Shown piece after piece: positions 1-42,907 of a stretch of DNA of 42,907 nt. The first letter of the stretch is position 1. Each line of letters begins with the position of its first letter. A model generated the notes under the pieces. The model did not search any database, was not told the DNA's origin, and saw nothing but the letters and a program-made list of their open reading frames with translations. Location: NCBI GenBank assembly GCA_021159015.1, contig JAGGSQ010000059.1:1-42907 (forward strand), read 5' to 3'. Position numbers and translations under genes: made by a program. Source of the DNA: Candidatus Omnitrophota bacterium (lineage in GTDB: Bacteria > Omnitrophota > Gorgyraeia > Duberdicusellales > Duberdicusellaceae).

Positions 1-205
1 TATCAATATCATATATATATTAGAATTAAACAAATATTTATAATATTCCTTATAAGGAAGAAAGCGTAATTCGGGAAAGTAAAAAAGACACAATCCTCGA
101 GTGCTTTCTCCCGTATAATAACATATATTAATCAATATTTAGTTTAGCGCTCTTACAGAACACCACAGTTGTCCAACAAGATTCACTGTAGCAATTTATT
201 ATCTT

Positions 206-427
206 TTACTTTAAAATTTCGATTTTATGTTTGCCGACTTTTCGGGCATATCCTTCTTCAATCAAAATAGGTCCGACATAAGATGCTATTGCCGTTTTTG
301 TTACATTATTCTGCAACCAATTACCTATACTTCCTAGAGGTGCTTTATTACGAGAAGTACCAATATCTACAATTTTTTTATACTCGTTAGTATTTGAGAA
401 CTTATCTAACGCCTTAAGATTTAACAA
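206..427 (-). CDS. Hypothetical short ORF, probably the C-terminal part of a decayed gene
   Basis: I do not recognise this 73-residue ORF. It opens on TTG with no ribosome-binding site, and the same frame runs open for about 18 more codons upstream before a stop, so the listed start is probably not a true start. The upstream in-frame residues (including SERIERLLNLKALDK) follow naturally on a different frame that ends just there (LQVGNSLEVAIFQSE), which suggests this is the distal piece of one protein that also includes the 521-742 ORF. The sequence is soluble in character, with no membrane segment. It lies beyond the tRNA at the end of the conserved operon, in AT-rich DNA. Confidence 0.3.
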   Translation of the reverse strand: MLNLKALDKFSNTNEYKKIVDIGTSRNKAPLGSIGNWLQNNVTKTAIASYVGPILIEEGYARKVGKHKIEILK

Positions 428-520
428 TCTTTCGATTCGCTCTGAAATATCGCAACTTCCAGAGAATTACCCACTTGCAGTGGTGAGGGAATCTTTTTTA
501 AACCTACCCAATCTGTATTT

Positions 521-742
521 CTAACATTGATTCTCTCCCAAAGCCTTTGATAAAAAACTCTCAGGATTTATAATGACTGGCTTCCCACCTATATTTGACG
601 TATCAGATAATTCTAAATAGCCACCCATATACATCTTTACAATAACGTTCTTCTTGCGTTCAACCCGGGTAAGAATAAAAGTCGCAATACTAATAATAAA
701 ACCCAAAATGCCGCTAATGCTCGCTAAAGTCCTAATATCCAT
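521..742 (-). CDS. Small membrane-anchored protein, N-terminal fragment of a likely pseudogene
   Basis: This 73-residue ORF begins at an ATG preceded by a weak AAGAGA. It has one clear hydrophobic helix at about residues 8-25 (ISGILGFIISIATFIL) followed by positively charged RVERKK, so the N terminus is probably outside and the rest cytoplasmic. The layout resembles small membrane proteins in which one helix is followed by a beta-rich domain, but no specific family is claimed. The frame stops at ENQC, while a second frame immediately continues with plausible coding sequence (INVRNTDWVGLKKIPSPLQ). I infer a frameshifted gene spanning about 206-742. Confidence 0.4.
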   Translation of the reverse strand: MDIRTLASISGILGFIISIATFILTRVERKKNVIVKMYMGGYLELSDTSNIGGKPVIINPESFLSKALGENQC

Positions 743-829
743 TCTCTTACGTATTATTATGTATCACATAGAAATCGCTTGCTTTTCTCAGAACGTCTTT
801 CTCTTGCTTCGTAAACACAGTGCCAACTT

Positions 830-850
830 TGTCCACCCGACGGGTGGACA
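830..850. repeat. Perfect inverted repeat (9-bp stem, 3-base loop)
   Basis: TGTCCACCC-GAC-GGGTGGACA is a perfect GC-rich hairpin in otherwise AT-rich DNA. It lies 4 bases past the CCA end of the tRNA-Pro gene in the direction of transcription. A run of four T comes before it, not after it, so it is not a textbook intrinsic terminator. It could still end or protect the transcript of the tRNA and the operon upstream, or be a copy of a dispersed palindromic element. Confidence 0.6.
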
Positions 851-854
851 AAAA

Positions 855-933
855 TGGTCGGGAAGGTGGGATTTGAACCCACGACCTCTGCGTCCCGAAC
901 GCAGCGCGCTAAACCAAGCTGCGCCACTTCCCG
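855..933 (-). tRNA. tRNA-Pro, anticodon CGG
   Basis: The minus strand folds as a complete 79-nt cloverleaf including an encoded CCA. The acceptor stem pairs CGGGAAG with CTTCCCG, followed by discriminator A and CCA. The D arm has GCGC/GCGC, the anticodon stem CTGCG/CGCAG encloses loop TTCGGGA, and the T arm is GTGGG-TTCAAAT-CCCAC. The loop gives anticodon CGG, which reads proline codon CCG, and position 37 is G as in other proline tRNAs. It starts only 13 bases after the ribE stop, so it is probably co-transcribed with the riboflavin operon and cut out by processing. Confidence 0.97.
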
Positions 934-946
934 AGAAAGATATGTT

Positions 947-1552
947 TTAAGAACCTTTGTCTCTAAGCTTTTTCAGGTATTGTACTGTAATCTTAGCTAA
1001 ATAGTCAAATTCGGCGTTAACTAAATTCCCCCTCTTCCTGTACTGCCAGATAGTATGAGAAAAGGTAAAGGGGATAATATTTACCCAGAAACTTTTCTTG
1101 CCTGCTTCAGCTACAGTTAAACTCACCCCGTCTAAAGCCACAGAGCCTTTATCAATTACCAGCTCAGAATAAACAGAGGGACACTCAAGCTCCAGCTGGT
1201 AATAGTCACCCTGCTTTACTAAACTGACTATTTTTACCTGGCAATCTATATGTCCCAAAACAAAATGGCCTTCCAGATTTTTATCAACTCCTAACGCCCT
1301 CTCCAGATTAACCTTTGCTCCTGATCTTGCCGTCTTTAAGTTGGTAATCTCCAGAGTGGGCCTGACGGCATTTACAAAGAGACGGTACCCGGATTTTTTA
1401 ACCACAGTCAGGCAGACGCCGTTTACTGCCACACTACTGCCCACATGCAGCAAAGAAGCTGTGTTTTTAGCCTCAATAATTATAGTCCAGAAAGAACTCC
1501 TTTTCTCTATCTTTTTTACAACTCCTATTTCCTCTACAATCCCGCTAAACAC
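947..1552 (-). CDS. ribE: Riboflavin synthase, alpha subunit
   Basis: This enzyme converts two 6,7-dimethyl-8-ribityllumazine molecules into riboflavin plus the pyrimidinedione, the last step of riboflavin synthesis in the cytoplasm. The 201 residues carry the family's tandem lumazine-binding barrels. Each repeat is marked at its start: MFSGIVEEIG at residue 1 and FVLGHIDCQVKIV near residue 97. Internal family motifs are SVAVNGVCLTV and its repeat SVALDGVSLTV. The length is normal. The start is GTG, and its G is also the last base of the upstream lipoprotein stop codon (TAGTG), implying translational coupling. It is the last protein gene before tRNA-Pro. Its substrate comes from ribH further upstream in the same run. 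Confidence 0.96.
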   Translation of the reverse strand: MFSGIVEEIGVVKKIEKRSSFWTIIIEAKNTASLLHVGSSVAVNGVCLTVVKKSGYRLFVNAVRPTLEITNLKTARSGAKVNLERALGVDKNLEGHFVLGHIDCQVKIVSLVKQGDYYQLELECPSVYSELVIDKGSVALDGVSLTVAEAGKKSFWVNIIPFTFSHTIWQYRKRGNLVNAEFDYLAKITVQYLKKLRDKGS

Positions 1553-2166
1553 TACTTTTCCTCCCGGGGCAGAAGCTCTACTTCATCAATGTAGATAACA
1601 CCGCTTTTCGGCGTACGCGGCTCAAACTGAAAGCTTACCACAGGGAAATCTATGGTGCCGTTAGGCCTGGCATCCTGCGGCTGCCAGTCAGAACGGGAGA
1701 AAAATTTATTAAAAGGACATACAACCTGCTTCCATCCCCTCTGGTCATCTCTAAACATACAACGGAACATCTCATTATCTTTGTCCTTTATGTCAAAAGC
1801 AATACTTACCCCCTTAGCCTGGCCGTAGAGATAAAAAGAAAAAGCGCCATATTTACGCCAAGCTATTTTCTGGGGAGGTCTTTGCCAGAGTCCTGCCTTT
1901 TTATTGGTAAGGCCGTAGCCTCGCGCCACCCACATATACCCCGAAGGTACGCCGCTATATTCTATTTTTAACGACTTTTTCCCGGCGTAAACTTTATCCG
2001 TAGAAAGAGAAATACTCACTTTGGAACCATTACCCGCGCCAAAATCAACACAATCCCTGCCACAGTTGTCTTCAAAACTATCCAGCACTAAAGGCTGAGG
2101 CGGCTGATGAAAACAAGCCGTGATAAAAAGCGCAAGAAATACCACATATACAAACTTTCCTCTCAT
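1552..2166 (-). CDS. Lipoprotein with a carbohydrate-binding-like beta-sandwich domain
   Basis: The 204-residue product starts with a lipoprotein signal: MRGKFVY, a hydrophobic stretch VVFLALFI, then TAC with the probable lipidated cysteine at residue 18. The mature part (VLDSFEDNCGRDCVDFGAG..., KSLKIEYSG, ending VIYIDEVELLP) has the pattern of beta-sandwich modules of the CBM11 / CIA30 type that bind sugars or assist assembly. I see this as a fold-level resemblance, not a function. A strong AGGAGGT lies 4 bases before the ATG. It sits between the radical SAM gene and ribE, with no evident link to riboflavin. It is probably anchored to the inner or outer membrane facing the periplasm. Confidence 0.7.
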   Translation of the reverse strand: MRGKFVYVVFLALFITACFHQPPQPLVLDSFEDNCGRDCVDFGAGNGSKVSISLSTDKVYAGKKSLKIEYSGVPSGYMWVARGYGLTNKKAGLWQRPPQKIAWRKYGAFSFYLYGQAKGVSIAFDIKDKDNEMFRCMFRDDQRGWKQVVCPFNKFFSRSDWQPQDARPNGTIDFPVVSFQFEPRTPKSGVIYIDEVELLPREEK

Positions 2167-2185
2167 TCAAACCTCCTTCTGTGTT

Positions 2186-2213
2186 ATGATAATATACCAG
2201 AAACACTTTTCAA
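2186..2213 (-). promoter_or_regulatory. Weak candidate sigma70 promoter before the lipoprotein gene
   Basis: TTGAAA (2208-2213) and TATCAT (2186-2191) are 16 bases apart on the minus strand in the 43-base gap between the radical SAM gene and the lipoprotein. Both hexamers differ from consensus, so this is only a candidate. Confidence 0.28.
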
Positions 2214-3379
2214 TTAAAACTTTTATTTTCCTTCTTTACCGGCCTCTCAACTTGCAAATGTCTAAAGTCAGAATAGGTTAAATTAGCAGGCTGCTTGCTT
2301 TTAAGATAGGCGATTTTGTCTATGCCGCATATATTATCACGGCAAGTTAAGCAATTTCCCCTACATCCAGACAAAGGATAAAATTTATTTTGCCGGCGGA
2401 AATAAATAGGAACGTTTATCCCTTCGCAATTCAAAGAAGTAGCAAACTCGGCATTAAGACCCATGATTTTCTCTTTTTCTTTTTTAAACTCCCGGCAAAG
2501 AGCAAAACTTAGCTTATTTTGCTGGCATAGATGGCGCAATAAGGAAAAAATCTGGCGGCGATAGAAAAAAGAAGCGTTAAGATAAGAAAAACGCTCCTTA
2601 TAAAGCTTAAGGTATTTATTATAAATACTTTTACCGAAATAGAGTCTGATTTTTGACAAAACAAATTTATAAATAGAAGTGGGAATGTCTAAAACCGAGG
2701 CCACAATATGATTCACACCTCTCCTGCCAAGCTCACCTATCAACCTTTCTAATTCCCCGGGGGCATCGTTTATATAAGGAAGTATAGGGTCTATCCGCGC
2801 AATAACAAAGATACCTTTCCTGCGAGCCCGCTCAATATTCCTCAGCAGCACAGATGTATCTGCGCCTTGCGGCGAGAAAATCCTGTGTAGTTTATCGTTA
2901 AGCGTCAATATAGATATTTGCAGATAAGAATAAGGATGTTCTGCTAAGCGGCTGATAACAGCAGGTGGGACATACATTTTAGTAGTTACATTAACCGGAA
3001 GACCGAATTGCAAAAAAACATCTATAGTTTTCTCAGTTAAGTGGTAAGTATTGTTTATAGACTGCAGAGGGTCTGCTACGGGAGACAAGTAGCCGCAAAA
3101 AGCAATCTGAGACTTTTTTAGATCGCGCTTAACCGCTTGATCAAAATCGGAAAAAACAAAAATACTCCTTCTTTTGTGAAAATCCTGAAAATAACCCCAG
3201 AAACTCCGTGTGTAACAATAAAAACATCCTACACTGCAGCCGTTATAAGGATTAAGTAAAAGCCTTTCTGACGTGCACTCTCGCCAGGCTTGAACATACC
3301 AGCTATGGATATGCTTATGAGAAGACCGAACAAGATAGTGCAAGAAGGGACTATTTTTTCTTTCTATTTCCACCGGCAT
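2210..3379 (-). CDS. Radical SAM protein, SplB-like (spore photoproduct lyase family / Rv2578c-like)
   Basis: The 389-residue protein carries the radical SAM cluster motif CX3CX2C at CSVGCFYCYT (about residue 49), preceded by LLNPYNG as in SplB-related proteins. Downstream motifs are typical of the same family: GYLSPVADPLQSI, VTTKMYV and FVIARIDPILPYI. A C-terminal cysteine set (CRGNCLTCRDNIC) may bind a second metal cluster. Members are usually annotated as DNA repair photolyases, but most, unlike SplB of sporeformers, have no proven substrate. No spore genes are present here. The ATG overlaps the mazG stop by 29 bases and has no clear ribosome-binding site, so coupling is likely. Family call firm, reaction unknown. 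Confidence 0.85.
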   Translation of the reverse strand: MPVEIERKNSPFLHYLVRSSHKHIHSWYVQAWRECTSERLLLNPYNGCSVGCFYCYTRSFWGYFQDFHKRRSIFVFSDFDQAVKRDLKKSQIAFCGYLSPVADPLQSINNTYHLTEKTIDVFLQFGLPVNVTTKMYVPPAVISRLAEHPYSYLQISILTLNDKLHRIFSPQGADTSVLLRNIERARRKGIFVIARIDPILPYINDAPGELERLIGELGRRGVNHIVASVLDIPTSIYKFVLSKIRLYFGKSIYNKYLKLYKERFSYLNASFFYRRQIFSLLRHLCQQNKLSFALCREFKKEKEKIMGLNAEFATSLNCEGINVPIYFRRQNKFYPLSGCRGNCLTCRDNICGIDKIAYLKSKQPANLTYSDFRHLQVERPVKKENKSFN

Positions 3380-4034
3380 AGGAAAGACGCCGTGCTAAAG
3401 ATTCCACTTTTTCATTTAGAGCCTCCTCAGGATTAACGCCACTCCTAAACGATAGCCAGCTGAGAAAAAACAGAGATTCTGCAACTTGCTGGCGAGAAAG
3501 CTTTTTTTCTTTCAGGTTTATAAAAGAAAGTGCCGGGTTATCTTCTTCCTCTCCTAAATGTCTCTGTTCCTTAAAAAGAATAAAGCTTTTCATAAGAGCA
3601 GGTGCAGTACGCGGCAGACGCTCATAATAAGTCTTCCTTTCCTTTTCTTTCGCCTTTTGCTTAGTCCAATGGTAAATTACTTCCGAGGCATTCCTCAAGC
3701 TTTTCTTACCAAAAACATGGGGGTGACGCCGAATAAGCTTACGGCATATTCCGTCAATTACTCCAGAAATATCAAATTTCTCTTTCTCTTTATAAATCTG
3801 AGCCAGCATTACCAACAATAGCATAACATCGCCTATCTCCTCTTTTATCGCGGGGGGATTCTTGCGGTTAATTGCTTCTATCAATTCATAGACCTCCTCC
3901 AGAAGATAATCTTTGTAACTTGAAGCTCTTTGCTTTCTGTCCCACGGACACCCTTGAGGAGAGCGTAAGATACTAACTATATCTACTAAGTCTGAGAATT
4001 TATATGATTTCTTTCTTACCCGTTTATTTTTCAC
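3351..4034 (-). CDS. mazG: MazG-type nucleoside triphosphate pyrophosphohydrolase
   Basis: MazG hydrolyses nucleoside triphosphates to monophosphates and pyrophosphate and is thought to clean the nucleotide pool. The N-terminal region has the family signature LRSPQGCPWDRKQ and the metal-binding EEVYELIEAI...KEEIGDVMLLLVMLAQI helices, with acidic residues in the expected EExxE and ExxD arrangement. A second motif (RRHPHVFGK, residues 97-105) is also canonical. At 227 residues it is slightly shorter than the two-domain E. coli protein (263); the C-terminal half is degenerate and lysine rich. The start is GTG in a GTGA overlap with the upstream nitroreductase stop. Product pyrophosphate might be used by the HppA pump, which is only a speculation. 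Confidence 0.92.
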   Translation of the reverse strand: MKNKRVRKKSYKFSDLVDIVSILRSPQGCPWDRKQRASSYKDYLLEEVYELIEAINRKNPPAIKEEIGDVMLLLVMLAQIYKEKEKFDISGVIDGICRKLIRRHPHVFGKKSLRNASEVIYHWTKQKAKEKERKTYYERLPRTAPALMKSFILFKEQRHLGEEEDNPALSFINLKEKKLSRQQVAESLFFLSWLSFRSGVNPEEALNEKVESLARRLSYAGGNRKKK

Positions 4035-4609
4035 AGCTGATTATAGTGAATAATATCTTTTAGAGGACGCTTGGGAACAAAAAAATTACCTCTCCCATCC
4101 TGCCAATAGCGGACATTGCCACTATCTTCTACCACTCTTGACTTTTGAAGAGGAAGACCAAAAGCAATAAGACAGTCCAGCTCATAAGGCGCTCTAATCC
4201 TAAGGGCTCTTTTTATTTTCTCTTTATCTATAGAAGCTATCCAGCAAGAGGCAAGGCCAAAGGAAAGAGCAGCCAGAATCATATTCTCGGCCGCTGCCCC
4301 TACACTGTAGGCGGGATTAAATCTGGACCTTTTTTTGTTAATAAGAATGGCAATATAAAAAGAAGGCTTCTCCTTCTCGGATGGTGTGCCGCGGGGATAA
4401 ATATAAGCAGCCCATCTAATAAGCGGGAAAATGCTATCTTTAACCTTTGCTTCGTCTATCACCATAAATTCCAACGGCTGCAGGTTAGCTGCGGAAGGAG
4501 CAAGACGGCCGGCGTTGATTATCTTCCTTATATAACGGCGGTTAACCGAATGGGGTTTGAATTTACGAATACTCCTTCTTTTGAGTATTATTCTGTAAGT
4601 TTCATTCAT
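4031..4609 (-). CDS. Nitroreductase-family flavoprotein
   Basis: A 192-residue member of the nitroreductase fold, which binds FMN and reduces substrates with NAD(P)H. Family marks are the N-terminal RRSIRKFKP, the SAANLQP motif at the FMN site, and GAAAENMILAALSFGLASCWI in the C-terminal half. The ORF track starts at TTG 4630, but the ATG at 4609 fits the family N terminus better and gives only an 8-base overlap with ribD. Its substrate cannot be told from sequence. Being embedded in the riboflavin operon, it gains its FMN cofactor from the same pathway, and a BluB-like role is not supported by obvious motifs. Confidence 0.85.
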   Translation of the reverse strand: MNETYRIILKRRSIRKFKPHSVNRRYIRKIINAGRLAPSAANLQPLEFMVIDEAKVKDSIFPLIRWAAYIYPRGTPSEKEKPSFYIAILINKKRSRFNPAYSVGAAAENMILAALSFGLASCWIASIDKEKIKRALRIRAPYELDCLIAFGLPLQKSRVVEDSGNVRYWQDGRGNFFVPKRPLKDIIHYNQL

Positions 4610-5672
4610 AGCTAGGATATCCTTCCACAAACAAATAATCTTTTTCGTGGGAACAAATTACCTTCTTTATTTCAACATAGTTATTTCTGATTTGAGCACC
4701 TATACTTTCTAAACCTTGTTCGCCTATTATTTTTTTAGCTATAAATATATATATTTTATCTGCCACCTTCTGCTTCAGGAATGAACCCAGAGTAAAAGCT
4801 CCGCCCTCTACAAATAAAGAATAAATACCTCGGGAGAAAAGTTTAGCTAGTAACTCTTTTAACACAAATTCTCTTTTTTTTATGGAACAGGAAACAAATT
4901 CAGTCTTACTTCCGCCAAAAGAAGAAGGAATTTTCTCCCCTTTGCGATACACAATGATAACTTTCCCTCTGCGAAAAATATTAAAGTCTGGCCTGATTCT
5001 TAGTTCAGGATCAAGAACAACCTTGGTCATCTCCTTGCCTGCTAAACTTGAATCAAGGTAAGGATTATCGACTAAAATAGTATTTACCCCTACTACCACG
5101 GCATCGTAAAAAGAACGCAAGAGACGGGCTCTATGGCGAGCGGCACCAGAAGTTATCCATTTAGAATCTTTCCCTCTATAAGTTATCTTTCCATCAAGGC
5201 TCTGGGCAAATTTCAAAGCTACAAAAGGAAGCTGCGTTTTAATTGCTTTAAAAAATACCTCATTGATCCTTGCCCCTTCCTCCTTCATAAGCCCCACATC
5301 TACTTTTATTCCGGCTGCTTTTAGTTTTCTAATAGAACGGCCATTGACTAAAGGATTGGGGTCTTTTACAGAAATGACTACTCTCTTTATGCCGGCAGCA
5401 ATAATCCTATCTACGCAGGGAGGCGTACGACCCCAATGGCAACAAGGCTCAAGATTAACATAGAGAGTAGCTCCATAAGCCATTCTGCCTGCCTTATTAA
5501 GAGCAATTACCTCGGCATGAGGCAGGCCAGCTTTTCTATGATATCCCTGACCAATAATTTTATTATTTTTTACGACTACTGCCCCCACCATAGGATTAGG
5601 AGAAGTAAAACCCTGGGCGCGGTAAGCTAACTGGAACACTTTTTTCATAAAATGTAAATCTTTAGAATGCAT
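4602..5672 (-). CDS. ribD: Bifunctional riboflavin deaminase/reductase RibD
   Basis: RibD deaminates the pyrimidine ring made by GTP cyclohydrolase II and then reduces its ribosyl side chain with NADPH. The N-terminal deaminase domain (residues 1-145) has the zinc-binding HAEVIAL and PCCHWGRTPPC, plus TSPNPMVGAVVV. The C-terminal reductase domain (about 148-356) starts with LKFAQSLDGKI and contains VGVNTILVDNP and the LFVEGGAFTLGSF motif. The length is normal for the fused form. It begins with ATG overlapping the PHP gene stop by 11 bases; M9 would be a possible alternative. Product flows to RibH after dephosphorylation by an unidentified phosphatase. Confidence 0.97.
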   Translation of the reverse strand: MHSKDLHFMKKVFQLAYRAQGFTSPNPMVGAVVVKNNKIIGQGYHRKAGLPHAEVIALNKAGRMAYGATLYVNLEPCCHWGRTPPCVDRIIAAGIKRVVISVKDPNPLVNGRSIRKLKAAGIKVDVGLMKEEGARINEVFFKAIKTQLPFVALKFAQSLDGKITYRGKDSKWITSGAARHRARLLRSFYDAVVVGVNTILVDNPYLDSSLAGKEMTKVVLDPELRIRPDFNIFRRGKVIIVYRKGEKIPSSFGGSKTEFVSCSIKKREFVLKELLAKLFSRGIYSLFVEGGAFTLGSFLKQKVADKIYIFIAKKIIGEQGLESIGAQIRNNYVEIKKVICSHEKDYLFVEGYPSYE

Positions 5673-6477
5673 TCTTTACTTTCTCCACATAACAATAATC
5701 CAGTCGTACGCGACCAATCCCTATATATTTTTTTGCCAATCCATGGCAGTCTGAACCACCGCTCACCAGAAGATGCCGGCGCTGTGTTAAATTCAGAAGT
5801 TCATTTATAACCTCAGAAGAATGAGTAGGATAAAACACCTCTATGCCGTCAATGCCCCAACCGATAATTTTCTCCACGAGTGCCGGCGATGACAAATTAA
5901 GAGGATGGGCAAGAAATGTCTTAGCACCACTCTCCTGTAAGAGCCCAATTGCTTCCTGAGTTTGGTAACGAAATTTTCCACTATAAACTGGCGAATCAAC
6001 ACCAATATATTTAGAAAAAGCGGTTTTTATGTCACTTACCTTCTTCCTATCTTTGAGATAATGAGCCAGGTGCATACGGCTCACCGAAGCCTGTCCTAAA
6101 TATCTGGCTAAGTCGTCCAAATCAAGGATAAGCCCTAACTCTGACAAACGTTCCGCCATTACCATAATTCTGTTCCGCCTCTCTTCTTTAACTTGTGCCA
6201 GTATATCCAGAAATTTAGAATCTGCACCATTCAAGAAATAAGCCAGAATGTGAATCTCTTCTCCCTCAAGGTGAGAGCTAAATTCTACTCCCTTAAGTAA
6301 TTCTATATTATGTTTATAAGCTAACTCCTCCGCCTGCGGGTAAGCATCTAAGGTATCATGGTCAGTTATGGAAATGCAACTCAGGTGTTCGCTTTTTGCC
6401 CGCGAAAAAATTTCTTCCAGGCTAAATGTGCTGTCGGAAAAATGAGAATGGATATGTAAATCAGCTACCTTTGTCAT
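5662..6477 (-). CDS. PHP-domain phosphoesterase (TrpH / RNase AM-like)
   Basis: The 271 residues form a PHP domain. Metal ligands are visible in order: [11 protein letters not shown] (residues 6-16), [11 protein letters not shown], the glutamate in [15 protein letters not shown], the histidine of FLAHPLNL and the C-terminal GGSDCHG. This pattern matches the single-domain PHP family that includes E. coli TrpH/YciV, which degrades 3',5'-nucleoside bisphosphates and trims short RNAs 5' to 3'. It overlaps the end of nusB by 17 bases. Because the riboflavin pathway needs a phosphatase that is often unidentified, a role there is conceivable, but HAD enzymes are the known candidates. Confidence 0.88.
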
Positions 6478-6889
6478 TATTCAATTCTTTCTTAAAAACA
6501 CTGTCGAGGATCCCATTAACAAAACGGGGAGATTCTAAATCACCGTACTTCTTCGCCAGCTCTATGGCTTCATTAATACTCACTTTAGGGGGGATATCTT
6601 CTGCATACATAAGTTCAAATATAGCAATCCGCAATATATTGCGGTCAATAGTAGCCATCCTTTCCAGAACCCAATTTTTTGCGTATTTTTTTATCAAAGA
6701 ATTTATCTCTTCCCAATGAGAGCTTATTCCTTTCAGAAGAAAAGCACAGAATTCTGATAATTCCTGACTTTTGTCTCTCTGATTTTGGGAGTAATTGAAC
6801 TGCCAGAGATTATAAGGAAGAGTTTTCTTGGCTTCGGCTTCGTAAAGAACCTTAAGCGTAAGCTCACGCCCCTCAGATCTTAATCCCAT
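6461..6889 (-). CDS. nusB: Transcription antitermination protein NusB
   Basis: NusB pairs with S10 (NusE) on boxA RNA to keep RNA polymerase elongating through rRNA operons. The 142-residue, all-helical protein shows the family motifs [10 protein letters not shown] at the N terminus, then [19 protein letters not shown] (within residues 72-92) and [17 protein letters not shown], and closes with [13 protein letters not shown]. The length is normal. It follows ribH by 21 bases, the common ribH-nusB arrangement in bacteria, and overlaps the PHP gene downstream. Confidence 0.96.
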
Positions 6890-6910
6890 TTTAAAAAAGA
6901 ACTGTCTTTT

Positions 6911-7372
6911 TTATATTTGAGAAAATAAATTCACCATCTCCACTGCTGCCAACGCTGCTTCACGACCGCGGTTGCCCTGTTTAATTCCGGCACGTTCCAG
7001 AGCTTGTTCATAATTATCAGCAGTAATTATGCCAAAAATAACGGGTATTTTTGAACTATTGGCCAGATTCGATATCCCTCTTGCTACTGAACTCGATATA
7101 TAATCAAAATGAGGCGTGTCTCCGCGAATTATTGCCCCCAAGCAGATAACCGCATCAAACTTCTTGCTTTCCAGGACTTTCTTTGCTGCTGCCGGTATTT
7201 CAAATGCTCCGGGCGTCCAGAAAACAGTTATATCTTTATCAGAAACACCCTCCCGCTTTAAAGTGTCACTGCATCCTGCTAAAAGCTCCTTACAAATAAG
7301 CTCATTAAAAGCAGAAATAACTATGGAGAACTTCCTGCCTTTGGCAATAAGATTTCCTCTTATTTCTCTCAT
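6911..7372 (-). CDS. ribH: 6,7-dimethyl-8-ribityllumazine synthase
   Basis: RibH condenses the ribitylaminopyrimidine with dihydroxybutanone phosphate (made by RibBA next door) into lumazine, the riboflavin synthase substrate, usually within a 60-mer or pentamer. The 153-residue sequence has the substrate-binding FNELI near residue 23, TVFWTPGAFEIPAAAKK and the catalytic histidine in GAIIRGDTPHFDYIS, then FGIITADNYEQALERAG. A strong GGAGGA precedes the ATG. It lies 15 bases after the ribBA stop. Confidence 0.97.
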   Translation of the reverse strand: MREIRGNLIAKGRKFSIVISAFNELICKELLAGCSDTLKREGVSDKDITVFWTPGAFEIPAAAKKVLESKKFDAVICLGAIIRGDTPHFDYISSSVARGISNLANSSKIPVIFGIITADNYEQALERAGIKQGNRGREAALAAVEMVNLFSQI

Positions 7373-7387
7373 TCTTCCTCCTCTTTT

Positions 7388-8590
7388 CTAAATTAAGTGG
7401 TCCAATTTGGTCTTTTTTGTATCTAAATACTTTCGATTGAGAGGATTGCTATCTACTTTTATAGGAATCCTTTCCACAATCTTCATACCGTATCCTTCCA
7501 GCCCCACTATTTTACGGGGATTATTAGTAAGAAGTCTTATCTTTTTTACGCCTAAATCGGCTAAGATTTGAGCTCCTATTCCATAATCGCGCAAATCAGC
7601 CGCAAACCCCAATGCTTCATTAGCTTCTACCGTATCCAGTCCTTGGTTCTGAAGCTGGTAAGCTTTTATTTTGTTTAAAAGGCCTATACCTCTTCCTTCC
7701 TGGCGCATATAGAGAAGTATGCCTCTCTTTTCCTGGGCAATCATAGTTAAAGCTCTATCCAATTGTTGACCACAGTCACATTTTAAAGAACCAAACACAT
7801 CACCTGTCAGGCATTCAGAATGCACTCTTACCATTATAGGATCTTCACTAATTTCTCCCATCACTAAAGCCACATGAAGAAAATCGTCAATTAAAGAGCG
7901 GTATACATACAAATTGAAGGTTCCATATTTGGTAGGGAGTTCAACTTCTGCCCCTCTTTCCACTAAAGGTGTTTTCTTGCGGCGGTATTCTATAAGAGAA
8001 GCTATAGAACAAATTTTTAGGTTGTGTTTCTTGGCAAACTCTATCAAATCCGGCAAACGCGCCATCTTTCCATCGTCTCTAATTATTTCGCAAATTACCC
8101 CTGCGGGAAAAAGCCCTGCTAACTTTGCCAAATCCACCGCTGCTTCTGTATGGCCGGCCCTCACTAACACTCCTCCTTCCTGTGCTTTAAGAGGAAAAAC
8201 ATGTCCCGGACGCACCAAATCCTGCGGCTGAGAAGATTGAGAAATAAGAACCTTTATAGTACGTGCCCGGTCATAAGGAGATATCCCTGTAGTTATACCT
8301 TCCCGGGCATCAACCGAAATAAACCAGGCCGTCCCGAAAGGATCGCGGGCACTACCTAAATCATAGAAAGTATACATAGGATGAAGTCCTAATTCTTTCA
8401 GCCTTCTCTCCTCCAGCGGCACGCATACCAGCCCCCGTGCCTCCTTCACCATAAAATTAATATTATCGGGAGTGGCAAATTCTGCCGCGATTACCACATC
8501 GCCTTCATTCTCCCGCCTTTCATCGTCAACAACGATTACCGGCTTTCCTCTTTTAACATCAGATAAGATTTGTTCGATAGAATTTAACAT
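7388..8590 (-). CDS. ribBA: Bifunctional 3,4-dihydroxy-2-butanone-4-phosphate synthase / GTP cyclohydrolase II
   Basis: RibBA makes both entry compounds of the riboflavin pathway, from ribulose 5-phosphate and from GTP. The first half (1-200) has the acidic metal loop DDERRENEGDVVIAAE and the RPGHVFPL and GHTEAAVDLA motifs of the RibB domain. The second half (about 205-395) has the zinc ligands in ECLTGDVFGSLKCDCG, the catalytic LYMRQEGRGIGL and TNNPRKI of the RibA domain. The 400-residue length is typical for the fusion. The ATG has no close ribosome-binding site, though a GGAGG stands ~30 bases upstream. I looked for an FMN riboswitch in the 82-base leader and did not find its conserved core. 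Confidence 0.97.
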   Translation of the reverse strand: MLNSIEQILSDVKRGKPVIVVDDERRENEGDVVIAAEFATPDNINFMVKEARGLVCVPLEERRLKELGLHPMYTFYDLGSARDPFGTAWFISVDAREGITTGISPYDRARTIKVLISQSSQPQDLVRPGHVFPLKAQEGGVLVRAGHTEAAVDLAKLAGLFPAGVICEIIRDDGKMARLPDLIEFAKKHNLKICSIASLIEYRRKKTPLVERGAEVELPTKYGTFNLYVYRSLIDDFLHVALVMGEISEDPIMVRVHSECLTGDVFGSLKCDCGQQLDRALTMIAQEKRGILLYMRQEGRGIGLLNKIKAYQLQNQGLDTVEANEALGFAADLRDYGIGAQILADLGVKKIRLLTNNPRKIVGLEGYGMKIVERIPIKVDSNPLNRKYLDTKKTKLDHLI

Positions 8591-8605
8591 AGCAATCTAG
8601 TTGGT

Positions 8606-8639
8606 ATTATAAACTATACCTCCTCTTCTTCCTTGTCAA
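8606..8639 (-). promoter_or_regulatory. Candidate promoter before ribBA
   Basis: The 82-base gap between hppA and ribBA has a consensus TTGACA (8634-8639). Possible -10 boxes are TATAGT after 15 bases or TATAAT after 22 bases; neither spacing is ideal. It is the only place in the rib region with room for an independent promoter. Confidence 0.3.
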
Positions 8640-8672
8640 GAGTAACCTTGTAAGCCCTGCCGACGCTATATC

Positions 8673-10775
8673 TTATTTAAAGAAACTATAAGCAACAATA
8701 AAACTGCTGAAAACAATGGAAACCATAGACATCAATTTAATCAATATGTTCAGCGAAGGTCCGGAGGTATCTTTGAAAGGGTCCCCTACCGTATCACCTA
8801 CAATAGCGGCCTTATGAGCATCTGAGCCTTTACCGCCTAAATTACCCTGCTCGATATACTTTTTGGCATTATCCCAGCTGCCACCGGAATTAGCCATCAT
8901 AATAGCTAAAACAAACCCTGAAGTCAACGAACCCACCAGCAACCCTGCTACTCCCTCAATTCCTAAGAGAATTCCTACTAATACAGGAACAATAATAGCA
9001 GAAAGAGCCGGTAGAATCATTTTTACCTGGGCAGCTTTCGTAGTTATCCTCACGCAACTGGAATAATCCGCCTTGGCCTTACCTTCCATAAGCCCCGGAA
9101 TCTCACGAAATTGCCGTCTTACTTCATCAATAATAAAGCTAGCTGTTTCTCCTACCGCCTTGAGTGAAAAAGAAGAGAATAAAAAAGGCATCATTCCTCC
9201 TAAAAAAAGCCCAATAATCAGGCGCGGATTAAGTAAAGACAAATCAAGATACACTCCTAAAGGTTTCCCTAACAAATCAACCCTTTCCCTGTATGCTACT
9301 ACCAATGCCAATGCGGTAAGAGCTGCCGAACCAATAGCAAATCCTTTGCCCGTAGCAGCAGTAGTATTACCTAAAGCATCTAACTTATCAGTTCTCTCCC
9401 TAACCTTCTCATCCAGTCCGGCCATCTCTGCATTTCCTCCCGCGTTATCGGCAACAGGACCGTAGGCATCAGAAGCCAAAGTAATCCCCAGAGTAGAAAG
9501 CATCCCTACCGCGGCAATACCCACTCCATAAAGACCTAAAGAGAAACTATGTGCCCCTCCTGAGAAATAAAAGCTGGACAAAATTGCCAAGCCGACGAAA
9601 ACTACCGGTAGAAGCGTAGAAAACATCCCCAGCGAAATTCCCCCGATAATTACGGTAGCAGGACCGGTAAGAGCGGTATGGGAAAGCCTGCGGGTAGGAG
9701 AGAAAGAATTAGAAGTAAAATATTCTGTAGACATCCCTAACAATATACCAGCCAGAAGCCCGGCAATAACTGACAACCATATGCCCAGAAACCCTCTCCC
9801 TAATACTTTAACTATTACGAAATAGGAAAGGATAACAATAAGTCCTGCGGTAAGATATACACCGCGGCGCAGGGCAAAAATCAAATCTTTATCCGACTCT
9901 TTTTTGGTGCGAACGCCAAAAAAACCCATTACGGAAGCCAAAAGGCCGGCCACCGCAATTAGCATAGGCACAATCACACCCTTAATTCCTAATCCTGCCG
10001 CCGCAGCCAACGCCATAGTAGCCACTATGGAATCTACGTATGACTCGTATAAATCAGCCCCCATTCCTGCTACGTCACCTACATTATCACCTACATTATC
10101 AGCAATTACCGCCGGATTGCGCGGGTCATCTTCAGGAATTCCCGCCTCTATTTTTCCTACCAAATCCGCACCCACATCTGCGGCTTTAGTAAAAATCCCT
10201 CCTCCCACTCTAGCAAAAAGGGCGTAGCTGGAAGCTCCCATACCAAAACAGAGCATCGTAGAAGTAATAGCATTCATTTTATCAAAACCCAAAGGCAAAG
10301 GGTGGGTAGAATAGTACCAATTCAATATGTAAAACCAGACTGCCAGGTCTAAAAGTCCCAAGCCTACAACCATAAGCCCCATCACCGAACCGGAAGAGAA
10401 AGCCACTCTCAGACCGGAATTAAGACTATGGGAGGCGGCCTGGGCGGTACGAGAAGAAGAATTAGTAGCAATCCACATTCCTATCCAGCCGCACAAAGCC
10501 GACCAAAATCCGCCGGTTAAGAAGGCAAAGGGGACAAAAATAACCAGGAATTTCTTATATACCATAAACAAAAGTATTAAAAATACTACTGCAAAAAATA
10601 TTCCTACTACTTTATATTGCTGCCTCAGATAACTCCTAGCTCCTTCGGAAACAAAGCCCGCAATTTCTCTCATTTTTTCATTACCAGCATCCTGGCGAAA
10701 GATATAAACAATCAATCCTGCGCTAAATAGTAGAGCCACAAAAGAACCCGCCGGGACCAGCCAAAGAAGACTCAT
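8673..10775 (-). CDS. hppA: Membrane-bound ion-translocating pyrophosphatase, K+-dependent type
   Basis: This integral membrane enzyme splits cytoplasmic pyrophosphate and uses the energy to pump H+ and/or Na+ out. The 700 residues contain about 16 hydrophobic helices. The substrate site is clear: DVGADLVGKIEAGIPEDDPR, DNVGDNVGDVAGMGADLYES, and the C-terminal GGSWDNAKKYIEQG and GDTVGDPFKDTSGPS. The K+-dependence site reads GNTTAATGKG, i.e. the Ala/Gly pair found in K+-dependent enzymes and not the Lys/Thr of K+-independent ones; many K+-dependent members pump Na+. A GGAGG-rich ribosome-binding site precedes the ATG. It follows purA by 12 bases; adenylosuccinate synthetase and other biosynthetic steps generate nucleotides and, indirectly, pyrophosphate. 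Confidence 0.97.
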   Translation of the reverse strand: MSLLWLVPAGSFVALLFSAGLIVYIFRQDAGNEKMREIAGFVSEGARSYLRQQYKVVGIFFAVVFLILLFMVYKKFLVIFVPFAFLTGGFWSALCGWIGMWIATNSSSRTAQAASHSLNSGLRVAFSSGSVMGLMVVGLGLLDLAVWFYILNWYYSTHPLPLGFDKMNAITSTMLCFGMGASSYALFARVGGGIFTKAADVGADLVGKIEAGIPEDDPRNPAVIADNVGDNVGDVAGMGADLYESYVDSIVATMALAAAAGLGIKGVIVPMLIAVAGLLASVMGFFGVRTKKESDKDLIFALRRGVYLTAGLIVILSYFVIVKVLGRGFLGIWLSVIAGLLAGILLGMSTEYFTSNSFSPTRRLSHTALTGPATVIIGGISLGMFSTLLPVVFVGLAILSSFYFSGGAHSFSLGLYGVGIAAVGMLSTLGITLASDAYGPVADNAGGNAEMAGLDEKVRERTDKLDALGNTTAATGKGFAIGSAALTALALVVAYRERVDLLGKPLGVYLDLSLLNPRLIIGLFLGGMMPFLFSSFSLKAVGETASFIIDEVRRQFREIPGLMEGKAKADYSSCVRITTKAAQVKMILPALSAIIVPVLVGILLGIEGVAGLLVGSLTSGFVLAIMMANSGGSWDNAKKYIEQGNLGGKGSDAHKAAIVGDTVGDPFKDTSGPSLNILIKLMSMVSIVFSSFIVAYSFFK

Positions 10776-10787
10776 ACCTCCTCCTCC

Positions 10788-12900
<2,113 letters not shown>

Positions 12901-12923
12901 GCTATTTCTATTTCTTGCCAATC

Positions 12924-14510
12924 TTACGGATTAATATCTATTGTCTTTAGAGAAAATATATCTTTATCTTTGAGGAGATTCTGAATATCCCGCTCGCTAA
13001 TCTTGCCGTCAACGTTAAGGACTATCACCGCATTCTTCCCTGGCACATCTCTAGTAACACTCATGGTAGCAATGTTTACACCTAAAGAAGCAATCAAAGT
13101 ACCAATCTTCCCTACTACGCCTGGTTTATCTGCATTATAAACTAAAATCATTTTACCACTCAGGGGGGTCTCAATATAAACATTATCGATCTTGACTAAA
13201 CGCGGGTCTTTATTAAAAAGAGTGCCTTCAATTGTCTTCTCTTCTTTATCACTTATAACTTTTGCCTCGATAGAATTAGTAAATTTATTATCTTGAGAAG
13301 ATTTCATCTGATTTATCTTTATTCCTCTCTCTCTGGCGATTTCTAAAGCATTCACGAAATTGATTCCTTCCTCTAAGCGAGGGCTCAGAACGCCTTTAAT
13401 AAAAGACATCGCTAAAACATCCAGCTTGAAATTAGTAATATCTCCTTTATAAGTAAGAACTATCTCTTTTATACCGCCGCTAATAATTTGAGAAAGAAAA
13501 CTACCCATTTTTTCTGCTAAATTAAAATAAGGATTGAGAATACGGTAGGCCTGTTCGTCAAGGCGAACAAAATTCACAGCATTTCTCATACCTCGTCCTA
13601 ATAAGGCATCTGTTACACAATGAGCAATTTCAATCGCTACATTTATTTGCGCTTCCGTAGTCGAAGCTCCTAAATGCGGCGTAACTATAATATTATCCAA
13701 TCCGAGAAGAGGGCTATCTAAGGGGGGCTCCTGCTTAAAAACATCCAACGCCGCCGCCGCCTTTTTGTTTTCAGTAAGGAATTTACACAATGCTTCCTCA
13801 TTAATTATTCCTCCTCTGGCGCAATTAACAATCCTTACTTTTGGTTTAAGGAGCTTCAACTCTTCTTCGCCAATCATATTTTCTGTCTCTTTAGTGAGAG
13901 GAGTATGAATGGTAATAAAATCTGATTCTTTAAGTAAATCTGCTAATTCCTTCAGCTTTACCCCCATCTTCTCTGCTGCCTCTTGAGAAATAAAAGGGTC
14001 GTATCCCAATACTTCCATACCAAAGGCTAAAGCTCTCTTTATTACTTCCCGGCCAATCCTCCCTAATCCGATTACACCGAGTTTTTTCCCATACAGTTCT
14101 AATCCTTTAAATTTGGAGCGCTCCCATTGACGGCTGGTGAGAGAATTATGAGCTTGAGGTATATTGCGACAAAGAGAAAGTAAAAGAGCCAAAGTATGTT
14201 CGGCGGCTGAAATTGTATTCCCCGAAGGAGCATTCATAACAATAATTCCCCGCCGCGTAGCCGCTTCAATATCTACATTGTCCAGTCCTACGCCAGCCCG
14301 CCCGATAACCTTAAGTTTCTTAGCCTTCTCTATAACTTCAGCGCCCAGCTTAGTAGCACTACGAATAACAATGGCATCATAGTCTCCAATTATCTCTTTC
14401 AGCTGCTGAGGTTGAAGGGAAGTTTTCACATCAACCTCAAACTCTTTTTCTTTCTTTAAAATATCTATACCTTCCTCTGCTAATTTATCGCTAATTAGAA
14501 TTCTGTACAC
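12924..14510 (-). CDS. serA: D-3-phosphoglycerate dehydrogenase, long form with ACT domain
   Basis: SerA oxidises 3-phosphoglycerate to phosphohydroxypyruvate with NAD+, the first step of serine synthesis. The 528 residues show the substrate/nucleotide domains (1-315) with LKVIGRAGVGLDNVD, the Rossmann GVIGLGRIG, catalytic arginine in NCARGGIINE and the histidine in VTPHLGASTTEAQ. They are followed by an intervening domain and a C-terminal ACT domain (about 455-528, PGVVGKIGTLIASLGVNIA) that commonly senses serine. The start is GTG with a good GGAGGC 5 bases upstream. It overlaps the class V aminotransferase by 20 bases, giving a two-gene serine pathway module. Confidence 0.97.
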   Translation of the reverse strand: MYRILISDKLAEEGIDILKKEKEFEVDVKTSLQPQQLKEIIGDYDAIVIRSATKLGAEVIEKAKKLKVIGRAGVGLDNVDIEAATRRGIIVMNAPSGNTISAAEHTLALLLSLCRNIPQAHNSLTSRQWERSKFKGLELYGKKLGVIGLGRIGREVIKRALAFGMEVLGYDPFISQEAAEKMGVKLKELADLLKESDFITIHTPLTKETENMIGEEELKLLKPKVRIVNCARGGIINEEALCKFLTENKKAAAALDVFKQEPPLDSPLLGLDNIIVTPHLGASTTEAQINVAIEIAHCVTDALLGRGMRNAVNFVRLDEQAYRILNPYFNLAEKMGSFLSQIISGGIKEIVLTYKGDITNFKLDVLAMSFIKGVLSPRLEEGINFVNALEIARERGIKINQMKSSQDNKFTNSIEAKVISDKEEKTIEGTLFNKDPRLVKIDNVYIETPLSGKMILVYNADKPGVVGKIGTLIASLGVNIATMSVTRDVPGKNAVIVLNVDGKISERDIQNLLKDKDIFSLKTIDINP

Positions 14511-15633
14511 AATAAGCCTCCTGAAAAGTTTTTAAAGACTTTCCTCTTTCTATATTTTTTCCTAAGCTCTGCACTACTTCTTCCAATGCTGCCAGACACG
14601 TTAAAACATCGGAAGCATTAATATATCCCATATGTGCTATTCTAATAATTTTCCCCTTCAATTCCGCCTGCCCTCCTGCAATAGTAATGCCAAAATCGGA
14701 AGCCATCTTTTTGATAATCAAACTTGCATCCATAGACTTGACCTCCCCGGCAGTCACGCTGGCGGAAGGAGAACGTGAGAATATCCCAAAACCTAAAGTT
14801 TCTAAAGCTCTTCTTAAAGCCTCCCCTATACGAGAGAAATCTTCCCATCTTTTTTCAATACCTTCATTCTTTATTAATTTTAACGCCTCTCTCAAAGCTA
14901 TAACTAAACTCACAGAGGCAGTATAAGGGGTATCATCTTTAGCATAAGACTTCAGGGCTTTTTTTAAATCGAAATAATAATGAGGAAAGTTAGAGGTTTC
15001 TAATGCCGCTTGGGCTTTAGGGCTAAGCGAAATAAAGGAAAGCCCCGGCGGTAACATCAAACCTTTCTGAGAACCAGCCACCACTACATCTACTCCCCAT
15101 TCATCTGTTTTCAATACATCTGAACCCAGACCACTAATAGCATCTACAATTAAAAGGATATCTCTCTGCCGACAAACTTTAGCCGTAGCTTCTATATCAT
15201 AAACTGTAGCCGTGGATGTCTCACACAAGGTAGTAAAAACAGCCTTAATATCGGAATGTTTATCAAGAAGATTTTCTAATTCTATTACAGAGGGGCTGCT
15301 ACCCCACTCTATTTCCCAGCTTACTACATTTAAACTATAACTCTGGCAAATTTCCTGCCAGCGCTGCCCAAATTTACCTCCCACTACCACCAGTATTTTA
15401 TCATTACGTGAAAGAAGATTTGCTACCGCTGCTTCCATCGCTCCTGTACCGGAGGAAGAAAGAACTAGAACGGGATTCTGTGTTTGAAATACATATTTCA
15501 AACCAGAATGCACCTCCTTTAAAATAGAGCGAAACTCAGCCGTACGATGATGAATTATATCTTTGCTTAACGCCTGCTTTACCTCCGGTGCTAAAGGAGA
15601 AGGACCCGGTGTCATTAAAAAAGGATGCTTCAT
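14491..15633 (-). CDS. Class V aminotransferase (serine-pyruvate / alanine-glyoxylate type)
   Basis: A PLP enzyme of about 380 residues. I use ATG 15633, which has AAGGGG upstream and matches the family start MKHPFLMTPGPSPL; the track start at 15696 would run into clpP. Motifs include HHRTAEF, the phosphate-binding SSSGTGAMEAA, DAISGLGSD with the PLP aspartate, and the Schiff-base lysine in AGSQKGLMLPPG. Alanine-glyoxylate and serine-pyruvate enzymes share this type. Because it overlaps serA and no SerC is visible, I infer it transaminates phosphohydroxypyruvate or hydroxypyruvate in serine synthesis. That substrate assignment rests on context only. Confidence 0.88.
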   Translation of the reverse strand: MKHPFLMTPGPSPLAPEVKQALSKDIIHHRTAEFRSILKEVHSGLKYVFQTQNPVLVLSSSGTGAMEAAVANLLSRNDKILVVVGGKFGQRWQEICQSYSLNVVSWEIEWGSSPSVIELENLLDKHSDIKAVFTTLCETSTATVYDIEATAKVCRQRDILLIVDAISGLGSDVLKTDEWGVDVVVAGSQKGLMLPPGLSFISLSPKAQAALETSNFPHYYFDLKKALKSYAKDDTPYTASVSLVIALREALKLIKNEGIEKRWEDFSRIGEALRRALETLGFGIFSRSPSASVTAGEVKSMDASLIIKKMASDFGITIAGGQAELKGKIIRIAHMGYINASDVLTCLAALEEVVQSLGKNIERGKSLKTFQEAYCVQNSN

Positions 15634-15655
15634 TTTGCCCCTTTCTTTGATTAAG

Positions 15656-16276
15656 TTAATTGGACTGTTTCTTATCTTTTTTCTGCGATGTATCAATTAC
15701 CGCATCAACGATGCCATAGTCTCTGGCCTCGTGTGCACTCATAAAATAATCTCGTTCGGTATCTTCTTTAATTTCCTCTAACACTTTACCGGTATGGAAA
15801 GAAAGAATCTCATTTACTTTCTCTCTTAATCTCAATATTTCTTTTGTCTGGATAGATATGTCTTCCGCTGTCCCTTGTACTCCTCCCCACGGCTGATGAA
15901 TCATAATGCGGGAATTAGGTAAAGCGAACCTTTTCCCTTTAGTTCCCGCTGCCAAAAGTAAAGCCCCCATACTCGCTGCCTGCCCTATGCAGTAAGTACA
16001 GATATCCGGCTTAACAAACTGTACTGTATCGTAGATAGCAAGACCAGCCGTAATAGAACCACCAGGAGAGTTAATATAAATGTTTATATCTTTACTGACA
16101 TCCTCCATTTGGAGAAAAAGAATCTGAGCAATAACCAGATTGGCAATTACATCGTCTATAGGTGTACCAATAAAAATAATACGGTCTTTCAAAAGACGAG
16201 AATATATATCGTAAGCTCGCTCTGTCTTCTGAGTTTGTTCAATAACAATAGGAACATAGGCCTGGTTATTCATCAT
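15656..16276 (-). CDS. clpP: ATP-dependent Clp protease proteolytic subunit
   Basis: ClpP forms the tetradecameric protease barrel that degrades substrates unfolded by ClpX or ClpA. The 206-residue sequence has the catalytic serine in [14 protein letters not shown], the histidine in [10 protein letters not shown] and the aspartate in the [13 protein letters not shown] segment. The N terminus ([24 protein letters not shown]) is canonical. A strong GGAGG precedes two consecutive ATG codons (16276, 16273). It follows the trigger factor gene by 11 bases, the common tig-clpP order, but clpX, which usually follows, is missing from this locus. Confidence 0.97.
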
Positions 16277-16287
16277 AATCCTCCTAT

Positions 16288-17187
16288 TTATTTCTTTAAC
16301 AAAATGCTCAACAGATAACTCATTACTGTTTCGTAAATATTATCTTCACTAAACTTAAGATTCTCCTTTCTGGCAATTGCCTCCAGAATATAATAGAGTT
16401 TAACATTTTTTCTGGCCATCTCAAGACTTTTATTTTGAATGTCATCTTCGTATTTCTTTATATCTTCTTCACTCACTCTCCTCTGGCGCAGAGAATTTAT
16501 CTCAGAATTTACCAAAGCTTTTTTCTGCCGCTCAATTAAAGCCTGAGGCAGATTGACGTTTACTTTTTCCAGAAGAGCCCTGACAATAGTATCTTCCATC
16601 TCGCGTTTTCTCTGGATAGTCTTGTTGATATATAACTCCGCGCCTACCGCTTCTCTAAATTCTTCTTCATTAGCATAGCCGGACCAGGAAAATACCATAT
16701 TATCCGTAATTTCTCCTTCCGGCTTCATAATCACTCCTGCGATTCTCTTCTTTATACTTTTTATAACTTGAGCTATCTCCTCATCTCTTACTTCTAAGCT
16801 TCTCACCGACAACTTTATATTCTTATATACCTCCTCTTCTATCTCTAATTGGGGTTCAATCTCAAACTCAGCTGTGAAACTAATTCCTCCTCCTTCGTAG
16901 CGAACATCTTTAATTGTAGGCAGAGATACCGGTTTGAGCCCGTAGGAAGAAAGTCCTTCTTCATAATAGAAAGGGATAGCTTCTTTTATTATCTCCTCTC
17001 TAACTAAATCCGGATGCCGCTTCTCCACTATATCTGCAGGAGCCTGCCCCTCACGGAAGCCGGGAATTTTCACTTGCTTCTTCAATCTTTCCACCACACG
17101 CTCTTTAATCTGCTTGAGATTGTCTGCCTCTACTGCTATTCTGAGGCGGCGTTTAAGCCCGTTTAACTTTTCTAATTTTTTTTCCAT
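16288..17187 (-). CDS. tig: Trigger factor, short form without the PPIase domain
   Basis: Trigger factor binds the ribosome near L23 at the tunnel exit and shields nascent chains. The ribosome-binding loop is intact ([13 protein letters not shown]). The N-terminal domain is followed directly by the helical C-terminal chaperone arms (from about residue 140: [11 protein letters not shown]... to the end). The FKBP-like prolyl isomerase domain, about 90-100 residues in the standard ~430-residue protein, is absent, giving about 299 residues. I chose ATG 17187 because GGAG lies 5 bases upstream; the GTG at 17211 in the track overlaps the lptB stop and has no such site. It lies between lptB and clpP. 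Confidence 0.9.
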
Positions 17188-17207
17188 TTCCTCTCCTTTA
17201 CGCCACA

Positions 17208-17930
17208 TCACATTCTAAAGTTTTCCCCCAAATATATCTCCCGGGCTCGCGAATCATTTATCAACTCCTGAGAATTACCAGCAAGAATAATCTTTCCTTC
17301 TGATATTAAATAAGCCCGGTCCGTTACCGAGAGCATATCTCGCACATTGTGATCGGTAACTAAAATTCCGATTCCTTTTTCTCGTAGTTCTTTTATTATA
17401 GCCTGAGCTTCGTTAATTACAATAGGGTCTATGCCAGAAAAGGGTTCATCCAGAAGAATGAAAGAAGGATTCTTAACCAGAGCTCTGGTTATTTCTAATC
17501 TCCTTTTTTCGCCCCCTGAGAGCATATAAGCATAGCTCTTACGCAAATGGGATATTTTAAGTTCTTCCAGAAGTTTTTCCAAACGTTTTTTTCGCTGGCG
17601 GGGAGAAAGAGGCATAGTTTCCAATACACCCATAATATTTTCTTCTACCGTAAGACGATTAAAGACAGAAGGTTCTTGAGAAAGATAGCCAATGCCGTAT
17701 TGGCTGCGTAGATGTACAGGCAAATTAGTAATATCCTGATTATCAAAAAGTATCTTCCCTTCATCAGGAGCTGCTATTCCTACAATCATATAGAAAGTAG
17801 TAGTTTTACCGGCACCATTGGGTCCCAACAACCCCACCACTTCTCCTCTTTTTACCACTAAATCTACACCGTTAACTACCCAACGGCCTCCGTAGGATTT
17901 TTTAAGTCCCTCTACTTCTAAAATCTTCAT
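17208..17930 (-). CDS. lptB: LPS export ABC transporter ATP-binding protein
   Basis: LptB is the cytoplasmic ATPase that powers LPS extraction by LptFG and its passage across the LptC-LptA bridge. The 240-residue protein has Walker A GLLGPNGAGKTTTFYMIVG, the Q-loop at YLSQEP, signature LSGGEKRRLEITRAL, Walker B FILLDEPFSGIDP and the switch histidine in LVTDHNVRDML. NRLTVEENIMGVLE is characteristic of LptB. It starts 2 bases after the LptC/LptA-type gene. LptF and LptG are not in the window. Confidence 0.96.
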   Translation of the reverse strand: MKILEVEGLKKSYGGRWVVNGVDLVVKRGEVVGLLGPNGAGKTTTFYMIVGIAAPDEGKILFDNQDITNLPVHLRSQYGIGYLSQEPSVFNRLTVEENIMGVLETMPLSPRQRKKRLEKLLEELKISHLRKSYAYMLSGGEKRRLEITRALVKNPSFILLDEPFSGIDPIVINEAQAIIKELREKGIGILVTDHNVRDMLSVTDRAYLISEGKIILAGNSQELINDSRAREIYLGENFRM

Positions 17931-17932
17931 AT

Positions 17933-18652
17933 TTATCTTACGGGCAATTTTGATTCTTTAGGAAAAACCACTAAGCGCGGCGAACCCTCCAGTACCACCC
18001 GCCTGGTTTGAGCAAAGTAAGTGGCTTTCTGAGAAAAAGAAGTGTTCTCGCCGCGGATAATACGCACATTCCCTTCCGCTACTATCTTAATTAGCTTCTT
18101 GTCTTTGGCGTCAAAATACATAGTAGCTTTATCCGAAAAAAGCTGAGATTCTTTCTGGTTAACCTTCACATTATTATAAAAAACAGCCCTCCCCTTTTCA
18201 TAATCTATTTCTAACGGTCCATCGCAGGTAACCATCACGTAATCTCTCCTTTTCTTATCTTCCTTTATAGTGACAACAACGTTTTTCTCCAGGGAAGCTT
18301 TCTTAAGGACAGTACTGGCCTCAAAACCTTTACCGGTAATCTCCAGGTCTTTGTCTTTCTTAAGATTAACTGTATTATTAGTATGAATCAAGTTTTTCTT
18401 TTTATCCCAAACTAAAAAGTCGGTATCAAGAGAAAGCCCTTTTTCTGTTTCAATCTTCACATTGTTTTTCATCTCAATCCTGCCATCTTTAAACTTAGCT
18501 TTCTTAGACTGAAATTTAACCTTGCCGTCTTTGCTGTAAGCAACTCCTTTTATCCCTTCATTTTCTATCTCGTTAGCAGCAACATAAGAGAAAAACATAA
18601 CATTTATAACTAACAAAAATACGCCTACCCACTCTATTTTAACCTGCCTCAT
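17933..18652 (-). CDS. LptC-LptA composite: LPS transport bridge protein
   Basis: The 239-residue product starts with a hydrophobic anchor or signal (VGVFLLVINVMFFSYVAA). Residues about 55-130 match the C-terminal half of LptC (NNVKIETEKGLSLDTDFLVWD, then LEITGKGFEA). Residues about 140-235 match the LptA/OstA repeat pattern (GPLEIDYEKGRAVFYNNVKV, FSDKATMYFD, VAEGNVRI, FSQKATYF). This suggests one chain that combines the membrane-anchored LptC piece with the periplasmic LptA slide. It lies between kdsC and lptB exactly where lptC and lptA stand in proteobacteria. I did not find separate lptC or lptA genes here. A simple repeated LptA would be the alternative reading. Confidence 0.75.
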   Translation of the reverse strand: MRQVKIEWVGVFLLVINVMFFSYVAANEIENEGIKGVAYSKDGKVKFQSKKAKFKDGRIEMKNNVKIETEKGLSLDTDFLVWDKKKNLIHTNNTVNLKKDKDLEITGKGFEASTVLKKASLEKNVVVTIKEDKKRRDYVMVTCDGPLEIDYEKGRAVFYNNVKVNQKESQLFSDKATMYFDAKDKKLIKIVAEGNVRIIRGENTSFSQKATYFAQTRRVVLEGSPRLVVFPKESKLPVR

Positions 18653-18673
18653 TCTATCTATAAGAAAGTTATT

Positions 18674-19192
18674 TCATCCAGAATAAGCAAAAGGATGCCA
18701 GAGATCTTTGGCCTTGAGAATTATCTCTACTACTTCTCTTACTGCTCCTTCGCCTCCCCTATTACGAGTTGTATAGTCACAAACTTCTTTTAATTCTCTT
18801 ACGGCATCTCCTACGGCTACGGAAAATCCCACCTGTTCTGCCACTTTAATATCAATAATATCATCACCTACAAAACATATTTCGCGGGGCAGGATTTTAT
18901 AGTGCCGTAGTATCTTGCGAAATTCTTTTTCCTTGGGGAAACCAGAAAAAATCTTCTTAATACCCATCTCCCGTGCCCGGAATTTTAGAAGACGCGATTT
19001 CCTGGCCGTCAGAATTACTGTCTCAATGCCGCTCCTTCTTAAAAGATATACACCCAATCCATCCTTTACGTTAAATATCTTTATCTGCCTGCCCCGGTCA
19101 TCATAAATTATCTCACCCCTGGTCAGAACCCCATCAACATCCAGCACCAGAAGTCTTATATTTTTTGCCTTCTCAATGGTCTCTCTATCCAT
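18674..19192 (-). CDS. kdsC: 3-deoxy-D-manno-octulosonate 8-phosphate phosphatase
   Basis: KdsC removes phosphate from KDO 8-phosphate to give KDO. It is a small C0-type HAD phosphatase of 172 residues: motif I LLVLDVDGVLTRGEI with nucleophile and acid aspartates, motif II VILTARKS, a lysine near KEKEFRK, and motif III CFVGDDIIDIKVAEQVG. C-terminal TTRNRGGEGAVREVVE is typical of KdsC tails that reach into a neighbouring subunit. It lies 3 bases after kdsD. The related sialic-acid phosphatase would be an alternative, but the KDO context decides. Confidence 0.96.
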   Translation of the reverse strand: MDRETIEKAKNIRLLVLDVDGVLTRGEIIYDDRGRQIKIFNVKDGLGVYLLRRSGIETVILTARKSRLLKFRAREMGIKKIFSGFPKEKEFRKILRHYKILPREICFVGDDIIDIKVAEQVGFSVAVGDAVRELKEVCDYTTRNRGGEGAVREVVEIILKAKDLWHPFAYSG

Positions 19193-19195
19193 ACT

Positions 19196-20196
19196 CTACA
19201 CTATGCCTGCCTTTAACAAATCCTGTACGTCCAAAAGTCCTACCACTTTTCCTTTCTTATCGATTACCGGCACTTCATCTATACGATGTTGCTGAAGAAT
19301 ACGCATTGCTTCTTCCGCTAACATATAGTCCCCTACCGCAATAGGATTCTTAGTCATAACTTTTTCTACCTTTAACGACAAAATATCAGGCGTTTTTTCC
19401 AAATGCCGCCGCAAATCACCATCAGTAAAAATCCCTGCTAAATGCTGCTTCTTATCGACAATTACTGCTGCTCCTGCCCGTGCCTGAGTAATAAGTAAAA
19501 GCACTTCTGAGACTTTTTTGTCTTCAGAAACTAAAGGGTTGCGTTTCCCTTTCCGCATTACATCTGACACTTTCAGAATAAGTTTTCTCCCCAAACTTCC
19601 CTGAGGATGAAAAAGGGCAAAATCTTTCTCCCTAAACCCTTTAACTCGCTGCAGACATATAGCCAGACTATCAGACAAAACTAGCATTACGGTAGTAGAA
19701 GTGGTGGGAGCCAGACCTAAAGCACACGCTTCGCGCTCAATCTCGGCATTAAGAAATATATCGGCATATTGGGCCAGAAAAGATTTTCTTTCTCCACAAA
19801 TGGCTATAATTTCAGAGCCAATCTTCTTTAAGAAAGGCAAAAGGGCTTTGATTTCGTCCGTCTCGCCGCTATAAGAAAAAACTACGGCAACATCTTCTGA
19901 ACTAACTCTTCCTAAATCGCCATGCACCGCTTCCGCCGGATGTAGCCAAATGCTGGGAGTGCCGGTAGAGGAAAGGGTAGCAGAAAACTTCTGAGCAATT
20001 ATACCTGCTTTACCCATACCAGTAGAAACAACCTTACCCTTAGATTTTGCAACCAACTCTACGGCCCGAACAAACTCGTCTCTTATTCTTACTTTCAGTT
20101 CCAGGGCAGCTTTAGCTTCAATATCAATTGCTTCCTTCGCCCATTTTATAATTTCCTCTTTTTTGTATTTGGGTATTTTCTTAATTCCTCTTCTCA

Positions 20197-20197
<1 letters not shown>
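19196..20197 (-). CDS. kdsD: Arabinose-5-phosphate isomerase (KpsF/GutQ family)
   Basis: KdsD interconverts ribulose 5-phosphate and arabinose 5-phosphate, the precursor for KDO 8-phosphate. I place the start at ATG 20197, which overlaps the kdsA stop as TGATG; the track start at 20314 would add 39 unlike residues inside kdsA. The resulting 333 residues match the usual length of about 328. The SIS domain (1-200) has VSTGMGKAGIIAQKFSATLSSTG and HPAEAVHGDLG. It is followed by LAPTTSTTVMLVLSDSLAI and two CBS repeats (about 205-333) ending IDEVPVIDKKGKVVGLLDVQDLLK. It is the third step in the KDO run with kdsA, kdsC and kdsB. Confidence 0.95.
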
Positions 20198-23321
<3,124 letters not shown>

Positions 23322-23325
<4 letters not shown>

Positions 23326-24326
23326 GCGGTCAATAAACTCTTAATTCTTTCTTTAATCTCACCCAATCCAGCCACGCCAACTCCTAGTTTCTCTACCACT
23401 ATACCTGCCGCCACATTGGCAATAAAAGCCGCCTCCGCATAGCTGCTACCAACGGCCAAAGAAGCCGTAAGCACCGCAATTACCGTATCGCCTGCACCCG
23501 AGACATCATATACTTCTTTGGCCAGAGTAGGAAGCTGTAAAGGTTCCTTCTCGTGCTCGAAAATTCTCATACCTTCATTGCCCATAGTAACAACTAACGC
23601 CTCGGGTTTCAGTGTACTCAAGATTGACTCTCCAATTAAATCTATGTCTCTATGACTTCTCACCTTTATTCCTGTAGCAGAAGCTGCCTCTTTTAAGTTG
23701 GGCGTAAGAACATTAACCCCACGGTAATAATCAAAATGCTCCTCTTTGGGATCAACCGTAATAATTTTACCCTTTTTCTTAGTCATCCCTACTAAATCAT
23801 CTAAAAGCTGGGGATTAATTACACCTTTGCCGTAATCCTCAATAATTAAAGCATCAAAATACTCAAGCCTTTCTTTAATCAACTTCATTAATCTCCTGTT
23901 TAGGTTGAAATCAAGAAATTCCTCTGACTCCCAGTCTATCCTTACTACCTGCTGGTGAGAAGCTACGACGCGAGTTTTCAAGGTGGTAGGACGCTGAGAT
24001 TGCTTTAGTATTAGGGCGTTATCTATATGAACTTCCTCTAAAAGTCTCTCTATTCTTTGTCCGGGAAAATCTTTGCCTATCACTCCTCCTACACTGGCTT
24101 TTGCCCCTAAAGAAACCAGATTGTGCGCTACATTACAAGCACCCCCTAACAAATACTCCTCGCGCATAGCTTTCACTACGGGGACAGGCGCCTCAGGAGA
24201 AAGCCTTTCGGCTTCGCCCCAAATATAGTGGTCAAGAATCAGATCGCCCACTATTAAGATTTTTACTCTAGGGAGGCGGCTAAGAATTCTTCCTACGCTT
24301 GATTTGTTTATTTTCTCTCTGAACAT
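23322..24326 (-). CDS. hldE1: D-glycero-beta-D-manno-heptose-7-phosphate kinase (RfaE domain I)
   Basis: This PfkB-family sugar kinase phosphorylates C1 of D-glycero-D-manno-heptose 7-phosphate for ADP-heptose synthesis. The 334 residues show the family entry LIVGDLILDHYIWGEAERLSPEAPVPVV (quoted in part: LSPEAPVPVV), GGACNVAHNLVSLGA, ALIIEDYGKGVI, VDPKEEHFDYYRG, and the catalytic GAGDTVIAVLTASLA. Only the kinase half is present; the adenylyltransferase half of fused HldE is missing, so a separate RfaE2 must be elsewhere. HldD and GmhA are not in the window. A sigma70-like promoter sits directly upstream. Confidence 0.93.
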
Positions 24327-24344
24327 CGGATTGAAACTTTAGTA

Positions 24345-24372
24345 ATTTTATCACAAAAAAAAATCTTGGCAA
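24345..24372 (-). promoter_or_regulatory. Candidate sigma70 promoter for the hldE1-kds-lpt run
   Basis: TTGCCA (24367-24372) and TAAAAT (24345-24350) are separated by 16 bases, largely T in the transcript sense, each one base off consensus. The predicted start would leave a leader of only about 12 bases before the heptose kinase ATG, and no ribosome-binding site is visible there. Confidence 0.5.
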
Positions 24373-24378
24373 ACCAAT

Positions 24379-25401
24379 TTAATTTTCTCGCAACAGCTTA
24401 GCCGCAAGCAAAGCCACTTCTTCCGGCTTAATCATCCGCAAACAAAGAAAACCTCTCTGGCAGTTATGCGCCAGACATATCTTGCAGCCGGCATTTTTAT
24501 GAATAAACATGCTTTTTCTGCCTAAGGGACGCCAGCGCCGGGGTGAGAGTCCCGGCTGCCCGCGGCCAAAGATAGAAATTACCGCTGTGTCCACCGCCGC
24601 ACAGATATGAGTTAGACCGGAATCGTTGCCGATAAAGAGATTTATTTTTCGAAAGAGAGAAACTATCCGTATAAGGTCTAGTTTACCGGTTAAATCCAGA
24701 AATTCATATTTGTAGTTTTCAGCAAACTCATCGCGGAGATGCTTTTCTGCTTCAGAAGCCACAACAGCAATCTCGGCTTTATATCTCTCTCTCAATAGTT
24801 TTGCCAGTTCGGCAAAATAATCAGTCGGCCATATCTTGGAAGGACAGCTTGCCCCTATACCTAAAGCTATAACTGTTTTTCCTCCCAAAGCGTGCCTCTG
24901 CCAGAAATCCTCTATCCACTCTTCTGCTTCTCTATCAGGATAAAGACGCGGCAGTACTTTCTGCGGCTCAATGCCGGCCAGACGAAGTAATTCCAGATTA
25001 TAATCACGCTCATGCTTAGCTCCTTCCTGTTTAGTATGAGGCAGACTATGAGTTAAAAGAAATCCTAATTTCTTCCTCCATCCTACTCTCTTCCTGATGC
25101 CGGCGATAAAAGTGATAAGATGCATACGGTTAGTAGGATGAAGAATCAAAGCTATATCAAACCTCCTGCGGCGCAAAAACAGCGCAAATCTCAAACTTGC
25201 CCCTACTCCCCGCTGCTGTCCGTATTTGTCATAGACTATAATCTCGTCTAAGAAAGGATTATTTTTTAAAAGAGGAGCCGTATAAGGACGGACTACCATG
25301 GCTAAGAAACTCTGAGGCCACACTCGCCGTAAGTTTTCAATTACAGGCAATGACAAAATTACATCACCTATTCTGTCGGTCCTGGTTATTAATATTCTCA
25401 C
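24379..25401 (-). CDS. GT9 glycosyltransferase, ADP-heptose:LPS heptosyltransferase-like
   Basis: A 340-residue GT-B enzyme of family 9, which transfers heptose from ADP-heptose to the LPS inner core at the cytoplasmic face. The N-terminal domain starts ILITRTDRIGDVILSLPVI with the acceptor-site aspartate in RIGD. The C-terminal donor domain has IGASCPSKIWPTDYF, LTGKLDLIRIVSLF and the signature FIGNDSGLTHICAA. The tail has a cysteine-rich motif (CKICLAHNCQRGFLCLRMI) also seen in the other three GT9 modules. Which heptose it adds (WaaC, WaaF or WaaQ-like) cannot be told. It is the first of three consecutive GT9 genes next to heptose kinase. Confidence 0.9.
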   Translation of the reverse strand: MRILITRTDRIGDVILSLPVIENLRRVWPQSFLAMVVRPYTAPLLKNNPFLDEIIVYDKYGQQRGVGASLRFALFLRRRRFDIALILHPTNRMHLITFIAGIRKRVGWRKKLGFLLTHSLPHTKQEGAKHERDYNLELLRLAGIEPQKVLPRLYPDREAEEWIEDFWQRHALGGKTVIALGIGASCPSKIWPTDYFAELAKLLRERYKAEIAVVASEAEKHLRDEFAENYKYEFLDLTGKLDLIRIVSLFRKINLFIGNDSGLTHICAAVDTAVISIFGRGQPGLSPRRWRPLGRKSMFIHKNAGCKICLAHNCQRGFLCLRMIKPEEVALLAAKLLREN

Positions 25402-25416
25402 TATCGCAAGCGAAAA

Positions 25417-26367
25417 TTAAAGCAGAGACAAAACACTTTTCACAACTTCTTCGGGTTTAATCCCATACATACACTCCAAATTAAAAGGACAGTTGTCTCT
25501 GCCACATCCCAGACAGCTAATATTTTTATTGAATAAAACCACCGCTCTTCTGGAAGTAGGTCCGTATTTCTTAAAAGAAGTGGGACCAAAAAGAGCCACC
25601 ACAGGAATATCAAGGTAACTTGCTAAATGTAAAGGGGCTGAATCAGAAGTAATGAGCACACGGCTATAGCGACTGAAAATATAAAACAAGCTGGCCAGAG
25701 TAGTCCGAGAGATAAGATTGATTACATTGGTATTCTCTCTTAACTCTTCCATTATGGCCTCACCCGTATTTTCCGCTGTTTTATCTCCTACCAGTACTAT
25801 GGGCAGAGTGTCTTTTAGGCCATTTATTACCTCTCTATAATAAGAAGAGGGATACCTCTTAACTGGATTACGACTGGCAGGAGCAATAAATATACCGGGT
25901 CGGAGAATAGAATCCCAATATTCTTTTTCGGCTATCTCTAGGTCAAAGTTCAAATAGCGGCGTGCCGGAATTACCTTCCTGCCCAAAGCTTTAAGACTAA
26001 GGCGTAAGTAAAAATCTCTCTTATGACCTTTGTCTAACTTTTTGCGAAAGAAAGGAGTACGGAAAGAGGGCGCGGCAAAAAAAGGAATAGCGGTGTTTTT
26101 AAAGTCAATTATCAGGTCATACCTGTAACGCAGCGAGAGCGAGAATTTCGCCTTCTGTCGCCAATGCCAATCTTTCCTATATTCTATAACCGCAGATACT
26201 ATACTAGCCCTTTTCATAAATTCTTTAGTAGAAGGAGAAACTACACAGTCTATTTCTGCCCCAGGATAAATCTCCTTTACCATATCAAAACTGGGGAAAG
26301 TTAATATTAAGTCACCCGGATTGCTGGGAAGAATAAATAATATTTTCTTTACCTTTTCAGTCTGCAT
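25417..26367 (-). CDS. GT9 glycosyltransferase, heptosyltransferase-like
   Basis: The 316-residue protein is a second GT9 member. It starts KILFILPSNPGDLILTFPSF, where the usual R-x-G-D acceptor motif reads PGD. The donor half has FIAPASRNPVKRYPSSYY, NLISRTTLASLFYIF and ITSDSAPLHLASYLDIPVVALFGPT (signature residues SDSAPLHLA). The tail repeats the cysteine motif as CLGCGRDNCPFNLECM. The altered N-terminal motif (NPGD) may mean a different acceptor. It lies 15 bases from the next GT9 gene and 1 base after the previous one, so all are co-transcribed. Confidence 0.87.
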   Translation of the reverse strand: MQTEKVKKILFILPSNPGDLILTFPSFDMVKEIYPGAEIDCVVSPSTKEFMKRASIVSAVIEYRKDWHWRQKAKFSLSLRYRYDLIIDFKNTAIPFFAAPSFRTPFFRKKLDKGHKRDFYLRLSLKALGRKVIPARRYLNFDLEIAEKEYWDSILRPGIFIAPASRNPVKRYPSSYYREVINGLKDTLPIVLVGDKTAENTGEAIMEELRENTNVINLISRTTLASLFYIFSRYSRVLITSDSAPLHLASYLDIPVVALFGPTSFKKYGPTSRRAVVLFNKNISCLGCGRDNCPFNLECMYGIKPEEVVKSVLSLL

Positions 26368-26368
26368 A

Positions 26369-27373
26369 TTATTTTATGATTTCAGCGGCAGCCTGAAAGA
26401 CCTCAGAGGGCTTTATCTCCTTCATACAAAGGTTGTTGGAACACTTCAGATTATAGCAAGGAATCTTGCAACCCACATCTTTCTGAATGATTCTTACAAA
26501 TGAAGAAGTACGAGGAGAAGTAATTAAAGGCGAGGTTGGTCCAAAGAGAGCCACCAAAGGCGTATTTACCGCGGCGGCCAGATGCATAATGCCTGTATCA
26601 GCAGAAATAAAAAGACTACTTTTCTTAATTATTGCCGCCAGTTCTCTAAGATTAAAGCGGCCACAAACAGAAACAGGTTTATATCGACAAAGAGCAGATA
26701 TTTTTTCGGCCAAAAGCACATCATCTTTACGGCCAGAGATTATCACAGATACGCCTAACTTTTCTTGCAACAAATCATTAAGAGAAGCAAAATAAACAGC
26801 CGGCCAACATTTCAATTTCCAATTTGCTGCCGGATGAAGAATGACAACTTTTTTGTCTCCTGCTATCGTTTGAATAAAATCACCTGCTTTGTCGATATCA
26901 TTTTTATCCAGAAAAAAGTCAGGCTGATACGAATCAACATATATACCTAATGCCTCAAGCAGCTTAAGATAATAATTAAGCCGGTGTAAAACAAAGGGGT
27001 CAGCTTTAACCTTAACATCTAAAAGAAAATTTATGTATCTTTTGTTTCCAAAACTTACTATCCTTTTAATACGCGCCAGCTTAAACATAAAAAGGCGGCT
27101 GAGGGAAGCCTTAAGCATAATGGCTGTATCTAACTCTAACCTGGCTAAACGTACAGCTTTAGATAAAAATCCCGGTAAATTTTTTAAGTCTTTATCTGTA
27201 AACTCTATTATTTCATCTATGAAAGGATTGCGAAAAAATATTTCTCTCGTACGGCGATGTGTAAAAAGCACAAGATACATAACGCCTGCCTTTTCTTTTA
27301 ATCCCCGCAAAACAGGAGTCATCAGGAGGCTGTCTCCCAGCCAGTTTACATTACTTACCAGAACTCTTTCCAT
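26369..27373 (-). CDS. GT9 glycosyltransferase, WaaF-like heptosyltransferase
   Basis: The 334-residue product starts at ATG 27373 (MERVLVSNVNWLGDSLLMTP), the canonical GT9 beginning; the track start at 27421 is a GTG that only adds residues unlike the family. The NWLGDSLLMTPVL segment, HPAANWKLKCWPAVYFASL, CGRFNLRELAAII and FISADTGIMHLAAA are the family donor and acceptor motifs. Of the GT9 members here this one looks most like heptosyltransferase II (WaaF). The C-terminal cysteines read CKIPCYNLKCSNNLCM. The gene overlaps the upstream secreted DsbA-like gene by 23 bases. Confidence 0.88.
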   Translation of the reverse strand: MERVLVSNVNWLGDSLLMTPVLRGLKEKAGVMYLVLFTHRRTREIFFRNPFIDEIIEFTDKDLKNLPGFLSKAVRLARLELDTAIMLKASLSRLFMFKLARIKRIVSFGNKRYINFLLDVKVKADPFVLHRLNYYLKLLEALGIYVDSYQPDFFLDKNDIDKAGDFIQTIAGDKKVVILHPAANWKLKCWPAVYFASLNDLLQEKLGVSVIISGRKDDVLLAEKISALCRYKPVSVCGRFNLRELAAIIKKSSLFISADTGIMHLAAAVNTPLVALFGPTSPLITSPRTSSFVRIIQKDVGCKIPCYNLKCSNNLCMKEIKPSEVFQAAAEIIK

Positions 27374-28211
27374 TCTTTGCGATATAGGCCTTAATAAGGG
27401 AAAATAGTGAGGAAAAGTCACTGCTCATAAAAACATTCTGCCAGAGAAAAGTAGGAGTAGAATTGACACCCAAAGAATCCGCAAACTTAATATCTTCTTT
27501 AACTAATTCTTTCCCTTCTTGATAATATTTCCTCCACATTTTCTCTTCAATACCTAAAGAAGCAAGGATTTTACGGGCATCGAGTGTCTCTTTCTTTTTG
27601 ATCAGGTAATCTAAGAGTTTAGCAGGGAAATGCACTTCTATTATCTTCTCAATAATATCTTCCTCTACTTCCTTCGTACCATGCAGAGAAACTATTTTGC
27701 CTTCTTTGCTTATACGCCCCACAAACCTCATATGAAGACTAAAATCAGGAGAATGTTTTTTAAGATAATCGGCAATAATATATTCGGCGTGGCGACAAGC
27801 AGGACAAAAGCCCATAGAAAAAATATCTAACCTTCCCTTTATCTTTTTCCTTTTTAATATCTTCTCTCCCCAGCGAAGAAAGACATCAGGATTCACGATA
27901 TAATAACTCTGGAAAGGAACAATAAGATGATTGAAAGCAAGCGCAAATAACATTCTGTCATTATCTTTGAGAGATTGACTAAAAACCCCAAAGGGCAGAC
28001 GCAAAAAAGATAATTTTTTTTCCTGTCTTTCATAGTCTTGATAAGATAAAGCTTTAATCTCAATATCTGAGAAATATTCACTCATAATTTTTTCAAACGC
28101 TTCTGCCGAAGATTGAGTCTCTTTGTCGTATACGAGTGTAAGAACTACGTTCTGTGAAAAAAGAGTCTGGTTAACAAATAAAAAGGCAATGATCAAGAAA
28201 ATTAACCTCAT
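27351..28211 (-). CDS. Secreted DsbA-like protein with two thioredoxin-like domains, CPAC in the second
   Basis: The 286-residue product has a signal peptide (MRLIFLIIAFLFVNQTLFSQ), so it acts outside the cytoplasm. An N-terminal domain (residues 21-120) has a thioredoxin-like strand-helix pattern (NVVLTLVYDKETQSSAEAF) but no cysteine pair. The second domain starts LDIFSMGFCPACRHAEYII, a CXXC active site, and ends with SLGVNSTPTFLWQN, the cis-proline loop of DsbA-type oxidoreductases, with a helical insert between. Thiol oxidoreductase or disulfide isomerase activity is inferred. It lies within the glycan gene run, between a polysaccharide deacetylase and GT9 genes, and resembles the 12049-12900 protein in layout with the active site swapped. 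Confidence 0.72.
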   Translation of the reverse strand: MRLIFLIIAFLFVNQTLFSQNVVLTLVYDKETQSSAEAFEKIMSEYFSDIEIKALSYQDYERQEKKLSFLRLPFGVFSQSLKDNDRMLFALAFNHLIVPFQSYYIVNPDVFLRWGEKILKRKKIKGRLDIFSMGFCPACRHAEYIIADYLKKHSPDFSLHMRFVGRISKEGKIVSLHGTKEVEEDIIEKIIEVHFPAKLLDYLIKKKETLDARKILASLGIEEKMWRKYYQEGKELVKEDIKFADSLGVNSTPTFLWQNVFMSSDFSSLFSLIKAYIAKNGKSSGK

Positions 28212-28226
28212 CTTTCCTCCTCAATC

Positions 28227-28982
28227 TCAATAGGGACTTTTGTAACGACGGAAAGCATTGTAAAAACCACTTAATTTTATCCAAAGGCGGAATCCTAAAT
28301 CATGAGGACCAACTTTAATCCTCTTTAAAGCATACACACTTTTCCCCCTTCCGCGGTTCGTAGCACAGCCGCAACAGTAGCCAGCGTTCTCTACAATTCT
28401 TAATACATCTTCGTTAAAGCCTCCTACAGGATAAGAAATCTCCTTTATTTTGACTCCCAGCATATCTTCCAGACGCATCTTAGAGAGAACTATCTCTTTT
28501 TCTAACTGAAAATAAGAAAGGGAAGGTAAATAAGTATGGGTCAGAGTATGAGAGCCAATAGAAACAGGGGTCCGCTGCAGTATATACTTAAGTTCTGCTT
28601 GAGACAAGAACCCTTCCTTGTCTATATTTTTCACTATCATAAAAATTGTAGCCGGGTAATGGAAACGCGCTAAGATTTTAGCCGCTTCTAAATTGTCTTC
28701 ATCTCCGTCGTCAAAAGTTATAGCTACCAGATGATATAGTGGCTTTTTTGCTTTGATTAGCCCCGCCATCTTCTCTAAACTGACCACTTTGTAATGATGT
28801 CTTTTTATAAATTCCATCTGGCGAATAAATGTCTCTTTAGATACTGTCGGCGTTCCTTTTAAAGAAGGATTAATGGAATGATACATTAAAATTACGGGGT
28901 AATATCTCTGGTTTAGAAAAATAAAGAAGGAGGCCCAAATTGCCAGAAAGACTACAAACAGATACGCTCTTAATCTTCTCAT
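28227..28982 (-). CDS. Polysaccharide deacetylase (NodB domain), membrane-anchored
   Basis: A CE4-type metal-dependent deacetylase of 251 residues. Residues 8-24 form a single N-terminal helix (LFVVFLAIWASFFIFL), so the catalytic part faces the periplasm. The NodB motifs are present: VAITFDDGDEDN (metal aspartate pair), SIGSHTLTHTYLPSLS (H-x3-H zinc ligands), and ISYPVGGFNED, YCCGCATNRG. It likely removes N-acetyl groups from a surface or cell-wall sugar. The MYHSINPS start of the mature part is common in such enzymes of surface glycan loci. It begins as a TAATG junction with the upstream GT4 gene. Confidence 0.88.
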   Translation of the reverse strand: MRRLRAYLFVVFLAIWASFFIFLNQRYYPVILMYHSINPSLKGTPTVSKETFIRQMEFIKRHHYKVVSLEKMAGLIKAKKPLYHLVAITFDDGDEDNLEAAKILARFHYPATIFMIVKNIDKEGFLSQAELKYILQRTPVSIGSHTLTHTYLPSLSYFQLEKEIVLSKMRLEDMLGVKIKEISYPVGGFNEDVLRIVENAGYCCGCATNRGRGKSVYALKRIKVGPHDLGFRLWIKLSGFYNAFRRYKSPY

Positions 28983-30070
28983 TAACTGCCTTCCTGCTTT
29001 GCTAAAATTTCATTATATACAGAAAGGGTAAGCTCCGCCATCTTAAGATGGGAAAACCTCTCTTTCAGAATAACTTTTGCTTTGGCTTTTATTTTCTCAC
29101 AGAAATCCTTATTCTGCAACAGTTCTAATATAGCATCCTTCAAAGCTTGAGGGTGATTCTCGTAAAAAAAGACACCGTTCTCCCTCTGTCTGACAATATC
29201 TTTCAAACCTCCTACACAGGAACATACTACCGCTACACCTTTAGCCTGTGCCTCTAAAACACTCAACCCAAAACCTTCTTTTAAAGAAGGCAGCACAAAT
29301 ATATCCAAACTTTCTAATACATCTTCGGCAGAAATATCAGATAATATATATACTTTATCTTTCAGGCTTCTCTTTTTGATTTCTCTTCTGATTTTTTCCT
29401 CTTCTCTTCCTCTGCCGGCAATAACCAGCTTAGCCCCAGGATAGGCAGAAAGTAGAAGTGAGAAAGCTTCTATAAGAAGCAAATGCTGCTTTTCTGGTGC
29501 CAGCCTTGCTACTATTCCCACTAGAGGATACCCTTCTAGCCCCAACCTTTTCTGTGCCAAAGCCTTATCTTCTTTTCTTGCCCAACGTTCAATATCTATG
29601 CCACTAGGAACCACCCGTATGCTCGCGGGATTAAATCCTAAATCTGCTACTAAATGCCTTTTCACTTCTTCGCTCACCGCAATATTTAAATCTCCTCCTA
29701 GCTTAATGAGACGTCGGAAGAAATGAGGCCGATAGAATCCATGAAAACCACAGACCCTTTTTATGCCCGTGCTCTTATTAAGAAGAAAAGCTAAGAATTG
29801 GGTAATACGGGTATTAGCATGAACAAGATCAATCTTTTTTTCCTGCACTAAACTCCGCAACTGCAAATATGACATTGACAAACGGGGAGAAAAAATAAAC
29901 TTTGTCTTTAAAGGGATAAAAAAATGAGTTTTTATCCGCTTGGTTTCTTCTCCTCCTCGTGAGGCCACTATAACTTCTACTCCTTTTCTTTCCAGCCCCT
30001 GCCCTAAATTAACTATATAGGTAGCAATACCTCCCGGCCGCAGGTGGTTAGCTAAAAGTAAAACCTTCAC
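28982..30070 (-). CDS. Glycosyltransferase family 4
   Basis: A GT-B retaining glycosyltransferase of 362 residues with nucleotide-sugar donor. N-terminal acceptor domain: VLLLANHLRPGGIATYIVNLGQGLE, VHANTRITQFLA, AVSEEVKRHL and VVPSGIDIERW. C-terminal donor domain: VGIVARLAPEKQHLLLIEAF, LVIAGRGREEEK, and the E-x7-E motif in PSLKEGFGLSVLEAQAKG. The specificity is unknown. The start is GTG in a GTGA overlap with the upstream fusion gene, showing tight coupling. It belongs to the core-sugar or surface-glycan run. Confidence 0.9.
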   Translation of the reverse strand: MKVLLLANHLRPGGIATYIVNLGQGLERKGVEVIVASRGGEETKRIKTHFFIPLKTKFIFSPRLSMSYLQLRSLVQEKKIDLVHANTRITQFLAFLLNKSTGIKRVCGFHGFYRPHFFRRLIKLGGDLNIAVSEEVKRHLVADLGFNPASIRVVPSGIDIERWARKEDKALAQKRLGLEGYPLVGIVARLAPEKQHLLLIEAFSLLLSAYPGAKLVIAGRGREEEKIRREIKKRSLKDKVYILSDISAEDVLESLDIFVLPSLKEGFGLSVLEAQAKGVAVVCSCVGGLKDIVRQRENGVFFYENHPQALKDAILELLQNKDFCEKIKAKAKVILKERFSHLKMAELTLSVYNEILAKQEGS

Positions 30071-32166
30071 TGTTCTTCCCTTTCACATAATCCCTTATCA
30101 ATAGCTGAGGCAATAGTATCTATTCCAAAATCCATACATTTCCAGTTTCGGCATCTTTTACGGTAACAGCCTAAACATCCTAAATCTTTTCTTCTTAAGA
30201 CTATGATATTGTGCGACTTTAAACTGTGGCGGCGCGGATCGGTAGGGCCAAAGAACACAACAGTCTTCTTTCTCAAAGCTACCGAAATATGAAATACAGC
30301 ATTATCAGGGGTAATAACCAACTGGCAACATTTAATTAAGGCTATTAAGTCAACTAATGATGTCCTCCCGCATAGATTTAATATATATCTGCTCTCAAGA
30401 CCTTCCTTGATAGCCTGGGCTTTCTTTCTTAAATAATCTGCTCCTACCATAATTACTCCTACTTTCTGTTGTCTAATCAGATAATCTATGACCTTTCGCC
30501 ATGTATCCACTCTTAAATCCTTTGTCTGCCAATCAGGAGAAGAACCAATATTAACAGCTACAGAAGTTATATCTCTACCCCATGCTGTCTCCAACTGCTG
30601 GCGCCAATAACTAACCACTGATTTATCTACTTTCAAATCAGGCAGAGTATCTTTAATCGGAACTCCCAGAAGAGAAAGAAGCTGTGCCTGAGACTCAACG
30701 GGGTCTAATACCATTTGCTTATTATAATTAAGGGTATGATTAAGAAGAAAACCGCATTTCCGCCTCCAGCCATAACGCTGAGAAGCAAAAGAAAGAAAAC
30801 TTAACAAATGAGAGAAGGTATTGTTCTGAAAATCAACATTTATGTCTAAAGAGAAACTTCTCAACATCTTACCTAAGCTCCATAACTGACGCCAGCGGCT
30901 TCTCTCTTTTTTCACACAAATAACTTTATCTACAAAGTGTGTATTTTCAAAAATGCCGCGAAATTGCGAGGTAGTAACCACTATAAGGCGGGCGTGAGGA
31001 AAATATTGCCGCAGAGCCTTTATGCCTACCAGACCCAGAATTACATCTCCCAGAGCAGATAATTTTATAACTAAAATATTCAGCTTATCCAGAGCCTCCC
31101 TGTAAACTTTCAAAGTCTCCTCTGCCATTAAGCTGAGGTTATATTTCGTTAATGCTCTTTCCCGCGCCTGGTAAACTACTCTTCTATAGAATTCTTTATC
31201 CTTAATAACTCTGGCTACCGCTGCGCTGATACCGTCCACATCAAAAGCTTTTACCAATAGTCCCGTTTTCCCCTCTTCTATTATTTCTGCTGGTGCGCCC
31301 AAAGAAGTAGCTATGACGAAAACTCCCGCCAGCTGAGCTTCTACGATAACCCGTCCAAACGCTTCTGGTACTACTGAAGGTAAAATTAATATATCCGCTT
31401 GAGAAAAAGCCTCATTTGCTTCCTTACGGCCGCTAAAGTTTATATTTCTATCTAAGCCGTATTTACTTACCAGTTTTTTAAGAAAATTATAGTAATTTTG
31501 ATGGCGGCGGCCAGGCTCGCCGACAATCTCTGCTTTAAGAGAAGGGTAATCGGCAGTCAATATCTTTACTGCTTCCACAAAGTACTCTACCCCTTTCACC
31601 GGGCTTATCCTCCCCAAAAACACCAAGCGGGGAAAATCTCTCAGTTTTTCCTCAGGAGGAACAAAATTAAACCTTCTGTTGTCAATACCGCGTGGTATTA
31701 TTCTTATTTTATGCCGCGGCGTATGCAGGTCTTTTTCCATATGAAAAGCTATGATTTTGCTGGGACAAATCACATATTTTCCATAGCTCATTATGCGGCT
31801 GAAAAAATGAGGCGAATAGTAGCCATGGGCAGTAGCAATAAATTTAGCTGGCGTATTGCGGCAAGCAAAATAACAAATCCAGGCCGGTACACGCGAGCGC
31901 GCATGGACAATATCTATTTTCTCCTCCAAAATTATCTGGCGCAGGCGGAATATAAACAATAGCGAAAACAAAGACTTGCGCCCTACATCTAGCTGGTAAT
32001 GCTTTATGCCCTTCTCGACCAGCTTCTCCGCCAGCCTCCCCCCGCCGGAAACAACTACCGGCTTATGGCCCCTCTCTTTCAGAAAAAGGCAGAAGTCAAA
32101 TACCCCTGTCTCTACTCCCCCTAAATCCAATCCTGGCAATACCTGTAAAATATTCATCGGAAACAA
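30067..32166 (-). CDS. Fused glycosyltransferase: GT4 domain plus GT9 heptosyltransferase-like domain
   Basis: The 699-residue protein joins two complete GT-B enzymes in one open frame. Residues 1-355 form a GT4 module (ILQVLPGLDLGGVETGVFDF, VHARSRVPAWICYF, PRGIDNRRF, VFLGRISPVKGVEYF, and the E-x7-E in EAFGRVIVEAQLAG). Residues 357-699 form a GT9 module starting LNILVIKLSALGDVILGLVG, with SSPDWQTKDLRVDTW, CGRTSLVDLIALI, VITPDNAVFHISVA and the cysteine tail CLGCYRKRCRNWKCM. The start is TTG with AAGGGG 8 bases upstream, or ATG at 32157 with no site nearby. This implies consecutive sugar additions by one polypeptide. It is the first gene after the 32254 promoter. Confidence 0.9.
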   Translation of the reverse strand: MFPMNILQVLPGLDLGGVETGVFDFCLFLKERGHKPVVVSGGGRLAEKLVEKGIKHYQLDVGRKSLFSLLFIFRLRQIILEEKIDIVHARSRVPAWICYFACRNTPAKFIATAHGYYSPHFFSRIMSYGKYVICPSKIIAFHMEKDLHTPRHKIRIIPRGIDNRRFNFVPPEEKLRDFPRLVFLGRISPVKGVEYFVEAVKILTADYPSLKAEIVGEPGRRHQNYYNFLKKLVSKYGLDRNINFSGRKEANEAFSQADILILPSVVPEAFGRVIVEAQLAGVFVIATSLGAPAEIIEEGKTGLLVKAFDVDGISAAVARVIKDKEFYRRVVYQARERALTKYNLSLMAEETLKVYREALDKLNILVIKLSALGDVILGLVGIKALRQYFPHARLIVVTTSQFRGIFENTHFVDKVICVKKERSRWRQLWSLGKMLRSFSLDINVDFQNNTFSHLLSFLSFASQRYGWRRKCGFLLNHTLNYNKQMVLDPVESQAQLLSLLGVPIKDTLPDLKVDKSVVSYWRQQLETAWGRDITSVAVNIGSSPDWQTKDLRVDTWRKVIDYLIRQQKVGVIMVGADYLRKKAQAIKEGLESRYILNLCGRTSLVDLIALIKCCQLVITPDNAVFHISVALRKKTVVFFGPTDPRRHSLKSHNIIVLRRKDLGCLGCYRKRCRNWKCMDFGIDTIASAIDKGLCEREEQ

Positions 32167-32253
32167 TAATATTTCCCCTTAAACTTATAAAATAAGGCAA
32201 AGATAAATATCGCCCCCATCCTCAAATCCAATCTTCCCGGTCTTAGTTAGTTC

Positions 32254-32281
32254 AGTATAACAAAAAAGATAGGTTTGACAA
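32254..32281 (-). promoter_or_regulatory. Candidate sigma70 promoter for the glycosyltransferase run
   Basis: TTGTCA (32276-32281) and TATACT (32254-32259) are 16 bases apart on the minus strand, each one base off consensus. They lie in the 288-base gap between the hydrogenase block and the fused glycosyltransferase, leaving about 80 bases of leader. This is the clearest break between transcription units in the window. Confidence 0.6.
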
Positions 32282-32297
32282 AGGAGGATTTGTAAGG

Positions 32298-32322
32298 AGC
32301 AGGAATAACTGGTTATCCTGCT
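32298..32322. repeat. Inverted repeat (10-bp stem with one bulge) upstream of the glycosyltransferase promoter
   Basis: AGCAGGATAA pairs with TTATTCCTGCT across a 4-base loop with one extra T. It lies 133 bases past the end of the small cysteine-rich gene and just upstream of the -35 box. It could end the hydrogenase transcript, but no T tract follows, so a terminator call would be weak; an operator for a regulator is equally possible. Confidence 0.4.
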
Positions 32323-32454
32323 ATATCTATATTCGTATGTTTAGCTCTTCTTTCTCCCATCACATCTCTAACCATACAATCGGCTTCCAACCCGGGAAAA
32401 GATGGATTTTGCTCTCGTTCTTAGTCTCTCTAATACTGGTACGGCCGGAGAAAA

Positions 32455-32658
32455 CTAAAGAGTTTTATCTATTTCTCCCGAAGGCAGCATATTATCGGGA
32501 TGATATATGCCTTTTTCCTCCAGTTCATAGCGCCGGCAGCCCTTTCCCTCCCGAAAACAGAAATTCTCAATCCAGTACTTATCAAGTTTTCCTCTTTCAA
32601 AAAAGGATTTCATAGGACAGACATAAAACCATTTACAAATTTTCTCCCCTCCAGCCAT
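32455..32658 (-). CDS. Small cysteine-rich conserved-looking protein at the end of the hydrogenase maturation run
   Basis: I do not recognise a function. The 67-residue protein begins at ATG 32658, which has GAGGT 5 bases upstream (the track start 32664 is a TTG). Four cysteines are spaced C-x5-C (CKWFYVC), then C...C (NFCFREGKGC), followed by RRYELEEKGIYHPDNMLPSG. The pattern of aromatic and cysteine residues looks like a compact metal or Fe-S binding domain and resembles short uncharacterised proteins in anaerobes. It lies 28 bases after hydE and is probably co-transcribed with it. A role in cluster assembly or electron transfer is a guess from position. Confidence 0.65.
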   Translation of the reverse strand: MAGGEKICKWFYVCPMKSFFERGKLDKYWIENFCFREGKGCRRYELEEKGIYHPDNMLPSGEIDKTL

Positions 32659-32686
32659 ACTCAACCTCTATTACATTTGTTACATA

Positions 32687-33646
32687 CTAAAAAGGAGGAT
32701 AATCGGCCCGCTCTAGACTCAATTGCCGCCCTGCTCTGTTGATAATATCTTTTGCCGCGGCAAAAGTCAAGAAATGTTTCTGGTTATAAAGAGCGTATAG
32801 CTTTGCTTGCGAGAAAGGCGTAAAATTAGACATAAGTACATTACATCCTTCTGCCAGAGCCCTTTCATAACCGCAAGGAGCTAAAGAATTAAGAGCTGTG
32901 GTAGCGGGAAGATAAGAATAAGGCAGGATGCGCCGGACAAGAGAAATTATTTTCAATACTTTTTTCAGAGAAGGAGGTGGCTGGGCCGCGAGAGGTGTAT
33001 TTTTTGCCGGCACAAAAGGACCTATAGCCGCCATAGCCGGCTTAAATTCCTGCATAAACTTAAGATTATTCTCTATATCTTTCTCAGACTGCTGTGGTAG
33101 GCCAATAATAAATCCGCAGCCTACCTGATAAGACAGTTTTTTTAAGAACGCTAAAATTTTAAGGCGGTGGGAAAGGCTTTGACCAGGATGAAGCTTTGCA
33201 TACAGACGCCTATCCATAACCTCTTGTTTAAGCAGATACCGCTCTGCTCCCGCCTCATAAAAGGCGCGGTAATCGTCAAAATCTCTCTCGCCCAAAGAAA
33301 GAGTTATAGCCAGGGAGGCATCAAGTTTTTTTATCTTTTTAATAATAGCCACTAAGAACTTACGGGAGTAAATATTACTATCGCCGCTTTGCAAGACAAC
33401 TGTTTTTATCCCCAGAGAAACAATACGACGCACCATACGCATTATCTCTTCCTCCCTTAAGGCATACCTTCTTAACTTCCTATTGCTACGCCGCAAGCCG
33501 CAATAAAAGCAGTCCCAATGACAATAGTTACAAAACTCAATTACACCACGCATAAACACTTTGCGCCCAAAAGTAGCTTTATTCTCATCTACCCCGGGCA
33601 AAGATTCCTTTTGTTTTGGCTTTCTTAGACAAACTTCTAAAACCAT
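32687..33646 (-). CDS. hydE: [FeFe] hydrogenase maturase HydE (radical SAM)
   Basis: HydE acts with HydG and HydF to build the dithiomethylamine-bridged 2Fe part of the H-cluster; current work has it acting on the HydG-made Fe(CO)2CN-cysteine complex. The 319-residue protein has CX3CX2C at CHWDCFYCGLRRSN, preceded by the HydE-specific GVIEFCNY, then TVVLQSGDS, GAERYLLKQEV, LYAKLHPGQS, QVGCGFIIGLPQQ, IGPFVPAKNTPLA and PATTALNSLAP. It resembles biotin synthase family enzymes but the neighbours hydF and hydG settle the call. It is about 20 residues short at the N terminus compared with the T. maritima enzyme as I remember it, and it has no further C-terminal cysteine cluster. Confidence 0.94.
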   Translation of the reverse strand: MVLEVCLRKPKQKESLPGVDENKATFGRKVFMRGVIEFCNYCHWDCFYCGLRRSNRKLRRYALREEEIMRMVRRIVSLGIKTVVLQSGDSNIYSRKFLVAIIKKIKKLDASLAITLSLGERDFDDYRAFYEAGAERYLLKQEVMDRRLYAKLHPGQSLSHRLKILAFLKKLSYQVGCGFIIGLPQQSEKDIENNLKFMQEFKPAMAAIGPFVPAKNTPLAAQPPPSLKKVLKIISLVRRILPYSYLPATTALNSLAPCGYERALAEGCNVLMSNFTPFSQAKLYALYNQKHFLTFAAAKDIINRAGRQLSLERADYPPF

Positions 33647-33668
33647 AAATAAATTGCCTCTCGCTAAC

Positions 33669-35165
33669 TCAGAAGAATAAATCTCTTTCTCCTCTGCTAA
33701 TGCGGCGGTAGTACTCTTCTAAAAGAGGAAGATACTGCCCATACCTACATCTAACTTCTTCTCTTTCTTTCTCCAGCAGTAATAAAGCCTTTTGATAAGT
33801 GGAACTAGAGGCAAAATCATCTATCCACTCGCGGAAAGTAAGAATAGCATTAAGTTTGCAAAATATGCCTTCCTGGCCGCTGCGCAGAAGTTCCATAATA
33901 CGTTTCCCTGTACGCCCGCAACGATAGCCGGCTGTGCAAAAAGAAGTAATAATTCCTTTATCCGCTAAATCACCCACTAATTCATCTAAACTTCTCTCAT
34001 CTCCTAAAATAAACTGCTGCTTTTTCTCCTCCTGCCTCATAACCCCCTGTTTATAAGAACCAATTCCTATACGGCTGGAAGCATCGGTCTGGGTTATACC
34101 CCATTTTAAAGATTCCTCCCTTATTCTTTTTGGCTCGCGGGCCGTAATAATCATACCGGTATAAGGTATACTGAGGCGAATCAAAATTACAACTTTTCTA
34201 AAATCTTCATCACTCAGCTGCCAGGAAGAACCAGAGGCAAAAGGAGTATTAAGCGCTGGCTCCAAGCGGGGAAAAGAAACGGTGTGAGGACCAATGCCAA
34301 ACTCTTTCTCTAATTCCCGGGCATGCAGGAGCAGGGCCATCACTTCAAAACGCCAGTCATAAAGGCCAAACAATACTCCTATTCCTACATCATCAATGCC
34401 CGCCTTAAAGGCCCGGTGCATAGTATAGAGACGCCAGAGATAATTGTGTTTTATTGTGCCGGTAGGGTGAACTCTTTTGTAAGTAGCATGGTGGTAAGTC
34501 TCCTGAAACACTTGATATGTTCCCAAACCCACCTTCTTCAACTCTCTCAGCTCCTCGAGGTTCAGGGGCGGGGCATTAACGTTTACCCTTCTTACCTGAC
34601 CCCAGCCATTCTTCGTCTTTACTTTTACTTTATAAATTGTCTCGATACTTTCTTTTATGTAAGATAAATCTGTCTGAGGATGTTCGCCATAAACAACAAT
34701 CAAGCGTTTATGACCAATTTCGCCCGCCAGAACTTCTGACTCCTGCTTAATTTCGGCCCGAGAAAGTATCTTTCGCTCTATTTGGGAATTTTCCTTGCGA
34801 AAACCGCAGTAAAGGCAGGAATTAACACAAAAGTTGCCCAGATACAAAGGGGCAAAAGTAACAATGCGGTTATTGTAAACTCTCCTTTTTATTGCTAAGG
34901 CTGCCTCTTCCATACGAGCCCAGCTTTGGGGATCTTTCAGAGACATAAGATAGCTCAATTCTTCCAAAGAAAGCGTCTCTATGGCCAAAGCTTTTGCTAA
35001 TATCTCCTCAAGCCTTTTCTTATCTGGCTTGTAGTCTTTATTTACAGCTTTTCGGATTAAGTCTTCTTTGATAAAATCTCCTCCCTCTTTGAGAAAAGGC
35101 ATAATTTCTTCTTCCTTAATCCGTTCTTTCTGCCACTCTTCAATACTTAATGGCACAGTCTTCAT
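33669..35165 (-). CDS. hydG: [FeFe] hydrogenase maturase HydG with an altered auxiliary-cluster motif
   Basis: HydG cleaves tyrosine to make CO and cyanide and delivers an Fe(CO)2CN-cysteine synthon. The 498 residues contain the radical SAM motif at CVNSCLYCGFRKEN and the GPHTVSFPRLEPA histidine that binds the dangler iron in known enzymes. The C-terminal auxiliary [Fe-S] motif, normally CX2CX22C (CTAC...), reads C410-TAG-YR-C416-GRTG with C436 in place. So the second cysteine of the motif is glycine and a new cysteine stands three residues later. The bases are clear (GGC and TGC). The start overlaps hydF by 26 bases. Function probably kept if C416 takes over the ligand role. Confidence 0.94.
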   Translation of the reverse strand: MKTVPLSIEEWQKERIKEEEIMPFLKEGGDFIKEDLIRKAVNKDYKPDKKRLEEILAKALAIETLSLEELSYLMSLKDPQSWARMEEAALAIKRRVYNNRIVTFAPLYLGNFCVNSCLYCGFRKENSQIERKILSRAEIKQESEVLAGEIGHKRLIVVYGEHPQTDLSYIKESIETIYKVKVKTKNGWGQVRRVNVNAPPLNLEELRELKKVGLGTYQVFQETYHHATYKRVHPTGTIKHNYLWRLYTMHRAFKAGIDDVGIGVLFGLYDWRFEVMALLLHARELEKEFGIGPHTVSFPRLEPALNTPFASGSSWQLSDEDFRKVVILIRLSIPYTGMIITAREPKRIREESLKWGITQTDASSRIGIGSYKQGVMRQEEKKQQFILGDERSLDELVGDLADKGIITSFCTAGYRCGRTGKRIMELLRSGQEGIFCKLNAILTFREWIDDFASSSTYQKALLLLEKEREEVRCRYGQYLPLLEEYYRRISRGERDLFF

Positions 35166-36432
35166 CTTCTCTCCTCTTTTCTTTATTTCTTTTTAACGCC
35201 TCCTTTAAAGCCCAGAAAGAGGCAGGAAACGGCTCAAGCACTCTCTCCCACACTCCTTGCAGAAAAGAGATTACTACGCCGTAATTAGTCATAGCTACTC
35301 CCGCGGCTTTGGCTTTATTGAGCCTTGTTAACATCTGGCGACGGCGCAGCATACACCCTCCACAGTGAATAATCAATTTGTAAGAAGACAAATCAGACGG
35401 AAAGTCCCAGCCGCTGTAAGTATCAAAATTCACCTTAAACCCCTTATACATACTAAGCCAACGAGGAATTTTTACTCTGCCAATATCATCCTCTATAGGA
35501 TGATGACTGCAGGCTTCCAGAATCAGCACTTTATCTTCGGGCGCGAGACAATCTACAGCCGCAGCAGCGCGGCATGCTTCCGTAAGGTCTCCTTTATAGC
35601 GGCTAAAGAGAATGGAGAAAGTCGTACATTTAATCCCCGGCGGCGTATCGGCAACCATTTGCCGAACCACCTGAGAATCACAAACTACTAGAGCCGGACT
35701 CTGCGGCAGGCGCTTAATAAAATAGGGATATTCCCTCTCTTTCACCACTAGGCACGCGGCATTAGAATCTAAAACTTCCCGTATCATCTTCACCTGCGGC
35801 AAGATAAGCCTTCCCCGGGGGGCCTGTAAATCAATAGGAACCACCAAGGCTACAAGGCTTGCAGCCGGAATTAGGTCGGCAGCCAGAGGAGGTTCATAAA
35901 GAAAATCCGCCGGCAATACACAGCGCAGTCTTTCCTTAAAAGCTTTAATATATTCGTCCCGGCGCGCCGTATCCAAAGCACAAAGCTCCAGATAAGCCAA
36001 GCCGTTTCCATCAAGCCTGCGTTTTACTTCCAGACTCAGCCGCCCTTTATCTATCTTATTAACCACCGCCAGCAAAGGAATTTTTCTTTCCTCCGCCTCT
36101 CGAACTACAAAGTCCTCGTACTCTGACCAGATATGCGGCTCCACAATCAGTACACACACTTCTGCATTATCCAGGGCCCGCAAGGTTTTGTTAAAACGCT
36201 TCTCTTGCAGCAGACTTGTATCGTCTAATCCGGCTGTATCAAGAAAGACTACCGGCCCCAGCGGCAGAAGCTCCATAGTCTTTACCACTACATCTGTGGT
36301 AGTGCCTTTCTGCGGCGAGGTTATAGATACATCCTGCTGGCTGATAAAATTCAGCAGGGTTGATTTTCCTACATTAGCACGTCCGAATATGCCGATATGA
36401 AGCCTGTGTGTTTTAGGTGCCTTATCCTTCAT
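35140..36432 (-). CDS. hydF: [FeFe] hydrogenase maturation GTPase HydF
   Basis: HydF is the scaffold and carrier that receives the 2Fe subcluster from HydE/HydG and delivers it to HydA. The 430-residue protein begins with a GTPase domain: P-loop GRANVGKSTLLN, switch residues KGTTTDVV, DTAGLDD, and NKID. The C-terminal part has the Fe-S cluster motif of HydF: CSHHP, then IHCGGCMLRRRQM, matching C-x-H ... H-C-x2-C. The length is normal. It overlaps aspA upstream by 11 bases and hydG downstream by 26, so all maturases are translated from one message. Confidence 0.96.
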   Translation of the reverse strand: MKDKAPKTHRLHIGIFGRANVGKSTLLNFISQQDVSITSPQKGTTTDVVVKTMELLPLGPVVFLDTAGLDDTSLLQEKRFNKTLRALDNAEVCVLIVEPHIWSEYEDFVVREAEERKIPLLAVVNKIDKGRLSLEVKRRLDGNGLAYLELCALDTARRDEYIKAFKERLRCVLPADFLYEPPLAADLIPAASLVALVVPIDLQAPRGRLILPQVKMIREVLDSNAACLVVKEREYPYFIKRLPQSPALVVCDSQVVRQMVADTPPGIKCTTFSILFSRYKGDLTEACRAAAAVDCLAPEDKVLILEACSHHPIEDDIGRVKIPRWLSMYKGFKVNFDTYSGWDFPSDLSSYKLIIHCGGCMLRRRQMLTRLNKAKAAGVAMTNYGVVISFLQGVWERVLEPFPASFWALKEALKRNKEKRREDEDCAIKY

Positions 36433-37630
36433 AGCCTAAAGACATAACAGAATAAAGATCAAGCCTTTTTACTACCCTTGCCTTGTCCAGCTTTCCCTTT
36501 AAGAAATTAAGAAAATTTTTCCTTTTTCCCTGGGTGAGACTCTCTAAAATTCTCTCCTGCTTCTGACAGCCAGATTCGGGCAAGAAAGCTGCCACCAGAC
36601 GCAAAGTAGCATAAAGATAGCGAGAGCAGTTTTCTGCATTAGCTTCTATTTTTTCAATATACTCAGCTAAAGCTCTGTTGAGGCCAGTTAAGATATCCGC
36701 TGACTCCAGAAAAGCAAAACCTAAAAGCGGCAGAAACTCGTTGATCTGGAAAGTTCCCAAAGCCGCACATTCAAAAAATAATAAAATATCAGCCCGCACC
36801 TTTATCCCAATTTGTACCGCTGCCTCCAGAATTACCGGATTGACTTTACCGGGCATAAGAGAAGAGCCGGCCTGATAAAGGGAGAGTTTTATCTCTTTTA
36901 AGAGGCTGAGGCGGCGCAGGTCGTTAGCTATTTTTACCAGATTAACCGCATGTGTCTTCAATATGCCGCTTGCCTCAGTGAAACTGTCCGCATTGGCTGT
37001 AGCATCGATTAAGTTTTCACTACGACAGAGATTAACACCGCTCATAGTATGTATCTTTTCCCATACCAGAAATATATAACGGCGCGGCGCACCTATGCCT
37101 GTGCCAATAGCTGTGCCACCCAAGTTTGCCTGGCGCAATCTCTCACGAGCTTTAAAGACTCTCCAGCGGTCTCTGGCTACCGCTTGAGAAAAAGCTGAAA
37201 ACTCTGCCCCCAGTGAAAAAGGTACTGCTTCCTGGAGCTGAGTGCGGCCGATTTTTAGCAAGGGGAAAAACTCTTTCTCTTTTTTTTGAAAGGCTCCCTG
37301 CAATTTCTCAATTTCTTCCTCAAGCTCTCCCAAACTCCTAATAAGAGCCAGGCGCAAAGCTGTAGGGTAAGTATCATTAGTAGACTGATGCATATTAACA
37401 TCGTCCAAAGGATTAAGATATTCATACTGACCTTTAGCATAGCCTAACTTCTCCAGGGCAATATTAGCAATTACTTCGTTAAGATTCATATTAGTAGAAG
37501 TCCCTGCTCCGCCCTGCAAAGCATCAAGCTGAAATTGATCGTCGTATTTGCCGTTTTCTATTTCCATACAAGCGTCAATTATAGCACGGGCTTTCTTCTC
37601 TTCCAGAAAGCCTAATTCCCAATTAGCCAA
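36422..37630 (-). CDS. aspA: Aspartate ammonia-lyase (fumarase/aspartase family), open part of a frameshifted gene
   Basis: Aspartase splits aspartate to fumarate and ammonia. The open frame (402 residues, TTG start) contains the family motifs QGGAGTSTNMNLNEVIA, MHQSTNDTYPTALRL, GRTQLQEAVPFSLG and the signature SSLMPGKVNP. The start is not real: the first ~50 codons, from an ATG that forms an ATGA junction with hydA, are present but in two other frames (see 37631-37788). Aspartase genes occur in other [FeFe]-hydrogenase maturation operons, where ammonia release may feed the amine of the bridging dithiomethylamine. That biochemical link is my inference from genomic context and from knowledge that ammonium is needed for the bridge nitrogen. 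Confidence 0.9.
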   Translation of the reverse strand: MANWELGFLEEKKARAIIDACMEIENGKYDDQFQLDALQGGAGTSTNMNLNEVIANIALEKLGYAKGQYEYLNPLDDVNMHQSTNDTYPTALRLALIRSLGELEEEIEKLQGAFQKKEKEFFPLLKIGRTQLQEAVPFSLGAEFSAFSQAVARDRWRVFKARERLRQANLGGTAIGTGIGAPRRYIFLVWEKIHTMSGVNLCRSENLIDATANADSFTEASGILKTHAVNLVKIANDLRRLSLLKEIKLSLYQAGSSLMPGKVNPVILEAAVQIGIKVRADILLFFECAALGTFQINEFLPLLGFAFLESADILTGLNRALAEYIEKIEANAENCSRYLYATLRLVAAFLPESGCQKQERILESLTQGKRKNFLNFLKGKLDKARVVKRLDLYSVMSLGYEG

Positions 37631-37788
37631 AGCTGCCGCCCTTTTTACCAGTGCATAAGCGGCAACAAGACGACGGTTTACCTTAATAACCGGAGAAACA
37701 AAAGTTCTCTCGCGCCCTCTGTGTATAAATACCCCAGTAAACCTCAGAAGGAAGTTTTTTCTCCTAATAAATCCCTTTCTTTTCTCAT
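37631..37788 (-). pseudogene. aspA: N-terminal aspA segment disrupted by two single-base frameshifts
   Basis: Starting at ATG 37788 (ATGA overlap with the hydA stop), the frame reads MRKERDLLGEKTSF and stops. The next frame then reads EVYWGIYTQRARENF, and the third frame reads SPVIKVNRRLVAAYALVKRA into the open aspA ORF. These three pieces together match an aspartase N terminus in order. Removing one A from the A6 run (37755-37760) and one T from the T4 run (37700-37703, minus-strand sense) restores one continuous frame: ...LLGEKLPSEVYWGIYTQRARENFVSPVIK.... Both sites are homopolymers, so sequencing or assembly error is a strong alternative to true gene decay. Confidence 0.85.
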
Positions 37789-39536
37789 CTTACATACAAA
37801 GGCCTTTCTTTATACCGGGCATGAAGCAAAGATATGCTTTTATTACTCAATGGTTTCCCGAGAAAATCCGTGTAAAGTTTCTTAACAAATACATTATGAT
37901 GGGAAAAACGCGTTTGCGCCTGGCGGTCGTCTTCATACAAGCCTTCCATACGTTTCCGTCTTAATGCATCAGTGGCTCCATAAGGCTGCCCACCTCCGCC
38001 TACACACCCACCCCGGCAGGCCATTACTTCTATAAAATGATACAATGGCACATTTTCTCCCTGCTTGTGTTCTCTCAACCTGTTAAGAAGATTCTCCACA
38101 TTGCCTAGACCGTGTGCTACTGCCACCTTAACTTCTCTGCCCTTAATCGTAACACAGGCGCTTTTGATTCCTTCTAAACCTCTCACTTCATTAAGTTCAA
38201 CCTCAGGCATATCCCTGCCTTCAATAAGAAAATACGCTGTGCGCAACGCCGCCTCCATAACTCCGCCGCTAGCTCCAAAGATTACTCCTGCCCCGGAATA
38301 CTCTCCTAAAATATTATCTGCTTCTTCTTCGGGAAGATTAAGAAAATCAACCCCCGCCTGTTTAATCATTCTGATTAATTCTCTGGTAGTGAGCACTGCG
38401 TCTATATCCTGATAGCCGGAAGCAAACATTTCGTCGCTTCTGGTTATCTCATACTTCTTAGAAGTACAGGGCATAATAGAAACCATAAATATTTTCTGGG
38501 GTGCTATATTGTATTTCTGCGCATAGTATGTTTTTGCTAAGACCCCCAGTATTTCGTGAGGAGACTTGCAGGAAGAAAAGTGCCCAATCATATCCGGCCG
38601 GAATTTCTCCATATAATCAACCCAGGAAGGGCAGCAAGTAGTAATTAAAGGCAAAGGCCCTTTATTATGCATAAAACGCTCTACAAATTCCGCAGCTTCC
38701 TCCATCACTGTAACATCCGCCCCAAAATTAGTGTCAAATACTGCCTTAAATCCCAGGCGGCGCAGGAGAGCATAAAGCTTCCTGGTAAGATTAGTCCCGG
38801 CCTCAAGCCCAAATCCCTCTCCCACGGCCACTCTTACAGCCGGAGCAATCTGTACTACACAATACTTGTCCTCATCCCGAAGAGCCTCCCATATACGAGC
38901 AACCTCGTCTTTCTCAAGAATCGCTCCCGTAGGGCAGTATCCTGCACATTGGCCGCACTTAACACAAGGAGATTCTGATAATTTTATATCTCCTGCCGGG
39001 GCAAAACGGGTATTAAAGCCACGCCCCAGAAAAGAAAGAGCCCAAACGCCCTGAACCTCCTGGCACACCTCCAGACAGCGCCCGCATTTTATACATTTAG
39101 CCGGATCAAGAACAATAGAACAGGTAGAATTGTCCTGTGGCAGGTCTAGAATATATTTGTCAAAAGTTTCTTCTCTAATACCAAAATCGGACACCAGCGT
39201 CTGCAGTTCGCAGTTATTATTACGGCCGCACTTGAGGCAATCGTTAGGATGGGCTGAAAGAATAAGTTCTAAAACCGTACGCCTCACGCTGACAATATCA
39301 GAATCGTGAGTAATAATCTTCATACCCTCTTCCACCGGCATACAGCAGGATCGGACCATTTTTCCTGAAGGAAGCAGTTTAACTATGCACAAGCCGCAAG
39401 CAGCCGAAGGAGGCAAATCAGGATGTTTGCATAAAGTAGGAATATTAATATGTGCCATTTTCGCCGCTTCCAGTATACTTATACCTTGAGGGACAAAAAT
39501 ATCGCTGGAATTAATAGTGATTTTTACCTTATTCAT
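37785..39536 (-). CDS. hydA: [FeFe] hydrogenase catalytic subunit HydA
   Basis: HydA reduces protons or oxidises hydrogen at the H-cluster. The 583 residues carry an N-terminal plant-type [2Fe-2S] domain (1-80: CKHPDLPPSAACGLCIV), a His/Cys [4Fe-4S] motif (HPNDCLKCGRNNNC), two ferredoxin clusters (CIKCGRCLEVC, CVKCGQCAGYCP) and the H-cluster domain: L1 TTCCPSWVDY, L2 MPCTSKKYE, L3 MACRGGCVGGGGQP. The proton-relay cysteine of L1 is present. The order hydC-hydB-hydA matches trimeric NAD(H)- and ferredoxin-linked hydrogenases, but a C-terminal [2Fe-2S] domain found in the Thermotoga enzyme is absent. The start lies 2 bases after hydB. Confidence 0.97.
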   Translation of the reverse strand: MNKVKITINSSDIFVPQGISILEAAKMAHINIPTLCKHPDLPPSAACGLCIVKLLPSGKMVRSCCMPVEEGMKIITHDSDIVSVRRTVLELILSAHPNDCLKCGRNNNCELQTLVSDFGIREETFDKYILDLPQDNSTCSIVLDPAKCIKCGRCLEVCQEVQGVWALSFLGRGFNTRFAPAGDIKLSESPCVKCGQCAGYCPTGAILEKDEVARIWEALRDEDKYCVVQIAPAVRVAVGEGFGLEAGTNLTRKLYALLRRLGFKAVFDTNFGADVTVMEEAAEFVERFMHNKGPLPLITTCCPSWVDYMEKFRPDMIGHFSSCKSPHEILGVLAKTYYAQKYNIAPQKIFMVSIMPCTSKKYEITRSDEMFASGYQDIDAVLTTRELIRMIKQAGVDFLNLPEEEADNILGEYSGAGVIFGASGGVMEAALRTAYFLIEGRDMPEVELNEVRGLEGIKSACVTIKGREVKVAVAHGLGNVENLLNRLREHKQGENVPLYHFIEVMACRGGCVGGGGQPYGATDALRRKRMEGLYEDDRQAQTRFSHHNVFVKKLYTDFLGKPLSNKSISLLHARYKERPLYVR

Positions 39537-39538
39537 AG

Positions 39539-41572
39539 TTACCGCCTCTCTATTGCTTTAAATTTGCATACTTCTATACACCTACCGCACTTTACACATT
39601 TATCCGCTTCAATATAAAAGCCTCTTTCCTTATCTCCGGCAATTGCCTCAGCGGGGCAGGTTTTCTGACACACGCCGCAGCGGCGGCATTTTTCTTCCTT
39701 AATAACATAAGTAACCAGATCATTACAGCGCAAAGAAGGACACCTCTTGTTTAAGATATGCTCCTGATATTCCTCACGGAAGTATTTAAGCGTAGATATA
39801 ACCGGATTAGGCGCTGTCTGTCCTAGCCCGCACAAAGAAGCTTTCTGCATTGCATAAGCAATACGAATCATCTTATCTATGTCTTCTTCTCGGCCCCGGC
39901 CCTGAGTTATCTTTTCTAAAATGTGATACAGCTGCCACCCCCCAATACGGCAAGGCGCACATTTTCCGCAGCTCTCGTCTATACAAAACCCCAGGTAAAA
40001 TTTAGCTATGTCAACCATACAATCATCCTCGTCCATAACAATCATACCGCCGGATCCGATTATGGAACCGAAATCCTTCAGAGACTGATAATCAACTTTT
40101 ATCTTCAATTTTTCTGCCGGAATCACCCCTCCCGAAGGGCCACCCGTCTGCACAGCTTTAACCCTGCGGCCAGACAACGTTCCCCCGCCGATATCAAAAA
40201 TAATCTCCTCCAAACTTATGCCCATTTCTACTTCAATCAAGCCGGAATTTCTCACTTTGCCGGTTAAAGCAAAAACCTTGGTTCCTCTGGAATCAGAAGT
40301 GCCAAAAGAAGCAAACCACCTCCCTCCTCTATCAATAATTGCCGCAACATTAGCTAAAGTTTCTACATTATTAATTACGGTAGGCTTCCCCCACAAACCT
40401 TTAATCGAAGGATAAGGAGGACGCGGACGAGGCAAACCTCTGCCTCCCTCTAAAGAAGCGATTAAGGCAGTTTCTTCCCCGCACACAAAAGCCCCCGCCC
40501 CCAGGCGCACCTCTATGTCAAAAGAGAAACCCGACCCTCTTATATTCTTTCCCAAATAGCCACAGCGATAAGCTTCTTCTATGGCTTTTCTCACCCGCTC
40601 AATAGCCAAAGGGTATTCTGCCCTTATATAAAAAAACCCTTTGTCCGCCCCTACTGCCAGACCGGCCACCAGCATACCTTCAATAACACTATGCGGATCT
40701 CCTTCTAAAATACTTCTGTCCATATAGGCTCCCGGATCCCCCTCGTCGGCATTACAAACAATATAACGCTGGTTTGCTTCTGTCTGAGAAGCAATCTCCC
40801 ATTTCCTGGCGGTAATAAACCCTCCGCCCCCTCTGCCCCTCAATCCAGCCTCAGCCAGCTCTTTAATAATATCTTCCCTATTCATGGATAAAGCTTTTTC
40901 TAATGCTTTATAACCGCCGGCATTCAGATAATCATCTATCGACTCAGGGTTAATCACGCCACAGTGGCGCAGGACAATTCTTTTCTGGTGCGGAGAAAAA
41001 ACAGGAAACCTCCTTTCTGGCGACGGAGAAACGAGCAAAGAGGGAATTTCTTCTAAATCGTTATCGTCCAGACAAACATAGACAATATCTTTTTGAGGGA
41101 TATCTACTACAATCCCTTTATCATATATGCCCATATCAGCCGGCTCTATCACCTGCCAATCGTCATAACCAGACTCTTTTAGAATTCCCGCCAGCTTTTC
41201 CTTTGCTTTGATTGACCCGCTGGTATCCTTAACAAAAATCACCTTATCCAGCCATACTTCGTCGTTATGAAAAAGGTTATCAAAACGCAGGCGGTACAAA
41301 AGCCTTTCTACAATCTCTCCTTTCAGAAGATGCCGCCCCACTATTTCTTCTACATCTTGCGGCATTACTTTTCCGTAAAAAACAGGTCCCAGACCTTTTC
41401 CTTTAACCTCTATCAGCGGCTCGGCATAGCAGAATCCCAGACAGCCGGTTTTTTTAAGCTCCACCTTCAGAGAATAACGCCGCAGCATATCCTCCCAGCA
41501 CGCATATACTTTATCGGCCCCGGCAGCAATGCCGCAACTGGAAAGACTAACTTTTACATAGTCAATATTCAT
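39539..41572 (-). CDS. hydB: Hydrogenase subunit HydB (NuoF-like flavoprotein with ferredoxin tail)
   Basis: This subunit carries FMN and the NAD(H) site and is the probable bifurcation site in trimeric hydrogenases. The 677 residues comprise a thioredoxin-like [2Fe-2S] domain (1-110, with GCLGFCYAEPLIEV), the NuoF core with NAD/FMN glycine-rich RGRGGGGFITARKWE, CNADEGDPGAYMDRS and GAGAFVCGEETALI, the N3-type [4Fe-4S] motif ESCGKCAPCRIGG, and two C-terminal ferredoxin clusters (CRRCGVCQKTCP, CVKCGRCIEVC). The length and order match HydB of electron-bifurcating enzymes. It shares an ATGA junction with hydC. Bifurcation versus simple NADH linkage cannot be proven from sequence. Confidence 0.96.
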   Translation of the reverse strand: MNIDYVKVSLSSCGIAAGADKVYACWEDMLRRYSLKVELKKTGCLGFCYAEPLIEVKGKGLGPVFYGKVMPQDVEEIVGRHLLKGEIVERLLYRLRFDNLFHNDEVWLDKVIFVKDTSGSIKAKEKLAGILKESGYDDWQVIEPADMGIYDKGIVVDIPQKDIVYVCLDDNDLEEIPSLLVSPSPERRFPVFSPHQKRIVLRHCGVINPESIDDYLNAGGYKALEKALSMNREDIIKELAEAGLRGRGGGGFITARKWEIASQTEANQRYIVCNADEGDPGAYMDRSILEGDPHSVIEGMLVAGLAVGADKGFFYIRAEYPLAIERVRKAIEEAYRCGYLGKNIRGSGFSFDIEVRLGAGAFVCGEETALIASLEGGRGLPRPRPPYPSIKGLWGKPTVINNVETLANVAAIIDRGGRWFASFGTSDSRGTKVFALTGKVRNSGLIEVEMGISLEEIIFDIGGGTLSGRRVKAVQTGGPSGGVIPAEKLKIKVDYQSLKDFGSIIGSGGMIVMDEDDCMVDIAKFYLGFCIDESCGKCAPCRIGGWQLYHILEKITQGRGREEDIDKMIRIAYAMQKASLCGLGQTAPNPVISTLKYFREEYQEHILNKRCPSLRCNDLVTYVIKEEKCRRCGVCQKTCPAEAIAGDKERGFYIEADKCVKCGRCIEVCKFKAIERR

Positions 41573-42036
41573 CGTTTCCTCCTGTATTCTGCAATAATAT
41601 CCCTAATGTTTTTAACATCTACCCGCGAGAATATTCTGCCGTTAATATCAACAACCGGCGCCAGACCACAGCAACCCAGACACCTTACGGTGCGTAACAT
41701 AAACAGACCGTCTGGCGTAGGCGCACCTTCTTCTACGCCCAGAATCTTTTTTATCTCCCCGGCTACCCTGCATGCTCCCTTTAAATAGCATGCCGTGCCT
41801 TTGCATACTGAGATTACGTATTTAGCAGGAGGAGAAAGCTTAAAATAATGATAAAATGTCACCACTTCGTATATTTTTGCCAGGGGTATGCGGGTAATCC
41901 GAGCTACTTCCAGGGCTGCTTTTCTTTCTATATATCCAAATTCTTCCTGCAAATCGTGCAAGATCATAATAAGGCTTCCCCGCTTATTCTGCCAGCGGCT
42001 GGCAATCTCTTGAATTTTATCAGTATACTCATTCAT
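41569..42036 (-). CDS. hydC: Hydrogenase subunit HydC (NuoE-like thioredoxin-fold [2Fe-2S] protein)
   Basis: HydC is the small electron-transfer subunit that completes the HydABC complex. The 155-residue protein has helical N-terminal LIMILHDLQEEFGYIERKAALEVA and the four-cysteine [2Fe-2S] ligands in SVCKGTACYLKGA and VRCLGCCGLAPVV, as in NuoE. A strong AGGAGG lies 4 bases before the ATG. It is the first gene after the Rex operator, so transcription of hydC-hydB-hydA-aspA-hydF-hydG-hydE probably starts here. Confidence 0.96.
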   Translation of the reverse strand: MNEYTDKIQEIASRWQNKRGSLIMILHDLQEEFGYIERKAALEVARITRIPLAKIYEVVTFYHYFKLSPPAKYVISVCKGTACYLKGACRVAGEIKKILGVEEGAPTPDGLFMLRTVRCLGCCGLAPVVDINGRIFSRVDVKNIRDIIAEYRRKR

Positions 42037-42059
42037 ACTACCTCCTCAGCTACCTGTAT

Positions 42060-42077
42060 ATGTGAAATATATCACAA
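42060..42077. promoter_or_regulatory. Rex operator in front of hydC
   Basis: ATGTGAAATATATCACAA contains perfect TGTGA/TCACA arms around AATATA and matches the Rex consensus TTGTGAAN4TTCACAA at most positions. It lies 24 bases upstream of the hydC start and about 16 bases beyond the rex stop. Rex bound here would block the hydrogenase operon until NADH rises. The site is probably at or overlapping the promoter; no clear -35/-10 pair was found near it. Confidence 0.85.
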
Positions 42078-42092
42078 TATTAAATAAAAAAT

Positions 42093-42746
42093 TTAATGCC
42101 GGCGGTTAAGAAAGTAAACCAGAGTCTGCAATTCACACGCCATATCGACATTGGCAATATAAATGCCTTCCGCCGGCAATTTAATACTTACAGGGGCAAA
42201 ATTCAAGATAGATTTAATACCTGCTCCCACCATTCTCTCCGCTATGCTTTGGGCAAATTGAGGCGGCACGCAAATCATGCCTATTTCAATCCCACCCTTC
42301 TTAATAACCGCTGGCATCTCTTCCAGCGATTTAACCTCTACGCCCGAAATGGCCTTCCCGATTTTCTTGCGGTCGTTGTCAAAAGCCGCAGTTATTCTTA
42401 GCTTAAACTGAGGGAAGCCGGAAAAACCCAGAAGTGCACTACCCAAACGCCCCACTCCCACTAGAGCTATATCCCACCAGCGGTAAATACCCAGGATTTT
42501 CTCCAGTTCCCTAATCAAGAAACTCACTTCGTACCCCACTCCTCTTTTGCCAAATTCGCCGAAATAAGAGAGGTCTTTCCTGAATTGGGCCGAAGATATA
42601 TCCAGCATCTTTGTTATTTCATCGGAAGAAATTACCTCTACCTCCTGCTCCTGAAGATTCTTCAGGTCTCTTAAGTAAAGGCTTAGCCTTTTTATGACTT
42701 CCGGGGAGAAACATTTTTTCTTGGAACAAACTTTCTCTTTCTGCAT
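42093..42746 (-). CDS. rex: Redox-sensing transcriptional repressor Rex
   Basis: Rex binds DNA when NADH is low and releases it when NADH/NAD+ is high. The protein has an N-terminal winged helix (about residues 10-75: VIKRLSLYLRDLKNL, SSDEITKMLDISSAQFRKDLSYFGEFGKRGVGY in part) and a Rossmann domain with GVGRLGSALLGFSGF. The 217-residue form from ATG 42746 matches the usual length. The track uses GTG 42776, which overlaps a Rex-like operator and lacks a ribosome-binding site, so I prefer the shorter form. It stands just upstream of its likely target, the hydrogenase operon, in the same direction. Confidence 0.95.
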   Translation of the reverse strand: MQKEKVCSKKKCFSPEVIKRLSLYLRDLKNLQEQEVEVISSDEITKMLDISSAQFRKDLSYFGEFGKRGVGYEVSFLIRELEKILGIYRWWDIALVGVGRLGSALLGFSGFPQFKLRITAAFDNDRKKIGKAISGVEVKSLEEMPAVIKKGGIEIGMICVPPQFAQSIAERMVGAGIKSILNFAPVSIKLPAEGIYIANVDMACELQTLVYFLNRRH

Positions 42747-42760
42747 ACCGCTTTGTTTAA

Positions 42761-42778
42761 TTGTTACATTATTCACAA
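42761..42778. promoter_or_regulatory. Degenerate Rex-like site at the rex leader
   Basis: On the minus strand TTGTGAATAATGTAACAA has a perfect left half-site and five of seven bases of the right half. It lies 15 bases before the preferred rex ATG and downstream of the candidate promoter, a suitable place for autoregulation. Confidence 0.5.
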
Positions 42779-42784
42779 TCTATT

Positions 42785-42815
42785 ATTATTTTCCCACATT
42801 CTGTAGATTTGTCAA
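42785..42815 (-). promoter_or_regulatory. Candidate sigma70 promoter for rex
   Basis: A perfect TTGACA (42810-42815) is followed at 19 bases by AATAAT, or at 17 bases by AAAATA. The -10 part is weak, but the AT-rich context and position upstream of rex support a promoter. Confidence 0.45.
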
Positions 42816-42896
42816 GAAATATTTTAAGGACTTTCCCGAATTATGTGCAAATAATATTTATAAAGAAAGCTCTTTGAAAATATAAAATAGTCTCTG

Positions 42897-42907
42897 TAAA
42901 AGGAGGC
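42897..42907 (+). promoter_or_regulatory. Possible plus-strand ribosome-binding site at the window edge
   Basis: The window ends in AAAAGGAGGC, a strong Shine-Dalgarno match on the plus strand. A divergently transcribed gene could begin just outside. The minus-strand reading shows nothing. Confidence 0.3.

Follow-up and report, generated by a model that had tools for sequence, protein, structure and literature searches.

The maturation systems of [FeFe]- and [NiFe]-hydrogenases have long been treated as unrelated. In the former, HydG cleaves tyrosine to CO and CN- and assembles an Fe(CO)2CN synthon, bound to cysteine, which HydE receives directly, as described in the part of the literature cited by PMC11736057 and PMC6212873. 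For the latter, a 2025 review of cofactor assembly names the anaerobic source of CO as the most pressing question and mentions neither HydG nor radical SAM enzymes (PMC12134894). Departures from the standard spacing of the HydG cluster motif have been described in acetogenic clostridia, whose HydG-like proteins with C-x4-C-x23-25-C are proposed to hold a cluster (PMC9431212). In the literature that we searched, which took in few subscription journals, we found neither HydG nor HydE described as part of [NiFe] maturation, and no earlier report of the C-x5-C-x19-C form of HydG that is described here. Variability of the HydG motif was reportedly discussed by Duffus et al. in 2012.

Results

The window analysed here is a 42,907-nucleotide stretch of a Candidatus Omnitrophota genome (GCA_021159015.1, contig JAGGSQ010000059.1), and all features given below lie on its minus strand. 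Its hydG gene (33669-35165) encodes an intact protein of 498 aa that scores 436.9 bits against TIGR03955, above the curated equivalog cut-off of 312.15 bits. ThiH or another tyrosine lyase was rejected as its identity, since the ThiH score (254 bits) falls below the cut-off of 380 and the HydG score lies above its own. The radical SAM motif C113-x3-C117-x2-C120 (34806-34829) is present, as is H294 of GPHTVS (34284-34286, CAC), which, from the HydG literature, we take to be the dangler-iron histidine. The auxiliary-cluster motif reads C410-T-A-G413-Y-R-C416-G-R-T-G and continues to C436, so that the spacing is C-x5-C-x19-C in place of C-x2-C-x22-C and the protein counts as a variant rather than a canonical HydG. 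On the DNA, the shifted segment C410 to C416 occupies 33918-33938, with codons TGC for C410 (33936-33938), GGC for G413 (33927-33929) and TGC for C416 (33918-33920), and the third cysteine, C436, which is conserved in both HydG types, is encoded by TGC at 33858-33860. In an alignment to PDB entries 4WCX and 4RTB, G413 falls on the second ligand cysteine, and the counterpart of C416 is Met or Lys. A sequence-only reading of this locus had described the altered spacing, a Gly413 (GGC) in the place of the second cysteine with a new Cys416, and the retention of Cys410, Cys436 and GPHTVS; translation and alignment bore out all of this, down to the codons and with exact coordinates, and C410, C436 and H294 proved invariant across the variant HydGs.

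The adjacent hydE (32687-33646; 319 aa; TIGR03956, 317 bits, over the cut-off) is not fused to HypC and carries CxxxCxxC in the form CHWDCFYC, while hydF (35140-36432), encoding a GTPase/scaffold of 430 aa (TIGR03918, 490.8 bits), retains C-x-H...HCGGC and the P-loop. The hydA gene (37785-39536) encodes a group A6 NADH-dependent [FeFe]-hydrogenase of 583 aa (NF040763, 772.8 bits, over the cut-off) with the H-cluster motifs TTCCPSW, MPCTSK and EVMACRGGC. The earlier claim of intact active-site motifs in these three neighbours thus agrees with their translations. Profile searches identified hydB (39539-41572) as encoding a NuoF-like diaphorase subunit of 677 aa, and a rex-like redox-sensing repressor gene (42093-42776; Pfam CoA_binding and Put_DNA-bind_N) belongs to a family that is also found near HydG or the HypC-HydE fusion in [NiFe] clusters of relatives (see below). 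Between hydF and hydA, a profile match and translation identified an aspA-like gene for aspartate ammonia-lyase (36422-37630), whose N-terminus is missing or frameshifted; immediately upstream (37600-37790), pieces of the N-terminus occur in two other frames, which suggests frameshifts through assembly error or decay. AspA is known within hyd operons (PMC11736057).

HydE, HydF and HydA accompany HydG in the window's genome, and a search of this genome returned a single HydG, the variant one. Neither a [NiFe] large subunit nor HypD was found there, and given the presence of HydA and HydF this indicates that HydG does the ordinary [FeFe] job in this organism. It would thus act as a tyrosine lyase that provides the adjacent group A6 enzyme with CO, CN- and, judging from its homologues, the Fe(CO)2CN synthon.

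The shifted-cysteine pattern is real, ancient and common to about 19 phyla, and the variant is a large HydG subfamily rather than a peculiarity of the window's genome. Among 30 HydGs from relatives, fetched by family score alone, 26 have the CTAGYRC form and 4 the canonical motif. A motif scan with one genome per species returned the CTAGYRC form on at least 118 contigs from at least 19 named phyla plus unassigned ones, and cultured carriers include Sphaerochaeta halotolerans, Desulfosarcina widdelii and Peptoclostridium litorale, the last of which holds one HydG of each type. Across 166 unique HydGs, positions 410/413/416/436 read C/G/C/C in 137 and C/C/x/C in 28, the remaining sequence being a misaligned fragment; since most of the 137 were picked by the motif itself, the independent points are the score-fetched relatives and C436, which was not selected for. 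No intermediate with both or neither of Cys413 and Cys416 occurs among the 166. Positions 358, 361, 423 and 432 co-vary with the motif, the variant residues being T358, D361, I423 and E432, and H294, the radical SAM cysteines and almost every other invariant residue are common to both types. A phylogeny in which motif positions 413 and 416 were masked groups the variant HydGs in one clade (support 100/99) against ThiH and canonical HydG. Two further carriers may be mentioned: in Peptoclostridium acidaminophilum the variant gene (L032:7947-9440) stands alone on an 808-kb replicon, far from other hyd genes, and in an Archaeoglobaceae archaeon MAG (L037 / G061) it adjoins HydA, with HydF elsewhere, in a genome that also encodes HypDEF and several [NiFe] subunits.

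An AlphaFold2 model of the window HydG (pLDDT 92.7) superposes on 4wcx_A with an rmsd of 1.9 Å over the whole chain; in it, C410 follows a short strand, residues 412-415 form a short helix followed by C416, and C436 lies within a later helix, so that a ligand move from 413 to 416 corresponds to about one helical turn. The variant is also the sole HydG beside HydA, HydE and HydF in S. halotolerans, an isolate, and in D. widdelii. Taken together, the invariant active-site residues, the matching fold and these sole HydGs beside HydA, HydE and HydF are good circumstantial evidence that the cluster site works with C416 as a new ligand. The auxiliary [5Fe-4S] cluster of the window HydG would then be held by C410, C416 and C436, with C416 standing in for the lost second ligand, and the best reading of the variant motif in these sequences appears to be a one-time ligand shift that kept the cluster, arose once and then spread across phyla. 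We infer both ligation by C416 and unchanged chemistry of the variant enzyme.

Two other readings of the motif were weighed. An error of sequencing, or an oddity of one strain, might be suspected from the frameshifted look of the nearby aspA start, and the sequence-only reading had itself allowed for relatives that all keep canonical CTAC. The same form in 26 of 30 relatives found without the motif is, however, due neither to chance nor to base error, and at least 118 further contigs share it; relatives are not all canonical, the single-strain objection fails against so large a subfamily, and the probability of an error is negligible. The other possibility is that the shifted motif imposes a different cluster geometry or has cost the enzyme its dangler iron, so that free CO and CN- would be released and no Fe synthon made. 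More columns than those of the motif change along with it, including S358T and S361D, and release of free CO and CN- from HydG has been described in part of the literature cited by PMC9431212. We nevertheless think this unlikely, as H294, like the rest of the active-site columns, does not vary in either HydG type, and variant and canonical HydGs occur in the same [FeFe] and [NiFe] contexts. The sequence-only reading had left a ligand swap and a changed CO/CN output side by side; a moved ligand in a functional HydG is favoured by the invariant cysteines, the single clade and the sole HydGs beside [FeFe] genes, whereas nothing shows a changed output.

A connection with [NiFe]-hydrogenases, which was out of reach of the sequence-only reading, emerged from relatives. 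Genome searches revealed that several relatives with the variant HydG have no HydA, and many Omnitrophota lack both HydA and HydF, yet encode [NiFe]-hydrogenases whose metal-binding motifs are intact. The HydG neighbourhoods of HydA-less relatives contain genes for Mbh-type and group-3b-like [NiFe]-hydrogenases, HycI protease, HypA and Rex, together with a protein of 430-470 aa that joins HypC (PF01455) to a radical SAM domain resembling HydE. The HypC part begins MC in 56 of the 56 copies that reach back to the initial Met, and this Cys2 is presumably the residue known as essential from the HypC literature. By comparison of predicted structure, the HydE part lies within 1.5 Å rmsd of Thermotoga maritima HydE, and it scores 240.7 against the HydE equivalog cut-off of 254.6, that is, below it. 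Several separate inventions of the fused HydE were considered and rejected, since the only two rows within it that lack the fusion are copies truncated where a contig or locus ends. Nearly all full-length [NiFe] large subunits fetched from fusion-bearing relatives have both RxCGxC and DPCxxC, and at 40 further loci the fusion adjoins [NiFe] genes, protease or HydG in nearly all cases; a HydG near the fusion was not seen in several of the fusion genomes.

HydGs beside the fusion carry CTAC, CAAC or CTAGYRC, so motif and [NiFe] role are separate matters. The motif was therefore rejected as a marker of that role: canonical CTAC/CAAC HydGs also accompany the fusion, some variant HydGs work for [FeFe] enzymes, and among the labelled rows of the variant clade the role switches at least 6 times. 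In G137, one 915-aa frame (L274:6645-9395, plus strand) comprises HypC, HydE and HydG, the last with the variant motif; the gene lies directly downstream of those for HycI protease and HypA. G010 (L183, L310) has HydA, HydF and unfused HydE on one contig and [NiFe] genes with the fusion on another, and its single HydG suggests that one ligand source may serve both hydrogenase sets.

The HydG-associated and standard [NiFe] systems exclude each other. A set of 57 genomes included 16 Omnitrophota with [NiFe]-hydrogenase and HydG and without HypD. HypE and HypF over cut-offs are absent in all 16, HydF is absent in 15 (G010 has both systems), and HydA was not found in the 4 searched among these 15. 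HypD, HypE and HypF are all present in the 8 [NiFe] genomes without HydG, HypF lying below the cut-off in G001 and G004 because only its C-terminal part was found. Of 384 Omnitrophota genomes, almost all of them incomplete metagenome assemblies, 59 in 19 family groups carry the fusion and 137 carry HypD; every fusion genome has a [NiFe] large subunit (59/59) and none has HypD (0/59). The 204 [NiFe] genomes thus divide into 59 with the fusion, 128 with HypD, none with both and 17 with neither (Fisher p = 3e-36, only a guide because genomes are not independent). The 17, in which a [NiFe] large subunit was detected without HypD or the fusion, are G088, which is 99% complete, G133, G196, G220, G289 and 12 others, and could reflect assembly gaps or a third route. 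Group-4 large subunits of the HypD-bearing G030 and the fusion-bearing G041 are 82% identical.

Discussion

The fusions, the gene neighbourhoods and the mutual exclusion with HypDEF are direct observations. The best joint explanation of the data, which we consider likely, is that the window HydG is a working Cys-shifted [FeFe] maturase and that HydG and HypC-HydE of its relatives make Fe(CN)2CO, replacing HypDEF. For the [NiFe] route taken by itself we think it quite probable that many Omnitrophota derive Fe(CN)2CO from tyrosine by means of HydG and HypC-HydE, as a complete replacement of HypDEF and carbamoyl phosphate, and that a single HydG can supply hydrogenases of both classes.

We infer every chemical step of such a route from what is known of the component proteins. 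HydG of either motif would supply CO, CN- and an Fe-carbonyl synthon from tyrosine; the HydE domain would strip the cysteine and hand the iron to the attached HypC, and a second CN- would displace one CO to give Fe(CN)2CO. The HypC domain, through Cys2, would deliver this unit to the apo-large subunit, a task that HypC also has in the standard route, and HypA and the protease would then finish the large subunit.

HydG yields CO and CN- in about equal amounts, and Fe(CN)2CO requires two CN- per CO. This mismatch, and the unexplained part of HydE in a [NiFe] route, would be accommodated if HydG and HypC-HydE gave only CO, or one ligand, and cyanide came from a non-homologous enzyme. Such a division of labour seems improbable: with HypD, HypE and HypF all gone, cyanide synthesis must be replaced as well, HydG makes cyanide, and no recurrent extra enzyme of a cyanide-making kind was recognised in the clusters. 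It is less probable still that the fusion and HydG have another purpose, the [NiFe] enzymes being unmatured or the Hyp genes lost from the assemblies. Incomplete metagenome assemblies and the 17 [NiFe] genomes with neither system would fit such a loss, but not one of the 59 fusion genomes has the HypD that is found in 137 others, HypE and HypF are absent in parallel, and the fusion adjoins [NiFe] genes, protease and HypA with Cys2 of its HypC domain intact. Tyrosine-derived Fe(CN)2CO remains our preferred account of the [NiFe] genomes.

The HydG variant is a natural experiment on the way in which the auxiliary cluster has to be bound if CO and CN- are to be made. If the [NiFe] route is confirmed, it would be categorically new. 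It would answer the CO-source question for one phylum, show that nearly the same enzyme can be matured by either of the two pathways, and provide a tyrosine-labelled system for a direct test of the source of CO.

Compared with canonical HydG (TIGR03955; 4WCX, 4RTB), the window protein has the same length, fold, radical SAM motif, dangler histidine, C410, C436 and operon partners, and is 39-44% identical to the canonical HydGs in the alignment, but its second cluster cysteine lies three residues on and is linked to T358, D361, I423 and E432. The clostridial proteins with C-x4-C-x23-25-C likewise depart from the standard spacing; theirs differs from that of the window HydG in both spacing and position, and they were reported as putative HydGs from Clostridium only, with no clade or [NiFe] link. 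The fused HydE domain shares with T. maritima HydE (3IIZ; complex-B bound, 8QMK) its fold, at the rmsd given above, 37% identity and CxxxCxxC, whereas the fusion adds an N-terminal HypC and sits with [NiFe] genes, mostly in HydF-less genomes. With the HypCDEF pathway (PMC12134894), the fusion-bearing relatives have in common the Fe(CN)2CO target in the large subunit, a HypC domain, HypA and a C-terminal protease; they differ in having HydG and a HydE domain in place of HypD, HypE and HypF, and in a proposed ligand source that is tyrosine, not carbamoyl phosphate.
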